The position numbers and the translations under genes are program-made. A stretch of DNA of 64,000 bases, from positions 1-64,000 of the forward strand of contig CAIPQN010000012.1 in NCBI GenBank assembly GCA_903867225.1, in the 5' to 3' direction. The first letter of the stretch is position 1. Each line of letters opens with the position of its first letter. Below the pieces are notes generated by a model. The model had not been told where the DNA came from. It was given only the letters and a program-made list of their open reading frames with translations, and made no database searches. Shown here one piece after another: positions 1-64,000 of the stretch. This DNA comes from an uncultured Pseudomonadota bacterium. GTDB lineage: Bacteria; Pseudomonadota; Gammaproteobacteria; Methylococcales; Methylomonadaceae.

Positions 1-78
1 AATCCATTTAACGAAAAATAGAATATCGTAGAAATCAATAACGACAATGGATTGAAGTCATAAACCACACTTCAATAG

Positions 79-120
79 GGGGTCAATTAAAAACGATGTT
101 TTTTGTTAAAAAGGGGTCAA
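79..120. repeat. Paired GGGGTCA motifs at the left edge
   Basis: GGGGTCAA occurs twice about 35 bases apart, each followed by AT-rich sequence. Such motifs often lie at ends of transposase-associated repeats (for example near RAYT genes) in gammaproteobacteria; that is recalled knowledge. No transposase is visible here, because positions 1-78 hold only short open stretches with stops. Read as a possible mobile-element edge only. Confidence 0.25.
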
Positions 121-130
121 AATTCAGCCG

Positions 131-202
131 TTGGTAACACAAGCAAGAGGCGCACCTTGTCCTGTATGTAATGGAACAGGAAAAGTGGACGACGATGACT
201 AA
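131..202 (+). pseudogene. Remnant with a CPVCNGTGKV zinc-ribbon half-site
   Basis: A short open frame ends in APCPVCNGTGKV followed by four Asp codons and TAA. The CxxCxGxG pattern is that of DnaJ-type zinc-ribbon half-sites. The frame opens after a stop at 107-109 and has no ATG and no ribosome binding site, only a TTG at 131. It looks like the 3' end of a small gene whose 5' part was replaced by the GGGGTCA-flanked sequence. It lies 34 bases before the next gene and may once have been co-transcribed with it. Too short for a firm call. Confidence 0.3.
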
Positions 203-236
203 TATCAATTAAAGCGAAATAACGAGGAGAAATAAA

Positions 237-452
237 ATGGGATTTTGGGATTCGGTAGGTAATGCCGCTAAAGGTGCAGTAAATGCTCTTGAATCACATA
301 ACGCTGAAATTCAGGAATTAAGAGAGCGTTTTGAAAGGGAAGATGATGATTTTCTCAAAGGAAAAATTCGGTCTGGAAGTACAGAACAAAAAGTCGCAGC
401 TGGATACGTTTTGAAGGGAAGAGGTTACGACCTTTCAGAGTTTAGAAATTAA
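237..452 (+). CDS. Small hypothetical protein (71 aa)
   Basis: A 71-residue acidic, soluble protein starting MGFWDSVGNAAKGAVNAL, with a charged helical middle (residues 22-45) and a C-terminal GYVLKGRGYDLSEF segment. The start is well supported: GAGGAG lies 7 bases before the ATG. There is no signal peptide, membrane segment or cysteine. I recognise no family with confidence, although short MGFWD-type N-termini occur in other bacterial small proteins. It converges on the cupin gene, with a terminator hairpin between them. Function unknown. Confidence 0.6.
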   Translation: MGFWDSVGNAAKGAVNALESHNAEIQELRERFEREDDDFLKGKIRSGSTEQKVAAGYVLKGRGYDLSEFRN

Positions 453-464
453 AAAATATTGAAA

Positions 465-498
465 AAGCCCCGATTTACATCACAGTAAATTGGGGCTT
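465..498 (-). terminator. Intrinsic terminator of the hox-macro-cupin unit
   Basis: A 14-bp stem (AAGCCCCGATTTAC against GTAAATTGGGGCTT, one G-U wobble) with a 6-base loop. Read on the minus strand it is followed by a T5 run, so it should end transcription from the cupin gene. It also separates the convergent small gene at 237-452. Confidence 0.75.
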
Positions 499-505
499 GT
501 TGTTT

Positions 506-784
506 CTAATCGTAGCTGTAATGTTTTTTCAACGGTTTGACCACTTCCCAGTCGCTTTCTAAACCTTCGAGGAAAAACACTAAATCACCTGCCACAATTC
601 GCACAGGTTCTCCGCCTTTTGGCGTGACTAAAATTTCGCCTTCCAAAAGATAGGCTTTTTCGGTTTCGTCGAAATCGATGTTGAATTTCGACACTTCTTT
701 TTCCCAAATTTCCCAGCTTGAAACACCTAATTCTTTAAGGCGTTCTTCGCTTGGATTGTGTTCAATGACGATAAGTTCTGACAT
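506..784 (-). CDS. Small cupin-domain protein
   Basis: A 92-residue single-domain cupin. The C-terminal half reads as the usual cupin strands: EKAYLLEGEILVTPKGGEPV, then a VRIVAGDLVFFLEGLES segment. It resembles the Cupin_3 family (PF05899-like proteins annotated as ureidoglycine aminohydrolase-like cupins). The classic metal-binding His residues of motif 1 are not obvious, so catalysis is doubtful. It lies 17 bases downstream of the macro-domain gene and is the last gene before a strong terminator, so it is probably co-transcribed with hoxH-hoxW-macro. The ligand is unknown. Confidence 0.75.
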   Translation of the reverse strand: MSELIVIEHNPSEERLKELGVSSWEIWEKEVSKFNIDFDETEKAYLLEGEILVTPKGGEPVRIVAGDLVFFLEGLESDWEVVKPLKKHYSYD

Positions 785-801
785 TTTTTTCTCCAGTAAA
801 A

Positions 802-1287
802 TTAGGCTTCAACCGCTGCTTTATCAGCGTGATAAGTTTCATAAACGTAAACAGGGATGTTTAAATCGCCTAATTTTTTCTCAATCAACGGCAACACGTC
901 TGCCCAATCCAAACCACCCACACCTGTTGCCAAACGTGGCAAAGCAAGCGAAGTAAATTTTTCTGCAACAGCGATTTTTGCCAATGCTTTCAACGAATGT
1001 TGAACATGACCAAGCGTTGCTTTACCGTGACGATGGTCGTGAGCGTCCGCTTTTTCTTGTGTGATTAAATTCACCACAAATTTTCCTTCGGCATTTACCC
1101 AAGCCCACGCTTCGCCAGCTTCTGGACTGTGTTGATGACACCAATGGTGAAAATCTTTGTGCATCGCTGGATACGAATTGTGCAATGACAACGCTAAACC
1201 TTTATCCATTGGGTCATTGATACCAACGCCTTGCGCGATTGCGTGGGCTTTGCTTAATAAAATATCGCCTTCTACTAAATGAATCAT
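802..1287 (-). CDS. Stand-alone macro-domain protein (ADP-ribose binding)
   Basis: 161 residues comprising a single macro domain. It begins MIHLVEGDILLSKAHAIAQG, the nucleotide-binding start of the fold, and has the glycine-rich phosphate loop LPRLATGVGGLDWADV near residues 115-130. Macro domains bind or hydrolyse ADP-ribose and its derivatives. The usual Asn of the first motif (as in DarG or YmdB) is not clear, because this member reads GINDPMDKGLAL. No DarT-like ADP-ribosyltransferase is next to it, so a DarTG toxin-antitoxin pair is not supported. It sits 30 bases after hoxW in the same direction. A link to NAD metabolism of the hydrogenase would be speculative. Confidence 0.8.
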   Translation of the reverse strand: MIHLVEGDILLSKAHAIAQGVGINDPMDKGLALSLHNSYPAMHKDFHHWCHQHSPEAGEAWAWVNAEGKFVVNLITQEKADAHDHRHGKATLGHVQHSLKALAKIAVAEKFTSLALPRLATGVGGLDWADVLPLIEKKLGDLNIPVYVYETYHADKAAVEA

Positions 1288-1317
1288 GAAACTTCCTCTT
1301 TGTGGTGGTTAAAAAAA

Positions 1318-1812
1318 TTATTGTTGTTTTGTGATTTGAGATTGCCAAAACTCGAACGTCGGATTATTCAAAAGCGTTTCCATAAATTCAGTCGCTTTGG
1401 CTAAATTTTGTTTTGCTTTTTCGCCTAAATCTTCGCCGAGTTCAAAACTGTCTGCGCCAATCGCCAACAAAAAACAAGGCGGCGGTGTTTCGTTTTTAAT
1501 CGTTTGATAAGTATCCAAAATCGCGGCGGGACTCATGGCGTGCGTGGTGTGACTTAAATCTCGAATCGGTTGCAAGCGAGTAAATTCAAATGCGGTTTCA
1601 CTTTTCACCGACGCATCGACGAAAACGACGAGTTCACGGTTTTCTAAATCAAGCGCGTGTTCAATTTGAAGCTGAAAATCAGTCAGCAAGTCGATGTTTT
1701 CTAGCGAAAAACGCGCTTCAATGTGTTCCAACATCAACACACCGAGCGCGTCATCGCCGCGACTGAGATTACCGTAACCGAAAACTAAAATCGGTTTAGT
1801 AGACACGTTCAA
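1318..1812 (-). CDS. hoxW: Hydrogenase maturation protease HoxW-like
   Basis: A 164-residue endopeptidase of the HycI/HoxW family. It cuts the C-terminal tail from the nickel-loaded large subunit so the active site can close. The N-terminus ILVFGYGNLSRGDDALGVL contains the family motif GxGNxxxxDDxxG, with the Asp expected to help sense nickel. The start is TTG at 1810-1812, chosen because it puts the GxGN motif near the N-terminus and no ATG precedes it in frame. The start overlaps the end of hoxH by 17 bases, implying translational coupling. It probably acts on HoxH, whose cleavable tail is present. HoxW is preferred over HycI because of the HoxH partner. Confidence 0.88.
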   Translation of the reverse strand: MNVSTKPILVFGYGNLSRGDDALGVLMLEHIEARFSLENIDLLTDFQLQIEHALDLENRELVVFVDASVKSETAFEFTRLQPIRDLSHTTHAMSPAAILDTYQTIKNETPPPCFLLAIGADSFELGEDLGEKAKQNLAKATEFMETLLNNPTFEFWQSQITKQQ

Positions 1813-3295
1813 TTTCGCCCGTGTCGTGTTTGACTAATTTATCAATCAATTCGCCTTTTGCGTTCACGAGTTCGAGTTGCAATGGCATTTTGCCGACCGC
1901 GTGCGTCGCGCAAGATAAACACGGATCATAAGCACGAATCGCAACTTCTAAATTATTCAACAACGGCTCTGTTAATTCTTGACCAGATAGATATTCTGCG
2001 GCAACTTGGCGCACCGATTCATTCATGCCCATGTTGTTGCTGGTGGTTGAAACGATTAAATTCGCTTTTGTGACAATATCATTTTCATCTACTTGATAAT
2101 GATGAAACAACGTGCCGCGTGTCGCTTCAATTACGCCAACACCTTCAAAACGACGTTCACCTTTTGCGGGTTCTTCGTGTTTCAAAACGTCGGGGTCGTT
2201 TAATAATTCTTTGATACTTTCCGCACAATGTAAAAGCTCAATCAAACGCGCCCAATGAAACGCCAACGTGCTGTGAACCATTTGTTCCGCGCCACCGTGC
2301 GCTTTGAACTCAACCCGTTCTTTTTCAGCAATTGGCGTATTGATGTAATCGCAATTGTTCACGCGAGCCAGCGGGCCAACACGATACCAGCCGTCTTCTT
2401 TGCCTAATTCGGTTAAATACGGAAATTTCATGTACGTCCACGAGCGTACTTCTTCGCGAATGTAATCGTTGTATTTGCAGTAATCGAGATGGTCAAACAG
2501 CGTTTTGCCTTCGGCATTTTTCACGCGCAAACCACCGTGATACAGTTCCAACGCGCCATCAGGTTGAACCATGCCCAAATAATTGCTGCGAATCGTGCCA
2601 AAATCATCGTAATACGGCAAGTTTGAACAATGCACGGTTTTGACCAATTTCACCGAAGCAGTCGCCCATTCAATAATCTGGTCAATGTCGGTCAACAAAT
2701 AATCACGTTCTTCTTTGCTCAACGGCTTATTCATGCCGCCCGCAATCGCGCCCGTGCCGTGAATTCGTTTGCCTGAAACCATGCGAATGACTTCTTGCCC
2801 ATATTTACGCAATTTCACACCTTGCAAACCAATATCGGGGAAATCGTTTAACACCGCGACAATCGAACGTTTTTGGATTTCGCTTTCAAAACCAAACAAC
2901 AAATCAGGGCTAGAAAGATGGAAAAAATGCAGTGCGTGTGATTGTAAAACTTGCCCAAAATGCAGCAGTTTTCTGAGCTTCGTCGCCGAAATCGGCAGGT
3001 TTTCGGGATCAACACCAACCAATTGGTCAATTGCTTTTGCTGCCGCGAGATGGTGACTAACGGGACAAATGCCACACAAACGTTGCACTAAAACGGGCAA
3101 TTCCCAATACGGACGACCTTGAATAAATTTCTCAAAGCCCCGAAATTCAACGATGTGCAAACGCGCTTGTTGAACTTTATTATTTTCGTCGAGTAACAAC
3201 GTGACTTTGCCGTGACCTTCCACCCGCGACACGGGATCAATCACAATTCGTTTTAAATTTTCGGCATTTTTGGCAGTTTCTAAATGTTCGTACAT
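1796..3295 (-). CDS. hoxH: NAD-reducing [NiFe] hydrogenase large subunit HoxH (group 3d-like)
   Basis: The 499-residue catalytic subunit carrying the NiFe(CN)2CO centre. The N-terminal L1 motif RLCGICPVSHH supplies Cys74 and Cys77. The C-terminal L2 motif DPCLSCATH supplies Cys459 and Cys462 and ends at His465. The 34 residues after that His are the tail expected to be removed by HoxW. Length and the segment GVDPENLPISATKLRKLLHF fit HoxH of bidirectional NAD-linked enzymes rather than membrane uptake hydrogenases. Normally hoxH ends a hoxF-U-Y-H operon, but here the upstream gene is dsbC (71-base gap) and no small subunit or diaphorase is nearby. The partners must be encoded elsewhere, or the enzyme is not assembled. 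Confidence 0.93.
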   Translation of the reverse strand: MYEHLETAKNAENLKRIVIDPVSRVEGHGKVTLLLDENNKVQQARLHIVEFRGFEKFIQGRPYWELPVLVQRLCGICPVSHHLAAAKAIDQLVGVDPENLPISATKLRKLLHFGQVLQSHALHFFHLSSPDLLFGFESEIQKRSIVAVLNDFPDIGLQGVKLRKYGQEVIRMVSGKRIHGTGAIAGGMNKPLSKEERDYLLTDIDQIIEWATASVKLVKTVHCSNLPYYDDFGTIRSNYLGMVQPDGALELYHGGLRVKNAEGKTLFDHLDYCKYNDYIREEVRSWTYMKFPYLTELGKEDGWYRVGPLARVNNCDYINTPIAEKERVEFKAHGGAEQMVHSTLAFHWARLIELLHCAESIKELLNDPDVLKHEEPAKGERRFEGVGVIEATRGTLFHHYQVDENDIVTKANLIVSTTSNNMGMNESVRQVAAEYLSGQELTEPLLNNLEVAIRAYDPCLSCATHAVGKMPLQLELVNAKGELIDKLVKHDTGEIERVY

Positions 3296-3366
3296 GACAC
3301 GCCCTCTTTGGATTTATGAATAAAACGGCATTTTAACGGGTTGAGTTTTCAAGCAAGTGACAACGG

Positions 3367-4077
3367 TTACTTCTTATTTTCGCCCTGCAACACTTCAAGC
3401 AATTGTTTCGCAGGCAAATAACCAGGGTAAATCGTACCTTTATCCGTGACAATCATTGGCGTGCCTTTGACATCAAAATCCGCCGCAATCGCCATGTGTT
3501 CATCAATCGGATTGTCACAGGTTTTGGCTTCAATTTTTTGGTCTTTTTTCGCGGCAGTCAACGCGGCATTTCTATCTTTTGCACACCAAACCGAAACCGC
3601 TTTGTTATACGATTCTGAACCTTTGCCAGCGCGTGGATAAAATAAGTATTGAACTTGAATCCCTTCGGCTAAATACGAATCCAATTCTGAGTGCAATTTA
3701 CGGCAATAGCCACAGTCAATATCGGTAAAAATTGACACGGTGTAAGTGTGAATTTTAGGTTTGAAGATAATCATTTTATCTGTGCCTAATTTTTCTAACG
3801 CAATCTTACGCGCTCCACCTAATTTTTCTTCAGTCAAATCAGTTTTGGTTTGTGTGTCAATCAATCGCCCTTGTAATAAGTATTTGCCGTCGTCCGAAAC
3901 ATAAACCATGCTGCCACCAATCGTGACTTCAAAAACGCCTTTTATCGGTGATGGTTTCACCGTGTCGATTTGCATCGTGGGCATCGATTTTGTGAGTTGT
4001 TCACGGATGATTTTTTCGTCCGCGTGAACGTTGACAGCAAATAACGCGAAGGTCGCGCTTAAAAGTAATTTTTTCAT
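3367..4077 (-). CDS. dsbC: Periplasmic disulfide isomerase DsbC
   Basis: 236 residues with a cleavable signal peptide (MKKLLLSATFALFAVNVHA). An N-terminal dimerisation domain (about 20-80) is followed by a thioredoxin fold with active site CGYC (Cys122, Cys125), cis-Pro in KGTPMIV, and the second structural Cys pair (WCAKD and KTCDN) typical of DsbC. It shuffles wrong disulfides in periplasmic proteins and is kept reduced by DsbD. It starts 17 bases after rseP, extending the envelope operon. In many gammaproteobacteria bamA follows rseP, so this position is unusual. Confidence 0.93.
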   Translation of the reverse strand: MKKLLLSATFALFAVNVHADEKIIREQLTKSMPTMQIDTVKPSPIKGVFEVTIGGSMVYVSDDGKYLLQGRLIDTQTKTDLTEEKLGGARKIALEKLGTDKMIIFKPKIHTYTVSIFTDIDCGYCRKLHSELDSYLAEGIQVQYLFYPRAGKGSESYNKAVSVWCAKDRNAALTAAKKDQKIEAKTCDNPIDEHMAIAADFDVKGTPMIVTDKGTIYPGYLPAKQLLEVLQGENKK

Positions 4078-4094
4078 TTTTAAAATCTCGTTTG

Positions 4095-5435
4095 TTATTG
4101 AAACAGTCGCCCAACATCCATAAACATCGCTACCGACATTAGCAACCCTAGCAGCACGATACCAATTTTTTGAAAAAAGAGCTGAATTTTTTCCGACACA
4201 GGCGAACCTTTCAAGCCTTCGAGCGCAAAGAAAAATAAATGTCCACCGTCTAAAACAGGAATAGGCAATAAATTCAATACGCCCAAACTGACGCTAATCA
4301 ATCCCATGAATTTCAGAAAATGCACCAGTCCCATGTCAGCAGATTGCCCCGCATATTGTGCAATACTAATCGGACCACTCAAATTTTCGAGCGATGCTTT
4401 ACCGACAAACATTTGCCCGATCATTTTGAGCGTTGATGTTGAATAATGATAAGTCGTTGTAAATGCAGTAGGAATCGCGGCTAACGGTGAAAGGGAATAA
4501 TTCACTTGAAACGATTTCAATAGATTTTCAGGAATTTGCACCGCCGCGCCAATTTTACCGTCAGCATTTGGCGTAAGCGTCAAACTCGATTGCACGCCAT
4601 CGCGTTCAATCATTGTTGCAATCGATTGATTCGGATTTGCTTTGACAATATCCACCCATTGTTGCCATTCTTTCACGGCGATTTCATTGGCGCGAAGAAT
4701 CAAATCACCTTGTTTCAAACCCGCTAATTTTGCCGCGCCATTATCAGAAATTTTGCCAATAATGGGCTGCAATGTGGGCGAAAATAATTTAAAACCCAAT
4801 TTTGCATACAGCGCGTCAGGATTTTGCGTTTCAGTCGTGTCAACGTGTAACATTTTAATGGTTTGCGCGTCGTCACGACTTTTCACTTTGACGGCAATAT
4901 CTGCATCGCCTTCCAACGCGGTTGAAACAATCGTAGACATCGCGTGCATCCACGTTGGCGTAGGTTCGTCATTAACAGAAATAATCTCATCGCCTTCCGA
5001 AAAACCTGCATTTTCAGCGAAAGATTGGACGGACGGTTGACCTATAATCGGTTTAATCCCAACTTCACCAATAACCAATACACTCCAAAATAACGCGACT
5101 GCTAACGCCAAATTGAAAATTGGTCCAGCGGCGACAATTGCCGTGCGAGCTAAAAGCGGTTGGCGATTAAACGAAAAAGCTAAATCTTCTTTGCTAACTT
5201 CGCCTTCTCGCTCATCAACCATTTTGACGTAACCGCCGAGTGGAATTAACGATAAAACGTATTCGGTGGAATTTGAATTTTGTTGATAACGCCAAAGCAC
5301 TTTGCCAAAACCAATCGAAAAACGAATAACTTTTACACCTGATTTTCGTGCGACCCAAAAATGCCCAAATTCATGAACTGCAACTAAAACACCAATGGCA
5401 ACAATGAAATAAAATAACGTGTGTAAAAAACTCAT
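4095..5435 (-). CDS. rseP: Site-2 protease RseP
   Basis: A 446-residue inner-membrane zinc metalloprotease that makes the second cut of anti-sigma factor RseA in the sigma-E envelope stress response. The first membrane segment carries HEFGH (residues 21-25), the zinc-binding and catalytic motif. The third carries NLLPIPVLDGGH, whose Asp is the third zinc ligand. Two periplasmic PDZ domains lie between (about 115-195 and 200-280). Length matches E. coli RseP (450). Its ATG overlaps the dxr stop codon by one base (TAATG), so translation is probably coupled. Confidence 0.96.
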   Translation of the reverse strand: MSFLHTLFYFIVAIGVLVAVHEFGHFWVARKSGVKVIRFSIGFGKVLWRYQQNSNSTEYVLSLIPLGGYVKMVDEREGEVSKEDLAFSFNRQPLLARTAIVAAGPIFNLALAVALFWSVLVIGEVGIKPIIGQPSVQSFAENAGFSEGDEIISVNDEPTPTWMHAMSTIVSTALEGDADIAVKVKSRDDAQTIKMLHVDTTETQNPDALYAKLGFKLFSPTLQPIIGKISDNGAAKLAGLKQGDLILRANEIAVKEWQQWVDIVKANPNQSIATMIERDGVQSSLTLTPNADGKIGAAVQIPENLLKSFQVNYSLSPLAAIPTAFTTTYHYSTSTLKMIGQMFVGKASLENLSGPISIAQYAGQSADMGLVHFLKFMGLISVSLGVLNLLPIPVLDGGHLFFFALEGLKGSPVSEKIQLFFQKIGIVLLGLLMSVAMFMDVGRLFQ

Positions 5436-6622
5436 TAGTTTTTCAAACCTTGAATGGCTTGATTTGCAACCACGCGAGCTTGTTTATCTGTTGCTAAAAT
5501 GGTTTCTAAACTGTCGGCGATTTGCATTGGAATCGCGTGCATGGTTTTTTCAATCACCAGAGGAATATCCGTAAAACGAATTTGCTCATTTAAAAACGCT
5601 TCAACAGCAATTTCATTTGCCGCATTTAAAACGGTTGGCATCGTGCCGCCCGTTTGAATCGCTTCGTAAGCCAAGCGCAAACACGGAAAACGCTGTAAAT
5701 CAGCGGGTTCAAAATCCATGTGTTTAACGGCAAAAATATCCAGCGGCATTGCGCCCGATTCAAAACGTTCGGGATACGCCAACGCATGAGCAATCGGAAT
5801 CCGCATATCAGGACAACCCATTTGCGCCAACACCGTTCCATCAACATAATCGACCATCGAGTGAATTACACTTTGCGGATGAATCACGACTTGGATTTGT
5901 TCAGGTTTCATATTGAATAACAAACAGGCTTCAATCATTTCCAAGCCTTTGTTCATCATGGTGGCAGAATCGACCGAAATCTTTTTGCCCATATCCCAAT
6001 TTGGATGCGCGACAGCTTGCGCGGGGGTGACGTGTGCCAATTCGTCTAACGGCATCGTCCGAAAAGGACCACCCGACGCGGTCAATAAAATTCGTCGCAC
6101 ACCTTTTGCCGTTGCGCCCGTTTGATACGCTGACGGCATACATTGAAAAATCGCGTTGTGTTCGCTATCGATTGGCAACAATTGTGCGCCCGATTTTTCG
6201 ACCGCATTCATGAAAATATCGCCCGACATTACGAGTGCTTCTTTGTTTGCTAACAAAACCGTTTTGCCTGCTTCAGCCGCCGCTAATGTTGGCAATAATC
6301 CTGCCGCGCCAACAATTGCCGCCATCACAGAATCCACATTCGGCAACGTCGAAACTTCAACTAAGGCTTCTGCACCAATCAGAACTCGCAAATTCGCTAA
6401 CGATGAATGTTCAATTTTCGTTTTAAATTCTGCTGCTTTTTGCTCGTCAACAATCACAACGACTTCAGGCGAATGCGCTAAACATTGTTCATAAAGCGCG
6501 TCGATATTTTTGTTCGCTGTTAACGCCACAACGTTATATAAATCTGGATGTCGCGCCACTACATCTAATGTGCTGACACCAATCGAACCTGTCGCACCAA
6601 GAATACAAATTCCTTTTTTCAT
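5435..6622 (-). CDS. dxr: 1-deoxy-D-xylulose 5-phosphate reductoisomerase
   Basis: A 395-residue cytosolic enzyme of the MEP isoprenoid pathway; it converts DXP to 2-C-methyl-D-erythritol 4-phosphate with NADPH. N-terminal Rossmann motif [16 protein letters not shown], metal-binding acidic residues in [14 protein letters not shown], flexible loop around [21 protein letters not shown]-type sequence, and C-terminal helical domain are all present. Length is normal for the family (about 398). It overlaps cdsA by four bases upstream and rseP by one base downstream. It supplies precursors for undecaprenyl phosphate made by the neighbouring uppS. Confidence 0.97.
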
Positions 6623-7560
6623 TGAAATAACATCTCCAACTCGAAGCCTTTTAAAGTAAAGCCAGCATAAAATAAAGGCGCGGCAGCAAGTAAACTGTCT
6701 ATACGATCTAAAATTCCGCCATGTCCAGGCAACAAAGAACCGCTGTCTTTTACGCCAGCGCGACGTTTAACGGCACTAAAAAAGAGGTCGCCGTAAATTG
6801 AAATTAAAACACTCAAAACAGACAACAATACGAAATCAGCAATCGACATAATTGCTAATTTTTCATTTAATCCATTGCCCGTCATTGCACTGACCATAAT
6901 CAGAACAATTAACGAATAAACAACTGACGCGCCTAATGCGCCATACATTCCTTCGATTGTTTTTCCTGGGCTAATATCAGGTGATAATTTGTTTTTACCC
7001 CATTTTTTCCCTGTGAAATAGGCGGCAATATCAGCAACCCAAATCAATGCTAAGAAGTAAATAGTTGTTCCTGAACCATAAAAAGCGTGTAACCGTGATA
7101 ATGCCATCCACCCCATAAGTAAAACAAACCAACCAATGACAGCTTGTTTAAATGGCGACAATTCAAGTTTTAAAACGCCTTCGGGTGAGTTGCGAATAGA
7201 GAGCATTGCAATAACCCAAAATAAAATTGCTGGCAACATCAGCCATTCTAAAAGCCCCGATTGTTTGCGAATGTCCTCTAAGACAAATTTGAATCTTTCA
7301 GCCAAATAATCCATCAATGGTGACAATGCTTCTAGCAAATATGTCCACAAATGAATAAATAACATTGCGCCAATCAGCGACGCAAAAAAGAGAATGCGTT
7401 TTTTAATGTTTGTGACTTTAGTGAGATTTAACCATTCGTTTGCACCAATCAGCACAACGACAGCGATTAAAAGAGAAAAGTAAGTCGAGGGAAGTTCAAA
7501 CACCGCTAAAACCACCAACGTGGCGAGCAGTGTTGCGGTGATAATGCGTTGTTTTAACAT
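6619..7560 (-). CDS. cdsA: Phosphatidate cytidylyltransferase CdsA
   Basis: A 313-residue polytopic membrane enzyme making CDP-diacylglycerol from phosphatidate and CTP, the branch point of phospholipid synthesis. Several hydrophobic segments cover the first 230 residues. The family signature lies at the C-terminal end as [20 protein letters not shown], with the catalytic Asp pair. It is somewhat longer than E. coli CdsA (285), the extra length being in a loop near residues 75-105. It lies between uppS and dxr in the conserved gammaproteobacterial order. Confidence 0.95.
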
Positions 7561-7581
7561 AGATTTTTTGAGAAAAAAGAT

Positions 7582-8334
7582 TTAAGGGTTGGCAATCGCG
7601 GCAATTTGATCGCCCGTATATCCAAAACGCCGTTGGCGACTTTGAAAACTGGTAATGGCTTCTTGTAAAGCAATTTGATTAAAATCGGGCCAAAGTATTG
7701 GCGTGAAATAAAGCTCTGTATAGGCGAGTTGCCACAGCATAAAATTACTGACACGCTGTTCACCCCCAGTACGAATAAATAAATCAGGTTCGGGAAAATC
7801 AGAAAGTGATAAATGTTTGTTAATAACTGTTTCGTTAATCTCGTGCGACGATAATTCACCCGCTGCAACACGTTCTGAAATTGCTTTACATGCTTGTGCC
7901 ATGTCCCACCGACCACCGTAATTTGCTGCGATGACCAGCGTTAAAGCAGTATTGTCTTTGGTTTTTTGTTCGCCTTCGTTCATTTTTTGCTGCAATGCCG
8001 AATCAAACGCCGTTCGATCACCAATAAAACACAAACGGATATTATTTTTATGTAATTTGTCGATTTCACTTTGTAGTGTTGTCAAAAATAACGCCATCAA
8101 TATAGATACTTCAGATTCTGGGCGATTCCAATTTTCACTACTAAAAGCAAACAAACTTAATACTTCACAAGTCGAATCAGCTGCACAAAACTCAACAATT
8201 TTTCGTACCGCTTTTACGCCAGCATGATGTCCAACCGCTCGCGGTAAAAAACGTTGCTGCGCCCAACGTCCATTGCCATCCATAATGATAGCGATATGAC
8301 GCGGCGCAGCTAAATTCAAACGTTCAACCGACAT
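7582..8334 (-). CDS. uppS: Undecaprenyl diphosphate synthase UppS
   Basis: A 250-residue cis-prenyltransferase that elongates farnesyl diphosphate to C55 undecaprenyl diphosphate, the lipid carrier for peptidoglycan and O-antigen. The signature IAIIMDGNGRWAQQR places the catalytic Asp near residue 19. FSSENWNRP and FIRTGGEQRVSNFMLWQ, with the RxGGExRxSNF substrate-binding motif, are intact. Length is usual for the family. It follows frr by 3 bases and precedes cdsA by 21 bases in one operon. Confidence 0.97.
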   Translation of the reverse strand: MSVERLNLAAPRHIAIIMDGNGRWAQQRFLPRAVGHHAGVKAVRKIVEFCAADSTCEVLSLFAFSSENWNRPESEVSILMALFLTTLQSEIDKLHKNNIRLCFIGDRTAFDSALQQKMNEGEQKTKDNTALTLVIAANYGGRWDMAQACKAISERVAAGELSSHEINETVINKHLSLSDFPEPDLFIRTGGEQRVSNFMLWQLAYTELYFTPILWPDFNQIALQEAITSFQSRQRRFGYTGDQIAAIANP

Positions 8335-8337
8335 AAA

Positions 8338-8898
8338 CTACATCGACAACAAATCAGCTTCTTTTATTTCTAAAAGCTTTTCTATGTCTTTAATGTATTG
8401 ATCCGTTAATTTTTGAATTTTATCTTCTGCATTTTTTGCATCATCTTCAGAACAGGCTTTATCTTTCAATAAATTTTTAACCGATGTATTCGCATCACGA
8501 CGAATGTTACGAACCGCTACACGTCCATCTTCAGCCGCAGTTTTCACAATTTTTACCAAACCACGACGACGTTCTTCTGTTAAAGCTGGCAATGGAATAC
8601 GAATGGTCATGCCATTTGTCATTGGATTTAAACCTAAATCCGATTTCATAATCGCTTTTTCAATCGCTTGTACCATGCCTTTTTCCCACGGCGTAACGCT
8701 CAACATTCGCGCATCTTCCACAACAACATTGGCAATCTGTGAAAGCGCGGAATCTGTGCCGTAATATGACACTACAATTTGGTCTAATAAACTCGGATGA
8801 GCGCGACCTGTGCGAATTTTTGAAAATTCTTGTTTTAAAGAATCGATACTTTTGCCCATTCGGGTTGCTGCATCTTGTTGAATATCATTAATTATCAT
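8338..8898 (-). CDS. frr: Ribosome recycling factor
   Basis: 186 residues, the usual length. RRF splits the post-termination ribosome together with EF-G. It starts [20 protein letters not shown] and contains the conserved [13 protein letters not shown] and [16 protein letters not shown] segments, with a three-helix bundle and an intervening beta domain. It lies 2 bases after pyrH and 3 bases before uppS, so is tightly co-transcribed. Confidence 0.97.
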
Positions 8899-8900
8899 CG

Positions 8901-9617
8901 TTATTCTCGTTCAATAAGTGAGCCGATATTTTGCCCCGTCATCAATTTCATTACTGCGCCTTGCTCAAAAATGTTCATAACTCTCATTGGCATATTGTTG
9001 TCGCGGCATAAAACTAATGCGGTGGTATCCATCACGTTTAAGCGTTGATCTAAGGCTTCGTCGTAAGTCAGACGGGAATAAAATTTGGCGTTGGGGTCTT
9101 TGTTTGGGTCGGCAGAGTAAACGCCTTGGACTTTGGTGGCTTTAATCATCAGTTGTGCTTCGATTTCAATAGCGCGAAGGCTTGCAGCAGAATCAGTGGT
9201 AAAAAACGGATTTCCTGTTCCAGCCGCGAAAATTACGACACGTCCTTTTTCTAAATGACGCACCGCACGACGGCGAATGTAATCTTCACAAACTTGGTTG
9301 ATTTTTATTGCTGACATGACACGAACTGGTTGCCCTAAATGTTCGAGTGCATCTTGCATTCCGAGTGCGTTGATAACGGTGGCAAGCATTCCCATTTGGT
9401 CGCCTGTGACACGGTTTAATCCTTCGCCAACACTTTCTGCGCCACGAAAAATGTTTCCGCCGCCAATCACTAAGCCAACTTCAACACCTAAATCACACAA
9501 TTCTTTAATTTCAGTGGCAAGACGACTGACAATTTTTGCATCAATACTGCCGCCACCAGACGAACTCATTAACGCTTCACCGCTTAACTTTAATAAAATT
9601 CTTTTGCAAATTAGCAC
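8901..9617 (-). CDS. pyrH: UMP kinase PyrH
   Basis: A hexameric kinase phosphorylating UMP to UDP. Signature [16 protein letters not shown] at the N-terminus, [12 protein letters not shown], and the [15 protein letters not shown] segment are present. I place the start at GTG 9615-9617 (238 aa) because AGAGGA lies 8 bases upstream. It also gives the family's short N-terminus before [12 protein letters not shown]. An in-frame ATG 45 bases further upstream would add residues not found in the family. It follows tsf after a 15-bp hairpin, so its level may differ from tsf. Confidence 0.95.
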
Positions 9618-9664
9618 GTCACAATTCCTCTGATGAAAGGTTATTAAAATTAAAAGGTTCAAAT

Positions 9665-9697
9665 TGTTTCAAGGTGAAAAGTTCACCTTGAAACAAA
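9665..9697 (-). terminator. Perfect 15-bp hairpin between tsf and pyrH
   Basis: TTGTTTCAAGGTGAA and TTCACCTTGAAACAA form an uninterrupted 15-bp stem around a 3-base loop, 9 bases after the tsf stop. The minus-strand RNA after it is T-rich but lacks a pure T run. It is probably a partial terminator or RNA-stabilising hairpin separating rpsB-tsf from the pyrH operon. Confidence 0.6.
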
Positions 9698-9705
9698 CAG
9701 CACAA

Positions 9706-10596
9706 TTATTTCATTGCGTTGACTTGAGCCATTACTTCGGCTGCAAAATCTTCTTCTTTTTTCTCAATGCCTTCGCCGACTTCAAAACGACTAAAACGAA
9801 TCACTTTGTTGCCTTTTGATTCTGCTAATTTACCAACCGTGATTTTGTCGTCTTTGATGAATGCTTGACCGTTCAAAGTCACTTCAGCTAAAAATTTACT
9901 GATACGACCTTCAACCATTTTTGCGATGATTTCAGCAGGTTTTCCACTTTCAGCGGCTTGAGCAGAGAAAATTTCTTTTTCTTTTTCAATCAATTCTGGT
10001 GAAACTTCGTCAGAAGAAACACAAGTCGGTTTAGATGCCGCAATGTGCATGGCAACGTCTTTACCTAATTCTGCGTCATTCGCTGCTAATTCAACGATTA
10101 CGCCGATTTTTGTGCCGTGCAAATAACACGCTGTACCGCCATCGGTTTTGTATTTTTCAAAACGACGAATCACAATGTTTTCGCCTAATTTTGAAATCAA
10201 TCCACGACGAATTTCATCAACCGTAATGCCGTCTTCTAAAGGCATTGCCAATAATTGCTCTTCGTTTTCGATACCGTCATTGTTCAATAAAGCGTGAGCA
10301 ATGCTGTTCACAAAACCAACGAAATCTTCAGCTTTCGCCACGAAATCAGTTTGGCAATTCACATCAACAATCGCAACGTTTTTACCGCAATCGCTAACTT
10401 TTACGCCAATGATGCCTTCCGCTGCAATGGTGTTAGATTTTTTGTCAGCTTTCGCTAAACCCGATTTACGCATATTTTCGATCGCTAATTCCATATCGCC
10501 TTCAGCTTCTACTAAAGCGCGTTTACATTCCATCATGCCTGAACTAGTACGTTCGCGTAATTCTTTTACCATTGCTGCGTTAATTTCTACACTCAT
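9706..10596 (-). CDS. tsf: Elongation factor Ts
   Basis: A 296-residue guanine-nucleotide exchange factor for EF-Tu. N-terminal UBA-like domain with VKELRERTSSGMMECKRAL, then the core with VNCQTDFVAKAEDF and MHIAASKPTCVS-type segments. The length matches the family (about 283-300). It follows rpsB in the same direction, with a strong terminator between them, so tsf depends on readthrough or on an unseen promoter. Confidence 0.97.
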   Translation of the reverse strand: MSVEINAAMVKELRERTSSGMMECKRALVEAEGDMELAIENMRKSGLAKADKKSNTIAAEGIIGVKVSDCGKNVAIVDVNCQTDFVAKAEDFVGFVNSIAHALLNNDGIENEEQLLAMPLEDGITVDEIRRGLISKLGENIVIRRFEKYKTDGGTACYLHGTKIGVIVELAANDAELGKDVAMHIAASKPTCVSSDEVSPELIEKEKEIFSAQAAESGKPAEIIAKMVEGRISKFLAEVTLNGQAFIKDDKITVGKLAESKGNKVIRFSRFEVGEGIEKKEEDFAAEVMAQVNAMK

Positions 10597-10623
10597 TTTT
10601 ATCTCTCTATTGCTGATGTTTAC

Positions 10624-10692
10624 TGTAAAAACGCCCCCAAAAGGAGGCGTTCTTGCTGTGACTTAAATTGTTAGTTTCACACAGAAACTAAC
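10624..10692 (-). terminator. Tandem hairpins after rpsB
   Basis: On the minus strand rpsB is followed first by a perfect 9-bp stem (GTTAGTTTC / GAAACTAAC, 5-base loop, 10670-10692). A second hairpin (AACGCCTCC / GGGGGCGTT type, 10630-10651) follows and is succeeded by T5. The second is a standard intrinsic terminator. Together they probably limit transcription from rpsB into tsf, as an rpsB-tsf attenuator. Confidence 0.65.
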
Positions 10693-10703
10693 TAAAAATA
10701 ACA

Positions 10704-11450
10704 TTATGCTGCAGTTGCTGCTTCTTCGACAAATTCATCATCAGATTTAGCTGAAAAGCCTAAAACCGCTGTTTTTGCTTCTGTAACGGCGGCAGCCGCA
10801 CTTTCACAGTACAATTTAATGGCACGAATTGAATCGTCATTACCAGGAATGATGTAATCAATGTTGTCAGGTGAATTGTTTGAATCGACGATGCCGACAA
10901 CAGGAATGCCTAATTTGATCGCTTCTGCGATTGCATTTTTCTCGTAGCCAACGTCTAACACGAAAATGACATCAGGCACGCCTTTCATGTCTTTAATGCC
11001 GCCTAAGCTGCGTTCTAATTTTTCTAATTCGCGTTCCATGCCTAACGCTTCTTTTTTGCCAAAACGTTGGTGCATCGAACCATCTGCTTTCATCGCTTCA
11101 AGTTCTTTCAAGCGTGAAATAGATTTTTTAATGGTTTTGAAGTTCGTCAACATACCGCCTAACCAACGGTGATTAACGTAAGGCATTCCGCATAATGCGG
11201 CTTGCTCTGCGACAACTTTACGCGCTGCTTTTTTTGTACCAACGAATAAAACAGTACCTTTGTTTGCTGACATTTGACCTAAATAGTTCATCGCGTCATT
11301 GAACAAAGGAAGGGTTTTATCCAAGTTGATGATATGAATTTTGCTTCGTGCGCCGAACAAATAGTTCGCCATTTTTGGGTTCCAATAACGGGTTTGATGT
11401 CCAAAATGAACACCCGCTTCAAGCATTTCACGCATAGTTACTGCTGCCAT
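10704..11450 (-). CDS. rpsB: 30S ribosomal protein S2
   Basis: 248 residues, the usual length. It begins [20 protein letters not shown] and contains [34 protein letters not shown] and the [12 protein letters not shown] segment typical of S2. It leads the rpsB-tsf-pyrH-frr cluster. A ribosome binding site (TAGGAG) lies 7 bases upstream. A long leader and a candidate promoter precede it. Confidence 0.98.
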
Positions 11451-11587
11451 TTTTTTCTCCTAAGAATTTTGGGACTGGCTGTCCCATTGGGTTACGCCAC
11501 CGATTATCCCGTTTAAAAAACCTGTGAATTCACACAAAGCACCCTTTTAAACGTGACGATAAACGTGAGGATTGTTACTGAAATGAA
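11451..11587 (-). promoter_or_regulatory. rpsB 5' leader, possible S2 autoregulatory RNA
   Basis: About 135 bases lie between the predicted transcription start and the rpsB ATG. In the RNA there is a perfect hairpin GGGACAGCCAGTCCC just before the ribosome binding site, a TGTGAATTCACA palindrome, and a conserved-looking GGTGGCGTAACCC stretch. In gammaproteobacteria S2 represses its own operon through the rpsB leader. Assignment of this leader to that mechanism is inference from position and structure. Confidence 0.45.
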
Positions 11588-11593
11588 CGCGAA

Positions 11594-11622
11594 TTTATAA
11601 CATGATTCGCTTTTTACAACAA
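11594..11622 (-). promoter_or_regulatory. Candidate sigma-70 promoter of rpsB
   Basis: On the minus strand TTGTTG (-35) and TATAAA (-10) are separated by 17 bases. Transcription would start near 11587. No better match is seen between this site and the gene. Positions 11623-11739 further upstream hold nothing I can identify. Confidence 0.5.
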
Positions 11623-11739
11623 GGTGGCTCTGTTACTCGGGTTGAAATCAAACTGCTTCGGAAACTCGCTAATCTTCCAACGACGACAAAATAACAGAAA
11701 CTTTGTCGTCATTTGTGCCAGTTATATATCGTGCAAAAA

Positions 11740-12196
11740 TTATTTTTTCTCGTATTGCCATTTAACAATTTTTCTAACCTTATTTATTTCAACTGATTTT
11801 CTGTCAGATAAGTATCGTGTTGAATGTGGCTCGACAATTCCATAAAGTATAAAGCTATCAATAGCGATAGCCATCGGAATCAATCCCAGAATAATTAGCA
11901 AATACTTTCTTTTCTACGTCAGTGTTATTTGTAACAGATACCTTTGGATAAAAGTATTTGTAGCTATCTGTCGATTCGCCGCTTTTTATTTCAAGATTAC
12001 CAATGACAATATCTTGCCTATTTTGGTCAAGCGCATTAGTTGTTGGTGGCGTTACCTTCAAATCAATTTGTTCTTCGCGTCCATTTTCACAAGGTTGCGC
12101 TTGATAGGACGTGACGTTATTCACAACACATTTATAAGAAGTTTGTGCATTAGACGCTGTAGATAAAATGAGTAAAAGAAATACTAATTTTTTCAT
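11740..12196 (-). pseudogene. Frameshifted secreted DUF4124-like protein
   Basis: The ATG at 12194-12196 (AGGA upstream) opens a signal peptide MKKLVFLLLILSTASNAQ. Then comes YKCVVNNVTSYQAQPCENG, like the start of DUF4124 proteins, and a region with VSVTNNTDVEKKVFANYSG resembling extracellular FxLYD-type folds. This frame stops at 11858. An adjacent frame continues without a stop to TAA at 11740-11742 and encodes a plausible tail (DSFILYGIVEPHSTRYLSD...). Removing one base in GGCTATCGCTATTGATAGC (about 11860-11875) joins the two parts as DGYAIDSFILYG. Either a recent inactivating indel or a sequencing error. Function unknown; it lies 75 bases before the 3' end of hom. Confidence 0.65.
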
Positions 12197-12271
12197 TTTT
12201 AAATCCTGTATCAAATTTGGTAATGATTTTACGAAAAGCACAAAATCCCTCTTGTGCCTTTTCGATAAAAT

Positions 12272-13585
12272 CTACCCCAACGTTTCCAACCGAATCCGAT
12301 TCACCTTACTGCTAACCGTTTCCAATTGTTCAATTTTGGCAATCGCCGCATTGAGCTTGTGTTCTTGGGTAACTTGCGTCAATAAAATGATTGGTACAAT
12401 CGTTTCATTTTTCGCAGGTGGTTTTTGCAAAATCGCTTCGATGCTGATGTCACAATCCGCCAAAATCCGCGTCACATCCGCTAAAACGCCCGATTTATCT
12501 TCAGCGTGCAAACGCAAGTAATACGCGGTTTGGAAATCACCCGAATCTAAAACAGGAATATCCGCCAGCGCATTCGCTTGGAACGCCAAATGCGGCACAC
12601 GATTTTCAGGGTCGCTGGTCAACGCACGCACCACATCAATCACATCGGCAACCACCGCCGAACCTGTTGGCTCTGCACCTGCGCCCGCACCGTAATACAA
12701 CGTCGCGCCCACCGCATCGCCTTTTACCAACACCGCATTCATCACGCCATTCACATTGGCAATCAAACGCCGTTCAGGAATCAACGTCGGATGCACGCGC
12801 AATTCAATCCCTTTTTCGGTTTTACGCGCCACGCCCAAACTTTTAATCCGATAACCCAACTGCTCGGCATATTCCACATCGGTGCGAGTAATTTGCGTAA
12901 TGCCTTCGGTATAAACTTTATCGAACTGCAACGGAATCCCAAACGCAATCGACGCTAAAATCGTCAATTTATGTCCCGCGTCGATGCCTTCCACATCAAA
13001 CGTCGGGTCGGCTTCGGCATAACCTAACGCCTGCGCTTCAGCTAACACGTCGGCAAAATCACGTCCTTTGTCGCGCATTTCGGTCAAAATGAAATTGCTG
13101 GTGCCGTTGATAATGCCTGCAAGCCATTCGATTTGATTGCCGCTCAAACCTTCACGAATCGCTTTGATAATCGGAATGCCACCTGCAACCGCCGCTTCAA
13201 AAGCGACGATGACACCTTTTTCGCTCGCTTTGGCGAAAATTTCGTTACCGTGTAAAGCGATGAGCGATTTGTTTGCGGTTACAACGTGTTTGCCGTTTTC
13301 AATCGCTTGCAACACCATGTCTTTGACAATTCCCGCGCCACCAATCGTTTCAATAATAATGTCGATTTCGGGGTCGTTGATGATGTCAAAACCGTTTGTT
13401 GTCATGTCGATTTTTGACGTGTCGCATAAACGCGGTTTGCTCAAATCGCTGGCTGACGCACGAGTGATAATAATTTCACGTCCTGCCCGACGCGCGATTT
13501 CTGCCGCGTTGCGTTGTAAAACTTTCGCCGCGCCACCGCCGACTGTGCCTAATCCTAAAATGCCTACTTTTACTGGTTTCATCAT
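12272..13585 (-). CDS. hom: Homoserine dehydrogenase (ACT-containing)
   Basis: A 437-residue monofunctional enzyme reducing aspartate semialdehyde to homoserine for threonine and methionine synthesis. Rossmann motif VKVGILGLGTVGGG at the N-terminus, catalytic-domain sequence GIINGTSNFILTEMRDKG, and a C-terminal ACT domain (about 350-437) that normally gives threonine feedback inhibition. Two adjacent ATG codons could start it; the first is used, with GGAAGA just upstream. It follows alaC by 6 bases, so the two are co-transcribed. Its product is the substrate of the MetA-like enzyme at 37361. Confidence 0.96.
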   Translation of the reverse strand: MMKPVKVGILGLGTVGGGAAKVLQRNAAEIARRAGREIIITRASASDLSKPRLCDTSKIDMTTNGFDIINDPEIDIIIETIGGAGIVKDMVLQAIENGKHVVTANKSLIALHGNEIFAKASEKGVIVAFEAAVAGGIPIIKAIREGLSGNQIEWLAGIINGTSNFILTEMRDKGRDFADVLAEAQALGYAEADPTFDVEGIDAGHKLTILASIAFGIPLQFDKVYTEGITQITRTDVEYAEQLGYRIKSLGVARKTEKGIELRVHPTLIPERRLIANVNGVMNAVLVKGDAVGATLYYGAGAGAEPTGSAVVADVIDVVRALTSDPENRVPHLAFQANALADIPVLDSGDFQTAYYLRLHAEDKSGVLADVTRILADCDISIEAILQKPPAKNETIVPIILLTQVTQEHKLNAAIAKIEQLETVSSKVNRIRLETLG

Positions 13586-13591
13586 TCTTCC

Positions 13592-14776
13592 TTAAATTAA
13601 GCCGTCTTTTTTAAACATCGCCTTGATGCCACGCACTGCTTGGCGTGTCCGCAATTCATTTTCGATTAAACCAAATCGAACGTAGTCATCACCGTATTGT
13701 CCAAAACCAATACCAGGCGCAACGGCAACTTTCGCCTCGAGCAATAATTTTTTGCAGAATTCGAGCGACTTCATTTCAGCGTAGGCTTCAGGGATTTTTG
13801 CCCACACAAACATCGTCGCTTTCGGTTTTTCGACTGTCCAACCAAACGCATTCAAACCTTCACATAAAACGTCACGGCGTTTTTGGTACATTTCAGCGAT
13901 TTCAATCACACAATCTTGAGGACCTTCTAATGCCGCAATTGCCGCAATTTGAATCGGCGCAAACGTACCGTAATCCAAATAGGATTTGATGCGTGATAAC
14001 GCCGCGACAAGTTCTTTGTTTCCGCACATGAAACCAACGCGCCAGCCAGGCATATTGTAACTTTTCGACAAAGAGAAAAACTCGACTGCCACATCTTTCG
14101 CGCCTTCAACTTGCAAAATTGACGGGGCTTTATAACCATCAAAAACGATGTCTGCGTAAGCAATATCTTGAACCACCCAGATTTTATGTTCTTTGGCGAC
14201 GGCAATAATTTTTTCAAAGAAGTCTAATTCCACGCATTCGCTGGTGGGATTTCCAGGGAAATTGAGAATCAACATTTTGGGTTTTGGATAACAATTTGTA
14301 ATGGCGTTTTGTAATTCTTCAAAAAAATCACCACCTTCAACCAACGGAACGTGACGCACATCCGCGCCAGCAATCACCACGCCGTAAGGATGAATCGGAT
14401 ACGCAGGATTTGGCACAAGCACCACATCGCCAGGTCCTAAAGTCGCTAACGCTAAATGCGCTAAACCTTCTTTTGAGCCAATCGTAACGATTGCTTCGGT
14501 ATCAAAATTCAAATCGACATCGAAACGGGTTTTGTACCAATTACAAATCGCTTTTCGCAACCGTGGCACGCCACGCGAAACGGAATAACGGTGCGTATCG
14601 GGACGCGCCACGGCTTCGACTAATTTATCAACAATATGTTGTGGTGTCGGTTGGTCAGGATTGCCCATCCCAAAATCAATAATATCTTCGCCAGCGGCAC
14701 GGGCTTTGGCTTTTAAGTCATTGACAATGTTGAAAACGTAAGGCGGTAAGCGGCTAATTCTAGGAAATTCGTTCAT
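13592..14776 (-). CDS. alaC: PLP-dependent aminotransferase, AlaC family
   Basis: A 394-residue class I/II aminotransferase. The Schiff-base lysine is in [30 protein letters not shown] and [19 protein letters not shown] are further fold-type I motifs. It matches the AlaC type (glutamate-pyruvate transaminase), often found next to hom. Family members are sometimes annotated as succinyldiaminopimelate or LL-diaminopimelate aminotransferases, so the substrate is not certain. It precedes hom by 6 bases and follows sucB after 62 bases. Confidence 0.88.
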
Positions 14777-14838
14777 TCAAAACTCTTGAGTAATTAGGTG
14801 ATTAAAAAGGTGTAACTTACTGTTATGACAATAATCTG

Positions 14839-16047
14839 TCAAATGTTCAACAACAAATGTGCAGGTGATTCCAAGCATTCTTTAATGGTCACTAAAAATT
14901 GCACCGCATCGCGCCCATCCACTAAACGATGATCATACGACAACGCCAAATACATAATCGGACGAATCACAATCTGCCCATTTTCAACCACGGCACGTTC
15001 TTTAATCGCGTGCATTCCTAAAATCGCCGATTGTGGCGGATTCAAAATTGGCGTGGACAACATTGAACCAAACACGCCGCCGTTGGTAATTGTGAACGTG
15101 CCGCCTTTCAAATCGTCGTAACTCAAGCGACCTGCGCGAGTTTTCTCACCAAAATCAACAATACTTTGTTCAATGCCTGCAAAATCGAGTTGATCTGCGT
15201 CACGCAACACAGGAACAATCAAGCCTTTTTCGGTGCTGACGGCAATGCCAATATCGTAAAAACCGTGATAAATAATATCGTTGTCGTCAATCGACGCATT
15301 GATAACAGGAAAACGTTTTAATGCTTCAATCGATGCTTTCACGAAAAACGACATAAAACCCAATTTCACCGAATGTTTTTGCTCAAAACGAGTTTTATAT
15401 TGGTTGCGTAAATCCATCACGTTTTGCATATTCACTTCGTTAAACGTCGTCAACATCGCCGCATTTTGTTGAGCTTGCAATAAGCGTTCCGCGACTTTGG
15501 CGCGTAATCGTGTCATTGGCACACGTTGTTCGGGACGTAAATTCGCCAATGGTGTGGACGGTTCTAATTCTTTCAGCGGTTCAGTCATGACAGGTTCTGA
15601 AACGGGTGCAATCACTTCGGCTTCTTGTAAAGCGCGTTGATTGACAACGTCTAAAACATCGGCTTTCGTCAATCGTCCATCTTTACCCGTGCCGATAATT
15701 TCATTTGCATCTAAATCATGCTCACGCAATAAACGCCGAATCGACGGTGTTAACGGATTGTCAAAATCATTGTTTTCATCTGAAATTTGTGGCGTTTCGA
15801 CGTGAATGTTTTTGATTTCAAACACCGCCAACACTTCGCCACTCGTGACAATTGCGCCATTTGTTTTAAGAATTTCACGCAAAATGCCTGATTCTGGCGC
15901 GACCACTTCTAACGTCACTTTGTCGGTTTCTAAATCGACAAGGCTGTCGTTTTTCATGACGCTATCACCGACTTTTTTGTGCCATGCAATAAGCGTTGCA
16001 TCGCTGACAGATTCTGGAAGATGTGGCACTATAATTTTTAAAGTCAT
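14839..16047 (-). CDS. sucB: Dihydrolipoyl succinyltransferase (2-oxoglutarate dehydrogenase E2)
   Basis: 402 residues. An N-terminal lipoyl domain with the lipoylated Lys in [15 protein letters not shown] (about residue 43), a peripheral subunit-binding domain ([19 protein letters not shown]...), and a C-terminal catalytic domain with [16 protein letters not shown]. It transfers succinyl groups from E1 to CoA. It is not beside sucA, which lies at 61064 on the other strand; here it sits between folK and alaC. No lpd gene is present. The SucB call over AceF rests on the N-terminal sequence and the single lipoyl domain. Confidence 0.93.
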
Positions 16048-16070
16048 AACGTTCCTATGATTTGTTCGGG

Positions 16071-16526
16071 CTATTGCGAAAGTAGCAATTTTAGCATTGT
16101 TCGATAGGTTTTTTGGTGAATCGGATGAATCAAATCGGGCGCAATATCGGCGAGTGGTTGCAACACGAAAGCATATTTTTCAATGTCTGCACGCGGCAAT
16201 TTCAAAATTCCATCATCAATAATTTCGTCACCATAAAGTAGTAAATCTAAATCCAAATGGCGCGGCGAAAACTTCTGACTATTTGGCGAACGCCCGTGTT
16301 TGAATTCCAGCTCACGCAAAATTTGAAACACCGCGTGCGCTGACAAATCGCTTTCAAACCCCACGACTAAATTATAAAAATCGTCGCCCTCAAAACCCAC
16401 CGCCGCTGTTTCATAAATCGGTGAAATGCTTAATTCACCAAATATTTCGCGCAATGAATTTAAACCCGCCTCGATGTTTTTGGCTTTGTCGATATTGCTG
16501 CCGACGCTGACATAACATTGCGTCAT
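16071..16526 (-). CDS. folK: HPPK, 6-hydroxymethyl-7,8-dihydropterin pyrophosphokinase
   Basis: 151 residues. It transfers pyrophosphate from ATP to the pterin in folate synthesis. YVSVGSNI at the N-terminus, [10 protein letters not shown], and the signature [15 protein letters not shown], whose paired Asp residues bind magnesium, are present. Its start overlaps the folB stop by one base, so FolB and FolK, consecutive enzymes of the pathway, are translationally coupled. Confidence 0.96.
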
Positions 16527-16882
16527 TAGCGAATCCCGCGTTCCATGATTACACCAACGTTAATATCTGCGCCGACTGCGCCTTTTTTGTTCACAGTTAA
16601 TTTCACCCACGACACACCAAATTCGGTTTGAATGACGCGAATCATTTCAGCGGCGAGTTTTTCAATTAAAAAGAATTCACTTTGTCCTACGAATTCCACC
16701 AATCGGTCATAAACGGCTTTGTAATTCAGTGCGTCATCAATTCCGTCGGATTCGGCAGCAGGTTGACAATCAAATGCCATTTCTAAATCAAAAATAAGCG
16801 TTTGTTTCGCGGTGCGTTCCCAATCGAAAATGCCGATTAACGTGTCTATTTTTAGGTCGCGTAAAAAAATGATGTCTGTCAT
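16526..16882 (-). CDS. folB: Dihydroneopterin aldolase FolB
   Basis: 118 residues, family length. It cleaves dihydroneopterin to hydroxymethyl-dihydropterin and glycolaldehyde. IFLRDLKIDTLIGIFDWER carries the conserved Glu near residue 23, and VKLTVNKKGAVGADINVGVI the conserved Lys. It is the first gene of a minus-strand run folB-folK-sucB-alaC-hom and is divergent from plsY across a 99-base gap that must hold both promoters. Confidence 0.95.
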   Translation of the reverse strand: MTDIIFLRDLKIDTLIGIFDWERTAKQTLIFDLEMAFDCQPAAESDGIDDALNYKAVYDRLVEFVGQSEFFLIEKLAAEMIRVIQTEFGVSWVKLTVNKKGAVGADINVGVIMERGIR

Positions 16883-16981
16883 GTTTGCTGATTTTCCGAT
16901 TATTATATGGCGTTTAAAAAGTCGTAAGTATCACCGCAAAGGCGGCACGCTTACAAGTTTCACGAATTTTATGAGGTCAAA

Positions 16982-17554
16982 ATGATTCTAAGTTCTCTGG
17001 TTTTATTTGCATATTTATTGGGTTCAGTTTCGAGTGCGATTATCGTGTGTCGTTTGATGGGTTTGCCTGATCCGCGTGAACAAGGTTCTGGCAATCCTGG
17101 CGCAACGAATGTGATGCGAATTGGCGGTAAAAAAGCGGCTGCCATTACGTTTTTTGGCGATTTTTTGAAAGGACTAATTCCAGTTTTAATCGCTAAATTT
17201 ATTGGCGCACCGTCTGTTTTATGGGCAATTGTCGGATTAGCTGCATTTTTGGGACATTTATATCCCGTGTTTTTTGGTTTTAAAGGTGGCAAAGGTGTTG
17301 CGACTTCGGCGGGTGTTTTAATTGGTTTTGATTTATTTGTTGGTGGCGCATTTGGATTGACGTGGTTTGCCATTTACAAACTCGGCAAAATCTCATCACT
17401 TGCTGCGTTAACCACTTCAATCCTCGCACCAATTTATGCGTGGTTTTTAACAGACGACCCTGTTTTGACTGGTGCAACGTTAATCATGACTGGATTTTTA
17501 TTGTGGCGGCACGAAAGTAACATTCGCCGCTTACTTAACAAAGAAGAGCGTTAA
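16982..17554 (+). CDS. plsY: Acyl-phosphate glycerol-3-phosphate acyltransferase PlsY
   Basis: A 190-residue polytopic membrane enzyme acylating glycerol-3-phosphate with acyl-phosphate. Conserved loops DPREQGSGNPGATNVMRIGG and GHLYPVFFGFKGGKGVATSAG are intact. A GAGG site lies 7 bases before the ATG. The folB-plsY divergent arrangement is common in gammaproteobacteria. Its stop codon overlaps that of glnD, which runs the other way. Confidence 0.96.
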   Translation: MILSSLVLFAYLLGSVSSAIIVCRLMGLPDPREQGSGNPGATNVMRIGGKKAAAITFFGDFLKGLIPVLIAKFIGAPSVLWAIVGLAAFLGHLYPVFFGFKGGKGVATSAGVLIGFDLFVGGAFGLTWFAIYKLGKISSLAALTTSILAPIYAWFLTDDPVLTGATLIMTGFLLWRHESNIRRLLNKEER

Positions 17555-20181
17555 ACGGTTGTCAATTGTTTCAATATCGCCAATCGAATTTCGTCCAATT
17601 TTTGTGGGTCAATAATCGGTTGTTGTTCCGCGTTGGTGATGTAAAACGTATCTTCAACGCGACTGCCAATCGTGCTAATTTTCGCACTATGCAAATGAAT
17701 ATCTTGCTGCACAAATGCTTGTCCAATTTTCGATAATAAACCCGCATAATCCGTGCTAATCAATTCAAGAATCGTGTAGCGATTCAACGAATCGGTGTGG
17801 AATTCTATGTGCGTCGGAATCGGAAAATGTTTTGCTTGGCGCGATTGACGATGAATGTTTTTTGTTTTTTTTGCTTTGTTTTGCAACAGGTTTTGTCGTA
17901 ACACAGTACAAATATGCACTTCTCTAAATAAATCTTCAATCGGTTCCCCCGACTGTTCTAACACCAAAAAGCTATTTAAAACGTAGTGATCCAACGTGGT
18001 AATAATTCGCGCATCTAAAATCGTCAGCCCCAATTGGTCGAGCGTCGCGGTACTAAGCGAAAAAATCGCGCCTTCGTTTTTGGTATAAACAAACACTTCT
18101 GCACTGCCACGTTGTGTTTGTGGACGCAATAGAACTAATGGTAAATCTTGTTCATTTGATGCCGCAATTGCTATTGTGTGCCACGCAATTTCGTCCGCTG
18201 AATAACGCAAAAAATAATCATCGCTAACGTGTTTCCACGCGCTTTCAATTGCTGTTTCAACCATGCCTAGTTTGAGTAATCCTGCCTTAGCTTCCTTTTT
18301 ATTTTCCAATAATCTATCCGCTAATGCCGCTGGATTTTGTAATCCCGTGCGAATCACAGCGTAAGTTTCAGAATAAAGCTCCTTGAGCAGCGCATCTTTC
18401 CACGAATTCCAAAGCTCAGGATTTGTGGCACGAATATCTGCAACCGTTAGTAAATACAGATAATTTAAATACTCTGTGCTACCAACGATTTGAGCAAATT
18501 TAAGAATCACATCAGGATCGCTAATATCCTTACGTTGCGCGGTCATCGACATAACCAAATGATTTCGTACTAACCACGCGACAAGATTTGTGTCATGTGG
18601 CGAAAGGTCATGCTGCAAACAAAATTCTCGCGAAATGTTTTCGCCTAAAACCGAATGATCGCCGTGTTGACCTTTCGCAATATCATGAAATAACGCCGCC
18701 AAATACAAGACTTCGGGCTTCGCAATTAGCTGAAATATGTCATTACAAAACGGAAATTCGTCACTGTGTTTATCAATCGTAAAACGGCGCAAATTACGAA
18801 TCACAAATAATGTGTGTTCATCAACCGTGTAAATATGAAATAAATCGTATTGCATTCGCGCCACGATATTCGCAAAACAGGGAATGTATGCAGCCAAAAT
18901 ACCGTAACGATTCATACGACGTAATTGATTGGTAATGCCGCGCGGTTGACGAAAGGCTTCGATAAATAAACGATTTGCAGCTTTATTCGTCCGAAAATCT
19001 GCGTCGATTAGATGCAAACTTTTCCGAATTAACCGTATTGTTGTGGCACGAACACCTTTGATTTTTTCATCTTGTTCAAGAATTAAAAATAATTCTAATA
19101 ATGCCAATGGATAGCGTTCAAAAACTTGCGTATCTACCGTTTCTAAATAACCGTTAATGACTTCAAAATGTGTGTTTAAACGTCGTACTTCGTTATGTTC
19201 ACGCGGCACAAAACGCTCGTTAAATAGTTGCAACAGCATTTCATTTAAACGCTCCAAACCTAAAACAGTTTTAAAATAAAACTGCATAAATTGCTCAACA
19301 TCTTGATTATATTCTTGTTCATCGTGACTAAAACCAAATTGCGCCGCAAGGTCGCGTTGATAATCAAACACCAGACGATCTTCAGCGCGATTAGTTAGCA
19401 AATGTAGTGCGTAACGAATGCGCCATAATACGCTTAATAACGCGACTAATTCGACATATTCTTCTTCAGGTAAAAAGCCGTATTTAATCAATTCTTTCAA
19501 GGTTGTTACGTTGTAATGGCGTTTGAAAACCCACGCAATAACTTGTCGATCGCGCAATCCGCCAGGTCCTTCTTTAACGTTGGGTTCTAGGTTGTAAGCG
19601 GTATCGTGAAATTTTGCGTAACGGGCTTGCTGTTCCACCATTTTGGCGGCAAAAAATTGATTAGATGACCAAATTTTATCGGGTGCTGTTTCGAGTTTTA
19701 ACGCTTTTAACAAGGGCGCACTGCCGCTAATTAACCGAATTTCTAGCAAACTGGTCATAATCGTTTGGTCATTCGTCGCAACTTCGACGCATTGCGGAAT
19801 GCTCCGCACGCTGTAACCGAGTTTCAAGCCGATGTCCCACAAAAAAGTAAAAAATGCGCCCAGACTTTCTTGATACTCTGTAATGTCGTCAACTGGCAAA
19901 ATCACCAAAATATCAATATCCGAATAGGGGAACATTTCTTGCCGACCGTAACCACCGACAGCACATAACGCCACGTTTTTCGCTTGCTCACCCAGAAAAT
20001 GTTGCCAACACACATTTAACACACTATCGATAAAATCTGATTTTTCACGCAATAATTTTGAAACTGATGATTTCGGATTAAATTTTTCGCGTAACTCGAT
20101 TTCTTTATTTCTTAGTAATGTTTTAAACGTCATTAAAACATTTTGCGATTCAAATAATGTCAGATCAATCGATGTGGTCAT
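17551..20181 (-). CDS. glnD: Bifunctional uridylyltransferase/uridylyl-removing enzyme GlnD
   Basis: A 876-residue nitrogen sensor that uridylylates PII proteins when glutamine is low and deuridylylates them when it is high. Nucleotidyltransferase motif VGGYGRQEMFPYSDIDILV near residue 80, HD hydrolase motif LAALFHDIAKGQHGDHS near 505, and two C-terminal ACT domains that bind glutamine. The start is ATG 20179-20181 with AAAGG 7 bases upstream; an upstream in-frame GTG is less likely. It follows map by only 4 bases. The stop codons of glnD and plsY overlap. Confidence 0.95.
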   Translation of the reverse strand: MTTSIDLTLFESQNVLMTFKTLLRNKEIELREKFNPKSSVSKLLREKSDFIDSVLNVCWQHFLGEQAKNVALCAVGGYGRQEMFPYSDIDILVILPVDDITEYQESLGAFFTFLWDIGLKLGYSVRSIPQCVEVATNDQTIMTSLLEIRLISGSAPLLKALKLETAPDKIWSSNQFFAAKMVEQQARYAKFHDTAYNLEPNVKEGPGGLRDRQVIAWVFKRHYNVTTLKELIKYGFLPEEEYVELVALLSVLWRIRYALHLLTNRAEDRLVFDYQRDLAAQFGFSHDEQEYNQDVEQFMQFYFKTVLGLERLNEMLLQLFNERFVPREHNEVRRLNTHFEVINGYLETVDTQVFERYPLALLELFLILEQDEKIKGVRATTIRLIRKSLHLIDADFRTNKAANRLFIEAFRQPRGITNQLRRMNRYGILAAYIPCFANIVARMQYDLFHIYTVDEHTLFVIRNLRRFTIDKHSDEFPFCNDIFQLIAKPEVLYLAALFHDIAKGQHGDHSVLGENISREFCLQHDLSPHDTNLVAWLVRNHLVMSMTAQRKDISDPDVILKFAQIVGSTEYLNYLYLLTVADIRATNPELWNSWKDALLKELYSETYAVIRTGLQNPAALADRLLENKKEAKAGLLKLGMVETAIESAWKHVSDDYFLRYSADEIAWHTIAIAASNEQDLPLVLLRPQTQRGSAEVFVYTKNEGAIFSLSTATLDQLGLTILDARIITTLDHYVLNSFLVLEQSGEPIEDLFREVHICTVLRQNLLQNKAKKTKNIHRQSRQAKHFPIPTHIEFHTDSLNRYTILELISTDYAGLLSKIGQAFVQQDIHLHSAKISTIGSRVEDTFYITNAEQQPIIDPQKLDEIRLAILKQLTTV

Positions 20182-20185
20182 GTTT

Positions 20186-20950
20186 TTACCTTTCGTCAGC
20201 ACGAAGCGTTAGAATTTCATAGCTATTTTCTGTGACTAAAATTGTGTGTTCATATTGTGCCGATAAACTGTGATCTTTCGTAACTTCTGTCCAACCATCG
20301 CCGAGCGATTTTGTGTGATATTTTCCTTGGTTAATCATGGGTTCAACAGTAAGAATCATGCCAGCTTCAAGCATTGTGCCTTCACCTGCTTTTCCATAAT
20401 GCAGCACTTGCGGTTCTTCGTGAAAATCACGTCCAATGCCATGCCCGCAAAAATCACGCACCACAGAATAACGATTACCTTCCGCGTGTTTTTGAATCGC
20501 GTGACCAATATCGCCAAGCGTTGCACCCGCTTTAATTTGTTCAATACCCAAAAACAAGGCTTCGTGCGTAATTTTACATAAGCGTTGCGCGTGCGTTGAA
20601 ACTTTACCAACCAAAAACATCATACTGGTGTCGCCATGAAAACCATCTTTTAAAACCGTAATATCGATATTGATAATGTCGCCTGATTTAAGTTTTTTCT
20701 CACTTGGAATGCCATGACACACTTGATGATTCACCGAAGTACAAATTGATTTTGGAAAACCGCGATAATCAAGCGGTGAAGGAATCGCTTGTTGAACATC
20801 GACGATGTAATTATGGCAAATGTCATTGAGTTGATTTGTAGTCACACCGACAACGACATGAGGTGCAATCATGTCTAAAACATCGGCAGCAAGACGACCC
20901 GCAATTCGCATTTTTTCGATTTCAACTTCATTTTTAATAATGATACTCAT
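20186..20950 (-). CDS. map: Type I methionine aminopeptidase
   Basis: 254 residues, removing N-terminal Met from new proteins. The five metal ligands are in place: NIDITVLKDGFHGDTSMMF (two Asp), GHGIGRDFHEEP (His), TVEPMIN (Glu) and the last Glu in SAQYEHTILVT. The start is ATG 20948-20950 with GGA 5 bases upstream; a TTG three codons earlier is the alternative. It heads the map-glnD unit. In E. coli this pair is divergent from rpsB; here five other genes lie between. Confidence 0.96.
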   Translation of the reverse strand: MSIIIKNEVEIEKMRIAGRLAADVLDMIAPHVVVGVTTNQLNDICHNYIVDVQQAIPSPLDYRGFPKSICTSVNHQVCHGIPSEKKLKSGDIINIDITVLKDGFHGDTSMMFLVGKVSTHAQRLCKITHEALFLGIEQIKAGATLGDIGHAIQKHAEGNRYSVVRDFCGHGIGRDFHEEPQVLHYGKAGEGTMLEAGMILTVEPMINQGKYHTKSLGDGWTEVTKDHSLSAQYEHTILVTENSYEILTLRADER

Positions 20951-21066
20951 GGTTTCCAAATTAAAGAGTTATAGGCAATAGGCAATGATTTTAACAGGGG
21001 TATGATTAAAAGTAAGTGGAATTTCAGAAAAATTACGCAGCGGCTAATGGAAAATTAGCGTAGAGT

Positions 21067-23358
21067 TTAAATGCTTAAACGTACTCCAATCCAACCAGCG
21101 CGTGGTGCGGCAGGTGAAACAAAACGCCCATCATTATAATCTGCGCCTAACACTTCGCTCGCCTGACCATAAACGCCAAACGTGTTGTAATTCGTATCAA
21201 AAATGTTATTCACTTTGCCAAACAGCGTGAAGTTTTTGGTAATTTTATATTCGGCTGTGCCGTTGAAAACCCAATAACCTGAAAGCGGTGCAGTCATATT
21301 GCTTTCGTCGCCGCGAAAAACTTGATTGCCGCTGTACATTCCGTTAATTCCCAACGACGCTTTTTTCCATAAATCGACGCTTAACGCTGCTTTGAAAATA
21401 TGCGCGGGAATGCTCGAAATTTTGTCGCCTTTTTGAACCGCCACAATTTCATCTGCGTTTAATGGATTTTGAATGTTAAACCCATTCAAATATTGCGCGT
21501 TCAAATAAGTATAGTGAGCGTCGATGTGCCAATCATCAATCGCACTAAATAAACTCTCTTTATCAATCGACGTTCCTGCTTCAATGCCGTAACGTTGTGT
21601 TTTTCCAACGTTACTAAAATAACCTTGGCTGGCGATATTTCCCGCACGATGAAAAATAATATCGTCGTTATTTGTGGCGTGAAAAAAGCCTAAATTCCAA
21701 TCCCATTTGCCATTAACGAGTTCATTTAATTTGCCTCGAAAACCACCTTCCCACGTTTTGGCAACCACTTGTTGCAACGGCGGATCAGATAAAAATGAAT
21801 TCGGCAATTTGCATGGCGCGTCAGGGTCGGCACAACTTAATTCCATTGGTGTGGGCGCACGCGCCGATTCAGCATAATTGCCATAAATGTTTACGTTTTT
21901 CAAAAGTTGATATGTCAAACCCGCTGACGGATTCAATCGTTCAAAAGCGTGATTCCCGTTCAAATTCTTTTCAGAATCGTTGATATATTGGTCTTTCATA
22001 TCGACGCTGATGTGGTTGTAGCGTCCTGCAACTGTGGCGGCGAGTTTGTCAGTAATCGAAAATGTATCGGTTAAAAATACGCCAACCGTTTCAGTATTTG
22101 CATTTAAACGTACTTTCGATTCATCAACATAAATACCACTTCCAACGGTTCCGCGACTTGCAGTTAATGAACCAAGTTCTGTATTTGATGCAAAATGCGT
22201 TTCCGCATTGTCGTAACTTGCACCAACGGTTAAATTATTTTCGTGTTTGAACAAATCGCCTGTAAACGCGGTTTGCAATGTGCCGCCTTTACTTCGCATT
22301 TGGGTTGCGCTGGAGTTACGAGTCGCGCCATCAACCGAATCATCAAACGAAATTAAATCGCCATTCGTATTCATCACAGGCGTTTCGTCGCCGCATAATA
22401 ACCCCGAATCATCGTCACAAGCCGCATAATCGCTGTTGTCACCATTAAAGGTTTTCATTCGATTTTGACGAAAATAAGTATTGCCACTGACTTCAATGTT
22501 ATCCGTTACGTCATAACTGCCCGCAAGTTCAGAGAAAAACATCCGCGTAATTGTTTGGTCTGGATGGGTAAAAACAGCTTTGCGGTTTTGTGCCAAAAGT
22601 TGAATCGGTGTTGGACCATTGCCGCGCATATCGTTATCGTTCGCGCCCAACGTTAAATCGAGCGAGCCTTTATCACCGCGCCAACTTAACGTTCCGAAAG
22701 CTCTATCTGCTTTGGTGGGTGAAAAATCGCGCCAGCCTTCTTCCTCAAAATGATTGATGTCAACGAAATACCCCCACGTTCCATTATTCCAGCCCGTTGT
22801 GAGTTCTTCCGAATGTCTGCCAAATGAACCGCCATAAACTTCAACTTGATGTTTAGGCGAGGAAAAACCTGTTTTCGTTTTAATCGCAATCGCGCCACCC
22901 AGCGAATTCAAACCATAAACGGGATTTGACGAATACATTGCCATCGAATCAATCGCGCCTTGGGGAATTAAATCCCAATTCACCGTGTCGCCAAACGGTT
23001 CGTTGAAACGCACGCCATTTACATACGTTGAAAGCCCTTGCGGCAAACCCATCAACGGCGAAGCCACGAAACCACGATAATGAATGTCAGGTTGCAACGG
23101 ATTATTTTGCGCTTCATTGACGTGAACGCTGCCCAAATAACGATTGATATATTCCGAAAGTGAAATCGTTTGGGCTTTGTCGAGTTGGTCGCCCGAAACC
23201 GTTTGCACGGGCGTTGGTAATTTATCGGCATCAATACTCCCACCAAGTGGCGAAACACCAACGATATTCATAATGCCTAAGTCTTGTGGTTTGTCTTCGG
23301 CGAAAACTGATTGCGAAATCGTTAAAATAAAAACACCGTAAATAATTATTTTTTTCAT
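21067..23358 (-). CDS. TonB-dependent outer-membrane receptor, substrate unknown
   Basis: About 763 residues from the ATG at 23356-23358, which opens the signal peptide MKKIIIYGVFILTISQSVFA. A plug domain follows (about 40-165) with LQPDIHYRGFVASPLMGLPQ and NSLGGAIAIKTKTGFSS, then a 22-strand barrel ending in a terminal aromatic-rich strand GWIGVRLSI. This matches a common gammaproteobacterial family usually annotated only as TonB-dependent receptor. No cobalamin or other recognisable riboswitch, and no FecR/sigma pair, is adjacent. A ferric-siderophore or other metal complex is likely but unproven. Confidence 0.88.
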   Translation of the reverse strand: MKKIIIYGVFILTISQSVFAEDKPQDLGIMNIVGVSPLGGSIDADKLPTPVQTVSGDQLDKAQTISLSEYINRYLGSVHVNEAQNNPLQPDIHYRGFVASPLMGLPQGLSTYVNGVRFNEPFGDTVNWDLIPQGAIDSMAMYSSNPVYGLNSLGGAIAIKTKTGFSSPKHQVEVYGGSFGRHSEELTTGWNNGTWGYFVDINHFEEEGWRDFSPTKADRAFGTLSWRGDKGSLDLTLGANDNDMRGNGPTPIQLLAQNRKAVFTHPDQTITRMFFSELAGSYDVTDNIEVSGNTYFRQNRMKTFNGDNSDYAACDDDSGLLCGDETPVMNTNGDLISFDDSVDGATRNSSATQMRSKGGTLQTAFTGDLFKHENNLTVGASYDNAETHFASNTELGSLTASRGTVGSGIYVDESKVRLNANTETVGVFLTDTFSITDKLAATVAGRYNHISVDMKDQYINDSEKNLNGNHAFERLNPSAGLTYQLLKNVNIYGNYAESARAPTPMELSCADPDAPCKLPNSFLSDPPLQQVVAKTWEGGFRGKLNELVNGKWDWNLGFFHATNNDDIIFHRAGNIASQGYFSNVGKTQRYGIEAGTSIDKESLFSAIDDWHIDAHYTYLNAQYLNGFNIQNPLNADEIVAVQKGDKISSIPAHIFKAALSVDLWKKASLGINGMYSGNQVFRGDESNMTAPLSGYWVFNGTAEYKITKNFTLFGKVNNIFDTNYNTFGVYGQASEVLGADYNDGRFVSPAAPRAGWIGVRLSI

Positions 23359-23374
23359 AAATAAAAACTCTCTA

Positions 23375-23408
23375 AACAAAAAAACCACGATGCTTTTCAA
23401 CATCGTGG
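23375..23408 (-). terminator. Terminator between the methyltransferase and TonB receptor genes
   Basis: CCACGATG and CATCGTGG form an 8-bp stem with an 8-base loop, followed on the minus strand by T7. It lies 100 bases after the methyltransferase stop and just before the receptor's ribosome binding site. It may end the restriction-modification transcript or act as an attenuator of the receptor. Confidence 0.6.
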
Positions 23409-23508
23409 CAAAAATGAAGAACCTATAAACTGGTGCTAATTTTAAAATTGATTAAAGTAAAAACCTATAGGAATTTTTCCTGATTTTTAAATTTACACGC
23501 TAATTTGA

Positions 23509-24501
23509 TTAAATCATGTCGTTGAAAATGATTTTCGCTAGTTGTTTTGCAAATTCGACAGGAACAGCATTGCCAACCATTTTATAACCATCGGTAATAT
23601 AACGATATTTGAAAACAAAATCATCTGGAAATGTTTGTATTTTAGCGCATTCACGAACCGTTAAACGTCGATACAAATTTTCTTGACCTCGTACAAAAAT
23701 ACGTTTGTCTTGTTCAATGAATTCCATTTTTGGAGCTTGAGGATGAATGGGTGCGTGTCGCCCGCCTGCTTGTATTGTAAAAGAAGGTTCGTCCCAACTA
23801 CGAACTCGGTTTCGTGACATATAAATACTTGAAAATCCCCCCGTCATATATTCATGATTTGGAAACGCTAAATTCGCATCACCATTCGTCATGTTTTTAT
23901 CTAATGCAGGTTTTGATGAAGGCAAATTAGAAATCACATCTTTTAATACCAATTTTGGTGTAATTTTTTCAGGAGATTGAAATGTTTTACCAAGATAATT
24001 TGCATAACCGACGATAATGACGCGTTTTCTATCTTGTGGCACACCAAAATCATTGGCATTTAACAAAAAATAAGAAACGTTATAATCAAGTGCGGTGAAA
24101 TCAGCGAGTATTTTTTGGAAGGCAATTTGATGTTTAGGCAACAAAATTCCCGCTACGTTTTCTGCAAGAAAAAATTTTGGTTTTTTACTTTTTATAAGTC
24201 GAATGTAATCAAAAAATAATTGCCCACGTTTGTCATCAATTCCACGTCCTGCACCCGCTTCACTCCAACTTTGACAAGGTGGCCCGCCGATAATGCCTAC
24301 GCAATCTGGAATTTCATTAGCCTTTATTTCAGTAATTGAACGTTTATCTAATGTGGTTTTTGGGTGATTATGTTCGTAAGTTTCCCAAATAGTTGAATCA
24401 AATTCATTTGCCCAAATCACATTAAATCCAGCTTGCTTAAAACCTAAATCTAAACCACCCGCGCCACTAAAAAAAGAAACAATGTTCATATTATCGTGCA
24501 T
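23509..24501 (-). CDS. DNA (cytosine-5) methyltransferase, M.NgoPII-like (predicted GGCC)
   Basis: 330 residues with the ordered m5C motifs: I (VSFFSGAGGLDLGFKQAGF), IV with catalytic Cys (IGGPPCQSWSEAGAGRGIDD), VI (FFLAENVAGIL), VIII (DFGVPQDRKRVIIVG), and X (YKMVGNAVPVEFAKQLA). The target-recognition region with FSSIYMSRNRVRSWDEPSFT closely resembles remembered M.NgoPII sequence, which methylates GGCC. A second Met (MNIVSFFSG, four codons in) matches the family start and would begin just after the endonuclease stop. The first start gives an 11-base overlap. It protects DNA from the linked endonuclease. The gene is visibly A+T-rich, suggesting acquisition by transfer. Confidence 0.92.
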   Translation of the reverse strand: MHDNMNIVSFFSGAGGLDLGFKQAGFNVIWANEFDSTIWETYEHNHPKTTLDKRSITEIKANEIPDCVGIIGGPPCQSWSEAGAGRGIDDKRGQLFFDYIRLIKSKKPKFFLAENVAGILLPKHQIAFQKILADFTALDYNVSYFLLNANDFGVPQDRKRVIIVGYANYLGKTFQSPEKITPKLVLKDVISNLPSSKPALDKNMTNGDANLAFPNHEYMTGGFSSIYMSRNRVRSWDEPSFTIQAGGRHAPIHPQAPKMEFIEQDKRIFVRGQENLYRRLTVRECAKIQTFPDDFVFKYRYITDGYKMVGNAVPVEFAKQLAKIIFNDMI

Positions 24502-25342
24502 AAGTCAGCAATTTAGCCTCTAGCAAATTAGCTGGATTATTTGGTGATTTGATTTTTATGTTAGTGATTGAAAAAAAATCACTTTGCAAATTTTCGAGCC
24601 GCTCTTTGTCTTCGTCAGGAAAACGCTCATATTTTTCACTCAATACAATCGCATGAACCGTAAAATCATGTTGTGCCTCAATAGTTGCAACATAATTAAA
24701 TACTTTGATCGGATTCTCTATGTGCCACATACCACGCACCCGCAAATCGGTAATGCCTAACGGATCAACCTTTTTAACTTTAGCCAATTCATTGGTTTCG
24801 ATAAATTCTACATCTGGAATCTCTTGGATACCTTGTGAAATTTTATCGGCGATACGTTGATAAATTCCCCGTTCTGCCGCATAACAATCACCATAAATCA
24901 GCCATAATGCTTTCAATTTATCGGTATTTTTAGGTGAAACGCCTATCGCGTAAATAATGTCTTTCTCTATCCAGTCGCTACTTTCACAATTTCGACACGC
25001 CTCAGTAATACGCGAATCATCACGATAAAGTTTATCTTTTGGGTAGGAACTGTTTAGAGCAATTACCGAACTTAAACCTTCGATTTTTTTAACTTCAATC
25101 GCATCGCCATTTCTAATAATGGCATCAGGCGGATTATTTTGATTACCCAAATAAGAAAAAAACTCTCCGTGAATGACATCGTTTTTTTCATTGATTGAAT
25201 GACAAAATACATCTTTCACATAATGCTCTAACGCATCCCCCATTTTATTTGCGCGATTAGAGCCTTTGTAGTGCGACACCAAATCGACTATTGGATTTTC
25301 AATAATGTTGATTAGGGCAATAAGTAAATTTGTTTTTTTCAT
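24491..25342 (-). CDS. Type II restriction endonuclease, NgoPII family (predicted GGCC)
   Basis: 283 residues. The N-terminus (LINIIENPIVDLVSHY, NRANKMGDALEHYVKDVF) matches the RE_NgoPII family as I recall it. A PD-(D/E)xK nuclease core is visible as NPPDAIIRNGDAIEVKKIEG near residues 92-110: Asp, then Glu-x-Lys. NgoPII cuts GGCC. The gene is directly upstream of, and overlaps or abuts, the methyltransferase on the same strand. No separate controller protein is present. Base composition is more A+T-rich than its flanks. The specificity is inferred from both halves agreeing, not measured. Confidence 0.85.
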   Translation of the reverse strand: MKKTNLLIALINIIENPIVDLVSHYKGSNRANKMGDALEHYVKDVFCHSINEKNDVIHGEFFSYLGNQNNPPDAIIRNGDAIEVKKIEGLSSVIALNSSYPKDKLYRDDSRITEACRNCESSDWIEKDIIYAIGVSPKNTDKLKALWLIYGDCYAAERGIYQRIADKISQGIQEIPDVEFIETNELAKVKKVDPLGITDLRVRGMWHIENPIKVFNYVATIEAQHDFTVHAIVLSEKYERFPDEDKERLENLQSDFFSITNIKIKSPNNPANLLEAKLLTYAR

Positions 25343-25421
25343 TTAAATTTTAAAAATACGAGAGTTTAAAATGGAAAACTTGTACGAATTCCGTTGTGTT
25401 TAATTAGCAGTTTAACAGGAT

Positions 25422-26066
25422 TTATTTCGTCAAATTCAACAACAACGCAATATGCGCCAATTCTGCGCCCGAATTTACATTTAACTTGGTGCGAATGTTC
25501 GTGCCGTAATTCGCGGCAGTTTTATAACTTATACACAATTTTTCAGAAATATCGTGAGCGGTTAAACCTTTTGCCAATAACAAAAACACATCAAATTCGC
25601 GTGGTGAAAAGTCATCAACAATCGTTTGATAATCCATTGAATCTGGCGAATTTTCAACGTCATCAATCAAATTCGGTTCAACGTAGATTTCACCGTTTGC
25701 AACTTTTTTAATCGCTGTGATTAACACGTCAGGATGCGCGTGTTTGCAAATGTAACCTTTTGCGCCCGCATTCATGGCGCGTTGCACATACACTTTTTCA
25801 TGATGTACGCTGAACACAATAACTTTTGCTTCTTCGTGTCGTAAAATCAAACGGCGCGTGGTTTCTAAACCACCGATTCCCGCCATTGATAAGTCCATGA
25901 CAATTACGTTAGGTTTTAAATCCGCATAAAGTTGTAACGCTTGTTCACCGCGTTCCGCTTCCGCAATGACCTCGATATTTTCTTCGGTAGCAAGCAATAA
26001 ACGAAAACCCGCCCGAACTATCGCGTGGTCATCGACGAGAATCACGGTTATTTTTTTTGAATTCAT
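25422..26066 (-). CDS. NarL/FixJ-family response regulator
   Basis: 214 residues. Receiver domain with acidic pair VDDH (about 11-14), phosphoacceptor Asp58 in VIVMDLSM, and Lys in GAKGYICK. A LuxR-type helix-turn-helix follows in FSPREFDVFLLLAKGLTAHD and beyond (about 148-207). Its start overlaps the kinase stop by 4 bases, so the two are a cognate pair. In methylotrophs a similar regulator is called MoxX; the neighbouring kinase makes that possible but target genes are unknown. Confidence 0.92.
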   Translation of the reverse strand: MNSKKITVILVDDHAIVRAGFRLLLATEENIEVIAEAERGEQALQLYADLKPNVIVMDLSMAGIGGLETTRRLILRHEEAKVIVFSVHHEKVYVQRAMNAGAKGYICKHAHPDVLITAIKKVANGEIYVEPNLIDDVENSPDSMDYQTIVDDFSPREFDVFLLLAKGLTAHDISEKLCISYKTAANYGTNIRTKLNVNSGAELAHIALLLNLTK

Positions 26067-27379
26067 AAAGGAATTTTGGCGCGAATTGTCATGCCTTTTT
26101 GAGGCTGTGTTTCAATTAAAAAATCACCGCCCAAACTGCATACACGCTCGCGCATACTCAATAGACCAAATCCATTTTTGATAGTTTGTGCGTCACAACC
26201 TTGTCCGTCATCGGTGATTTGCAGCAATAAAAAGTTATTTTCATCGAGCGTTAAATTTATAAAAGCCTGATTAGCGTTAGCATGTCGAACAATGTTTGTT
26301 AAGCCTTCTTGCACCATCCTAAAAATATGAATACTTATTTTTTCCGATAACATTTCACAGTCTTTATCACATTCAAATCCGATTTTTAAATGTGAATAAC
26401 GTTGTTGCCAATGTGAAATCAAATCTTCAAGAGCAGCTTTTAAACCCAATTCGGTCAAACACACGGGATGTAATTGCTGCATCATTGAACGCACGACGCA
26501 CATTAAATGATCGCAAATCTGAATAATAGAATCAGTGCTTTGTTTTATGAGTAAATTTTGTGACTTTTCAGCGCGTGAAATTGTGACCGTCATAACTTTA
26601 ATTGCGGTCAATGATTGTCCCAATTCATCGTGCAATTCTTGCGCGAGGTGTTGACGTTCTTGTTCTTGAATCGCTAAATTATGTTGTGTGAGTGCGAGAT
26701 TTTCTTGCTGTGCCGCATTTAGTTTTTCGAGTGTAAGATTAATTGCGCCTGCAATTTGATTCATTTCAACACTAGAAAAATAGGGCAAAGGTTGTTGAAA
26801 ATGACCTAATTCAACGCGCTCTAACCCTTGTACAATCACTAAAATTGCTTTTAAGACGCGATTAAAAACCAACTGAATCACAATAAAAATCGACACAATC
26901 AGCAAAAATAACAATCCAAAAAATGCCAAACTTTCTTGCCAAACTTCACGAATTTCATTTAACGGATTGGCTTCAATCGATACGATAAGTTGTTGTCCAT
27001 CATCAGTTATCAAAGCACGTTCTATTTTAATGGGTGAACTCGCCACTAAATTGACAAACCATTTAGGCGGATTAGAGTGGATTTTGGGAATGGCGGATTG
27101 TGAAACATTTAACACATTTCCAGACGGCTCTTTGAGCTGAATGCGTAAATGACGCGTTTCTTTTAACGCATTAAGTTGGGCGAGCCATTCTGTGCGGGCG
27201 TTGGTTTGTGTGAGATTAAAAGCGATAAGTTGAACGGCTAAATGAATCGATGAATTCATTTCATCTTGTACGGCGCGTTTAGCTTGCCAAAGTGTAATTG
27301 TTCCGCCAATGATGAAAATACAGCATGCTAAAAATAAAATACGGATATTGATTTGATAACGCAAAGTCGTTTTTTTCAT
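26063..27379 (-). CDS. Membrane sensor histidine kinase (HisKA_3), MoxY-like
   Basis: 438 residues. Membrane segment at 12-31, periplasmic sensor of about 115 residues, second membrane segment 151-172, HAMP-like linker, then HisKA_3 with phosphoacceptor His250 in HLAQELHDELGQSLTAIKV. The HATPase domain has the N box in VQEGLTNIVRHANA and the G box in DDGQGCDAQTIKNGFGL. The short periplasmic domain between two helices resembles LapD/MoxY N-terminal domains. It is the middle gene of an operon, after the XRE-DHp gene and before its response regulator. Signal unknown. Confidence 0.88.
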   Translation of the reverse strand: MKKTTLRYQINIRILFLACCIFIIGGTITLWQAKRAVQDEMNSSIHLAVQLIAFNLTQTNARTEWLAQLNALKETRHLRIQLKEPSGNVLNVSQSAIPKIHSNPPKWFVNLVASSPIKIERALITDDGQQLIVSIEANPLNEIREVWQESLAFFGLLFLLIVSIFIVIQLVFNRVLKAILVIVQGLERVELGHFQQPLPYFSSVEMNQIAGAINLTLEKLNAAQQENLALTQHNLAIQEQERQHLAQELHDELGQSLTAIKVMTVTISRAEKSQNLLIKQSTDSIIQICDHLMCVVRSMMQQLHPVCLTELGLKAALEDLISHWQQRYSHLKIGFECDKDCEMLSEKISIHIFRMVQEGLTNIVRHANANQAFINLTLDENNFLLLQITDDGQGCDAQTIKNGFGLLSMRERVCSLGGDFLIETQPQKGMTIRAKIPL

Positions 27380-27408
27380 TGAAATGAACGTCGAATCTAA
27401 AAAATTGA

Positions 27409-28179
27409 TTAACGACTAATTAAAAACCTAATTTTTTCAATTAACTCCACGGCACGTTGTCCAGCCGCTGCAATTTCTTTTGTATTTCGTTCTAATTCTG
27501 ATTTTGACGCTTCATTTGTGATGTCATTAAAAATAAAATTATTTATTTCGTTGTAACCCAACATACACGCCAAAGTTTCGTTGAAATCATGAGTAATATC
27601 TTCTGTTAATTGCCCAATGTTTTCTAAATCACTCAGCTTTGCTTTTTCTTGTAATGTTTTGGCTGTTAATTTTGCATTTGCAAGAGCTAATTCACCGTCT
27701 TTTTGTTCTTTTTCAATTAATTGGAAAATCAATTCTGAGTTCGTTAAAATTAAATCTAACGACTGTTTTTCTTTTTCTGTGTTTTCAACGGACAGTTTTT
27801 GAATATCTTGCTTGAGTTTTTCATGGGCATTTTTATCGTTGATGACACTCCGCAAAATGCTAACAATGTCATCTTCGGATTGCTTTGTTTTTGATGGTGT
27901 TGCTTTACTTTCATCGGTTCCGATTGGCAATAAATCTGCTAACGCTGGCATGATTTCAGTCGGGTGTACTTTTAATACTTTGGATAAGCGTAAAACAGCA
28001 TCGATATTCAAAGGCACACGTCCTAACAAATACGCGTTAAACGCGGCTTGTGTTTTCCAATTACATAACTTCGATACTTTTTCTTGTGTTAAATCCAACT
28101 CTTTTTTCTTGGCATTCCAAATTAATTGTAATTGTTCAGCAGCCATCATTTGGGCATAGGATAAATTTAATTTTTTCAT
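27409..28179 (-). CDS. XRE regulator fused to a coiled coil and an isolated kinase DHp domain
   Basis: 256 residues. Residues 15-80 are an XRE/cI-type helix-turn-helix (KKKELDLTQEKVSKLC, then NIDAVLRLSKVLKVHPTEI). Residues 100-185 are a charged coiled coil. Residues 183-256 read as a HisKA dimerisation and phosphotransfer domain: LSDLENIGQLTEDITHDFN with His197 in the HDFN motif, and AAAGQRAVELIEKIRFLISR as the second helix. There is no ATPase domain after it; the protein stops. It is the first gene of the operon with a complete sensor kinase and regulator. It could be phosphorylated by another kinase, dimerise through the DHp bundle, or have lost phosphotransfer. I know of no characterised member. 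Confidence 0.75.
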   Translation of the reverse strand: MKKLNLSYAQMMAAEQLQLIWNAKKKELDLTQEKVSKLCNWKTQAAFNAYLLGRVPLNIDAVLRLSKVLKVHPTEIMPALADLLPIGTDESKATPSKTKQSEDDIVSILRSVINDKNAHEKLKQDIQKLSVENTEKEKQSLDLILTNSELIFQLIEKEQKDGELALANAKLTAKTLQEKAKLSDLENIGQLTEDITHDFNETLACMLGYNEINNFIFNDITNEASKSELERNTKEIAAAGQRAVELIEKIRFLISR

Positions 28180-28210
28180 AGTTTTGAGTTCTCATAAAAA
28201 TAATATCGCC

Positions 28211-28234
28211 ATTATAGTTACAAATTGTATGTAA
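28211..28234 (-). promoter_or_regulatory. Promoter -10 and candidate XRE operator
   Basis: Upstream of the XRE-DHp gene a TATAAT (minus strand) is directly preceded by an inverted repeat TTACA-N7-TGTAA, with a nested ACAAATTGT palindrome. The repeat occupies the promoter spacer, a place where a bound repressor would block transcription. Autoregulation by the XRE protein is inferred. The -35 element is weak. Confidence 0.4.
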
Positions 28235-28346
28235 GAGTATTTCTACCGATTGTTAGATAATCCGTATCTAAATCCAACATTGGTAATAAATCGCAGTTCA
28301 AATTAGAATAGCCACCACTTACGCCTTTAAATTCAACGGATTTTTA

Positions 28347-29255
28347 ATGACAGACTATAAATTAACCCATTTAAAACAACTCGAAGCCGAAAGTATTCAC
28401 ATTATTCGTGAAGTCGCGGCGGAGTTTGAAAAACCTGTAATGTTGTATTCGATTGGTAAAGATTCAGCCGTGATGCTGCATTTAACCATGAAAGCGTTTT
28501 ACCCCGCACCACCGCCATTCCCGATGATGCACATTGACACGACGTGGAAATTCAAGGAGATGATTGCCTTCCGTGATGAAATGGTAAAAAAACTCGGTTT
28601 AGATTTAATCGTTCATATCAATCAAGAAGGCGTTGAGCAGGGCATTGGACCTTTTACACATGGCAGTAAAAAACATACTGATGTGATGAAAACCGACGGT
28701 TTAAAACAAGGTTTAAACAAATATCAATTTGATGCGGCATTCGGTGGCGCGAGACGTGATGAAGAAAAATCGCGTGCTAAAGAACGTGTTTATTCATTCC
28801 GCGACAAAAATCACCGTTGGGATCCCAAAAATCAACGTCCTGAACTTTGGAATATCTACAACGGCAAAATCGATAAAGGCGAAAGCATTCGCGTGTTTCC
28901 GTTGTCGAATTGGACGGAGTTGGATATTTGGCAATATATTCATTTGGAACAAATTCCGATTGTGCCGCTGTATTTCGCCAAAGAGCGTCCTGTTGTGGAA
29001 CGTGATGGGATGTTGATTATGGTAGACGATGACCGTATGCCAATTGGCGAACATGAAAAAGTCGAAATGAAAAAAGTGCGTTTTCGGACGCTGGGCTGTT
29101 ATCCATTAACGGGTGCGGTCGAATCGGAAGCGACGACGTTACCTGAAATTATTCAAGAAATGCTTTTGACCACGACTTCTGAACGGCAAGGACGTTTAAT
29201 TGACCACGATCAAGCAGGTTCGATGGAACAGAAAAAACGCGAAGGCTACTTCTAA
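28347..29255 (+). CDS. cysD: Sulfate adenylyltransferase subunit 2 (CysD)
   Basis: 302 residues, the E. coli CysD length. It adenylates sulfate to APS; CysN supplies the GTPase that drives the reaction. PP-loop motif [16 protein letters not shown] near residue 35 and [20 protein letters not shown] are present. The C-terminus [11 protein letters not shown] is complete and conserved. It is 33 bases before cysN on the same strand. No cysC, cysH or cysI is present nearby. Confidence 0.97.
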
Positions 29256-29288
29256 AATCTTATCAACAGTCATTTCAGAGAATAAAAA

Positions 29289-30914
29289 ATGTCCCACCAA
29301 TCCGATTTAATCAGCACCGATATTAACGCTTATTTAGCGCAACACGAACGCAAAGAATTAGTGCGTTTTTTAACTTGTGGCAACGTCGATGACGGCAAAA
29401 GTACGCTCATCGGGCGATTGTTACACGATTCAAAAATGATTTATGAAGACCAGCTCGCCGCCGTGCAAGCCGATAGCGTGAAATCTGGCACGACGGGCGC
29501 GGGCAAAATCGATTTAGCGTTGCTGGTCGATGGTTTGCAAGCCGAACGCGAACAAGGCATCACGATTGACGTGGCGTATCGTTATTTTTCCACTTCGACG
29601 CGCAAATTTATCATCGCCGACACACCTGGACATGAACAATACACGCGCAACATGGCAACGGGCGCGTCAACCTGCGACTTGGCGATTATCTTAATTGATG
29701 CGCGTTATGGCGTTCAAACGCAAACCAAACGCCACAGTTTTATTGCGTCATTGCTCGGTATTCAGCATATTGTGGTGGCGATTAACAAAATGGATTTGGT
29801 CGAATACAGCGAAACGAAATTTGAACAAATCAAAGCCGATTATTTGGATTTTGTGAAAACGTTGGATTTGCACGATATTTTGTTTATTCCGATGTCGGCG
29901 TTAGATGGCGATAACGTGGTAAATCCTAGCGAAAATATGGCGTGGTTCACGGGCAAACCGTTAATGGAAGCATTGAACACGATTGAAATTGCCAACGACC
30001 GCAATTTCAGCGACGCACGTTTTCCCGTTCAATATGTGAATCGTCCGAATTTAGATTTTCGCGGTTTTTGTGGCACGGTTGCAGCAGGGATTTTCAAAAA
30101 AGGCGACAAAATTACCGCGTTACCATCTGGCAAAAGTAGCACGATTAAATCTATCGTGACGTATGACGGCGAAATCGAACAAGCCTTTTCACCGATGGCT
30201 GTTACGCTGACGTTGGACGACGAAATTGATATTAGTCGGGGCGATATGCTGATTGGCACGCAGGAATTCATGCCGATTGTGGCGGATAAATTCAAAGCGC
30301 ATATTGTTTGGATGGCGGAAGATTCCTTAAATATTGGCAAACAGTATTCAATTAAATTAGCGACGCGCACCGTTTCGGGTTCGGTATCGTTGATTCATCA
30401 CCGTATCGACGTGAACACGCTTGAACATCACGACACGAATGCGTTGCAACTCAATGAAATCGGTTTGTGTACGGTTTCAGTGAATGCGCCTGTGGTATTT
30501 GATAATTACAAAACCCACAAAGGTACAGGTTCATTTATTGTCATTGACCGTTTGACGAATAGCACGGTTGGCGCAGGTATGATTGTTGGCACAGGTGAAA
30601 ATGAAAACTTGCAACCCGTCAGCGTTGAAGAACGTGCGGCACGTTTCAGTCAAATGGCTACCGCAATCAATTTAACAGGTGAAAAAAGTCTTGAAATCGC
30701 ATATTTGTTAGAGCGTCGTTTATTTGAAAATGGTCACGCTTGCACAATTTTAGAAGCGACAAATAATGTGTTAATTGCGGCAATAAATCACGCGGGGTTG
30801 ATTGCAATTTGTGTAAATACCAACGCAGGTTTTACGCCGATTCAGTTTGATGCTGATACACAATCGCTTGATGACATTTATGTCGCGTTGAAAACTCAAA
30901 AAGTAATTTATTAA
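29289..30914 (+). CDS. cysN: Sulfate adenylyltransferase subunit 1 (CysN) with vestigial APS-kinase tail
   Basis: 541 residues. Residues 20-445 are a normal EF-Tu-like GTPase: P-loop [36 protein letters not shown], and NKMDLVEYS. From residue 460 the tail [18 protein letters not shown] aligns by eye with the start of a CysC domain (LTGLSGSGKSTIA...). [11 protein letters not shown] then takes the place of the DGDN region, and HAGLIAICV that of the AGLI strand. The P-loop is lost and the domain is about 80 residues instead of about 190. So this is probably a former CysNC fusion whose APS-kinase half has decayed. A separate CysC would be needed for PAPS. Confidence 0.9.
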
Positions 30915-30932
30915 ATTTAACCCAATAGACAA

Positions 30933-32435
30933 ATGACAGAAACAACAGAACAAATCCAAGACGAACAAGACCAAATCCGCCAACGCCGTGAAAAATTAAC
31001 GGCGTTACGCGAAGAAACCATTGCTTTCCCAACCGATTTTCGCCGCGATGTTGTCGTGGGTGAATTGCTCGCAAAATACGACGAAAAAACCAAAGAAGAA
31101 CTCGAAGAAGCACATATTCGTGTAATAATCGCAGGGCGGATGATGACGCGCCGCATTATGGGCAAAGCGAGTTTCAGCCATTTGCAAGATATGTCGGGGC
31201 AAATGCAGGTTTATGTCGCTCGTGATAATTTGCCCGAAGGTGTTTATAACGACCAATTCAAAAAATGGGATATTGGCGATATTTTGGGCGCAGAAGGTTA
31301 TTTGTTCAAAACGCAAACGGGCGAACTCAGTGTCAAAGTTGATAGCATTCGTTTATTAACCAAAGCATTACGCCCATTACCTGAAAAATTCCACGGCATT
31401 GCAGACCAAGAAATTAAATATCGTCAGCGGTATTTAGATTTGATTATGAGCCAACAATCCCGCGACGTGTTTTTGATTCGTTCAAAAGTCGTTGGTTATA
31501 TTCGGAATTTTTTGATTGAACGCGCGTTTTTAGAAGTCGAAACACCAATGATGCAAGTGATTCCTGGTGGCGCGACGGCACGACCTTTCACTACGCATCA
31601 CAACGCGCTCGACATGGATATGTTTTTGCGAATTGCGCCAGAATTGTATTTGAAACGTTTAGTTGTCGGTGGTTTTGAACGGGTGTTTGAAATCAACCGT
31701 AATTTCAGAAATGAAGGACTTTCAACTCGCCACAATCCTGAATTCACGATGCTCGAATTCTATCAAGCCTACGCTGAATATCATGAATTGATGGATTTGA
31801 CCGAAGAAATGTTGCGCGGCATTGCGGAAGAAGTTTTAGGCAAAACGACGATTACTTATCAAGGCGAAGAATATGATTTCGGCAAACCGTTTGCGCGAAT
31901 GACGGTTTTTGATTCGATTTTGCATTTCAATTCGGATTTAAAACCTGAAAACATTTCAACTCGTGAAGCTGCTTTGAAAGTCGCTGAAAATTTAAAAATC
32001 CCAGTCAAAGACGGTTACGGTTTGGGCAAAATTCAAATCGAAATTTTTGAAAAAACCGTTGAAAGTCGTTTGATGAATCCAACCTTTATTACGGCATATC
32101 CTGTCGAAGTTTCACCGTTGGCGCGACGTAACGACAATGACCCACACGTTACCGATAGATTTGAATTTTTTGTCGGCGGACGTGAAATTGCTAACGGTTT
32201 CACTGAGTTGAATGATGCCGAAGACCAAGCGGCGCGTTTTCAACAGCAAGTAAACGAAAAAGAAGCGGGCGACGATGAAGCGATGCACTTTGACGCGGAT
32301 TATATTACCGCGCTTGAACATGGAATGCCGCCTACAGCTGGTGAAGGGATTGGCATTGACCGTTTGGTGATGTTGTTCACTGATTCGCCGTCGATTCGTG
32401 ACGTGTTGTTATTCCCACACATGAGACCGAAATAA
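30933..32435 (+). CDS. lysS: Lysyl-tRNA synthetase, class II
   Basis: 500 residues. N-terminal OB-fold anticodon-binding domain ([20 protein letters not shown]) and a class II catalytic core with motif 2 ([20 protein letters not shown]) and motif 3 ([14 protein letters not shown]). Length and motifs are typical of LysS. It follows cysN by 18 bases and precedes the cysteine desulfurase by 3 bases, so cysDN, lysS and the Fe-S genes may be read together. Confidence 0.97.
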
Positions 32436-32438
32436 GCC

Positions 32439-33521
32439 GTGATTTATTTTGATAACAACGCCACCACGCCAATTGATGAGCGTGTTTTAGAAACCATGTT
32501 ACCGTTCATGAAAACCATGTACGGCAATCCTTCCAGCGTGCATCGCTTGGGACGCATTGCTAAAAGCGCGGTTGAAGTGGCGCGTGAACAAGTGGCTGCT
32601 TTAGTTGATGTACAACCGTCGCAAGTGATTTTTACCAGCGGTGGCACGGAAGCCAATAATCTAGCGATTAACTCTGCGTTTGGACGTGTGGCGATTTCTG
32701 CTGTTGAGCATTCGTCAATTTATGAATCCGCAAAACGTTTTGTACCCGAAATTATCGCAGTGAATCGTGATGGGTTGTGTGAACCTAAAACGATTGCTGA
32801 ATTGATTTCAAAACGACCTGATTTTGTGTCGATTATGTTGGCGAATAATGAAACAGGTGTGATTCAGCCGATTGCAGAAATTGCAGCTCAATTGAATGAA
32901 CGCGGCATTGTGATTCATACTGATGCAGTACAAGCGGTCGGAAAAATACCTGTTTCGTTTAAAAAATTAGGCGTGCAAATGCTGTCGTTATCAAGCCATA
33001 AAATTTACGGTGGAAAAGGCAGTGGCGCGTTAATCGTCGATGAATCTGTTTCACTACACCCGCAACTTTTGGGTGGTGGACAAGAAAAAAACTATCGTTC
33101 TGGTACTGAAAATGTCGCGGCAATTGTTGGGTTTGGCAAAGCGGCAGAATTAGCCAAAATCGAATTAGACGCACGTCAAACGCGAATGTTATCGTTGCGA
33201 ACGATGCTGGAAAATAAACTCGCCCAATTATCGAAAGTCACCATTTTCGCCCAAAACGCACCACGTTTACCGAACACGGTTTTATTTGGCATTGACGGTG
33301 TGGAAGGTGAAATGGTGTTGCTCAAATTAGATCAACGAGGCGTTTGTGTATCGAGTGGTTCGGCATGTACCAGTGGTGAAACAGAACCAAGTCACGTTTT
33401 GTTGGCAATGGGTATTTCACCACAACAAGCACAAACAGCCATTCGTGTGAGTTTAAGTCATCAAAATACGCCTGCCGAAGTGTTAGAATTCATCGAACTT
33501 ATCACCCCTTATGGAGTTTAA
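32439..33521 (+). CDS. Cysteine desulfurase, NifS/IscS family
   Basis: 360 residues beginning at GTG (MIYFDNNATTPIDERVLETM). PLP enzyme of fold type I: TSGGTEANNLAI, the PLP lysine in LSSHKIYGGKGSGAL, and the persulfide-forming Cys in SSGSACTSGETEPSHVL. This group I type supplies sulfur for Fe-S clusters and thiolated tRNA. It is shorter than E. coli IscS (404) and closer in length to NifS-like enzymes, so no specific symbol is given. It is followed by iscA with overlap of its stop and the next ribosome binding site. No iscU is nearby. Confidence 0.92.
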   Translation: MIYFDNNATTPIDERVLETMLPFMKTMYGNPSSVHRLGRIAKSAVEVAREQVAALVDVQPSQVIFTSGGTEANNLAINSAFGRVAISAVEHSSIYESAKRFVPEIIAVNRDGLCEPKTIAELISKRPDFVSIMLANNETGVIQPIAEIAAQLNERGIVIHTDAVQAVGKIPVSFKKLGVQMLSLSSHKIYGGKGSGALIVDESVSLHPQLLGGGQEKNYRSGTENVAAIVGFGKAAELAKIELDARQTRMLSLRTMLENKLAQLSKVTIFAQNAPRLPNTVLFGIDGVEGEMVLLKLDQRGVCVSSGSACTSGETEPSHVLLAMGISPQQAQTAIRVSLSHQNTPAEVLEFIELITPYGV

Positions 33522-33525
33522 AAAA

Positions 33526-33849
33526 ATGTCTGTTTCCGTTACAGAAAGTGCCGCACAACAAATTCAAAGACAACTGACCAAACGTGGAAGCGGTTTAGGT
33601 TTGCGTTTAGGTATAAAAAAATCAGGCTGTTCAGGTTACGCTTATGTTTTGGATTATGTTGATGTCCCCGAAACCGAAGATCAAATTTTTGATTTGTCAG
33701 GTGTGAAAATCGTCGTGAAAAATAAAGATTTACCTATTTTGGATGGCATCGAAATTGATTATCGTAAAGACGGTTTAAATGCCGCTTTCAAATTTAATAA
33801 TCCAAATTCAAAAGGAATGTGTGGCTGCGGAGAAAGTTTCGCGGTATAA
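33526..33849 (+). CDS. iscA: A-type iron-sulfur carrier protein IscA
   Basis: 107 residues from ATG 33526, chosen because GGAG (overlapping the preceding stop) lies 9 bases upstream and because the length then equals E. coli IscA. The three cluster-ligating cysteines are present in KKSGCSGYAY and the C-terminal KGMCGCGESF. It carries Fe-S clusters or iron to target proteins. It is paired with the desulfurase rather than with a full isc operon. The specific subtype (IscA, SufA or ErpA) is not certain, but IscA fits best. Confidence 0.9.
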   Translation: MSVSVTESAAQQIQRQLTKRGSGLGLRLGIKKSGCSGYAYVLDYVDVPETEDQIFDLSGVKIVVKNKDLPILDGIEIDYRKDGLNAAFKFNNPNSKGMCGCGESFAV

Positions 33850-33855
33850 AAAAAC

Positions 33856-33882
33856 GTCGAGGCGTAACGTTTACGCCTCGAC
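33856..33882. terminator. Bidirectional terminator between iscA and the Tim44-like gene
   Basis: GTCGAGGCGTAA and TTACGCCTCGAC form a perfect 12-bp stem with a 3-base loop. The T7 tract lies on the minus-strand side, so it is strongest for the Tim44-like gene. It also sits 7 bases after the iscA stop. Confidence 0.8.
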
Positions 33883-33891
33883 AACACTCGT

Positions 33892-35022
33892 TTAATCTTC
33901 TAATTGTTGAATACCGTCTAACATCCAATTCGAGTTAAAGCCCGATTTTGATTTCACAAAATGCCATACTTCACCAACTTGAGTTGCTTGAGCGTTTGCC
34001 GATTCTTTAATCGTAGACTCAAACAAAACAGCGGCTTCAAATTCAGAAGTCAATTCACGAATTTCCAACAAATCTGCATCTAACGTCAACACTTCTGTGT
34101 GATTGAAATCATTTGAACTTTTGAGTTGGTCTTGAATTTCTGCAAATACTTTGTCCGTCGTCAAACCACGAATTTCGGCAAAATCACGCGAATCCCACGC
34201 TTTTTGTAAATCCATGTAACGGTGTTTTACGTCATCCAAAAATGCCGCAGAATCAAAACCCGAAGGAGTCGAAAAATCACGCGATTTTGCTAAATTAACT
34301 GTCGATGATGAAACAGTTGAATCTCCTTTTTTAAACATAATGTCGGTATTGAAATCCGCTGAACTGCCAGCATTCATTGACGGTGCAGAATAGGCGGGTT
34401 CATGGACAGTGCGTTGATACGACGTGTCATTGACTATAGGAGTTGTTGGCTTTTTTTTTACAAAGAAAAAACGATAAGCCAAATAACCTAAACCAGCCAA
34501 CAACAAATAACCTAAGAAACCAAATCCACCCGAACTGCGTGTTGCACCTGTATTGTCGGCGTAATATGGTGCAGGTTGTTGAGCATATTGTTGTGGCTGA
34601 ACAGCAGGTTGTGCGTATTGCTGTGGTGCAGGTTGAGGAGCATATTGCTGTGGTTGTGGTGCGTAACCTTGATTTTGTTGAATTGGCGCGGGCGCGGGTT
34701 GACTGTGATTATCACTCATCATCGAACCGACCAATCCACCTACCGCTAACCCTGCGGCTGCACCCATTGCACGGTCTTTCCACGCAGAATTTGAATTGGC
34801 AGGTGGTTGTTGATAAGTCGGTGCTGGGTGACTGGCTGGCGGTGGGGCTGCAACACGATTACTCGGTGGCAACGCTGAGCGTTGCACGGGCGCACTGTAA
34901 GATTGTTTACTACCGAAGGACGTACCACCACCTAAACGTTGTGCTTCTGCGGCAGAAATTCCACCTGACGCTAACGAAATCAACACAAGACTATTCACAA
35001 ATGCACTGGTTTTTTTGTTCAT
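33892..35022 (-). CDS. Tim44-like domain membrane protein
   Basis: About 376 residues from the ATG that opens a signal peptide (MNKKTSAFVNSLVLISLASG...). Next comes a low-complexity region rich in Pro, Gln, Ala and Tyr (about 60-175, repeated QPQQYA/PAPQQYA units), interrupted by a glycine-rich hydrophobic stretch (DRAMGAAAGLAVGGLVGSMM). A membrane helix (GFGFLGYLLLAGLGYLAYRFFF) and a C-terminal Tim44-like domain (about 245-376; FLDDVKHRYMDLQKAWDSRD) follow. Such proteins are common in proteobacteria and their role is unclear; bacterial Tim44 domains have been linked to membrane association or protein handling. Single transcription unit. Confidence 0.85.
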   Translation of the reverse strand: MNKKTSAFVNSLVLISLASGGISAAEAQRLGGGTSFGSKQSYSAPVQRSALPPSNRVAAPPPASHPAPTYQQPPANSNSAWKDRAMGAAAGLAVGGLVGSMMSDNHSQPAPAPIQQNQGYAPQPQQYAPQPAPQQYAQPAVQPQQYAQQPAPYYADNTGATRSSGGFGFLGYLLLAGLGYLAYRFFFVKKKPTTPIVNDTSYQRTVHEPAYSAPSMNAGSSADFNTDIMFKKGDSTVSSSTVNLAKSRDFSTPSGFDSAAFLDDVKHRYMDLQKAWDSRDFAEIRGLTTDKVFAEIQDQLKSSNDFNHTEVLTLDADLLEIRELTSEFEAAVLFESTIKESANAQATQVGEVWHFVKSKSGFNSNWMLDGIQQLED

Positions 35023-35112
35023 AAATTTACGAATTCCGAATGAGTAATTAAAAAAATGGCGCGAATCATCGCGCCACACACAATACCAAATCTAACGCAT
35101 TTACGACACGTT

Positions 35113-36264
35113 TTAATGCGCGTCATCCGTATGCCATTTCGGCATCATCACAATACAATTTGGTTTGAAACCTTGATTTTTCAAGACATCAATCGTTCTG
35201 ATTTTTTCCATTTTTTCCAAATTGATAACGCTAATTGAGCCATCGTCCATTTCAGGCAAATTCAAAAAGCTATTTTGAACAATTGCGTATTTTTCATCAG
35301 GCGAGAACACAACGTGATGTGCGCCACCCGCCGTGGGAATCGATTTGATTAACTTTGGTTCATGTATCGACTGGCTAATGTCAAAAATGTTCAACGCGCC
35401 AGGTTTCGCCGTGGTGATAAATAATTTGTCATGTTGTTGATTAAAATAAACTTCTAGCGGGACACCTTGTCCAATGTCGGCGAAATTGTAAGCGGGTTTG
35501 AAATCAAAATTATCATGATTTGCTTGCCACGTTGCTGTCCACAATTTGCCTTCAAACATCGTATTTACATAAGCAATCGGCGGATTTGCGTGTGGGACAA
35601 ATACCGCTTCTACCGTTGATGAACCTGCGCCACCGACTTTATGCGTTGATAAAACTTCGCCTGTTGACGCTTTAATCACCGTTACCGTTTCGCCCGCGTC
35701 ACTCAAATTCGTTGGGTGAACCGTACTTGTAACCATAATTCTGTCGATGTCTTCATTTAAGCCAATGCCATGCGGATATTTAATAAATTTATCTTTTCCA
35801 TTGGCAGAAATAACGTTTTTCACTTTGTCAGTTTGCGCGTCACCGACAATCACGTTGCTTGAACCCATGCAGGTTAAATACCACGTTTTTTTGTCTGATG
35901 TGAACGCCATATCTTCACCAACTTGGCATTCTGGCACGTTCAAATCTTGAATTTTCAACGGCTCTTGTGTCATGTTAATGACACGCAATGCGCCATTTCC
36001 CAGCGCGGTAATATAGGCTTTGCTTAAATCTTTGTTGTAAAAAATATGATGGGCAACTGCATCCGCTGGTAACGGTAATTCGTTGATGATTTTGCCGAAT
36101 TTTGGCGAATTCGGATCAACGTCAATAATGGCAATGCCTTCTTTGCGTGGTAATTGATTTGGTTGGCTTTCGTAATTCACCATCGCCAACATTTCCGCAG
36201 AACTAATGGCTGGCGCGAGTAATAATAGGCTGCACAATGCGTTGGTTATTGTTTTTTTTATCAT
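35113..36264 (-). CDS. Secreted YVTN-type beta-propeller protein
   Basis: 383 residues. A signal peptide (MIKKTITNALCSLLLLAPAISSA) is followed by repeated propeller blades of the YVTN/surface-layer type, for example KAYITALGNGALRVINM, KTWYLTCMGSSNVIVGD, and AHHVVFSPDEKYAIVQNS. Conserved-looking HH pairs (AVAHHIF, GAHHVVF) and Cys in VPECQVGEDM and LTCMG could bind metal. It loosely recalls YncE and selenium-binding/methanethiol-oxidase propellers, but no catalytic assignment is safe. It lies downstream of the TetR-DUF4242 pair, after a hairpin. Confidence 0.72.
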   Translation of the reverse strand: MIKKTITNALCSLLLLAPAISSAEMLAMVNYESQPNQLPRKEGIAIIDVDPNSPKFGKIINELPLPADAVAHHIFYNKDLSKAYITALGNGALRVINMTQEPLKIQDLNVPECQVGEDMAFTSDKKTWYLTCMGSSNVIVGDAQTDKVKNVISANGKDKFIKYPHGIGLNEDIDRIMVTSTVHPTNLSDAGETVTVIKASTGEVLSTHKVGGAGSSTVEAVFVPHANPPIAYVNTMFEGKLWTATWQANHDNFDFKPAYNFADIGQGVPLEVYFNQQHDKLFITTAKPGALNIFDISQSIHEPKLIKSIPTAGGAHHVVFSPDEKYAIVQNSFLNLPEMDDGSISVINLEKMEKIRTIDVLKNQGFKPNCIVMMPKWHTDDAH

Positions 36265-36305
36265 TGTAGTGGCTCGTGTAATTTAAAAAATTTCTGGAAG
36301 AAAAG

Positions 36306-36334
36306 AAGCGCGTTTGCAAAACACAAACGCGCTT
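36306..36334. terminator. Terminator between DUF4242 and propeller genes
   Basis: AAGCGCGTTTG and CAAACGCGCTT form an 11-bp stem with a 7-base loop. On the minus strand it is followed by CTTCTTTTC; on the plus strand by T6GT5. It separates the DUF4242 gene from the propeller gene, which must then have its own promoter or rely on readthrough. Confidence 0.65.
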
Positions 36335-36342
36335 TTTTGTTT

Positions 36343-36615
36343 TTATTCTGCGGTGCTTGGGTCAATCATTCCCGTGACGCGCGAAATTTTGGTGACGGGA
36401 AAGCCGCCTTTTTCAGCGTGTTCGCGCAAGGCCTCTTCGTTTGGCGCGATTAACACACAATAAACTTTGTCTTCGGTGACGTAGCTTTCTACCCAATTGA
36501 TTTTTGCATCCATTTTGCTTGAAACGCTGCACGATGTTTGCGCGATGCCTTGCAATTGTTCAGCAGTCAAAGAACCTGCGTTGGGGATGTCACGTTCGAC
36601 GATATATTTTGGCAT
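36343..36615 (-). CDS. DUF4242 family small protein
   Basis: A 90-residue ferredoxin-like alpha+beta protein: MPKYIVERDIPNAGSLTAEQ, VESYVTEDKVYCVLIAPN, EEALREHAEKGGFPV. This pattern is that of DUF4242 (SCO4226-type), a family with a nickel-binding structural representative. Proposed metal sites in this copy are not verified. GAGGAA lies 8 bases before its ATG. It is 62 bases after the TetR gene on the same strand and probably a target of it. Confidence 0.82.
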   Translation of the reverse strand: MPKYIVERDIPNAGSLTAEQLQGIAQTSCSVSSKMDAKINWVESYVTEDKVYCVLIAPNEEALREHAEKGGFPVTKISRVTGMIDPSTAE

Positions 36616-36677
36616 TGCTAATTCCTCATTGAATTAAAGTTAAAAAAATGAACTTCTTGTTAAAACGCAATCGACGA

Positions 36678-37274
36678 TTACGCTTTAAAAAAATCGCCCA
36701 ATAATGCTTGTTGACACTGTTTTAATGGTGCGGTGGATTGTTCGATTTTCATACGAAGCAACGCGCCTTGCCACGCATTTACCCATAAATCCGCCATTTC
36801 TCGCGCTGTTTTGTCAGAGCGAATGGTGCTTTCCGATTGAGCGCGACTCAAACCAATTTCCCAAACGTCACGGTAACTATTTAACGAAACTTGTAAGGCA
36901 TTGCGACAAATTTCACTTGTGTCGCCAACTTCGCCCATCAAATTTCCTAACAAACAACCGCCTTTGAATTCGGTACGTTCTAATTCTGCAATCCCTTCTT
37001 GCAAATAACGGTTTAACGCTGCTAAGGCATCGCCCTCAGATTCCGCTAAATAACAATGTAATTGCGCTAAATAAGGCTCGATGTAATGCCCGACGATTTC
37101 AGCGGCAAAGTTTTCTTTGCTGCCAAAATAGTTATAAAAAGAACCTTTCGGAATTTTGACAGCATCAAGAATCTCTTTTAATCCCGTGCCGTGATAACCC
37201 TGCTGCATCAGCAAAGCTACGCCTTCATTAAGCAGATTTTCTCGATTGATGTCTTTTTGTTTTATTTTTTCCAT
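36678..37274 (-). CDS. TetR/AcrR-family transcriptional regulator
   Basis: 198 residues. N-terminal HTH: LLNEGVALLMQQGYHGTGLKEI, then KIPKGSFYNYFGSKENFAAEI, typical of TetR repressors. The C-terminal ligand domain has KGGCLLGNLMGEVGDTSEIC, the Cys-containing segment of the AcuR/NemR-like branch, where Cys can sense electrophiles. It starts at ATG 37272-37274, immediately downstream of an imperfect 22-base palindrome. It probably controls itself and the DUF4242 gene. Ligand unknown. Confidence 0.88.
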   Translation of the reverse strand: MEKIKQKDINRENLLNEGVALLMQQGYHGTGLKEILDAVKIPKGSFYNYFGSKENFAAEIVGHYIEPYLAQLHCYLAESEGDALAALNRYLQEGIAELERTEFKGGCLLGNLMGEVGDTSEICRNALQVSLNSYRDVWEIGLSRAQSESTIRSDKTAREMADLWVNAWQGALLRMKIEQSTAPLKQCQQALLGDFFKA

Positions 37275-37280
37275 GTCTAA

Positions 37281-37302
37281 ATAATACGACTGGTTGTCTT
37301 AT
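37281..37302 (-). promoter_or_regulatory. Candidate TetR operator
   Basis: ATAATAC-N8-GTCTTAT, an imperfect palindrome (16 of 22 positions symmetric) beginning 7 bases upstream of the TetR start codon. Size and position suit an autoregulated TetR family repressor. No second copy is seen near the propeller gene. Confidence 0.45.
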
Positions 37303-37360
37303 GCTGTCAAATTAAAAGATGTGCTGAACAATAAATTATCGTGCAGCACGTTTTTGACCG

Positions 37361-38425
37361 TTATAAATTCAAAGGATTTTTCGGATTAATTCCTTCCATA
37401 AAGGGAATTCGGCGGTCTTGATGAGTGATTTGATAAATTTTACCCAGCCAATTATTAAACACCGCTTTTGCTGTGTCACGCCAAGTCACATCGAGATATT
37501 TGTTTACCAACGCTTCGGGAAAATCAGGAAATGGCTGATGATTCAATTTCGCGGCTACAACTTTTTGTGCGTAATCGGCAAAGATCGTTATCACTTCATC
37601 ATTAAAATAATGTTCAGGGTAGGGCGGATAATCTGCAATTTCACTTCGATAAAAACGCAACACTTCGCGTTTATATTCTTTGAGTAAACTCACATCATCG
37701 TATTCGGGATGCCCTTGAAAAAATACAATCCGAAAACCATCTTCGCTCGTTGCCAAATGCACACCCGCATCGGCACTTACTGCCAACACACGCAATCCGA
37801 ATTTCTCCATATCGTTTTGAAAAATTTCGTTAAAACGTGAATGCGGAACATCAAAACGAGTGTTAATTTCAACGACAAGCGGATGGGTTCTATCAACCAA
37901 CGTATGTGAAAAAACGCCCCAACGTTTTTCTGATAATCGAGTTCGCGCCAAACCATGACAATAATGAATAATCGCGTGTGTCGCCAAACATGAACACAAA
38001 ATTGATGTGACATTTTCTTTTGCCCACGAAAAAACTTCGGTCAATGGCAACCAAAAATCTTCATTTGGCAAAAAATCACCCGTTACATTTGCGCCACTAA
38101 TAATAAGTGCGTCCAACCCTTCTGCTTTTATTTTTGAAAATGGTTCGTAGTATTTGTCGATGTGCGCTTGCGCTTCAGGACTGCGTTGTAATCCCTCAAT
38201 CGTGAATGGATGCACATGAAATTGTGCGATTTGATTACACGCACCAACGAGTCGAAAAAATTGTCGTTCGGTGGCTTCTAATGCCGCATCAGGCATCATG
38301 TTTAACAAGCCAATATGAATTTCACGAATTTCTTGATGACTAGCGCGTTCAGCATCGACAATTTCTTCGCCTTCTTCGCGTAGCCGTTGAAATGTCGGTA
38401 AATCAGAATGAGCAATTAAAGGCAT
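37361..38425 (-). CDS. Divergent homoserine O-acyltransferase of the MetA family
   Basis: 354 residues, longer than E. coli MetA (309). The catalytic triad is identifiable: Cys146 (SILCSCLATHA), His239 and Glu241 (FQGHPEYD). Other sites differ. The MPKK segment of MetA reads MMPDAALEA. The residue aligned with the acyl-CoA specificity position (Gly in E. coli succinyl, Glu in Bacillus acetyl enzymes) appears to be Thr115 in SGANVTGD. So it probably acylates homoserine or a related amino acid, but donor and acceptor are uncertain. The upstream P-loop ATPase gene ends 15 bases before it, implying co-transcription. hom (12272) provides homoserine. Confidence 0.78.
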   Translation of the reverse strand: MPLIAHSDLPTFQRLREEGEEIVDAERASHQEIREIHIGLLNMMPDAALEATERQFFRLVGACNQIAQFHVHPFTIEGLQRSPEAQAHIDKYYEPFSKIKAEGLDALIISGANVTGDFLPNEDFWLPLTEVFSWAKENVTSILCSCLATHAIIHYCHGLARTRLSEKRWGVFSHTLVDRTHPLVVEINTRFDVPHSRFNEIFQNDMEKFGLRVLAVSADAGVHLATSEDGFRIVFFQGHPEYDDVSLLKEYKREVLRFYRSEIADYPPYPEHYFNDEVITIFADYAQKVVAAKLNHQPFPDFPEALVNKYLDVTWRDTAKAVFNNWLGKIYQITHQDRRIPFMEGINPKNPLNL

Positions 38426-38440
38426 TGTGTCGCCTCCTCT

Positions 38441-39289
38441 TTAGCCATTTTGTTTTGCTAATGCGGCAGCAATTAACGCAATAAAATCATCTTCGGTTTC
38501 AACTTTCGCCATATCATTTCCGTCGATAACGTAACCGTATTTTTCTGCAATCGCTTCATAACGCGGTACACGCGCTTTAAATAATTCGGGGAAAACCCAC
38601 GTTACAAATTCATCGGGCGGCATAACATCTGTTGATGCGTAATTTTTCAACGCTAAAAATTCTTCTAATTTTTCATCCAAAAATGCTTCGCGGTAATAAA
38701 GCGGTTTCGGATCGCTTTTAGCGCGGTCAATAATGGTTTGTTCAAGTTCTGGTGGAATTCTGATGTAAATAATTAACGTATTTTTCGCTAGTATTTCCAA
38801 TGCTTCTGGGCAATCCAATTCACAAACACTGCCACCAGCATCATTGATAAAATGGTCATAACCGTAAATATCTTCGGCATTATGAATAAACGCTGGCACG
38901 TCTTTCATTGCTTCAATTTCTGCGATTCTGTGCAAATTTTGCCGATGTTTAAATTCTTTTAACGACAAACCTCCTTTTTCAGCGTCGCCTAATTTCCCCA
39001 AATAACTGGATACGGCTGTTAGATTATCAAATGAAATTTTGCTTTTGATATAAAGCGAATCGGCGCGAAGCAATTCACGCAAAAACGGTACGCTCATCGC
39101 TTGGCGTTTGATGTTGTCTAAAATCGGTTCTTTTAGATATTTTGTACCGATACGATAATCGCCCGAATAGTGATACCACTTTGTTTTCGGTAATTTATCT
39201 GCCAATGTGGTTTTACCTGCGCCCGACATCGCCAATAACGTGATATGTTTCGATTTCCAATCGATAAATTCTTGAGCGGTCATTTTCAT
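38441..39289 (-). CDS. Uncharacterised P-loop ATPase linked to MetA-like gene
   Basis: 282 residues from the ATG at 39287-39289, preceded by AAGG at 7 bases. Walker A ITLLAMSGAGKTTLADKL at about 20-28; WYHYSGDYRIGTKYL and YGYDHFINDAGGSVCELDC are further strongly patterned segments. The second could hold Walker B-like acidic residues. It resembles a conserved proteobacterial family annotated only as ATPase, with the size of a small-molecule kinase. No DNA-binding or membrane part is seen. It probably forms a two-gene unit with the MetA-like gene, separated from btuM by a strong terminator. Function unknown. Confidence 0.68.
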   Translation of the reverse strand: MKMTAQEFIDWKSKHITLLAMSGAGKTTLADKLPKTKWYHYSGDYRIGTKYLKEPILDNIKRQAMSVPFLRELLRADSLYIKSKISFDNLTAVSSYLGKLGDAEKGGLSLKEFKHRQNLHRIAEIEAMKDVPAFIHNAEDIYGYDHFINDAGGSVCELDCPEALEILAKNTLIIYIRIPPELEQTIIDRAKSDPKPLYYREAFLDEKLEEFLALKNYASTDVMPPDEFVTWVFPELFKARVPRYEAIAEKYGYVIDGNDMAKVETEDDFIALIAAALAKQNG

Positions 39290-39313
39290 TTGAATACCTT
39301 GTAAAATAGAGTT

Positions 39314-39350
39314 AAAAAAGCGGCTCACATTAGCAAGCCGCTCGTTTTTT
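39314..39350 (-). terminator. Terminator of the btuB-btuM operon
   Basis: AGCGGCT and AGCCGCT form a 7-bp GC-rich stem with a 10-base loop, followed on the minus strand by T6. It lies just after the btuM stop and separates the cobalamin unit from the ATPase-MetA genes. Confidence 0.78.
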
Positions 39351-39357
39351 GAAAAAA

Positions 39358-39918
39358 TTAAGCGGTTTTACGCGCTGACAAATCAGGCAAAATTTTTGCT
39401 ATTTTTACCGCTGCAAAACCAGCAATCACATACATCACTGCATAACCGAGATATGGCGCGTAATAATGTGAAAGTTGTTCAACATATTTTGAAAAATCAC
39501 GTTGCAAAACGTTATCGGATAACCAATAAAAACTGCTGTTTGAAATCAAATACGCGCTGCTTGTCGCGATGAATAGTGTTGCCATTGCTGGAATCGAAAG
39601 CGTGAATTCTGAATCTTGCATCGATTTGAAATTTGCTGATAAACGTCCAGCAAACCACATTGCAAAATAGGTTGGAATCAAGAAAGCGTAAGCAGGTGAA
39701 ATGCAAAAATCACTGACGTTAAATTGTGAAATCGCCACATAATCAAGCAATGCGGCTTCAACCAATAACGCGACAAAAAAAGCGCGTGAACTGGAAAATA
39801 AACCCGCTAAAAAAAACACCGCTAATGACGCATCTGGCAATGAAAACGCATCGCCAAAATGGTGCATTCGTGTCGCGCCCATCAAGGCAACTAAAGGCAA
39901 AGCTGTTTTGATATTCAT
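39358..39918 (-). CDS. btuM: Cobalamin transporter BtuM (solitary ECF S-component-like)
   Basis: A 186-residue hydrophobic protein with about six membrane segments. It starts with TRMHHFGDAFSLPDASLAVF and has Cys72 in SDFCISPAYAFLIPTYFAMW. This pattern fits BtuM, a small inner-membrane vitamin B12 transporter of Gram-negative bacteria in which a conserved Cys binds cobalt and decyanates cyanocobalamin; that is recalled knowledge. It starts 11 bases after btuB, under the same cobalamin riboswitch, which strongly supports the role. No btuC, btuD or btuF gene is present in the window. A different membrane protein family cannot be fully excluded. Confidence 0.82.
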   Translation of the reverse strand: MNIKTALPLVALMGATRMHHFGDAFSLPDASLAVFFLAGLFSSSRAFFVALLVEAALLDYVAISQFNVSDFCISPAYAFLIPTYFAMWFAGRLSANFKSMQDSEFTLSIPAMATLFIATSSAYLISNSSFYWLSDNVLQRDFSKYVEQLSHYYAPYLGYAVMYVIAGFAAVKIAKILPDLSARKTA

Positions 39919-39929
39919 AAAAAATCCTC

Positions 39930-41753
39930 TTAATTATTGTAATGAATTGAGATAAAAAAGTTTCTATCTGCCATGTTGTAAGTATTCACGGTTTGATAGT
40001 TTTTATCCAGCAAGTTATTGAGTTTCGCGCTTAACATCCAATTTTTATTGATGTGATACGCTGAACGTAAATCCACCGTCATAAATCCGCCGACTTCAAT
40101 CCGTTTTTGTGAAAAATCTGGCATATATGCCATTTCAGGACGATTGCCTTGTGCAATAACGGTTGCGCCCAAATCAAAATCTGAAATAGAACGCGAAACA
40201 TCAAAAGACAAGGTTTTATCTGCCCGTTTGAGCAAACGCTGACCTGTTGTTTTGTCTTCTGGATTGAGCAAATTCATAGTTAATTTCGGTTTGAAACCAT
40301 AAATTTCTGTACCAATTTCCGCTTCGATGCCTTGAATTTGTGCTTTCGCTATATTTTTAGCAGGCCATCCCAAAATTAAATTATCAATATCAGTGTGATA
40401 AGCCCGAATTTCCCAGTTTCCCCAATTATGATTGCCGATTAAACCGACTTCGTAAGATTTCGATTCTTCGGGTTTTAAATTTGGATTTCCACCACCGCCC
40501 CAATCATCTTTTGGATAATACAATTCATTAAATGTTGGAGAGCGAAACGCATTACCAAAATTAGCCAACGCACTGATTCCATAATTCCAGTTATAACGCC
40601 AACCGACACTCCCTGTTACATAATCACCAAACGCTTGATTTTCATCCCAACGCACCGACGCATTCACAAAATGGTCAGTAAATAAACGGCTGTGCATTTC
40701 TCCAAAAACACCCACATCGTAACGTGATGCTTCAACGTATTTTGTAAAACTGTCGATTTCATCTAAACGATAATCTGAACCTAAAACAAATTGGTGATTT
40801 TCGGACGGCGTAAATTGATTTAACCAACTGGCATTCCAGCGCGTTGAATCAAATCGACTTGCGAGTTTGTTATTAGAAGAAAAAAACGAATCATTTTGGT
40901 CAAGACTTTGACCTAATCGCAACGTTGAACGCCAATTTTCGACAACATCCAAACTGCCTACGATGCTTGAAACTTGGTTCACAAAATTGGTTTTGTTGTA
41001 ATAACCATCGTAAAGCGTTGTGCCTTCATTGTGTAAAAACGCGGCTTCAAGTTCTGCATTATTATCAAAATGATGACCGACTCGCGCATTCACAGCAGTG
41101 TTTTTATAACCGTCTTTATCAGGTTGATTCGTGCCGCCACCAACATTAAAACCATCGGTGTCAAAATGCGACGCGCTCGCGCTGTACCAACTATTATTTA
41201 ATTTTCCGCTAATTGAACCAGCTGTGCGTTGCGTGTAATACGAACCACCGCCAGAATCTAACGTTACTTTTGGCGTTTGTGATTCTGTGCCTTTTCGGGT
41301 GAAAATTTGAATTACGCCGCCAATTGCTTCAGAACCGTACAAACTCGATTGCGACCCGCGAATAATTTCAACGCGCTCAATTTGTTCAATCGGGATAAAT
41401 TCAAATTGCGTGATTCCCGCTGTGACAGAGCCGACTTTTACGCCATCAATTAGAACTAAAACGTGAGTTGAATTTGTGCCGCGCATAAAAACGCTTGAGA
41501 GTTGACCATAACCGCCGCTTTGTGTGACATCAACACCTGCGCTGCCTCGTAATAATTCAGGAATCGATTTAGCTTGCAAGCGTTCAATATCCGCACGGTT
41601 AAAAACGGTTGTTGCGGCTGATAACGTATTTTTTGGCACTTCGGTGCGTGTTGCTGTCACAACCATTTCGGGTAAGTTTTCAGGTTGTGATTCTTGTGCG
41701 TATAAATTTGAAACGCTTGTTAATAAAAGCGTTGAGAAAAGAATTTTTTGCAT
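39930..41753 (-). CDS. btuB: Outer-membrane vitamin B12 receptor BtuB
   Basis: 607 residues from the ATG at 41751-41753, which opens a signal peptide (MQKILFSTLLLTSVSNLYAQ). A TonB box-like segment LPEMVVTATRTEVPK, plug domain (GGYGQLSSVFMRGTNSTHVL, SLYGSEAIGGVIQIFTRKG) and 22-strand barrel ending in NFFISIHYNN follow. Size matches E. coli BtuB (614). The cobalamin riboswitch upstream fixes the substrate class. GGA lies about 10 bases before the start, close to a small hairpin (TGTGC / GCACA) that could help control translation. Confidence 0.95.
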   Translation of the reverse strand: MQKILFSTLLLTSVSNLYAQESQPENLPEMVVTATRTEVPKNTLSAATTVFNRADIERLQAKSIPELLRGSAGVDVTQSGGYGQLSSVFMRGTNSTHVLVLIDGVKVGSVTAGITQFEFIPIEQIERVEIIRGSQSSLYGSEAIGGVIQIFTRKGTESQTPKVTLDSGGGSYYTQRTAGSISGKLNNSWYSASASHFDTDGFNVGGGTNQPDKDGYKNTAVNARVGHHFDNNAELEAAFLHNEGTTLYDGYYNKTNFVNQVSSIVGSLDVVENWRSTLRLGQSLDQNDSFFSSNNKLASRFDSTRWNASWLNQFTPSENHQFVLGSDYRLDEIDSFTKYVEASRYDVGVFGEMHSRLFTDHFVNASVRWDENQAFGDYVTGSVGWRYNWNYGISALANFGNAFRSPTFNELYYPKDDWGGGGNPNLKPEESKSYEVGLIGNHNWGNWEIRAYHTDIDNLILGWPAKNIAKAQIQGIEAEIGTEIYGFKPKLTMNLLNPEDKTTGQRLLKRADKTLSFDVSRSISDFDLGATVIAQGNRPEMAYMPDFSQKRIEVGGFMTVDLRSAYHINKNWMLSAKLNNLLDKNYQTVNTYNMADRNFFISIHYNN

Positions 41754-41894
41754 TTTGGGTTGTCCTTTTTGTGCCGCCCGCACAAAACATGAATATAAAA
41801 TAGGCAGCAAAAGGCAAAAGAAAACCACAGAAATACTGGCGTTTGAGTGTGTGATGTTCTTTCAAATACAGCCCTCCGCTGTCCGAAATAAACA

Positions 41895-42076
41895 CTTTGA
41901 GGTCGGTCTCCTGACTTATTAAGCGATTTTAAAAATCGACGTTTTCCGTCTTCCCATGAATTTCACAGTGACATTGCACGAAAACGCTTAACTTAATTTA
42001 CAGTTGCGGGGGCAGTTTTGGAGTTTAACCAAATTCCCATTTACTCGATATTTGAAAATATCGACACCTGAAAGCG
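41895..42076 (-). ncRNA. Cobalamin riboswitch
   Basis: On the minus strand the RNA carries the diagnostic segments in order: AAATGGGAATTTGGT, then AACTCC, then the GCCCCCGCAACTGTAA core. CACTG and GGGAAGACG follow, and the B12 box appears as AAGTCAGGAGACCGACC near 41901-41917. This is the AdoCbl-type arrangement. It lies between a promoter and btuB and should shut off btuB-btuM when cobalamin is plentiful. Some 140 bases follow before the ATG and presumably hold the expression platform. No clear terminator is seen there, so translation control is more likely. Confidence 0.95.
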
Positions 42077-42083
42077 AGCGCGG

Positions 42084-42113
42084 ATTATAGTTTTTAAATG
42101 TGAAATTGCACAA
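42084..42113 (-). promoter_or_regulatory. Promoter of the riboswitch-btuB-btuM transcript
   Basis: Minus-strand TTGTGC and TATAAT separated by 18 bases, with transcription predicted to start near 42077, just before the first riboswitch stem. The perfect -10 box and placement make this convincing. Confidence 0.65.
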
Positions 42114-42241
42114 GAAAAGCTCATCTGAAAACGTTAATCTGATTCTGAATTAAACGTAAAACAGAATAATTTGTTGGATAAAAATGACCAAAACGTGAAT
42201 ACTTATAATTTGTGCAAAGTCAGTTAAAGAATTGAAAAATT

Positions 42242-43144
42242 ATGAATGAAATAACGAAATATCATTGGGGCGTAAAAGAAGCCGTCGCGCAATTACGAGC
42301 GTTGCGTGTGCAATCGTTGGAAAATCGTCAACGTCGAAATAAACCGCCTAAATTGCCGTCGCGTAAAGAGTTACAAGTCATTTTAGATGGATTAGCGGCA
42401 GTGCTTTTCCCGAATCGGTTGGGGCGACCTGATTTGACGGAGGAGGGCATTGATTATTTTGTCGGCTACACATTGGATTGTGTGTTACATGAATTATTTA
42501 AACAAATTCGTCGTGAATTACAGTTTGTTTCGGGAAGTGAAGGTGTAGATGAAGCTGCTCATCAAAAGGCGATTGAAATTACACGCCAATTTACCACGCA
42601 ATTGCCAAATGTTCGGGCATTGATTGATAGTGATATTCAAGCAGCTTATGAAGGTGATCCAGCGGCTCGAACACCTGATGAAGTATTGGTTTGTTATCCA
42701 GGAATTACGGCGGTAATTTATCATCGATTAGCGCATATTTTATACACACAAGGCGCACCATTGGTGGCGCGAATGATTGCAGAATTGGCACATTCAGCGA
42801 CGGGAATTGATATTCATCCTGGCGCACAAATTAGCGAAAGTTTTTTTATTGATCACGGAACAGGCGTTGTCATTGGTGAAACAGCGGTGATTGGGCAACA
42901 CGTTCGGTTGTATCAAGCCGTGACGCTAGGCGCAAAACGCTTTCAAAAAGATGAAAATGGTGTGTTAATTAAAGGCAATTTGCGTCATCCGATTGTCGAA
43001 GATGATGTAGTGATTTATGCGGGCGCGACGATTTTAGGGCGAGTGACGATTGGTAGTGGTTCGATTATTGGTGGGAATGTATGGCTTACGCACAGTGTTC
43101 CACCACGAAGTGTCATTACACAAGCCAGTGAACGTAGTGAATAA
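42242..43144 (+). CDS. cysE: Serine O-acetyltransferase (EpsC/CysE type)
   Basis: 300 residues. An N-terminal helical region (1-175) is followed by a left-handed beta-helix of hexapeptide repeats: IDIHPGAQISESFFIDHGTG, VVIGETAVIGQHV, YAGATILGRVTIGSGSIIGG. The catalytic His and Asp are in the FIDHGTG turn. It makes O-acetylserine for cysteine synthesis, and in the window complements cysDN. The long N-terminus resembles the EpsC branch. It is divergent from the cobalamin unit and ends about 70 bases before tRNA-Arg. Confidence 0.93.
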   Translation: MNEITKYHWGVKEAVAQLRALRVQSLENRQRRNKPPKLPSRKELQVILDGLAAVLFPNRLGRPDLTEEGIDYFVGYTLDCVLHELFKQIRRELQFVSGSEGVDEAAHQKAIEITRQFTTQLPNVRALIDSDIQAAYEGDPAARTPDEVLVCYPGITAVIYHRLAHILYTQGAPLVARMIAELAHSATGIDIHPGAQISESFFIDHGTGVVIGETAVIGQHVRLYQAVTLGAKRFQKDENGVLIKGNLRHPIVEDDVVIYAGATILGRVTIGSGSIIGGNVWLTHSVPPRSVITQASERSE

Positions 43145-43215
43145 ATAAACAAAATTAATTTCATAATCTAATCGTACACACGCGATTTTTTAGTTTAAAA
43201 TGCGTGTTCTATTTT

Positions 43216-43292
43216 GCGCCCGTAGCTCAGCTGGATAGAGCGCAGCCCTCCGGAGGCTGAGGTCAGAGGTTCGAATCCGCTCGGGCGCACCA
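43216..43292 (+). tRNA. tRNA-Arg (CCG anticodon)
   Basis: 77 bases including an encoded CCA. Acceptor stem GCGCCCG/CGGGCGC, D arm with GCTC/GAGC, anticodon stem CAGCC/GGCTG with loop CTCCGGA giving anticodon CCG, and T loop TTCGAAT. It is very close to E. coli tRNA-Arg(CCG). The T stem reads AGAGG against CCGCT and so has one A-G mismatch at its middle pair. Confidence 0.95.
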
Positions 43293-43301
43293 AATTCTAT
43301 T

Positions 43302-43343
43302 AAAAAAGCCAACTTTCGCATTTTGACGAAAGTTGGCTTTTTT
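43302..43343. terminator. Bidirectional terminator after tRNA-Arg and malQ
   Basis: AAAAAAGCCAACTTTCG pairs with CGAAAGTTGGCTTTTTT (17-bp stem, 8-base loop). With T tracts on both strands it ends the tRNA transcript on the plus strand and malQ on the minus strand. Confidence 0.88.
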
Positions 43344-43353
43344 GTTTTTCTAA

Positions 43354-44826
43354 TTATTGAAACGATCGATTTGAACGTTCAATCCAATGTGATAACCGCG
43401 ACAATTTTTCATCTGATAATTGTTTCCACTGAAAATGCCATTGCCAATTACCAGCCGTCGTTCCAGGTATATTCATACGATTTTCGCTATCTAATTCCAA
43501 AATATCCTGCATCGGCAAAATAGCTAAATTTGCTACCGATGCCAAAACACTTTTTGCTAACGCAGTGGCAATGTTGACATCTTCGGTAATTGCTAATGTT
43601 TTACAAACAAATGTTCGCTCTTCATGTGTTAATTTTTGTACCCAACCAACTGTTGTGTCATTATCGTGCGTTCCCGTATAAACAACACTATTGGCTTCGT
43701 GATTTTCAGGTAAATAAGGGTTATCTGCATCGCCACTAAATGCAAATTGCATAATTTTCATACCAGGTAAATTAAATTGAGCGCGTAACGCATCAACTTC
43801 TGGTGTGATAATGCCTAAATCTTCTGCTATCAACTGAACATCACAAAATTCTGTATAAATCGCAGTTAATAAGGCTTCACCTGCCGCTTTTACCCATTCG
43901 CCATTAATTGCCGTTGGTTCATTTTCGGGGATTTCCCAAGCCGCTTCCAATCCACGGAAATGATCAATTCGGACAATATCAAACAAGGCAGTTTGGGTTT
44001 TCATGCGTTGTAACCACCAAGTGAAATTGGTTGATTGCAAATAATCCCAATCGTAATGCGGATTGCCCCAGCGTTGTCCTGTTTCGGAAAAATAATCAGG
44101 TGGCACACCTGCGACAACGGACATATTGCCTTCGGGTGTAAGTTTAAATACGTCCCGATTCGCCCAAACATCTGCGCTGTCGTAAGACACAAAAATTGGC
44201 ATATCACCAAAAAGTAAAATTCCGCGTTCATTCGCGTAAGTTTTTAACGCAGACCATTGTTTGAAAAATACATATTGCTCAAATTTGACGGTTTCCAATA
44301 ACGATTTCAGAAAAAAGCGCACGTCATTTAATGCCGCAAGATTTCGATTTTTAAAATCATCTGTCCAATCGTTCCAGCCTTTGTTATTAAATTTTTGACG
44401 TAAAACCATAAACATAGCGAAATCATCTAACCAAAAATGATTCGTTTCACAAAAATGTAAAAAGCTCGCTTTTTCTTCAGCCGTCGCTTTCGCAGAAAAA
44501 CCTGAAAAAGCTTTACTTAACAAACAATCACGATGAAATTTTGAATGATTTGAACAAGTTTCACAGTGTTCATCTGCGTCTAACCATCCTTCATTCACTA
44601 AAGAATGTGCGCTAATCAACGCTGGATTTCCTGCATGAGCTGAAAGTGATTGATAGGGCGAACCATCTTCGTGTGTAATTCCCAATGGTAAAACTTGCCA
44701 AACAGTTGCTCCTGCTTCCTTCAAAAAATCGATAAACTGGTACGCATCGCGCCCTAAATCTCGACTCGGTAGCGAAGTAATGTGTAATAACACGCCAGCG
44801 CGGCGTTGATTTAGAGCTGCATTCAT
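43354..44826 (-). CDS. malQ: 4-alpha-glucanotransferase (amylomaltase, GH77)
   Basis: A 490-residue GH77 enzyme that transfers alpha-1,4-glucan segments. N-terminal RRAGVLLHITSLPSRDLG; catalytic nucleophile Asp in FDIVRIDHFRGLEAAWEIP; acid/base Glu in LIAEDLGIITPEVDALR; and transition-state Asp in VYTGTHDNDTTVGW. Length is typical. It follows the GH57 gene by 15 bases, so glgC, the GH57 gene and malQ form one transcript. Its role is probably in remodelling malto-oligosaccharides made during glycogen turnover. Confidence 0.95.
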   Translation of the reverse strand: MNAALNQRRAGVLLHITSLPSRDLGRDAYQFIDFLKEAGATVWQVLPLGITHEDGSPYQSLSAHAGNPALISAHSLVNEGWLDADEHCETCSNHSKFHRDCLLSKAFSGFSAKATAEEKASFLHFCETNHFWLDDFAMFMVLRQKFNNKGWNDWTDDFKNRNLAALNDVRFFLKSLLETVKFEQYVFFKQWSALKTYANERGILLFGDMPIFVSYDSADVWANRDVFKLTPEGNMSVVAGVPPDYFSETGQRWGNPHYDWDYLQSTNFTWWLQRMKTQTALFDIVRIDHFRGLEAAWEIPENEPTAINGEWVKAAGEALLTAIYTEFCDVQLIAEDLGIITPEVDALRAQFNLPGMKIMQFAFSGDADNPYLPENHEANSVVYTGTHDNDTTVGWVQKLTHEERTFVCKTLAITEDVNIATALAKSVLASVANLAILPMQDILELDSENRMNIPGTTAGNWQWHFQWKQLSDEKLSRLSHWIERSNRSFQ

Positions 44827-44841
44827 TGAAAATCCTCTTAT

Positions 44842-46524
44842 TTAGTGTTCTGTGCCTTGTCGCATCGTACCACCCATCGCAGGTGCGCCTGAGCCTTGTG
44901 TAAATGAAAGTGCTAAATATCCAGGAGGATCTTCACCGAGTAAATAATATAAATTCGCGATATTTAAACGAAATTGTTTTTCAAAACTGCTGACCGCATC
45001 ACTAGGATTGTAATCACCAAACCACCAAAACCAATCTGAGCCTTCGCAAACCGCGAGTTGTAGATTCGCTTTTTCGCGCAATTCAGAGGTGATTTCTTCA
45101 TTTGTCATCACACGATCAAACATTTTTTTCGCATCGCCAAGCATATCCCAACCACGATTTTTATCGGTGTCACCAATCCACGTTGAAAATGTGCCATAAA
45201 CCCAACTACCCGCGACTAATGTATTGAGGGGTTTCGGTTTAACATTATTTTTGACGCATTCGTCAAAAGTTGTCATTTCAATACGAGGGTGGTTCGATAA
45301 ACGCCGATAAAGCGCACTTAAAAAATAAATGCCGTTTTCTGGGAAGTATTCCCACGCATTTTCGCCATCCATAATAATTGAAACGACTGCATCGGGAATT
45401 TCACGATCTGCAATATGTTCTAAGTGATTAATTAAATCGCTTACCGCATCGTCTGCGTGCCATTTTGAATACTGAAAGCCAATTAAATCAGACAAACCAT
45501 CGTCACGGAAAAAACAGTTAATTTTGCTGCCTTTTAATTGAAACGGATGAAAAGTGCTTTCAGGACGCTCATTTTCAGCGTGATTTAAACTATTACCTAA
45601 AACAGAACCACCACTTGCTGTCCATTTAAAACCAAATTTATCAAGCATTTTAATCGTTTCGTCGCTCACTGCGCCTTCTGAAGGCCAACAACCTGTCGGT
45701 TCAAATCCAAAGAAACGTTTAAATGTTTGCATTCCTTTTTCTAAATGCCAAAGCACCCGTTCTTCACCATTGGGATACGCTTTTAATTCAGGCAATGGTG
45801 CGTGTGGTGTAGCTTCATGAGTGGTATTTATGTCCAAAAGCAGCGGCATAATGGGGTGTGAATAAGGTGTCACCGATAATTCGATTTGTCCTTTTTTAGC
45901 CAGTATTTTATAACGTCCTAAAACGTGTGAAAGCTGATCAGCAATAATAATTAGCATTTCTAAACGATCTTCAAAAGTGTAATTTCCACCTTGAGCAAGC
46001 AATCGTTGAGCGCGTTTATCACTTAATTTAACCGTTTCACCAAGCCACGCTAAGTGATACCACATGAGCAAATCGGCAATAAATTGTGCATTTGCATATT
46101 GTTCGATTTCTTTTTCAATAAATAATTCAGCTGTTTCGGCTAAATGTTTAAATTGTGGGTAACGATTGATTTGTCGTTCACGATTCGCTTTTAAACAATC
46201 TTTAATAATTTTTGCAGGATCACTAATTAATTCGGCATCATCAGAAAGTGCCGCGAGTAATGAATCCGTAAATGGACTCCTATCATGTAAAAAGCTGTTG
46301 ATTTGTCGTGCGTATTCTTCAATTTGCTCAAGCAAAATCGGCGCAAAATTTACCACCACTTTTGCCTGCGGAGCTGCTTCTAAATGCGCCACCATATCGA
46401 CGTAATCTTTCATAACGTGCAAATATGTCCACGGTAATTTAAATTCACCTGAATGCAAATCACGATATTCTGGCTGGTGCATGTGCCAGCAAATGACTAA
46501 TTTTAATTTTTGTTTATCTAACAT
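44842..46524 (-). CDS. GH57 family alpha-glucan enzyme
   Basis: 560 residues. GH57 region 1 is [14 protein letters not shown] at the N-terminus. Region 3 has the nucleophile-bearing sequence [15 protein letters not shown], and region 4 [16 protein letters not shown], with the catalytic Asp. GH57 enzymes include alpha-amylases, 4-alpha-glucanotransferases and branching enzymes. This type (about 560 residues, next to glgC and malQ) is usually annotated alpha-amylase. Substrate is therefore an alpha-1,4-glucan but exact activity is uncertain. Its start overlaps the glgC end by 11 bases. Confidence 0.88.
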
Positions 46525-47794
46525 AATGTCTTCTCATTCCTAACATTTCAGGGGTTACTAAAACGATGCCGCCTGCACTGATATGGTAGCGCAATCGATC
46601 TTCCTCATGATTTTCACCGATAATTGTACCTTCAGGAATATCACAGCCTTTTTCGATAATGGCGCGAGTAATACGGCAATGACGACCGATATTCACGTCG
46701 GGCAAAACAATCGTGTCTTGAATGGTGCTGTAAGAATTAACACGCACATTTGAAAATAATAACGAATGACGAACTGTCGCACCCGATACAACACTGCCGC
46801 CAGAAATCATTGAATCAATCGCAATACCACGTCGATCATCTTCATCGAAAACGAATTTAGCGGGCGGTGTTTGTTCCTGATATGTCCAAATAGGCCATTT
46901 TTTGTCGTATAAATTCAAATCTGGATGGACACCAATCAATTCCATATTTGCTGCCCAATAGGCATCAATTGTACCTACATCGCGCCAATAACTTTGTGCG
47001 CCGCTTTGTAAATCTAAAAATGGATACGCATTCACCACATGATCACGAATGACTTTCGGAATAATATCGTGACCAAAATCATGGGTCGATTCTGGATCGT
47101 CAGCGTCTTTTACTAATTGTTCAAATAAAAATTCGGTACTAAAAACATAAATGCCCATTGATGCTAACGCAGTATCGGTACGTCCAGGCATTAAAGGTGG
47201 ATGTTCTGGTTTTTCCACGAATGCTCGCACACGACGATAATCATCAACATCCATTACGCCAAATGCGGTGGCTTCCTCAAGTGAAACTTCAATACACCCA
47301 ATCGTTAAATCGGCACGTTTTGCCACATGATCGGCAAGCATTGCGCCATAATCCATTTTGTAAATATGGTCGCCCGCAAGCACTAAAATATAATCAGGGA
47401 AACGAGTTCGCAAAATATCAATATTTTGATAAATTGCATCGGCAGTGCCTTTGTACCAAGAATCTTCACTGTGACGTTGTTGTGCTGGCATTAAATCAAC
47501 GTATTCGCCGAATTCACCGCGCAAAAAACCCCAACCTTGTTGAATATGTCGAATAAGAGAATCTGATTTATATTGCGTTAAAATACCAATTTTACGAATG
47601 CCAGAATTGACACAATTTGATAATGGAAAATCAATAATGCGGAACTTTCCGCCAAATGGTACGGCTGGTTTTGCTCGCCAATCGGTCATGTTTTTTAAGC
47701 GTGAACCGCGTCCGCCCGCCAAAATCAAAGCAATTGTGTTACGAGTAAGCTGACTGACAAAACGATCAGTATTTAAATGAGATGATGTCGGCAT
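46514..47794 (-). CDS. glgC: Glucose-1-phosphate adenylyltransferase GlgC
   Basis: 426 residues, making ADP-glucose, the committed step of glycogen synthesis. [20 protein letters not shown] holds the nucleotide-binding loop, [19 protein letters not shown] the activator and substrate region. A left-handed beta-helix C-terminal domain includes [16 protein letters not shown]. It is divergent from glgB and first in the glgC-GH57-malQ unit. Length is typical of the bacterial homotetrameric enzyme. Confidence 0.97.
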
Positions 47795-47885
47795 GTTTAA
47801 ATCTCCAATTATTTATATAGATACACAACTTTTTTTGTTTGCTAAACTTCGCGAACATTATCTTACTACCTTGAGGCTATTCCTA

Positions 47886-50060
47886 GTGAAAAAGCAAGCT
47901 CCTGTTATTCTTGACTTCGATTCAGTAAAAGTCGCCGCTGCACAGCATCATAATCCTTTTTCTGTGCTAGGTCGTCACCCGAAAAACAATAAAATTCACG
48001 TTAGACTGTATTTGCCTTACGCAGAGACCGTCCATTTTACACACGACAATGTTGCAATTCCGCGAATTACTGGCACTGATTTTTTTGAATACATTGCAAA
48101 AAAAGGAGAGTTGCCACCACATTACCGAATTTCATGGTTAGACAAAGACGGTTATACGCACGAAAGTTATGATCCGTATGACTTTGGTGTGCAGTTGCCT
48201 GAATTTGATTTACATTTATTTGGTGAAGGAAAGCATTGGCACATTTACCAAAAACTCGGCGCACATTTGCACACAGCAGATGGCATTAAAGGCGTATTGT
48301 TTGCAGTTTGGGCTCCAAATGCAGGACGAGTCAGCGTTATTGGCGATTTCAATCGTTGGGATGGACGTTGTCATCCAATGCGAAGTTTAGGCGGTGGTGG
48401 TGTGTGGGAATTATTTATTCCAGAACTTGCTGAAGGCTGTGTTTATAAATTTGAATTATTGAATCGCGCTAGCGGTGAAGTGTTGGTTAAAACAGATCCT
48501 TACGGTCAACAATTTGAATATCGTCCAGATACTGCCGCGCAAGTTGTTAATCCTGCAAATTATGAATGGAGCGATACTTCTTGGATGCAAAAACGTACTC
48601 AATTCGACTGGTTACATCAGCCCATGTCGATTTACGAAGTGCATTTGGGGTCGTGGAAACGTGACGAACACGGAAAATTTTTAAATTATCGTGAACTTGC
48701 AGCACAGTTGGTCGAATACGTTAAAGGATTAGGTTTTACGCACATCGAATTGCTGCCAATTACTGAGCATCCGCTTGATGATTCTTGGGGTTATCAAACG
48801 ACGGGCTATTTTGCACCGACAAGTCGTTTTGGTTCGGTAGATGATTTCCGTTATTTCATTGATTGCTGTCATCAAAATAACATTGGCGTGATTCTCGATT
48901 GGGTTCCCGCACATTTTCCGAAAGATAGTTTTGCTTTGGCGCGTTTTGACGGCAGCGCATTATATGAACACGAAGATCCGCGCAAAGGTGAACATCGCGA
49001 TTGGGGAACGTTAATTTACAATTTCGGGCGAAATGAAGTTCGGAACTTTTTGCTTTCAAGCGCAGTCTTTTGGTTGGAAGAATTTCATCTTGATGGTTTG
49101 CGTGTCGATGCGGTTGCGTCGATGTTGTATTTAGATTATTCACGCGAAGCTGATGATTGGGTGCCGAATTGTTACGGCGGCAATGAAAATTTAGAAGCGA
49201 TTGAATTTTTGCGTGAACTCAACACCATTACGCATCAGCAATGCCCTGGTACGGTTATTATGGCGGAAGAATCTACGTCATGGCCGCAAGTCACACGTCC
49301 AACGTGGGCAGGGGGTCTAGGTTTTTCAATGAAATGGAATATGGGTTGGATGCACGATATTTTGGAATATATGCAGCAGGATTCCATTCATCGTCAATAT
49401 CATCACAATCAACTCACTTTCGGAATGTTGTATGCGTTTAGTGAAAACTTCACGCTACCGTTCTCACACGATGAAGTCGTTCACGGCAAAGGTTCGATGT
49501 TAAATAAAATGCCAGGTGACGAATGGCAACGGTTTGCGAATTTGCGTTTACTTTATACATTTATGTTCGCGTATCCAGGCAAAAAATTACTGTTCATGGG
49601 CAATGAATTTGGTCAAGGCACGGAATGGAATTTCAGAAAAGATTTAGATTGGTATGTTTTGGAATATCCACATCATCAAGGTTTGCAAACATTGGTGAAA
49701 GATTTAAATAATTTATACACCAGCGAACCTGCGTTATATCAACATGATTTTGAACAACGCGGTTTTGATTGGATTGATTGTCACGATGTACAAAAATCTA
49801 TTTTGTGTTTCCAGCGTAATCACGGGCAAGAGCATTTAGTTATTGTGTTAAATTTCACACCTGTTGTGCGTGAAAATTATCGTGTTGGCGTGCCATTAAA
49901 TGGTACTTATCGAGAAATCTTCAATTCTGATTCTAAGTATTATTCTGGGGAAAATATCGGTAATGGTGTGATTCAAACAGAAGATGAACCGTGGATGAAT
50001 CAATTAAATTCAGTTGTTTTAACGCTGCCACCTTTGGGCGCAGTCATTTTAAAAATTTAG
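47886..50060 (+). CDS. glgB: 1,4-alpha-glucan branching enzyme GlgB
   Basis: 724 residues from the GTG at 47886, which has GAGG 9 bases upstream and gives a length near E. coli GlgB (728). An ATG at 47793 would overlap the glgC start codon and add a hydrophobic 31-residue extension not expected in the family. N-terminal CBM48 ([31 protein letters not shown]); GH13 catalytic residues in [15 protein letters not shown] (Asp), MAEESTSWP (Glu), and [16 protein letters not shown] (Asp). It introduces alpha-1,6 branches. glgA follows 37 bases later. Confidence 0.95.
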
Positions 50061-50097
50061 TTTATTGCTAAATTAGGTAATTTAGAAGCTACGCATT

Positions 50098-51531
50098 ATG
50101 AAAAAAATTCTTTTTGTCACGAGTGAAGTTCATCCATTGATTAAAACGGGCGGATTAGCCGATGTATCAAATAGCTTACCGAAAGCCTTAGTTTCATTAG
50201 GTCAAGAGGTACGCGTTATTGTGCCGAATTATAAGGCTTTGAAACTAGATCAAACGCCTAATGTCATTGCATTATTTCGGGTTGGTCGCCATACAGTGCA
50301 ATTATTAGAGATGACCTTACCAAACAGCAATGTCGTCGTTTGGTTAGTTGATTGCCCTGAGTATTTTGGTATGGAGGGTAATCCTTATGTTGATTCAGAA
50401 GGGAATTCTTATCGTAATAATCCCGAAAGATTTGCACTATTTTGTCGGGTAGCCATTGAAGCGGCTATGGATCGCATCAATTTGAATTGGAAAGCCGATA
50501 TTGTGCATTGTAACGATTGGCAAACGGGTTTAGTTCCCGCATTGTTATCGCTCGAATACAGATGTCCACCAACCGTTTTTACGATTCATAATTTAGCTTA
50601 TCAAGGTTTGTTTAATGGATTAACGGCGGCGATGTTGCAGTTGCCGAGTCAATTACTTTCACCTGATGGGCTAGAGTTTCACGGTATGATTTCGTTTATT
50701 AAAGGCGGAATTGTGTACGCAGATAAAATTACTACCGTAAGTCCAACTTATGCAAAAGATATTCAAACCGCAGAATTGGGTTATGGTTTAGAAGGTTTGT
50801 TGGTTTATCGTGATGAAGATTTGACTGGCATTATTAACGGTGTCGATGATGATTGGAATCCTGAAAACGATTCACTCATTACTAAAAATTATAGTGCATC
50901 TTCACTGAATGATAAGGTCGCGAATAAAACGGCTTTACAGGCACGATTAAATTTACCCGCCGATGAAAAAGTTTTTGTACTGGGTTTGATTAGTCGATTG
51001 GTTGAGCAAAAAGGCATTGATATGCTTTTGGATTGTTTGCCTGAATTACTGACGTTACCAATTCAAATCGTTTTGCTGGGTTCAGGCGATAAAGATTTTG
51101 AACAACAGTTGCAACAATTTGCAGCGGCATATCCACATAAAATGGCGTTAACGTTGGGTTATAACGAAACATTAGCGCATTTGATTGAAGCGGGCGCAGA
51201 TGTATTTTTGATGCCGTCACGTTTTGAACCTTGTGGTTTAAATCAAATGTACAGCCAGTCTTATGGCACGCTGCCTATTGTTCGGAATACAGGTGGATTA
51301 GCAGATACGGTTGTGGATACGTTGCCAGAAACGATTGAAGATTGTACTGCAACGGGGTTTGTATTTAACGACGCACACGCTGGAACATTTTTGGAAGCAA
51401 TTAAACGCGCCACGCTTTTATATAGTTTTCCAGACGTTTGGCGGCAATTACAAATAAACGCGATGCGGCGTGATTTTTCATGGCAAAACAGCGCGGCACA
51501 GTATTTAGCGTTGTACGAAAGTATTGAATGA
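50098..51531 (+). CDS. glgA: Glycogen synthase GlgA
   Basis: 477 residues, GT5 family, elongating alpha-1,4 glucan from ADP-glucose. The N-terminal KTGGLADV motif (about 18-25) binds ADP-glucose. HNLAYQGLFNG and the C-terminal SRFEPCGLNQMYSQSYGTLP and RNTGGLADTV segments are conserved. It is complete and co-directional with glgB. With glgC across the divergent promoter region the window has the whole classical pathway. Confidence 0.97.
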   Translation: MKKILFVTSEVHPLIKTGGLADVSNSLPKALVSLGQEVRVIVPNYKALKLDQTPNVIALFRVGRHTVQLLEMTLPNSNVVVWLVDCPEYFGMEGNPYVDSEGNSYRNNPERFALFCRVAIEAAMDRINLNWKADIVHCNDWQTGLVPALLSLEYRCPPTVFTIHNLAYQGLFNGLTAAMLQLPSQLLSPDGLEFHGMISFIKGGIVYADKITTVSPTYAKDIQTAELGYGLEGLLVYRDEDLTGIINGVDDDWNPENDSLITKNYSASSLNDKVANKTALQARLNLPADEKVFVLGLISRLVEQKGIDMLLDCLPELLTLPIQIVLLGSGDKDFEQQLQQFAAAYPHKMALTLGYNETLAHLIEAGADVFLMPSRFEPCGLNQMYSQSYGTLPIVRNTGGLADTVVDTLPETIEDCTATGFVFNDAHAGTFLEAIKRATLLYSFPDVWRQLQINAMRRDFSWQNSAAQYLALYESIE

Positions 51532-51540
51532 TTTTTCCAA

Positions 51541-52368
51541 TTAAATAATTGGCGGCTGCTTGTCGCCAATTATTTTTACTTTTACTACGTTACCGATTTT
51601 CAATTCCCCGCACTGATTGTGCAGCGCATTTTGTCCAAAATAAATTTTATTTTGCCATTTACGCAAGCGATTCAATGTCGTTAAAGGTTCTTTTTCTACT
51701 TTCGCAGTTTCAGGATTTATCGCAGGAACGGAGCAGCGCGAACATGGTTTTGGCAAACGAAAATCAATGTTGCCAATTTGAATTTCGCGCCATGAATCTT
51801 CAGCGTAAGCGTCACAACCTGAAATTACTAAATTTGGACGAAATCTTGCCATTTCAACGGGCATTTCTAAATGGGAATTCAATGAATTTAACGAATTTTC
51901 AGACACAATCAAAAATGGAAAACCATCAGCAAATGCCACACGGTCAACCTCAGTTGCATAATTCAAATCCACGCCCCGTTTGGTTTCGAGTGGCAAATAA
52001 ACCAATCGACATGATATTTCTAAAACCTCGCTAAACCACGCATCGACTTCATTTGAAACGTGTTGCGCGGCACAGCAATCTTTCCAAACAGTGCTTTGAA
52101 TAATTTCACTGCTATATGATTCGAGTGGCAACGTAAAATTTGAAAAATTCGGTGCGGATAAAATCAATTCTGAATCAGTCAAACGGGTTTGAATCAACGC
52201 CATTTTTGGCAAACGACGTTGACTTAAAAATTGCCCATTTTCGTCAATTAACATCCATTGCCGATCATATTTCAAACCTGTTTCAACCACGTCCCATTGT
52301 GAAACGCGAATGCCAGCCAAGGATTTCACAGGGTAAATAAAAATATCACTCAAAATAAATGCGTTCAT
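51541..52368 (-). CDS. MOSC-domain protein, YcbX-like
   Basis: 275 residues. An N-terminal MOSC beta-barrel domain (LSDIFIYPVKSLAGIRVSQW) precedes the MOSC domain with the conserved Cys in LPKPCSRCSVPAINPETAKV, the expected molybdenum-cofactor ligand. Proteins of this group (YcbX, mARC-like) reduce N-hydroxylated compounds. It lacks the C-terminal ferredoxin domain of E. coli YcbX, so needs an external electron donor. It converges on glgA; a terminator hairpin for glgA lies inside its last codons. Confidence 0.88.
   Translation of the reverse strand: MNAFILSDIFIYPVKSLAGIRVSQWDVVETGLKYDRQWMLIDENGQFLSQRRLPKMALIQTRLTDSELILSAPNFSNFTLPLESYSSEIIQSTVWKDCCAAQHVSNEVDAWFSEVLEISCRLVYLPLETKRGVDLNYATEVDRVAFADGFPFLIVSENSLNSLNSHLEMPVEMARFRPNLVISGCDAYAEDSWREIQIGNIDFRLPKPCSRCSVPAINPETAKVEKEPLTTLNRLRKWQNKIYFGQNALHNQCGELKIGNVVKVKIIGDKQPPII
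51544..51577 (+). terminator. glgA terminator within the MOSC gene tail
   Basis: AATAATTGGCG and CGCCAATTATT form an 11-bp stem with a 9-base loop, followed on the plus strand by T5. It is 12 bases past the glgA stop and lies within the final coding bases of the convergent MOSC gene. Confidence 0.7.
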
Positions 52369-52375
52369 AAAAATC

Positions 52376-52786
52376 TCACCGATAAGTTTTCAAGGTAACT
52401 ATCAATTGTCGATAGTCGTTGATGCTTGGAAGAAGCGCATCGTTAAAAATGATGCGATAGAATTTTTGGTCATTCATTTGATAATGTAAAAAGATGAACA
52501 TTTTAGAAATAACCGTTGACGGCAAAATTTCAATTGAATGAATGGAATTTGACTCGATAATTTGCCAAGCGTTTTCATCGTCATAATACAATCGCCAATT
52601 TTCATGAACGAATCGTTTTAACGTGAACCATCCGTGCAACAAAATAAATGTGGATAAAATCAGTTGAATGATGAGTTGCAAGGCATTTAAAAATGCCGCA
52701 ATTAACGCTAAAACATAAACGACTACCAACAAGCAAATAAGCCATTTAGATGCGGTAAATTGCCACGAATATGATGATGTTTTCAT
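52376..52786 (-). CDS. Small membrane protein, YgfX (CptA)-like
   Basis: 136 residues from the ATG four codons into the open frame (MKTSSYSWQFTASKWLICLL). Two adjacent membrane helices cover about 15-58, followed by a soluble beta-rich tail (ENWRLYYDDENAWQIIES). Size and layout match YgfX of E. coli, a membrane protein usually paired with the flavinylation factor SdhE. No sdhE is present here, so the match is by architecture only. It overlaps the end of the upstream lipoprotein gene by about 4 bases. Confidence 0.6.
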   Translation of the reverse strand: MKTSSYSWQFTASKWLICLLVVVYVLALIAAFLNALQLIIQLILSTFILLHGWFTLKRFVHENWRLYYDDENAWQIIESNSIHSIEILPSTVISKMFIFLHYQMNDQKFYRIIFNDALLPSINDYRQLIVTLKTYR

Positions 52787-53364
52787 CGCAAACCACACGC
52801 CCCTAATTGTCGTTCAAATTGTTGAGCGCGTTGTGCAACGGTGTTTGAAATTTGCAGCAACCACGGTTTTTGATTATAGGATTCCTTTCTAAATCCGCCA
52901 TGACCTTCATGATAAGCAAGATACAAATTGCGAGCATCAGTTTTGGCAATTCCCAGTTTTTTATAACTGATTTGAGAATACCAACCAATAAAATCACAGG
53001 CATCAGAAAATTTGTCACGTTGCGCTGAACTGTTGCCACTTTTACGTTGATAATCGTCCCATGTTTCGTCTTTTGCTTGTGGATAACCGTAAGCGGTACT
53101 GCCACCAAAACCTAACCATGAAAAGAATCCACTTGGCGGCGCAGCATCAGCAACAAAATGCGATTCTTGGTGCATAATCGCCATTTGCACTGGCACGGGA
53201 ACACCCCATTTTTTGTACGTTGCGTTGCTGGCGTTATACCAATTATGTTTTTGTTTAAAAATCGCGCACAAATTTTCGGTATTACGCGGTGTAGTTGGAA
53301 TGCTGCTACAAGCCGTTAACAAATAGGTAATCAGGCTTAAAATTAAAATTGAGATTTTGGACAT
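52783..53364 (-). CDS. Lipoprotein with a lytic transglycosylase-like domain
   Basis: 193 residues from the ATG at 53362-53364. The lipobox is LLTAC, Cys near 19. The remainder has KWGVPVPVQMAIMHQESHFV, with a Glu in the position of the catalytic residue of SLT-fold lytic transglycosylases. GWYSQISYKKLGIAKTDARN and YLAYHEGHGGFRK follow and are typical of that fold. It probably cleaves or binds peptidoglycan from the outer membrane. Upstream in-frame codons are rejected because they would hide the lipobox. It is divergent from trpC. Confidence 0.82.
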   Translation of the reverse strand: MSKISILILSLITYLLTACSSIPTTPRNTENLCAIFKQKHNWYNASNATYKKWGVPVPVQMAIMHQESHFVADAAPPSGFFSWLGFGGSTAYGYPQAKDETWDDYQRKSGNSSAQRDKFSDACDFIGWYSQISYKKLGIAKTDARNLYLAYHEGHGGFRKESYNQKPWLLQISNTVAQRAQQFERQLGACGLR

Positions 53365-53460
53365 TCGATTCAGAAGTAAAAATAAAAAAACGCGCGACGA
53401 TGCTTTCAGCGCAATGCTGATAAAATACCACTTTTCTAAATCTAACTCTTCAAAATTAAC

Positions 53461-54261
53461 ATGACCCACATTCCTGATATTTTAAAAACTATTCTTTCCA
53501 AAAAAGAAGAAGAAGTCGCCCGTCGCCGCATACAAACACCGATTGAATTGCTGCAAGACATCGCTACAGGTGTTGAAAAACCACGCGGTTTTTATGCCGC
53601 GCTGCAACGTAAAGCATCACTGAAACAACCAGCCATCATTGCTGAAATCAAAAAAGCATCGCCTAGCCAAGGCGTAATTCGTGAAAATTTTCAACCACTC
53701 AATATCGCCCAAGATTACGCCATGAATGGCGCAACGTGTTTATCTGTTTTGACAGATAAAGATTTTTTTCAAGGTTCAGAAGCCTATTTGCAAATGGTGC
53801 ATGACCGTTGTCCGCTGCCTGTTTTGCGTAAAGATTTTATGATTGACGCTTATCAAATTCATGAAGCAAGAGCGTTAGGAGCAGATTGTATTTTGTTAAT
53901 TGTTGCTGCGTTGGACGATGCAAAATTGCATGAATTATCAGATGTTGCGACGCAATTAGGCATGGATATTTTGGTAGAAGTTCATGACGCAGACGAATTG
54001 CAACGTGCGTTAACACTTGATACAAAATTGATTGGCATCAATAACCGTAATTTGCGGACGTTTGAAACGAATTTACAAACCACGCTGACGTTAAAAAATG
54101 CGATTCCTGCTGATCGTTTAGTGATTACGGAAAGCGGCATTCATACTCGTGACGATGTGGAATTGATGTTGACGAATGATGTTTATACGTTTTTGGTGGG
54201 CGAAGCGTTTATGCGCGTGGAAAAATCGGGGCAAAAAATGCGCGAATTATTCGCGTTGTAA
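53461..54261 (+). CDS. trpC: Indole-3-glycerol phosphate synthase
   Basis: 266 residues, monofunctional TrpC, closing the indole ring in tryptophan synthesis. [19 protein letters not shown] holds the catalytic Lys; [20 protein letters not shown] the second Lys; [16 protein letters not shown] and [13 protein letters not shown] the phosphate site. It stands alone here; trpD and trpG, often adjacent, are absent. Confidence 0.97.
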
Positions 54262-54264
54262 CAT

Positions 54265-54293
54265 TTTTGGGCGGATGTTAAATCCGCCCAAAA
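54265..54293. terminator. Bidirectional terminator between trpC and nadC
   Basis: TTTTGGGCGGAT pairs with ATCCGCCCAAAA (12-bp stem, 5-base loop), with U-rich flanks on both strands. It lies between the convergent trpC and nadC stops. Confidence 0.82.
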
Positions 54294-54295
54294 CT

Positions 54296-55120
54296 TCACG
54301 ATACCAATTGAATTCGCATTGATAAATCGATTGCTTGAACATTTTTAGTCAATGCGCCAATCGAAATAAAATCGACCCCTGTTTCGGCAACAGCACGAAT
54401 CGTTGTTAAATCGATATTTCCAGATGCTTCTAATTCTGCCTTTCCAGCAGTTAATTTCACTGCTTGGCGCAAATCGTCTAACGTAAAATTATCCAGCATA
54501 ATTCGATTCGGTTTAGCGTTAAGAGCTTGCTTAAGTTCTGCTAAATTTTCAACTTCAACTTCAATCGGCGCGTTACTTTGTTCTCGTGCAATTTGCACCG
54601 CATTTGCAATCGAATTCGCTGCCATAATGTGATTTTCTTTGATTAACACGCCATCAAATAAACCAATGCGATGATTAAAGCATCCACCGCATTTTACGGC
54701 GTATTTTTGGGCAACACGCAAACCAGGAATTGTTTTGCGTGTGTCCAAAATTTTGCAGTTTGTGCCTTGAACGGCTTCGGCATATTGGTGTGAAATCGTC
54801 GCTGTCGCTGATAAAGTTTGAAGCAAATTCATTGCGGTTCTTTCACCCGTCAATAATGCGCGAGCTAATCCCGACAATGTGCAAATTTTGGTATTTGCAG
54901 CGATGTTTTCACCTTCTGCAACGTGCCAATCAATGATCACGTTTGCATCTAAATGTTTAAAAACAGCGTCGAACCATTCACGCCCACATAAAACCATTGA
55001 TTCACGCGTTAATAATTCAGCGGTGGCGCGTCGATGTTCAGGAATAATCGCAGCTGTAATATCACCGTCGCCTAAATCTTCTTCTAAAAAAGGTAAAATG
55101 TTTATTGTGTTCATCGTCAT
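54296..55120 (-). CDS. nadC: Quinolinate phosphoribosyltransferase NadC
   Basis: 274 residues (272 if the second Met is used). It converts quinolinate and PRPP to nicotinate mononucleotide in de novo NAD synthesis. Conserved: EDLGDGDITAAIIP at the N-terminus, ILDTRKTIPGLRVAQKYAVK, CGGCFNHRIGLFDGVLIKEN, and IEVEVENLAELKQAL. It starts 3 bases after the dynamin-like gene, implying coupled expression. nadA and nadB are not in the window. Confidence 0.96.
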   Translation of the reverse strand: MTMNTINILPFLEEDLGDGDITAAIIPEHRRATAELLTRESMVLCGREWFDAVFKHLDANVIIDWHVAEGENIAANTKICTLSGLARALLTGERTAMNLLQTLSATATISHQYAEAVQGTNCKILDTRKTIPGLRVAQKYAVKCGGCFNHRIGLFDGVLIKENHIMAANSIANAVQIAREQSNAPIEVEVENLAELKQALNAKPNRIMLDNFTLDDLRQAVKLTAGKAELEASGNIDLTTIRAVAETGVDFISIGALTKNVQAIDLSMRIQLVS

Positions 55121-55123
55121 TTT

Positions 55124-57463
55124 TTAAAACACGTTGCTATAACTATCGCGGACTTCTTTTAATTCCAACGCCAACTCACGACGAATTTGAAAATCACGGC
55201 GCGTATGAGCGATGTTGTATGGAATTAGCGGATTACGTTCATATTTCACAGCGGTGCGAATAATACCAATCCATTGTCTGTCGTTGTCTTCCATTTCTTT
55301 GAAACGATTGCGAATGCGTTCAAGTTCTTGATTGCAATAAGTAATGAATCCCGCCGCGTAAAATACGCTGTTTTTCAAATAATCCTGCAATGCGGCTAAA
55401 TCGCCGTTAATTTCTTCCACGACTTGTTCAAAATTGGTTGGTTCAAAGGCTTTTTCAGGTTCTTTTATTGCTGGCGTTACGATTTCGGTTATGGCTGTTT
55501 CAACAATGGCTTTTGCGGCATTTCGTCCGCGACCAGCAGGAACGGTTTTATTCAAAACAGCCCACAAACCATAACGCAAATAATGGGTTAAACCGCCTTC
55601 TTGTTTGGTTTTATCGACACCTTGATAGAACGCTTCTAAGGTTTTAATTTCAGCGGCACGTTCACTTAATAAACGGTCACGCGCTTGCAATGGTTTAGCA
55701 ATAAACGCTTCCACCGCAACACGCCCAAATCGCAAAAATAACACCTGAAAACCGTGTCGAATTCGTGCTTGTTCGATGCCTTCATCTAAATGGGAATGTA
55801 ACAACGTGCGACGAACTTCTTCGGTTTCCCAAAGTAATTCTTGGATTTTTCGCACAATGCCATCAATCAACGCTTGCAACGCTTGCGCGAGTTGGTCGGT
55901 CAATTCTGTTTCAAATTTCTTTTGAATTTCACGGAATAATTCTTCGCGAATTTTGTAATTTCCTTCGCGTGGATCAGGCATCGAAAGTGTGCCGCCAGCA
56001 GTGTAAATCCGTTTTAATTCGTCGGGTTGCGCGGTGATTAAATTCGACAATAACGCTTCAATTTTTTGATCGTAAGCAGAGCGTAATGCGGCGAGTTCTT
56101 CATGTTCAGCACCTAAAGCATCAGCTTCTTTTCGTCCTTGAATACTTTCGGCGTACCACATATCAAAATCTTTTTTGATTCGTTGCCATTCGCGTCCCCA
56201 CCATTGATTAAATTCTTTGCCCAGTAAATCATCTTCTTGACGATCATTTTCAGCGATTGTGCCGTAAATTGGTTCGAGTTTGCTTAAAATTTCAGTTGCC
56301 AATTGACGTGTGGTATTCACTAGCGAATCACAACGTTTTTGTAAAACGCCCGAGCGTTCGTTGTCGATATAAAAATTCACGGCATCTTTCAACGCATTCA
56401 TTCCATCGGGAATACCCAATTTTTTCAGCTTATTTTTATCATCGGCACTTTTTGAACGACGCAGTGTGTCATCGGTTGGAATACCAAATTCAACCAAATG
56501 TGAACGCGCACAAACGGGTAATAATCGGCGTTCTGGAACGTTTGCCCAAAATGTTTTGTGTTTCGCGAGCGTGTCACGAAAATCAATTTGATCGTCCATC
56601 GCGTCGGCTTGCGTCAACACAACAAACACTTTATCCGATACTCGCAAACTGGGGTCTTCTGCATCTGCAACTAACAACATTTCCTTTTCAGGACCTGTAA
56701 TTGACGGTTGTTTCATTTCTTTGGCATAAATAATCGCGTCACAATTTCTCAAACGATCAACCGCTTGTTCAGCGTGCATCAAAATGCCTGAATTAAAACC
56801 TGGGACATCGTGAAAAATAATGTCGCGGTCACTTCGTAAACGCACAGTTTTTAATTGAATCCGTTTAATCGCAAGTGCTTGAGCGCGATTTTTGAAAATC
56901 GCCGATTGCAACAATTCGCTGATTTCACCAATGTCTAAGAAACTTTGTTTGAAGCCATTTTTTAATTTAGTGAATTCATAAATTTGATTAAGATTTTTTT
57001 CGGTATCGTTAAAATCTTCTTGGATTTCTTTTTTTTCTTTATCACTCAACAACGCGCCAGCCAAAGCATCTTGACGTTGTTTTTGCAAAGTCGCAATTTC
57101 TTCACGACTGTAATACTGAATCGAAAGTAATTGGTCTTGCTCGGTTTGCGCTGACCAAATTTCGGTGCTGGTAAAGGTGCAACGTTCGCGTGCAGATGGC
57201 AGAATTTCTTGCCCAAGCCACGCATTTAACAATGCACTTTTGCCCGCTTTTTCCAAACCAATCACCGCGACTTCAAACCGATTGGCGCGTAAACGTTCAA
57301 GTTGGCGATTTAAACGGTCATGTTCATGTTCAATTTTTTGCACCATCTCAGGCGAAATATCGATGCCCGTTTTATTGCTTAATGAAATCAATTTGTCCGA
57401 TAAAACCGAGGTTTTTTCTAAACGGGTGAGTTGTTTTGCACAAGTTTCTAGCCAAGTTGCCAT
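55124..57463 (-). CDS. Bacterial dynamin-like GTPase
   Basis: About 779 residues from the Met of MATWLETCAKQL; upstream codons lack support. GTPase domain: G1 VAVIGLEKAGKSALLNAW (near 66-80), G3 DVPGFNSG, G4 VLTQADAMDD. Then long helical regions (LSKLEPIYGTIAENDRQED, KIREELFREIQKKFETEL, ARDRLLSERAAEIKTLEAF) as in dynamin stalks. There is no clear membrane helix, so membrane contact would be peripheral. The family remodels membranes or takes part in stress and phage responses in different bacteria. It is not the CrfC/YjdA type by sequence. It is 3 bases upstream of nadC. Role unknown. Confidence 0.8.
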   Translation of the reverse strand: MATWLETCAKQLTRLEKTSVLSDKLISLSNKTGIDISPEMVQKIEHEHDRLNRQLERLRANRFEVAVIGLEKAGKSALLNAWLGQEILPSARERCTFTSTEIWSAQTEQDQLLSIQYYSREEIATLQKQRQDALAGALLSDKEKKEIQEDFNDTEKNLNQIYEFTKLKNGFKQSFLDIGEISELLQSAIFKNRAQALAIKRIQLKTVRLRSDRDIIFHDVPGFNSGILMHAEQAVDRLRNCDAIIYAKEMKQPSITGPEKEMLLVADAEDPSLRVSDKVFVVLTQADAMDDQIDFRDTLAKHKTFWANVPERRLLPVCARSHLVEFGIPTDDTLRRSKSADDKNKLKKLGIPDGMNALKDAVNFYIDNERSGVLQKRCDSLVNTTRQLATEILSKLEPIYGTIAENDRQEDDLLGKEFNQWWGREWQRIKKDFDMWYAESIQGRKEADALGAEHEELAALRSAYDQKIEALLSNLITAQPDELKRIYTAGGTLSMPDPREGNYKIREELFREIQKKFETELTDQLAQALQALIDGIVRKIQELLWETEEVRRTLLHSHLDEGIEQARIRHGFQVLFLRFGRVAVEAFIAKPLQARDRLLSERAAEIKTLEAFYQGVDKTKQEGGLTHYLRYGLWAVLNKTVPAGRGRNAAKAIVETAITEIVTPAIKEPEKAFEPTNFEQVVEEINGDLAALQDYLKNSVFYAAGFITYCNQELERIRNRFKEMEDNDRQWIGIIRTAVKYERNPLIPYNIAHTRRDFQIRRELALELKEVRDSYSNVF

Positions 57464-57584
57464 AGCGTTTCCAGTTAAATTTTTAAACGTGTAAGTAAGT
57501 GTTATGACGAATTCTACCACACCCCCAAAAAAGCAATATCTTCATCAAATAGCCAGCAATTTTCATTAACTGCATTGGCGATAT

Positions 57585-58247
57585 TTAATTCAAGTTTATT
57601 TCTCGCGCCAAAGCCTCAAAATTTGCCGTTTCAGAATAAGGAAAAGTACCCATTAACGGCATTTTTAAACGCGCCACCAAACTCTCAATCGTTAAATCAA
57701 CACAATCAAACATTTCATCATTACAAACAGCAATCCAACCTATGCAATTTAAACCAGCATTTTTAATCGCTTCTGTCGTAAGAAGTGCGTGATTGATGCA
57801 ACCCAATTTAATTGATACGACCAAAATAATCGGCACATTTAATTTTTTTGCCAAATCGGCAATTGTTTCATTTTCGTTCAGTGGGGCATACCAACCACCT
57901 GCACCTTCAACAATTAAAACATCAGCTAAATTTTGTAATGTTTGAAAATTAGTAAATACAGTTTTTAAATCAACAGGATTTTTTTTACCTGCTAAATGGG
58001 GCGAAATCGGCAATTCATAAGCAAAAGGATTTAAAAGAGAATAATCGACAAACTCTGAACCCATTTTTTGAATCGCTAAGGCATCACTATTTCGCCATTC
58101 GCCTGAAATTTTTTCACAACCCGAAGCCACAGGTTTCATTCCAACTACAGATAAGTTTTGTTTTTTAAAATAAGCCATCAATGTCAATGTCGCCCACGTT
58201 TTTCCGACATTGGTGTCTGTGCCTGTGATGAAATAACTTTGTTTCAT
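57585..58247 (-). CDS. bioD: Dethiobiotin synthetase
   Basis: 220 residues. ATP-dependent carboxylation of diaminopelargonic acid in biotin synthesis. P-loop FITGTDTNVGKTWATL at the N-terminus, MKPVASGCE, and EGAGGWYAPLNENETIADLA are the family motifs. It lies 3 bases after mtaB and is not near other bio genes. Confidence 0.95.
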   Translation of the reverse strand: MKQSYFITGTDTNVGKTWATLTLMAYFKKQNLSVVGMKPVASGCEKISGEWRNSDALAIQKMGSEFVDYSLLNPFAYELPISPHLAGKKNPVDLKTVFTNFQTLQNLADVLIVEGAGGWYAPLNENETIADLAKKLNVPIILVVSIKLGCINHALLTTEAIKNAGLNCIGWIAVCNDEMFDCVDLTIESLVARLKMPLMGTFPYSETANFEALAREINLN

Positions 58248-58250
58248 TGT

Positions 58251-59495
58251 TTAAACCTGAAAAGTAGTTATTTGATTTTCGAGCGTTTGTTCGGTACTTA
58301 TTTCGCACGAAACTCGTAAATAATTCGGCGTATAACCCGACACGCGAACATTACCATTTTCTAATTCTTCTCGTTGCCCTTCCCACAAAACATCAACTGT
58401 TTGCCCTATATTTTGCTGATAAAACGTCTGTTTCATTTCTTCTGCTAAATGATGCAATTGTTCACTGCGTTGTTTTTTAATTTCGTTTGATACGGGATTT
58501 GGCAACGTAGCGGCTTTTGTACCTTCGCGTGGTGAATAAGTAAAAATATGAATATGTCCGAAACGGCAATTCCGAATAAATTCAAAACTTTCTTGCCATT
58601 CTTCATCGGTTTCATTGGGAAAGCCTACGATGATGTCTGTCGTAATGTTGAAATTTGGAATTTGGCGTAAACGAGCCAACATCTCAGCATATTCCCCAGT
58701 TTTGCAACGACGCGCCATACGGCGTAAAACAGCATCCGAACCGCTTTGCAACGGCAAATGCAAATGTGGCATCAAACGTTGATTTTCAAACAGCGTAAAA
58801 AATTCGTCATTCAATTCCCACGGTTCAAGCGAACCCAAACGCAAACGCGGGATTTCAGTTTGTGCCAAAATCGCTTGAATCAAACTTACGATATTTTCAC
58901 CGTTATCGCTGCCGTAACCGCCCAAATGTACGCCCGTTAAAATTACTTCGTTAATGCCTTGCGCGTACAAAGCGTTGATTTCAATAATCACGTCCGCGAT
59001 GGCGCGACTGACTTCTTCACCTCGTGCCACCGTGACGATGCAAAACGTGCAACGATAACGGCAACCGTCTTGAACTTTGACAAAAGCACGTTGTCTGCCG
59101 CGTGTGAAAAGTGAGATTTCAGCGGGTTCAGTTGCCATGGCGGGCATGGTTTCAAAGGTCAATTCGCTCAATGCTTTTTCAACCAAATGCGCTTTATCTT
59201 TGTTGCTCACAACTAAATCCACGCCTAATAAGGCTTGTGCTTCGTCAGTATTCAACGTGGCGTAACAACCGCTGACAACTAATTTTGCGGTGGGGTTTTC
59301 ACGATGAATACGACGAATCAATTGGCGTGATTTACGCGCCGCATCTTGTGTGACCGCGCATGAATTGATGACGACTAATTGTGCCGCAGAAATATCACGC
59401 GTAATCGCGTGACCTTGTGCTTGAAAGGCTTGCGCCCATGTTTCTAATTCAGCTTCGTTTAAACGACAGCCTAATGTTTTTAAATGAATTTGCAT
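58251..59495 (-). CDS. mtaB: tRNA t6A37 methylthiotransferase MtaB
   Basis: 414 residues, radical-SAM methylthiotransferase. The N-terminal domain has cluster cysteines in TLGCRLNEAE, INSCAVTQDA, and VSGCYATLN. The radical SAM cluster motif is CRYRCTFC, and a TRAM-like C-terminal domain follows. The N-terminal signature TLGCRLN and the CxxxCxxC spacing match MtaB rather than MiaB or RimO. It adds a methylthio group to t6A at tRNA position 37. It shares a transcript with bioD. Confidence 0.93.
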   Translation of the reverse strand: MQIHLKTLGCRLNEAELETWAQAFQAQGHAITRDISAAQLVVINSCAVTQDAARKSRQLIRRIHRENPTAKLVVSGCYATLNTDEAQALLGVDLVVSNKDKAHLVEKALSELTFETMPAMATEPAEISLFTRGRQRAFVKVQDGCRYRCTFCIVTVARGEEVSRAIADVIIEINALYAQGINEVILTGVHLGGYGSDNGENIVSLIQAILAQTEIPRLRLGSLEPWELNDEFFTLFENQRLMPHLHLPLQSGSDAVLRRMARRCKTGEYAEMLARLRQIPNFNITTDIIVGFPNETDEEWQESFEFIRNCRFGHIHIFTYSPREGTKAATLPNPVSNEIKKQRSEQLHHLAEEMKQTFYQQNIGQTVDVLWEGQREELENGNVRVSGYTPNYLRVSCEISTEQTLENQITTFQV

Positions 59496-59529
59496 TTTTG
59501 ATTGATGATTTGGCTCGGAATAAAAGAAT

Positions 59530-59559
59530 AAAGGCGGCGTGTTGAATCACGTCGCCTTT
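59530..59559 (-). terminator. Terminator after the adhesin-E-like gene
   Basis: AAAGGCGGCGTG pairs with CACGTCGCCTTT (12 bp, one G-T wobble, 6-base loop). T-rich sequence follows on both strands. It separates the adhesin-E-like gene from mtaB; the remainder of 59496-59624 shows nothing else. Confidence 0.65.
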
Positions 59560-59624
59560 TTTGCGATGTTGAAAGTGGGCAATTTTGGGGGGCGAAGGAC
59601 GAGCGCACGACGAGGCGATTCAAT

Positions 59625-60523
59625 TTAGCTTGCTTGTTCATTGCTTTTTGATATGGCTTCATCTTTATCTAAAAGATGAGTATGTATCAGCTTAAATTCT
59701 CGTCCATCAAATTCATAAAAAAATTTTCCATATTTCTCTCCTTCGCTGAGACTTCCATTTGCAACCAGCAATCGGCTATCTAACTGAAATTCCAATAAGT
59801 CTTCCTGACCGAACCAACAACATACGGAGTCTGGTAAAAAAACAACCTGACCTGTTTTATGACTTACTGCCGCGCCGTGTGTACAACCCATCCCGCATCC
59901 CCAATTCACAAGAACATATTCGCCAGCAAAATTAACAGGCGTTGTTCTGGCTTCTCTAAGACGTGTTCTGTAGTTTTTTTTAGCGGAAGTATCCAATATC
60001 ACTTCGGGTGCTTTGCCTTTGTATAACGTATTTACTGGATAACTTTTGAAATTTGGTGATGCCCCATAAACTGATGCTGGCTGAATGTAAGTATTTGGTG
60101 TTGGCTTAACAACTGATACTGATTTTTTAGCGCAAGCTATTTTTAACTCTGCATCGCCAATACTTCCTGGTGGTAGTGATATTGCTGGTTCTGTTAAATT
60201 TGGAATTGAAAGGACAATATCCCCTTTTCCCATTTTTTCTGAATACCAATAGACATCAATATCCCGCGATGCACCTTCAAAACAATCATATTCTTTTCGA
60301 TGTATTTTAGACGAATATCTTGTAGAAGATCTTGTAGCAGACGATCCTTGAACCGACTTAAAGTCTACAGAACCCATAATCTCACTTTATTTCCATCCCT
60401 TCTTATGGATTCTGGGTCTACATAAACATCGTTATTATCAACAGAGACGGCGACCTTAACCCAATCAACGGCAAATACATTCGTAGACACCAACAGCATT
60501 AACATCATTAAAATCTTTTTCAT
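59625..60523 (-). pseudogene. Frameshifted secreted protein with surface-adhesin-E-like domain
   Basis: ATG 60521-60523 starts a signal peptide (MKKILMMLMLLVSTNVFA) and DWVKVAVSVDNNDVYVDPES, then RRDGNKVRLWVL, and stops at TAG 60365-60367. A second frame starts right there as DFKSVQG and runs to 59625. The N-terminal pattern (D-W-V-K-V, VYVDPESIRR, WVLYD, then YSSKIHRKEYDC) is that of the adhesin-E domain. The expected TAT GAC (Tyr-Asp) reads TAGAC here, so one missing base explains the break. The C-terminal region (about 100 residues, CGMGCTHGAAVSH, DSVCCWFG) is Cys-rich and unidentified. Either a broken gene or a sequencing error. Confidence 0.72.
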
Positions 60524-60537
60524 TGTCTGTTCTCTAA

Positions 60538-60957
60538 TCAACAATCTTGAGCTGTGGAATCTTTCTTACGCGATACATTCCAAGCATTTACTTTTAGGTT
60601 TTCGTCATAAGTTGCAATAGCAGTACAGGTCGCACTATCCATAAAAGTTAATTCCATTGGGAATAAAATAACTTCGGCTAAAGTAGCGGTGAACAAATCA
60701 GCGGCTATATAAGGCAGGATTCTTAACTTGCTTGCACCATGAAACCCTGATTGAAACTCGAATACGTCTTGTTTATTACCGTTGGCGGCTGTATCAACTA
60801 ATTTCGGTGTACCAAGCCTAGACATAATCTCTTGTCTAGGTGTACCAATGCCAATACCTGCTAAATCTGCTGGTGGAGCTTGATTTGCGGCTTTATAAAC
60901 TGAACAACCCGTCAGCATAGAAAGAAAAATCGCAGTAACACTTAACTTTTTGAACAT
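60538..60957 (-). CDS. Small lipoprotein with BamE-like (SmpA/OmlA) region
   Basis: 139 residues. Signal peptide with lipobox (FLSMLTGC), Cys near 18, then LAGIGIGTPRQEIMSRLGTP, the loop-helix pattern of BamE/SmpA-like domains. Hydrophobic ILPYIAADLFTATLAEVILF follows in the middle, which is not usual for BamE. It ends at TAQDC. It lies just upstream of the frameshifted adhesin-E-like gene in the same direction. Outer-membrane location is likely; function unknown. Confidence 0.7.
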   Translation of the reverse strand: MFKKLSVTAIFLSMLTGCSVYKAANQAPPADLAGIGIGTPRQEIMSRLGTPKLVDTAANGNKQDVFEFQSGFHGASKLRILPYIAADLFTATLAEVILFPMELTFMDSATCTAIATYDENLKVNAWNVSRKKDSTAQDC

Positions 60958-61063
60958 ATTGACCCTTAAATTTTATAGTTTTTGGAGTGGCAGTATATCA
61001 CCTTGAGCATTTCAATCGCGTACAATAGCGGCATTTCACATTGACCTTCACACAGATTATTTC

Positions 61064-63874
61064 ATGAGCGATTTACGGACATTTTTTCAGAATTCGTCGA
61101 GTTTTTACGGTAGCAACGCCAGTTTTATTGAAGATCTTTACGAGCGTTTTTTAGAGAATCCCGAATCTATTGACCCTAGTTGGCAAGCACAATTTCGAGA
61201 ATTGCATCAGGCGGCAGATTATGAAATTCCACACAGTCCAATTGTGACGCGGTTTGCACAACTTGCTCAAAAATCACAAGGTCGATTGGCGAAATTACAG
61301 GGTTTCACCGAAGAAAGCGTTAAAAAACAATCTGCGGTGGCGCGTTTAATCAATCATTATCGGGTGCGTGGTCATCAAATCGCGCGAAATAATCCACTTA
61401 GTCAACCCGAAATAATTCCGCCAGATTTGAATCCGAGTTATTACGGTTTATCAGCATTAGATATGGACACGCTGTTTGATAGTGGAACTCTGCATACGAA
61501 TCAATATCTGCCATTGCGCGATATTATTGCCAATTTAGAAGATATTTATTGCGGCAACATCGGTGTGGAATTTATGCACATTGTCGATACGCCAATGCGC
61601 CGCTGGATTATCAATCGGCTAGAAGCACAAGATGCAAAATTCGTTTCTCAAACTCTGCCTACAGAAAAAAAACAGGAAATACTCAAACAACTTATCGCCG
61701 CTGAAGGTATCGAAACCCATTTACACGCAAAATTTGTGGGTCAAAAACGTTTTTCACTCGAAGGCGGTGAATCGTTAATTCCAATTTTAGACGAGTTAAT
61801 TCAAGGTTTAGGCGCGAAAGGTGCAAAAGAAATTGTCATTGGCATGGCGCATCGTGGACGGCTTAATGTTTTGGTCAATATCTTTGGCAAAAATCCAAAT
61901 GTGTTATTCAGTGAATTTGCGGGTACGTCACCAATTTCAACAGGTGCAAGTAGTGGCGATGTGAAATATCACATGGGTTTTTCATCAGATATTGAAACGC
62001 CTGGTGGCACGGTACATATTACGTTAGCGTTTAATCCATCCCATTTAGAAATTATCAATCCCGTGGTTGAAGGTTCGGTAAAAGCGCGACAAGATAGAGT
62101 AGGGAAGAATGGAATTAACAAAATCGTGCCTGTTTTAATTCATGGTGATGCCGCTTTTTCAGGGCAGGGCATTATTATGGAAACATTGAATATGTCACAA
62201 ACTCGTGCTTTTTACACGGGCGGAACAGTGCATATTGTTATCAATAATCAAATTGGATTTACCACCAGTAATCCATTAGATGCGCGTTCAACATTGTATT
62301 GCACTGATGTTGCTCGAATGATTCAAGCACCCGTTTTTCATGTGAACAGCGACAATCCAGAAGCGGTTTTGTTTGTGACACAATTAGCGTTAGATTTTCG
62401 CATGACGTTTAATCGAGATGTGGTTATTGATTTAATTTGTTATCGTCGCTTAGGGCATAACGAAGCAGACGAACCCGCAATGACACAACCGTTAATGTAT
62501 AAAAAAATTCGCCAAAGACAATCAACACCACAACTTTATGCACAGAAATTGATTTTGGATGGCGTAACCGATGATGTTACCGTTAAAAACTGGATTGACG
62601 ATTATCAACGGCGTTTGGTATCGGGTGAGATTGTGTCGCGCCCTGTTTCTCATGTGAAATACTCTTACAGCGCACAATGGTTGCCATTTTTAGATACGCA
62701 TTGGACAACACCTTGTGAAACGTCTGTGAAATTAGATATGTTGCGTTATTGTTCGCAGCGATTATTAGAGTTACCAACAATGTTTGAATTGCATCCGCGT
62801 GTTGCAAAAGTGATGGAAATTCGTGCTGAAATGATGGCGGGTAACGCGCCTTTAGATTGGGGATTTGCAGAAAATATGGCTTATGCAACCTTACTTTTAG
62901 AAAAATACAATGTGCGCTTGATTGGTCAAGATGTCGGGCGAGGAACATTTGTTCATCGTCATGCAGTGCTACATAATCAACGAGAAAATCAAAGTTATAC
63001 GCCATTAAAATACTTACACAAAGAACAAGGAAACGCGCAGATTTATGATTCGTTGTTGTCGGAAGCAGGCGTATTGGGTTTTGAATATGGTTACAGCACG
63101 ACAATGCCGAATACGTTGGTTATTTGGGAAGCGCAATTTGGTGATTTTGCAAATGGCGCACAGGTTTTGATTGATCAATTTATCAGTTCAGGTGAAACAA
63201 AATGGGGGCGAATGTGTGGGCTGGTAATGTTATTGCCACATGGTTTTGAAGGGCAGGGACCAGAACATTCGTCAGCGCGTTTAGAGCGTTATTTGCAACT
63301 TTGTGCGGAACAAAATATCCAAGTTTGTAATCCCACCACGCCCGCGCAAATTTTTCATTTGTTGCGTCGTCAAATGGTTCGCCCTTATCGGAAACCGTTA
63401 ATTGTGATGAGTCCAAAAAGTTTGTTGCGTCATAAATTAGCGGTTTCAACGCTAGATGAATTAGTAACAGGAGAATTTCATCCAATTTTAGGTGAATGTG
63501 AATTGGGCGAATCAAAAATTACGCGGTTAGTTTTTTGTGCGGGAAAAGTCTATTACGATTTATTGGAAACGCGCCGTGAAATGAACTTAGAACACGTTGC
63601 GATTGCGCGAATTGAGCAGTTGTATCCATTTCCAGAAGAATTATTTAAGGTCGAGGTGGCGCGTTATCCTAACTTAAAAGAATTTATTTGGTGCCAAGAA
63701 GAACCCAAAAATCAAGGCGCGTGGTACAACTCGAATCATCATTTTGAGGAAAATTTACCAAAACACATTTCTGTCATTTATGCAGGACGTGAAGCATCTG
63801 CGGCTCCAGCAGTGGGGAATTTTCGAGTTCATTTGGAGCAACAAAAAGCGGTGGTTCAAGCAGCGTTATTTTAA
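61064..63874 (+). CDS. sucA: 2-oxoglutarate dehydrogenase E1 component
   Basis: 936 residues, matching E. coli SucA (933). The thiamine-dependent decarboxylase of the OGDH complex. N-terminal SSSFYGSNASFIEDLYERFL; thiamine-binding and active-site segments IVIGMAHRGRLNVLVNIFG, IVPVLIHGDAAFSGQGIIME, and ICYRRLGHNEADEP; C-terminal transketolase-like region with DVGRGTFVHRHAV. It is not followed by sucB, which lies at 14839 on the other strand. It converges on coaBC with overlapping stop codons. Confidence 0.97.
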   Translation: MSDLRTFFQNSSSFYGSNASFIEDLYERFLENPESIDPSWQAQFRELHQAADYEIPHSPIVTRFAQLAQKSQGRLAKLQGFTEESVKKQSAVARLINHYRVRGHQIARNNPLSQPEIIPPDLNPSYYGLSALDMDTLFDSGTLHTNQYLPLRDIIANLEDIYCGNIGVEFMHIVDTPMRRWIINRLEAQDAKFVSQTLPTEKKQEILKQLIAAEGIETHLHAKFVGQKRFSLEGGESLIPILDELIQGLGAKGAKEIVIGMAHRGRLNVLVNIFGKNPNVLFSEFAGTSPISTGASSGDVKYHMGFSSDIETPGGTVHITLAFNPSHLEIINPVVEGSVKARQDRVGKNGINKIVPVLIHGDAAFSGQGIIMETLNMSQTRAFYTGGTVHIVINNQIGFTTSNPLDARSTLYCTDVARMIQAPVFHVNSDNPEAVLFVTQLALDFRMTFNRDVVIDLICYRRLGHNEADEPAMTQPLMYKKIRQRQSTPQLYAQKLILDGVTDDVTVKNWIDDYQRRLVSGEIVSRPVSHVKYSYSAQWLPFLDTHWTTPCETSVKLDMLRYCSQRLLELPTMFELHPRVAKVMEIRAEMMAGNAPLDWGFAENMAYATLLLEKYNVRLIGQDVGRGTFVHRHAVLHNQRENQSYTPLKYLHKEQGNAQIYDSLLSEAGVLGFEYGYSTTMPNTLVIWEAQFGDFANGAQVLIDQFISSGETKWGRMCGLVMLLPHGFEGQGPEHSSARLERYLQLCAEQNIQVCNPTTPAQIFHLLRRQMVRPYRKPLIVMSPKSLLRHKLAVSTLDELVTGEFHPILGECELGESKITRLVFCAGKVYYDLLETRREMNLEHVAIARIEQLYPFPEELFKVEVARYPNLKEFIWCQEEPKNQGAWYNSNHHFEENLPKHISVIYAGREASAAPAVGNFRVHLEQQKAVVQAALF

Positions 63875-64000
63875 ATGTTTTCTGCATAAAATCGTTCTGA
63901 AATTAGCACGATAAGTTGTCGTGCTAATTTTGATTTATCCGTCATTTCCAGTGTTTTTTGTCCATCTTGCCAAAAAACGTCAAGTGCATTTTCATCATGT
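63871..64000 (-). CDS. coaBC: Phosphopantothenoylcysteine synthetase/decarboxylase CoaBC, 3' end
   Basis: The last 42 codons on the minus strand, running off the right edge. They read HDENALDVFWQDGQKTLEMT, then DKSKLARQLIVLISERFYAE, then stop. The FWQDG...LP/L...SK..LA..L pattern is the C-terminus of CoaBC (Dfp) of coenzyme A synthesis. The stop (63871-63873) overlaps the sucA stop. Short, but the match by eye is good. Confidence 0.75.
   Translation of the reverse strand, partial: HDENALDVFWQDGQKTLEMTDKSKLARQLIVLISERFYAENI
63900..63930 (+). terminator. sucA terminator inside the coaBC tail
   Basis: AAATTAGCACGA pairs with TCGTGCTAATTT (12-bp stem, 7-base loop), with a T-rich downstream tract on the plus strand. 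It is 26 bases past the sucA stop and lies within coaBC coding sequence. Confidence 0.6.

Follow-up and report, generated by a model that had tools for sequence, protein, structure and literature searches.

What does the phosphoacceptor domain of a histidine kinase do in a DNA-binding protein that has no ATPase? This question is raised by a gene located in the window (the whole stretch of DNA analysed here, 64,000 nucleotides of contig CAIPQN010000012.1), whose host is a methane-oxidising Methylococcales bacterium. The encoded protein consists of a lambda-CI-type HTH, a coiled coil and a HisKA-type DHp (dimerisation/phosphoacceptor) domain without ATPase, and this architecture is real. The initial annotation regarded it as a hybrid of one- and two-component signalling, able to accept phosphate at His197 or to dimerise through the DHp bundle, a view that is partly supported. 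Our best explanation, held with moderate confidence, is that of a DNA-binding dimer in which the retired DHp serves as an oligomerisation scaffold and which probably autoregulates its own operon. The features of the locus are collected in Table 1.

Table 1. Features of the locus, with positions in the window.
Feature	Position	Strand	Evidence and remarks
HTH-DHp gene	27409-28179	minus	256 aa, ATG at 28179, stop at 27409
Lambda-CI-type HTH (XRE), residues 1-84	27928..28179	-	phmmer, Foldseek, dN/dS 0.034 versus ortholog
Disordered linker (about 88-101) and long helix (102 to about 184)	27628..27927	-	AF2; dN/dS 0.19, residues 85-184
HisKA-type DHp helical hairpin, residues 185-256, then no ATPase	27412..27627	-	Profile matches, AF2, dN/dS 0.068
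His197 (HDFNE), former phosphoacceptor position	27589..27591	-	Sequence, numbering and flanks
Acidified His face: E193 (H-4), D194 (H-3), E201 (H+4)	27577..27603	-	Net charge -3
Membrane sensor kinase: LapD_MoxY_N, weak HAMP match, HisKA_3, HATPase_c	26063..27379	-	Pfam
NarL-type response regulator (REC and LuxR HTH)	25422..26066	-	Pfam
TATAAT, candidate -10 element	28211..28216	-	By eye; upstream DNA partly conserved with L044; absent from promoter-scan hits

The N-terminal domain of lambda CI is matched by the HTH both in sequence (phmmer against the PDB; 3kz3, E 2e-4; 1lmb, E 4e-4) and in fold (Foldseek against 3kz3; TMt 0.92, rmsd 1.1), so that it belongs to the lambda-CI-type HTHs (XRE) on either ground. 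Lambda CI dimerises mainly by means of its C-terminal domain; in the window protein this place is occupied by the coiled coil and the DHp.

The C-terminal region belongs to the HisKA DHps by sequence homology, although not with every model. The NCBIfam kinase models match approximately residues 150-250 (E 2e-8 and 4e-7), whereas the Pfam HisKA match (E 0.009, 16.5 bits) stays below the cut-off of 26.9 bits. Most genuine HisKA-HATPase proteins of the genus have a DHp that is 40-59% identical to this domain, whose family profile finds 5idj, a histidine kinase of solved structure (E 1e-10). The AlphaFold2 monomer (pLDDT 91, under 50 for residues 88-101) contains a continuous helix (102-217) and a second helix (223-255) that form a DHp-type hairpin, and the model of the DHp alone reaches a pLDDT of 93. 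When this domain was submitted to Foldseek, sensor-kinase chains came on top, but at E 0.17 or worse, helical hairpins matching many folds. Since the VIA-align Z of about 10 is also common to unrelated hairpins, fold matching of the DHp was not taken as proof. The protein fails as a histidine kinase for want of HATPase_c: the frame ends after the DHp, there is neither a match nor an ATPase remnant, and the next gene follows 29 bp on. The DHp sequence and the HDFN H-box are like those of CckA/VirA-type HisKA sensor kinases (PRK13557, PRK13837, 5idj), but the window protein has no HATPase, carries Glu instead of Asn at H+4, and possesses an HTH in place of the sensor domain.

As had been annotated, the gene is the first of an operon, followed by the sensor kinase gene and that of the REC-LuxR regulator, and this order is kept in a second species. 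The sole ortholog (L044:2404-3171), found in the same-genus Methylococcales MAG Kiruna_bin-05821 (G011), encodes 255 aa that are 82% identical, shares the two downstream genes and the end point, and retains His197. By the Nei-Gojobori method, applied to this one genome pair only, dN/dS is 0.096 overall (dS about 0.60), 0.034 for the HTH and 0.068 for the DHp (dS 0.6-0.7 for both), and 0.19 for the linker and coiled coil, the linked kinase and NarL-type regulator giving 0.10 and 0.094, respectively. The low values at both ends of the protein point to purifying selection on the HTH and the DHp in this pair, disfavouring a chance or decaying ORF. The other searches returned parts of the protein. 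Genome contigs gave, besides the ortholog, a single partial match limited to the HTH. An HTH profile matched one other genome among 369 gammaproteobacterial genomes, where the open frame (194 aa) is too short for the fusion. Phage and plasmid records matched the HTH alone, and viral contigs gave weak matches only, all within the HTH or its linker. No precedent for an HTH-DHp protein was found in the open-access papers searched.

The linked kinase has a DHp of a different type, HisKA_3, in which BLASTP detects no similarity to the window DHp. Its relatives occur in 54 of the 61 genomes searched, and the NarL-type regulator adjoins the kinase at most inspected loci, but the HTH-DHp gene precedes such a kinase in two genomes only, those of the window and G011. 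For instance, it is absent from the corresponding locus of G014, where the kinase is 85% identical, and where HTH-kinase genes, intact or split, were inspected elsewhere in the genus, none lay beside a kinase-regulator pair. With such a distribution, the HTH-DHp gene appears to have been added in one lineage to a kinase-regulator pair that is itself widespread, and the three-protein circuit that had been suggested does not emerge as an established module.

The surroundings of His197 distinguish the window protein and its ortholog from the rest of the genus. H197 and the acidic H+1 residue (D198) are present in both proteins, as are E, D and E at H-4, H-3 and H+4 and T at H+5. The 41 other distinct DHps of the genus carry S/A at H-4 (39/41), G at H-3 (40/41), N at H+4 (41/41) and I at H+5 (39/41), with three exceptions in all at H-4, H-3 and H+4. 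The helix face around the His has a net charge of -3 in both orthologs and of 0 or +1 in the 41 homologs, while the α2 motif (ELxxNTxxIxxAGxRAxxLIxK) is retained. In HisKA proteins the H+1 acid is required for kinase activity and the Asn/Thr at H+4 for phosphatase activity, and the DHp of NtrB or EnvZ can work as a phosphatase by itself (PMC3510030). The Thr/Asn typical of HisKA DHps at H+4 is replaced by Glu in both orthologs, which counts against a phosphatase role too. Judged from these residues, this is a pattern of retained scaffold and altered active face, suggesting that the protein works as a plain DNA-binding dimer and not as a phosphate relay.

Relatives of the protein indicate where it may come from. 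A search in its own genome matched 17 other proteins with a related DHp; examined locus by locus, all 17 carry HATPase_c (16 by Pfam, and that of L042 by BLAST). The genus also contains a 533-aa protein (L045:6796-8397) with HTH, coiled coil, DHp and HATPase all intact, in the same domain order as the window protein and with about 70% identity to it in the HTH and about 53% in the DHp. It differs in having the canonical HDFNN, the HATPase_c domain and a phage-like operator in its promoter, and in the absence of an adjoining kinase-regulator pair. An intact HTH-kinase with a phage-like operator is an unusual architecture in itself, for which no precedent was found in the open-access papers searched. 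Other relatives are broken in diverse ways. At L047 an HTH-coiled coil ORF is followed by a separate DHp-HATPase ORF, and split ORFs also occur at L092 and L093. At L046:9930-10890, near a contig end, an HTH-coiled coil ORF is stopped within tandem coiled-coil repeats; a second in-frame stop lies in a later repeat unit. The interruption may reflect decay, a switch or an error of assembly. The protein at L013:1495-2706 consists of HTH, coiled coil and HATPase without DHp, and has a PT-repeat tail.

Outside this fusion set of the genus, the HTH is most closely related to short CI-like genes, of which several face a small HTH gene in a phage-like setting. Because an intact HTH-coiled coil-DHp-HATPase protein exists in the genus, the window protein is likely to derive from a phage-repressor HTH fused to a soluble kinase, with later loss of the ATPase. 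The DHp tree does not group the window pair with the HTH-kinases, its 76 columns being too few to resolve the origin. In this tree the window protein and its ortholog form a clade of their own (support 100/100) on a stem of 1.05, compared with a median end branch of 0.17, and the branches within the pair are short, which points to a burst of change followed by constraint. The window genome also contains a CI-like gene closely related to the window HTH (L028:4184-4639) that faces a small HTH gene and adjoins replication-like ORFs, a probable prophage.

Operators of the phage CI type were sought with a matrix built from operator-like sites of short CI-like genes at phage-like loci, P values being obtained against shuffles. 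Matches were found in the promoters of two HTH-coiled coil genes, L045 (P 0.004) and L046 (P 0.006). The L045 operator, AATAGTGTTACTATT, lies 74 bp upstream of the start, and the two L046 sites are 29 bp apart, a spacing also seen at phage-like loci. The presence of these operators before both genes makes autoregulation plausible for the family. In the promoter of the window gene the matrix found no significant CI-type operator (P 0.34), nor did it in the L044 promoter (P 0.21), and the best dyads of the window promoter do not rise above shuffles. A 19-bp palindrome about 80 bp upstream of the gene, TTAGATACGGATTATCTAA, is at chance level (P about 0.44) and was rejected as an operator. The promoter scan, with 14 sites compared with 10.7 expected, was given no weight.

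Taken as a mechanism, the favoured explanation starts from a soluble HTH-coiled coil-DHp-HATPase kinase, of the type still present in the genus, which would have lost its HATPase domain. The surface around His197 would then have turned acidic, so that a role in phosphotransfer is probably gone, and the DHp would have been retained to provide the dimerisation on which CI-type HTHs depend. The CI-type HTH would be held as a dimer through the coiled coil and the DHp four-helix bundle; dimerisation through this bundle is the part of the initial annotation most likely to hold. The regulator would most likely bind its own promoter and set the expression of the operon with the sensor kinase and the NarL-type regulator, autoregulation being the simplest reading of its first position there. 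However, three results stand against this explanation: the retention of His197 together with the H+1 acid on which the kinase activity of HisKA proteins depends, the promoter search in the window, and the position of the pair in the DHp tree. If the scaffold explanation is right, a kinase scaffold has apparently been reused as a repressor dimerisation domain in a genus where the parental fusion and several broken versions of it persist, providing a testable case of interconversion between one-component and two-component regulators.

An unlikely alternative is that the DHp pairs with the DHp of a paralogous kinase, and so either brings that kinase to DNA or dampens it. The 17 paralogs of the window genome would offer partners and the α2 side of the DHp is conserved, but the aligned relatives, ortholog aside, are only 22-54% identical over the DHp region, related DHps as a rule pair selectively, and the window gene is unlinked to any paralog. 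A role of this kind has been proposed for the ChrS pseudokinase of Corynebacterium glutamicum, where a ChrS with a frameshifted CA domain promotes signalling via the paralogous kinase HrrS and does not need its own His (PMC9491836). Like the window protein, it has no working ATPase domain, but it is a sensor kinase obtained by laboratory evolution and has no DNA-binding domain. Native ChrS and HrrS heterodimerise, whereas with the truncated form the heterodimer signal was not significant (PMC9491836). We give a similarly small chance to the broader proposal that the HTH brings half of a DHp bundle to promoters, there to pair with a paralogous kinase or response regulator or to receive phosphate from it. 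Were it true, a single protein would unite the DNA binding of one-component systems with the phosphate flow of two-component systems.

Phosphate acceptance at His197, as initially proposed, is improbable. The phosphate would arrive from the NarL-type regulator, or from another receiver, by back-transfer in the style of Spo0B, and phosphorylation would alter DNA binding. Spo0B is a four-helix bundle of the DHp type and, like the window protein, has no kinase activity, but it retains a functional phosphotransfer His together with a degenerate C-terminal domain, and the HTH is absent. In favour of such a role, His197 and the H+1 Asp are conserved in both species, and the operon of each also encodes a kinase and a regulator. 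However, the ATPase is absent, the His is flanked by three acidic substitutions, the linked kinase belongs to the dissimilar HisKA_3 type, and the linkage of the genes is confined to two genomes. Finally, a truncated kinase on its way to a pseudogene, retained by chance in two MAGs, is very unlikely, since even in a genus so rich in broken relatives the two orthologs show strongly constrained HTH and DHp, no stops, and an equal end point and gene order.

Two further observations concern neighbouring or related genes. In G009, the coiled coil-DHp protein at L094:1408-2274 ends after the DHp without an ATPase, and Asn replaces its phosphoacceptor His, which speaks for the scaffold explanation. 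In the window, a C5 cytosine methylase and an NgoPII-type restriction enzyme (23509-25342) lie between the genes of the NarL-type regulator and a TonB receptor. At L044, L069, L070 and L073 the TonB receptor comes directly after the regulator, so that the restriction-modification pair looks inserted in the window lineage.
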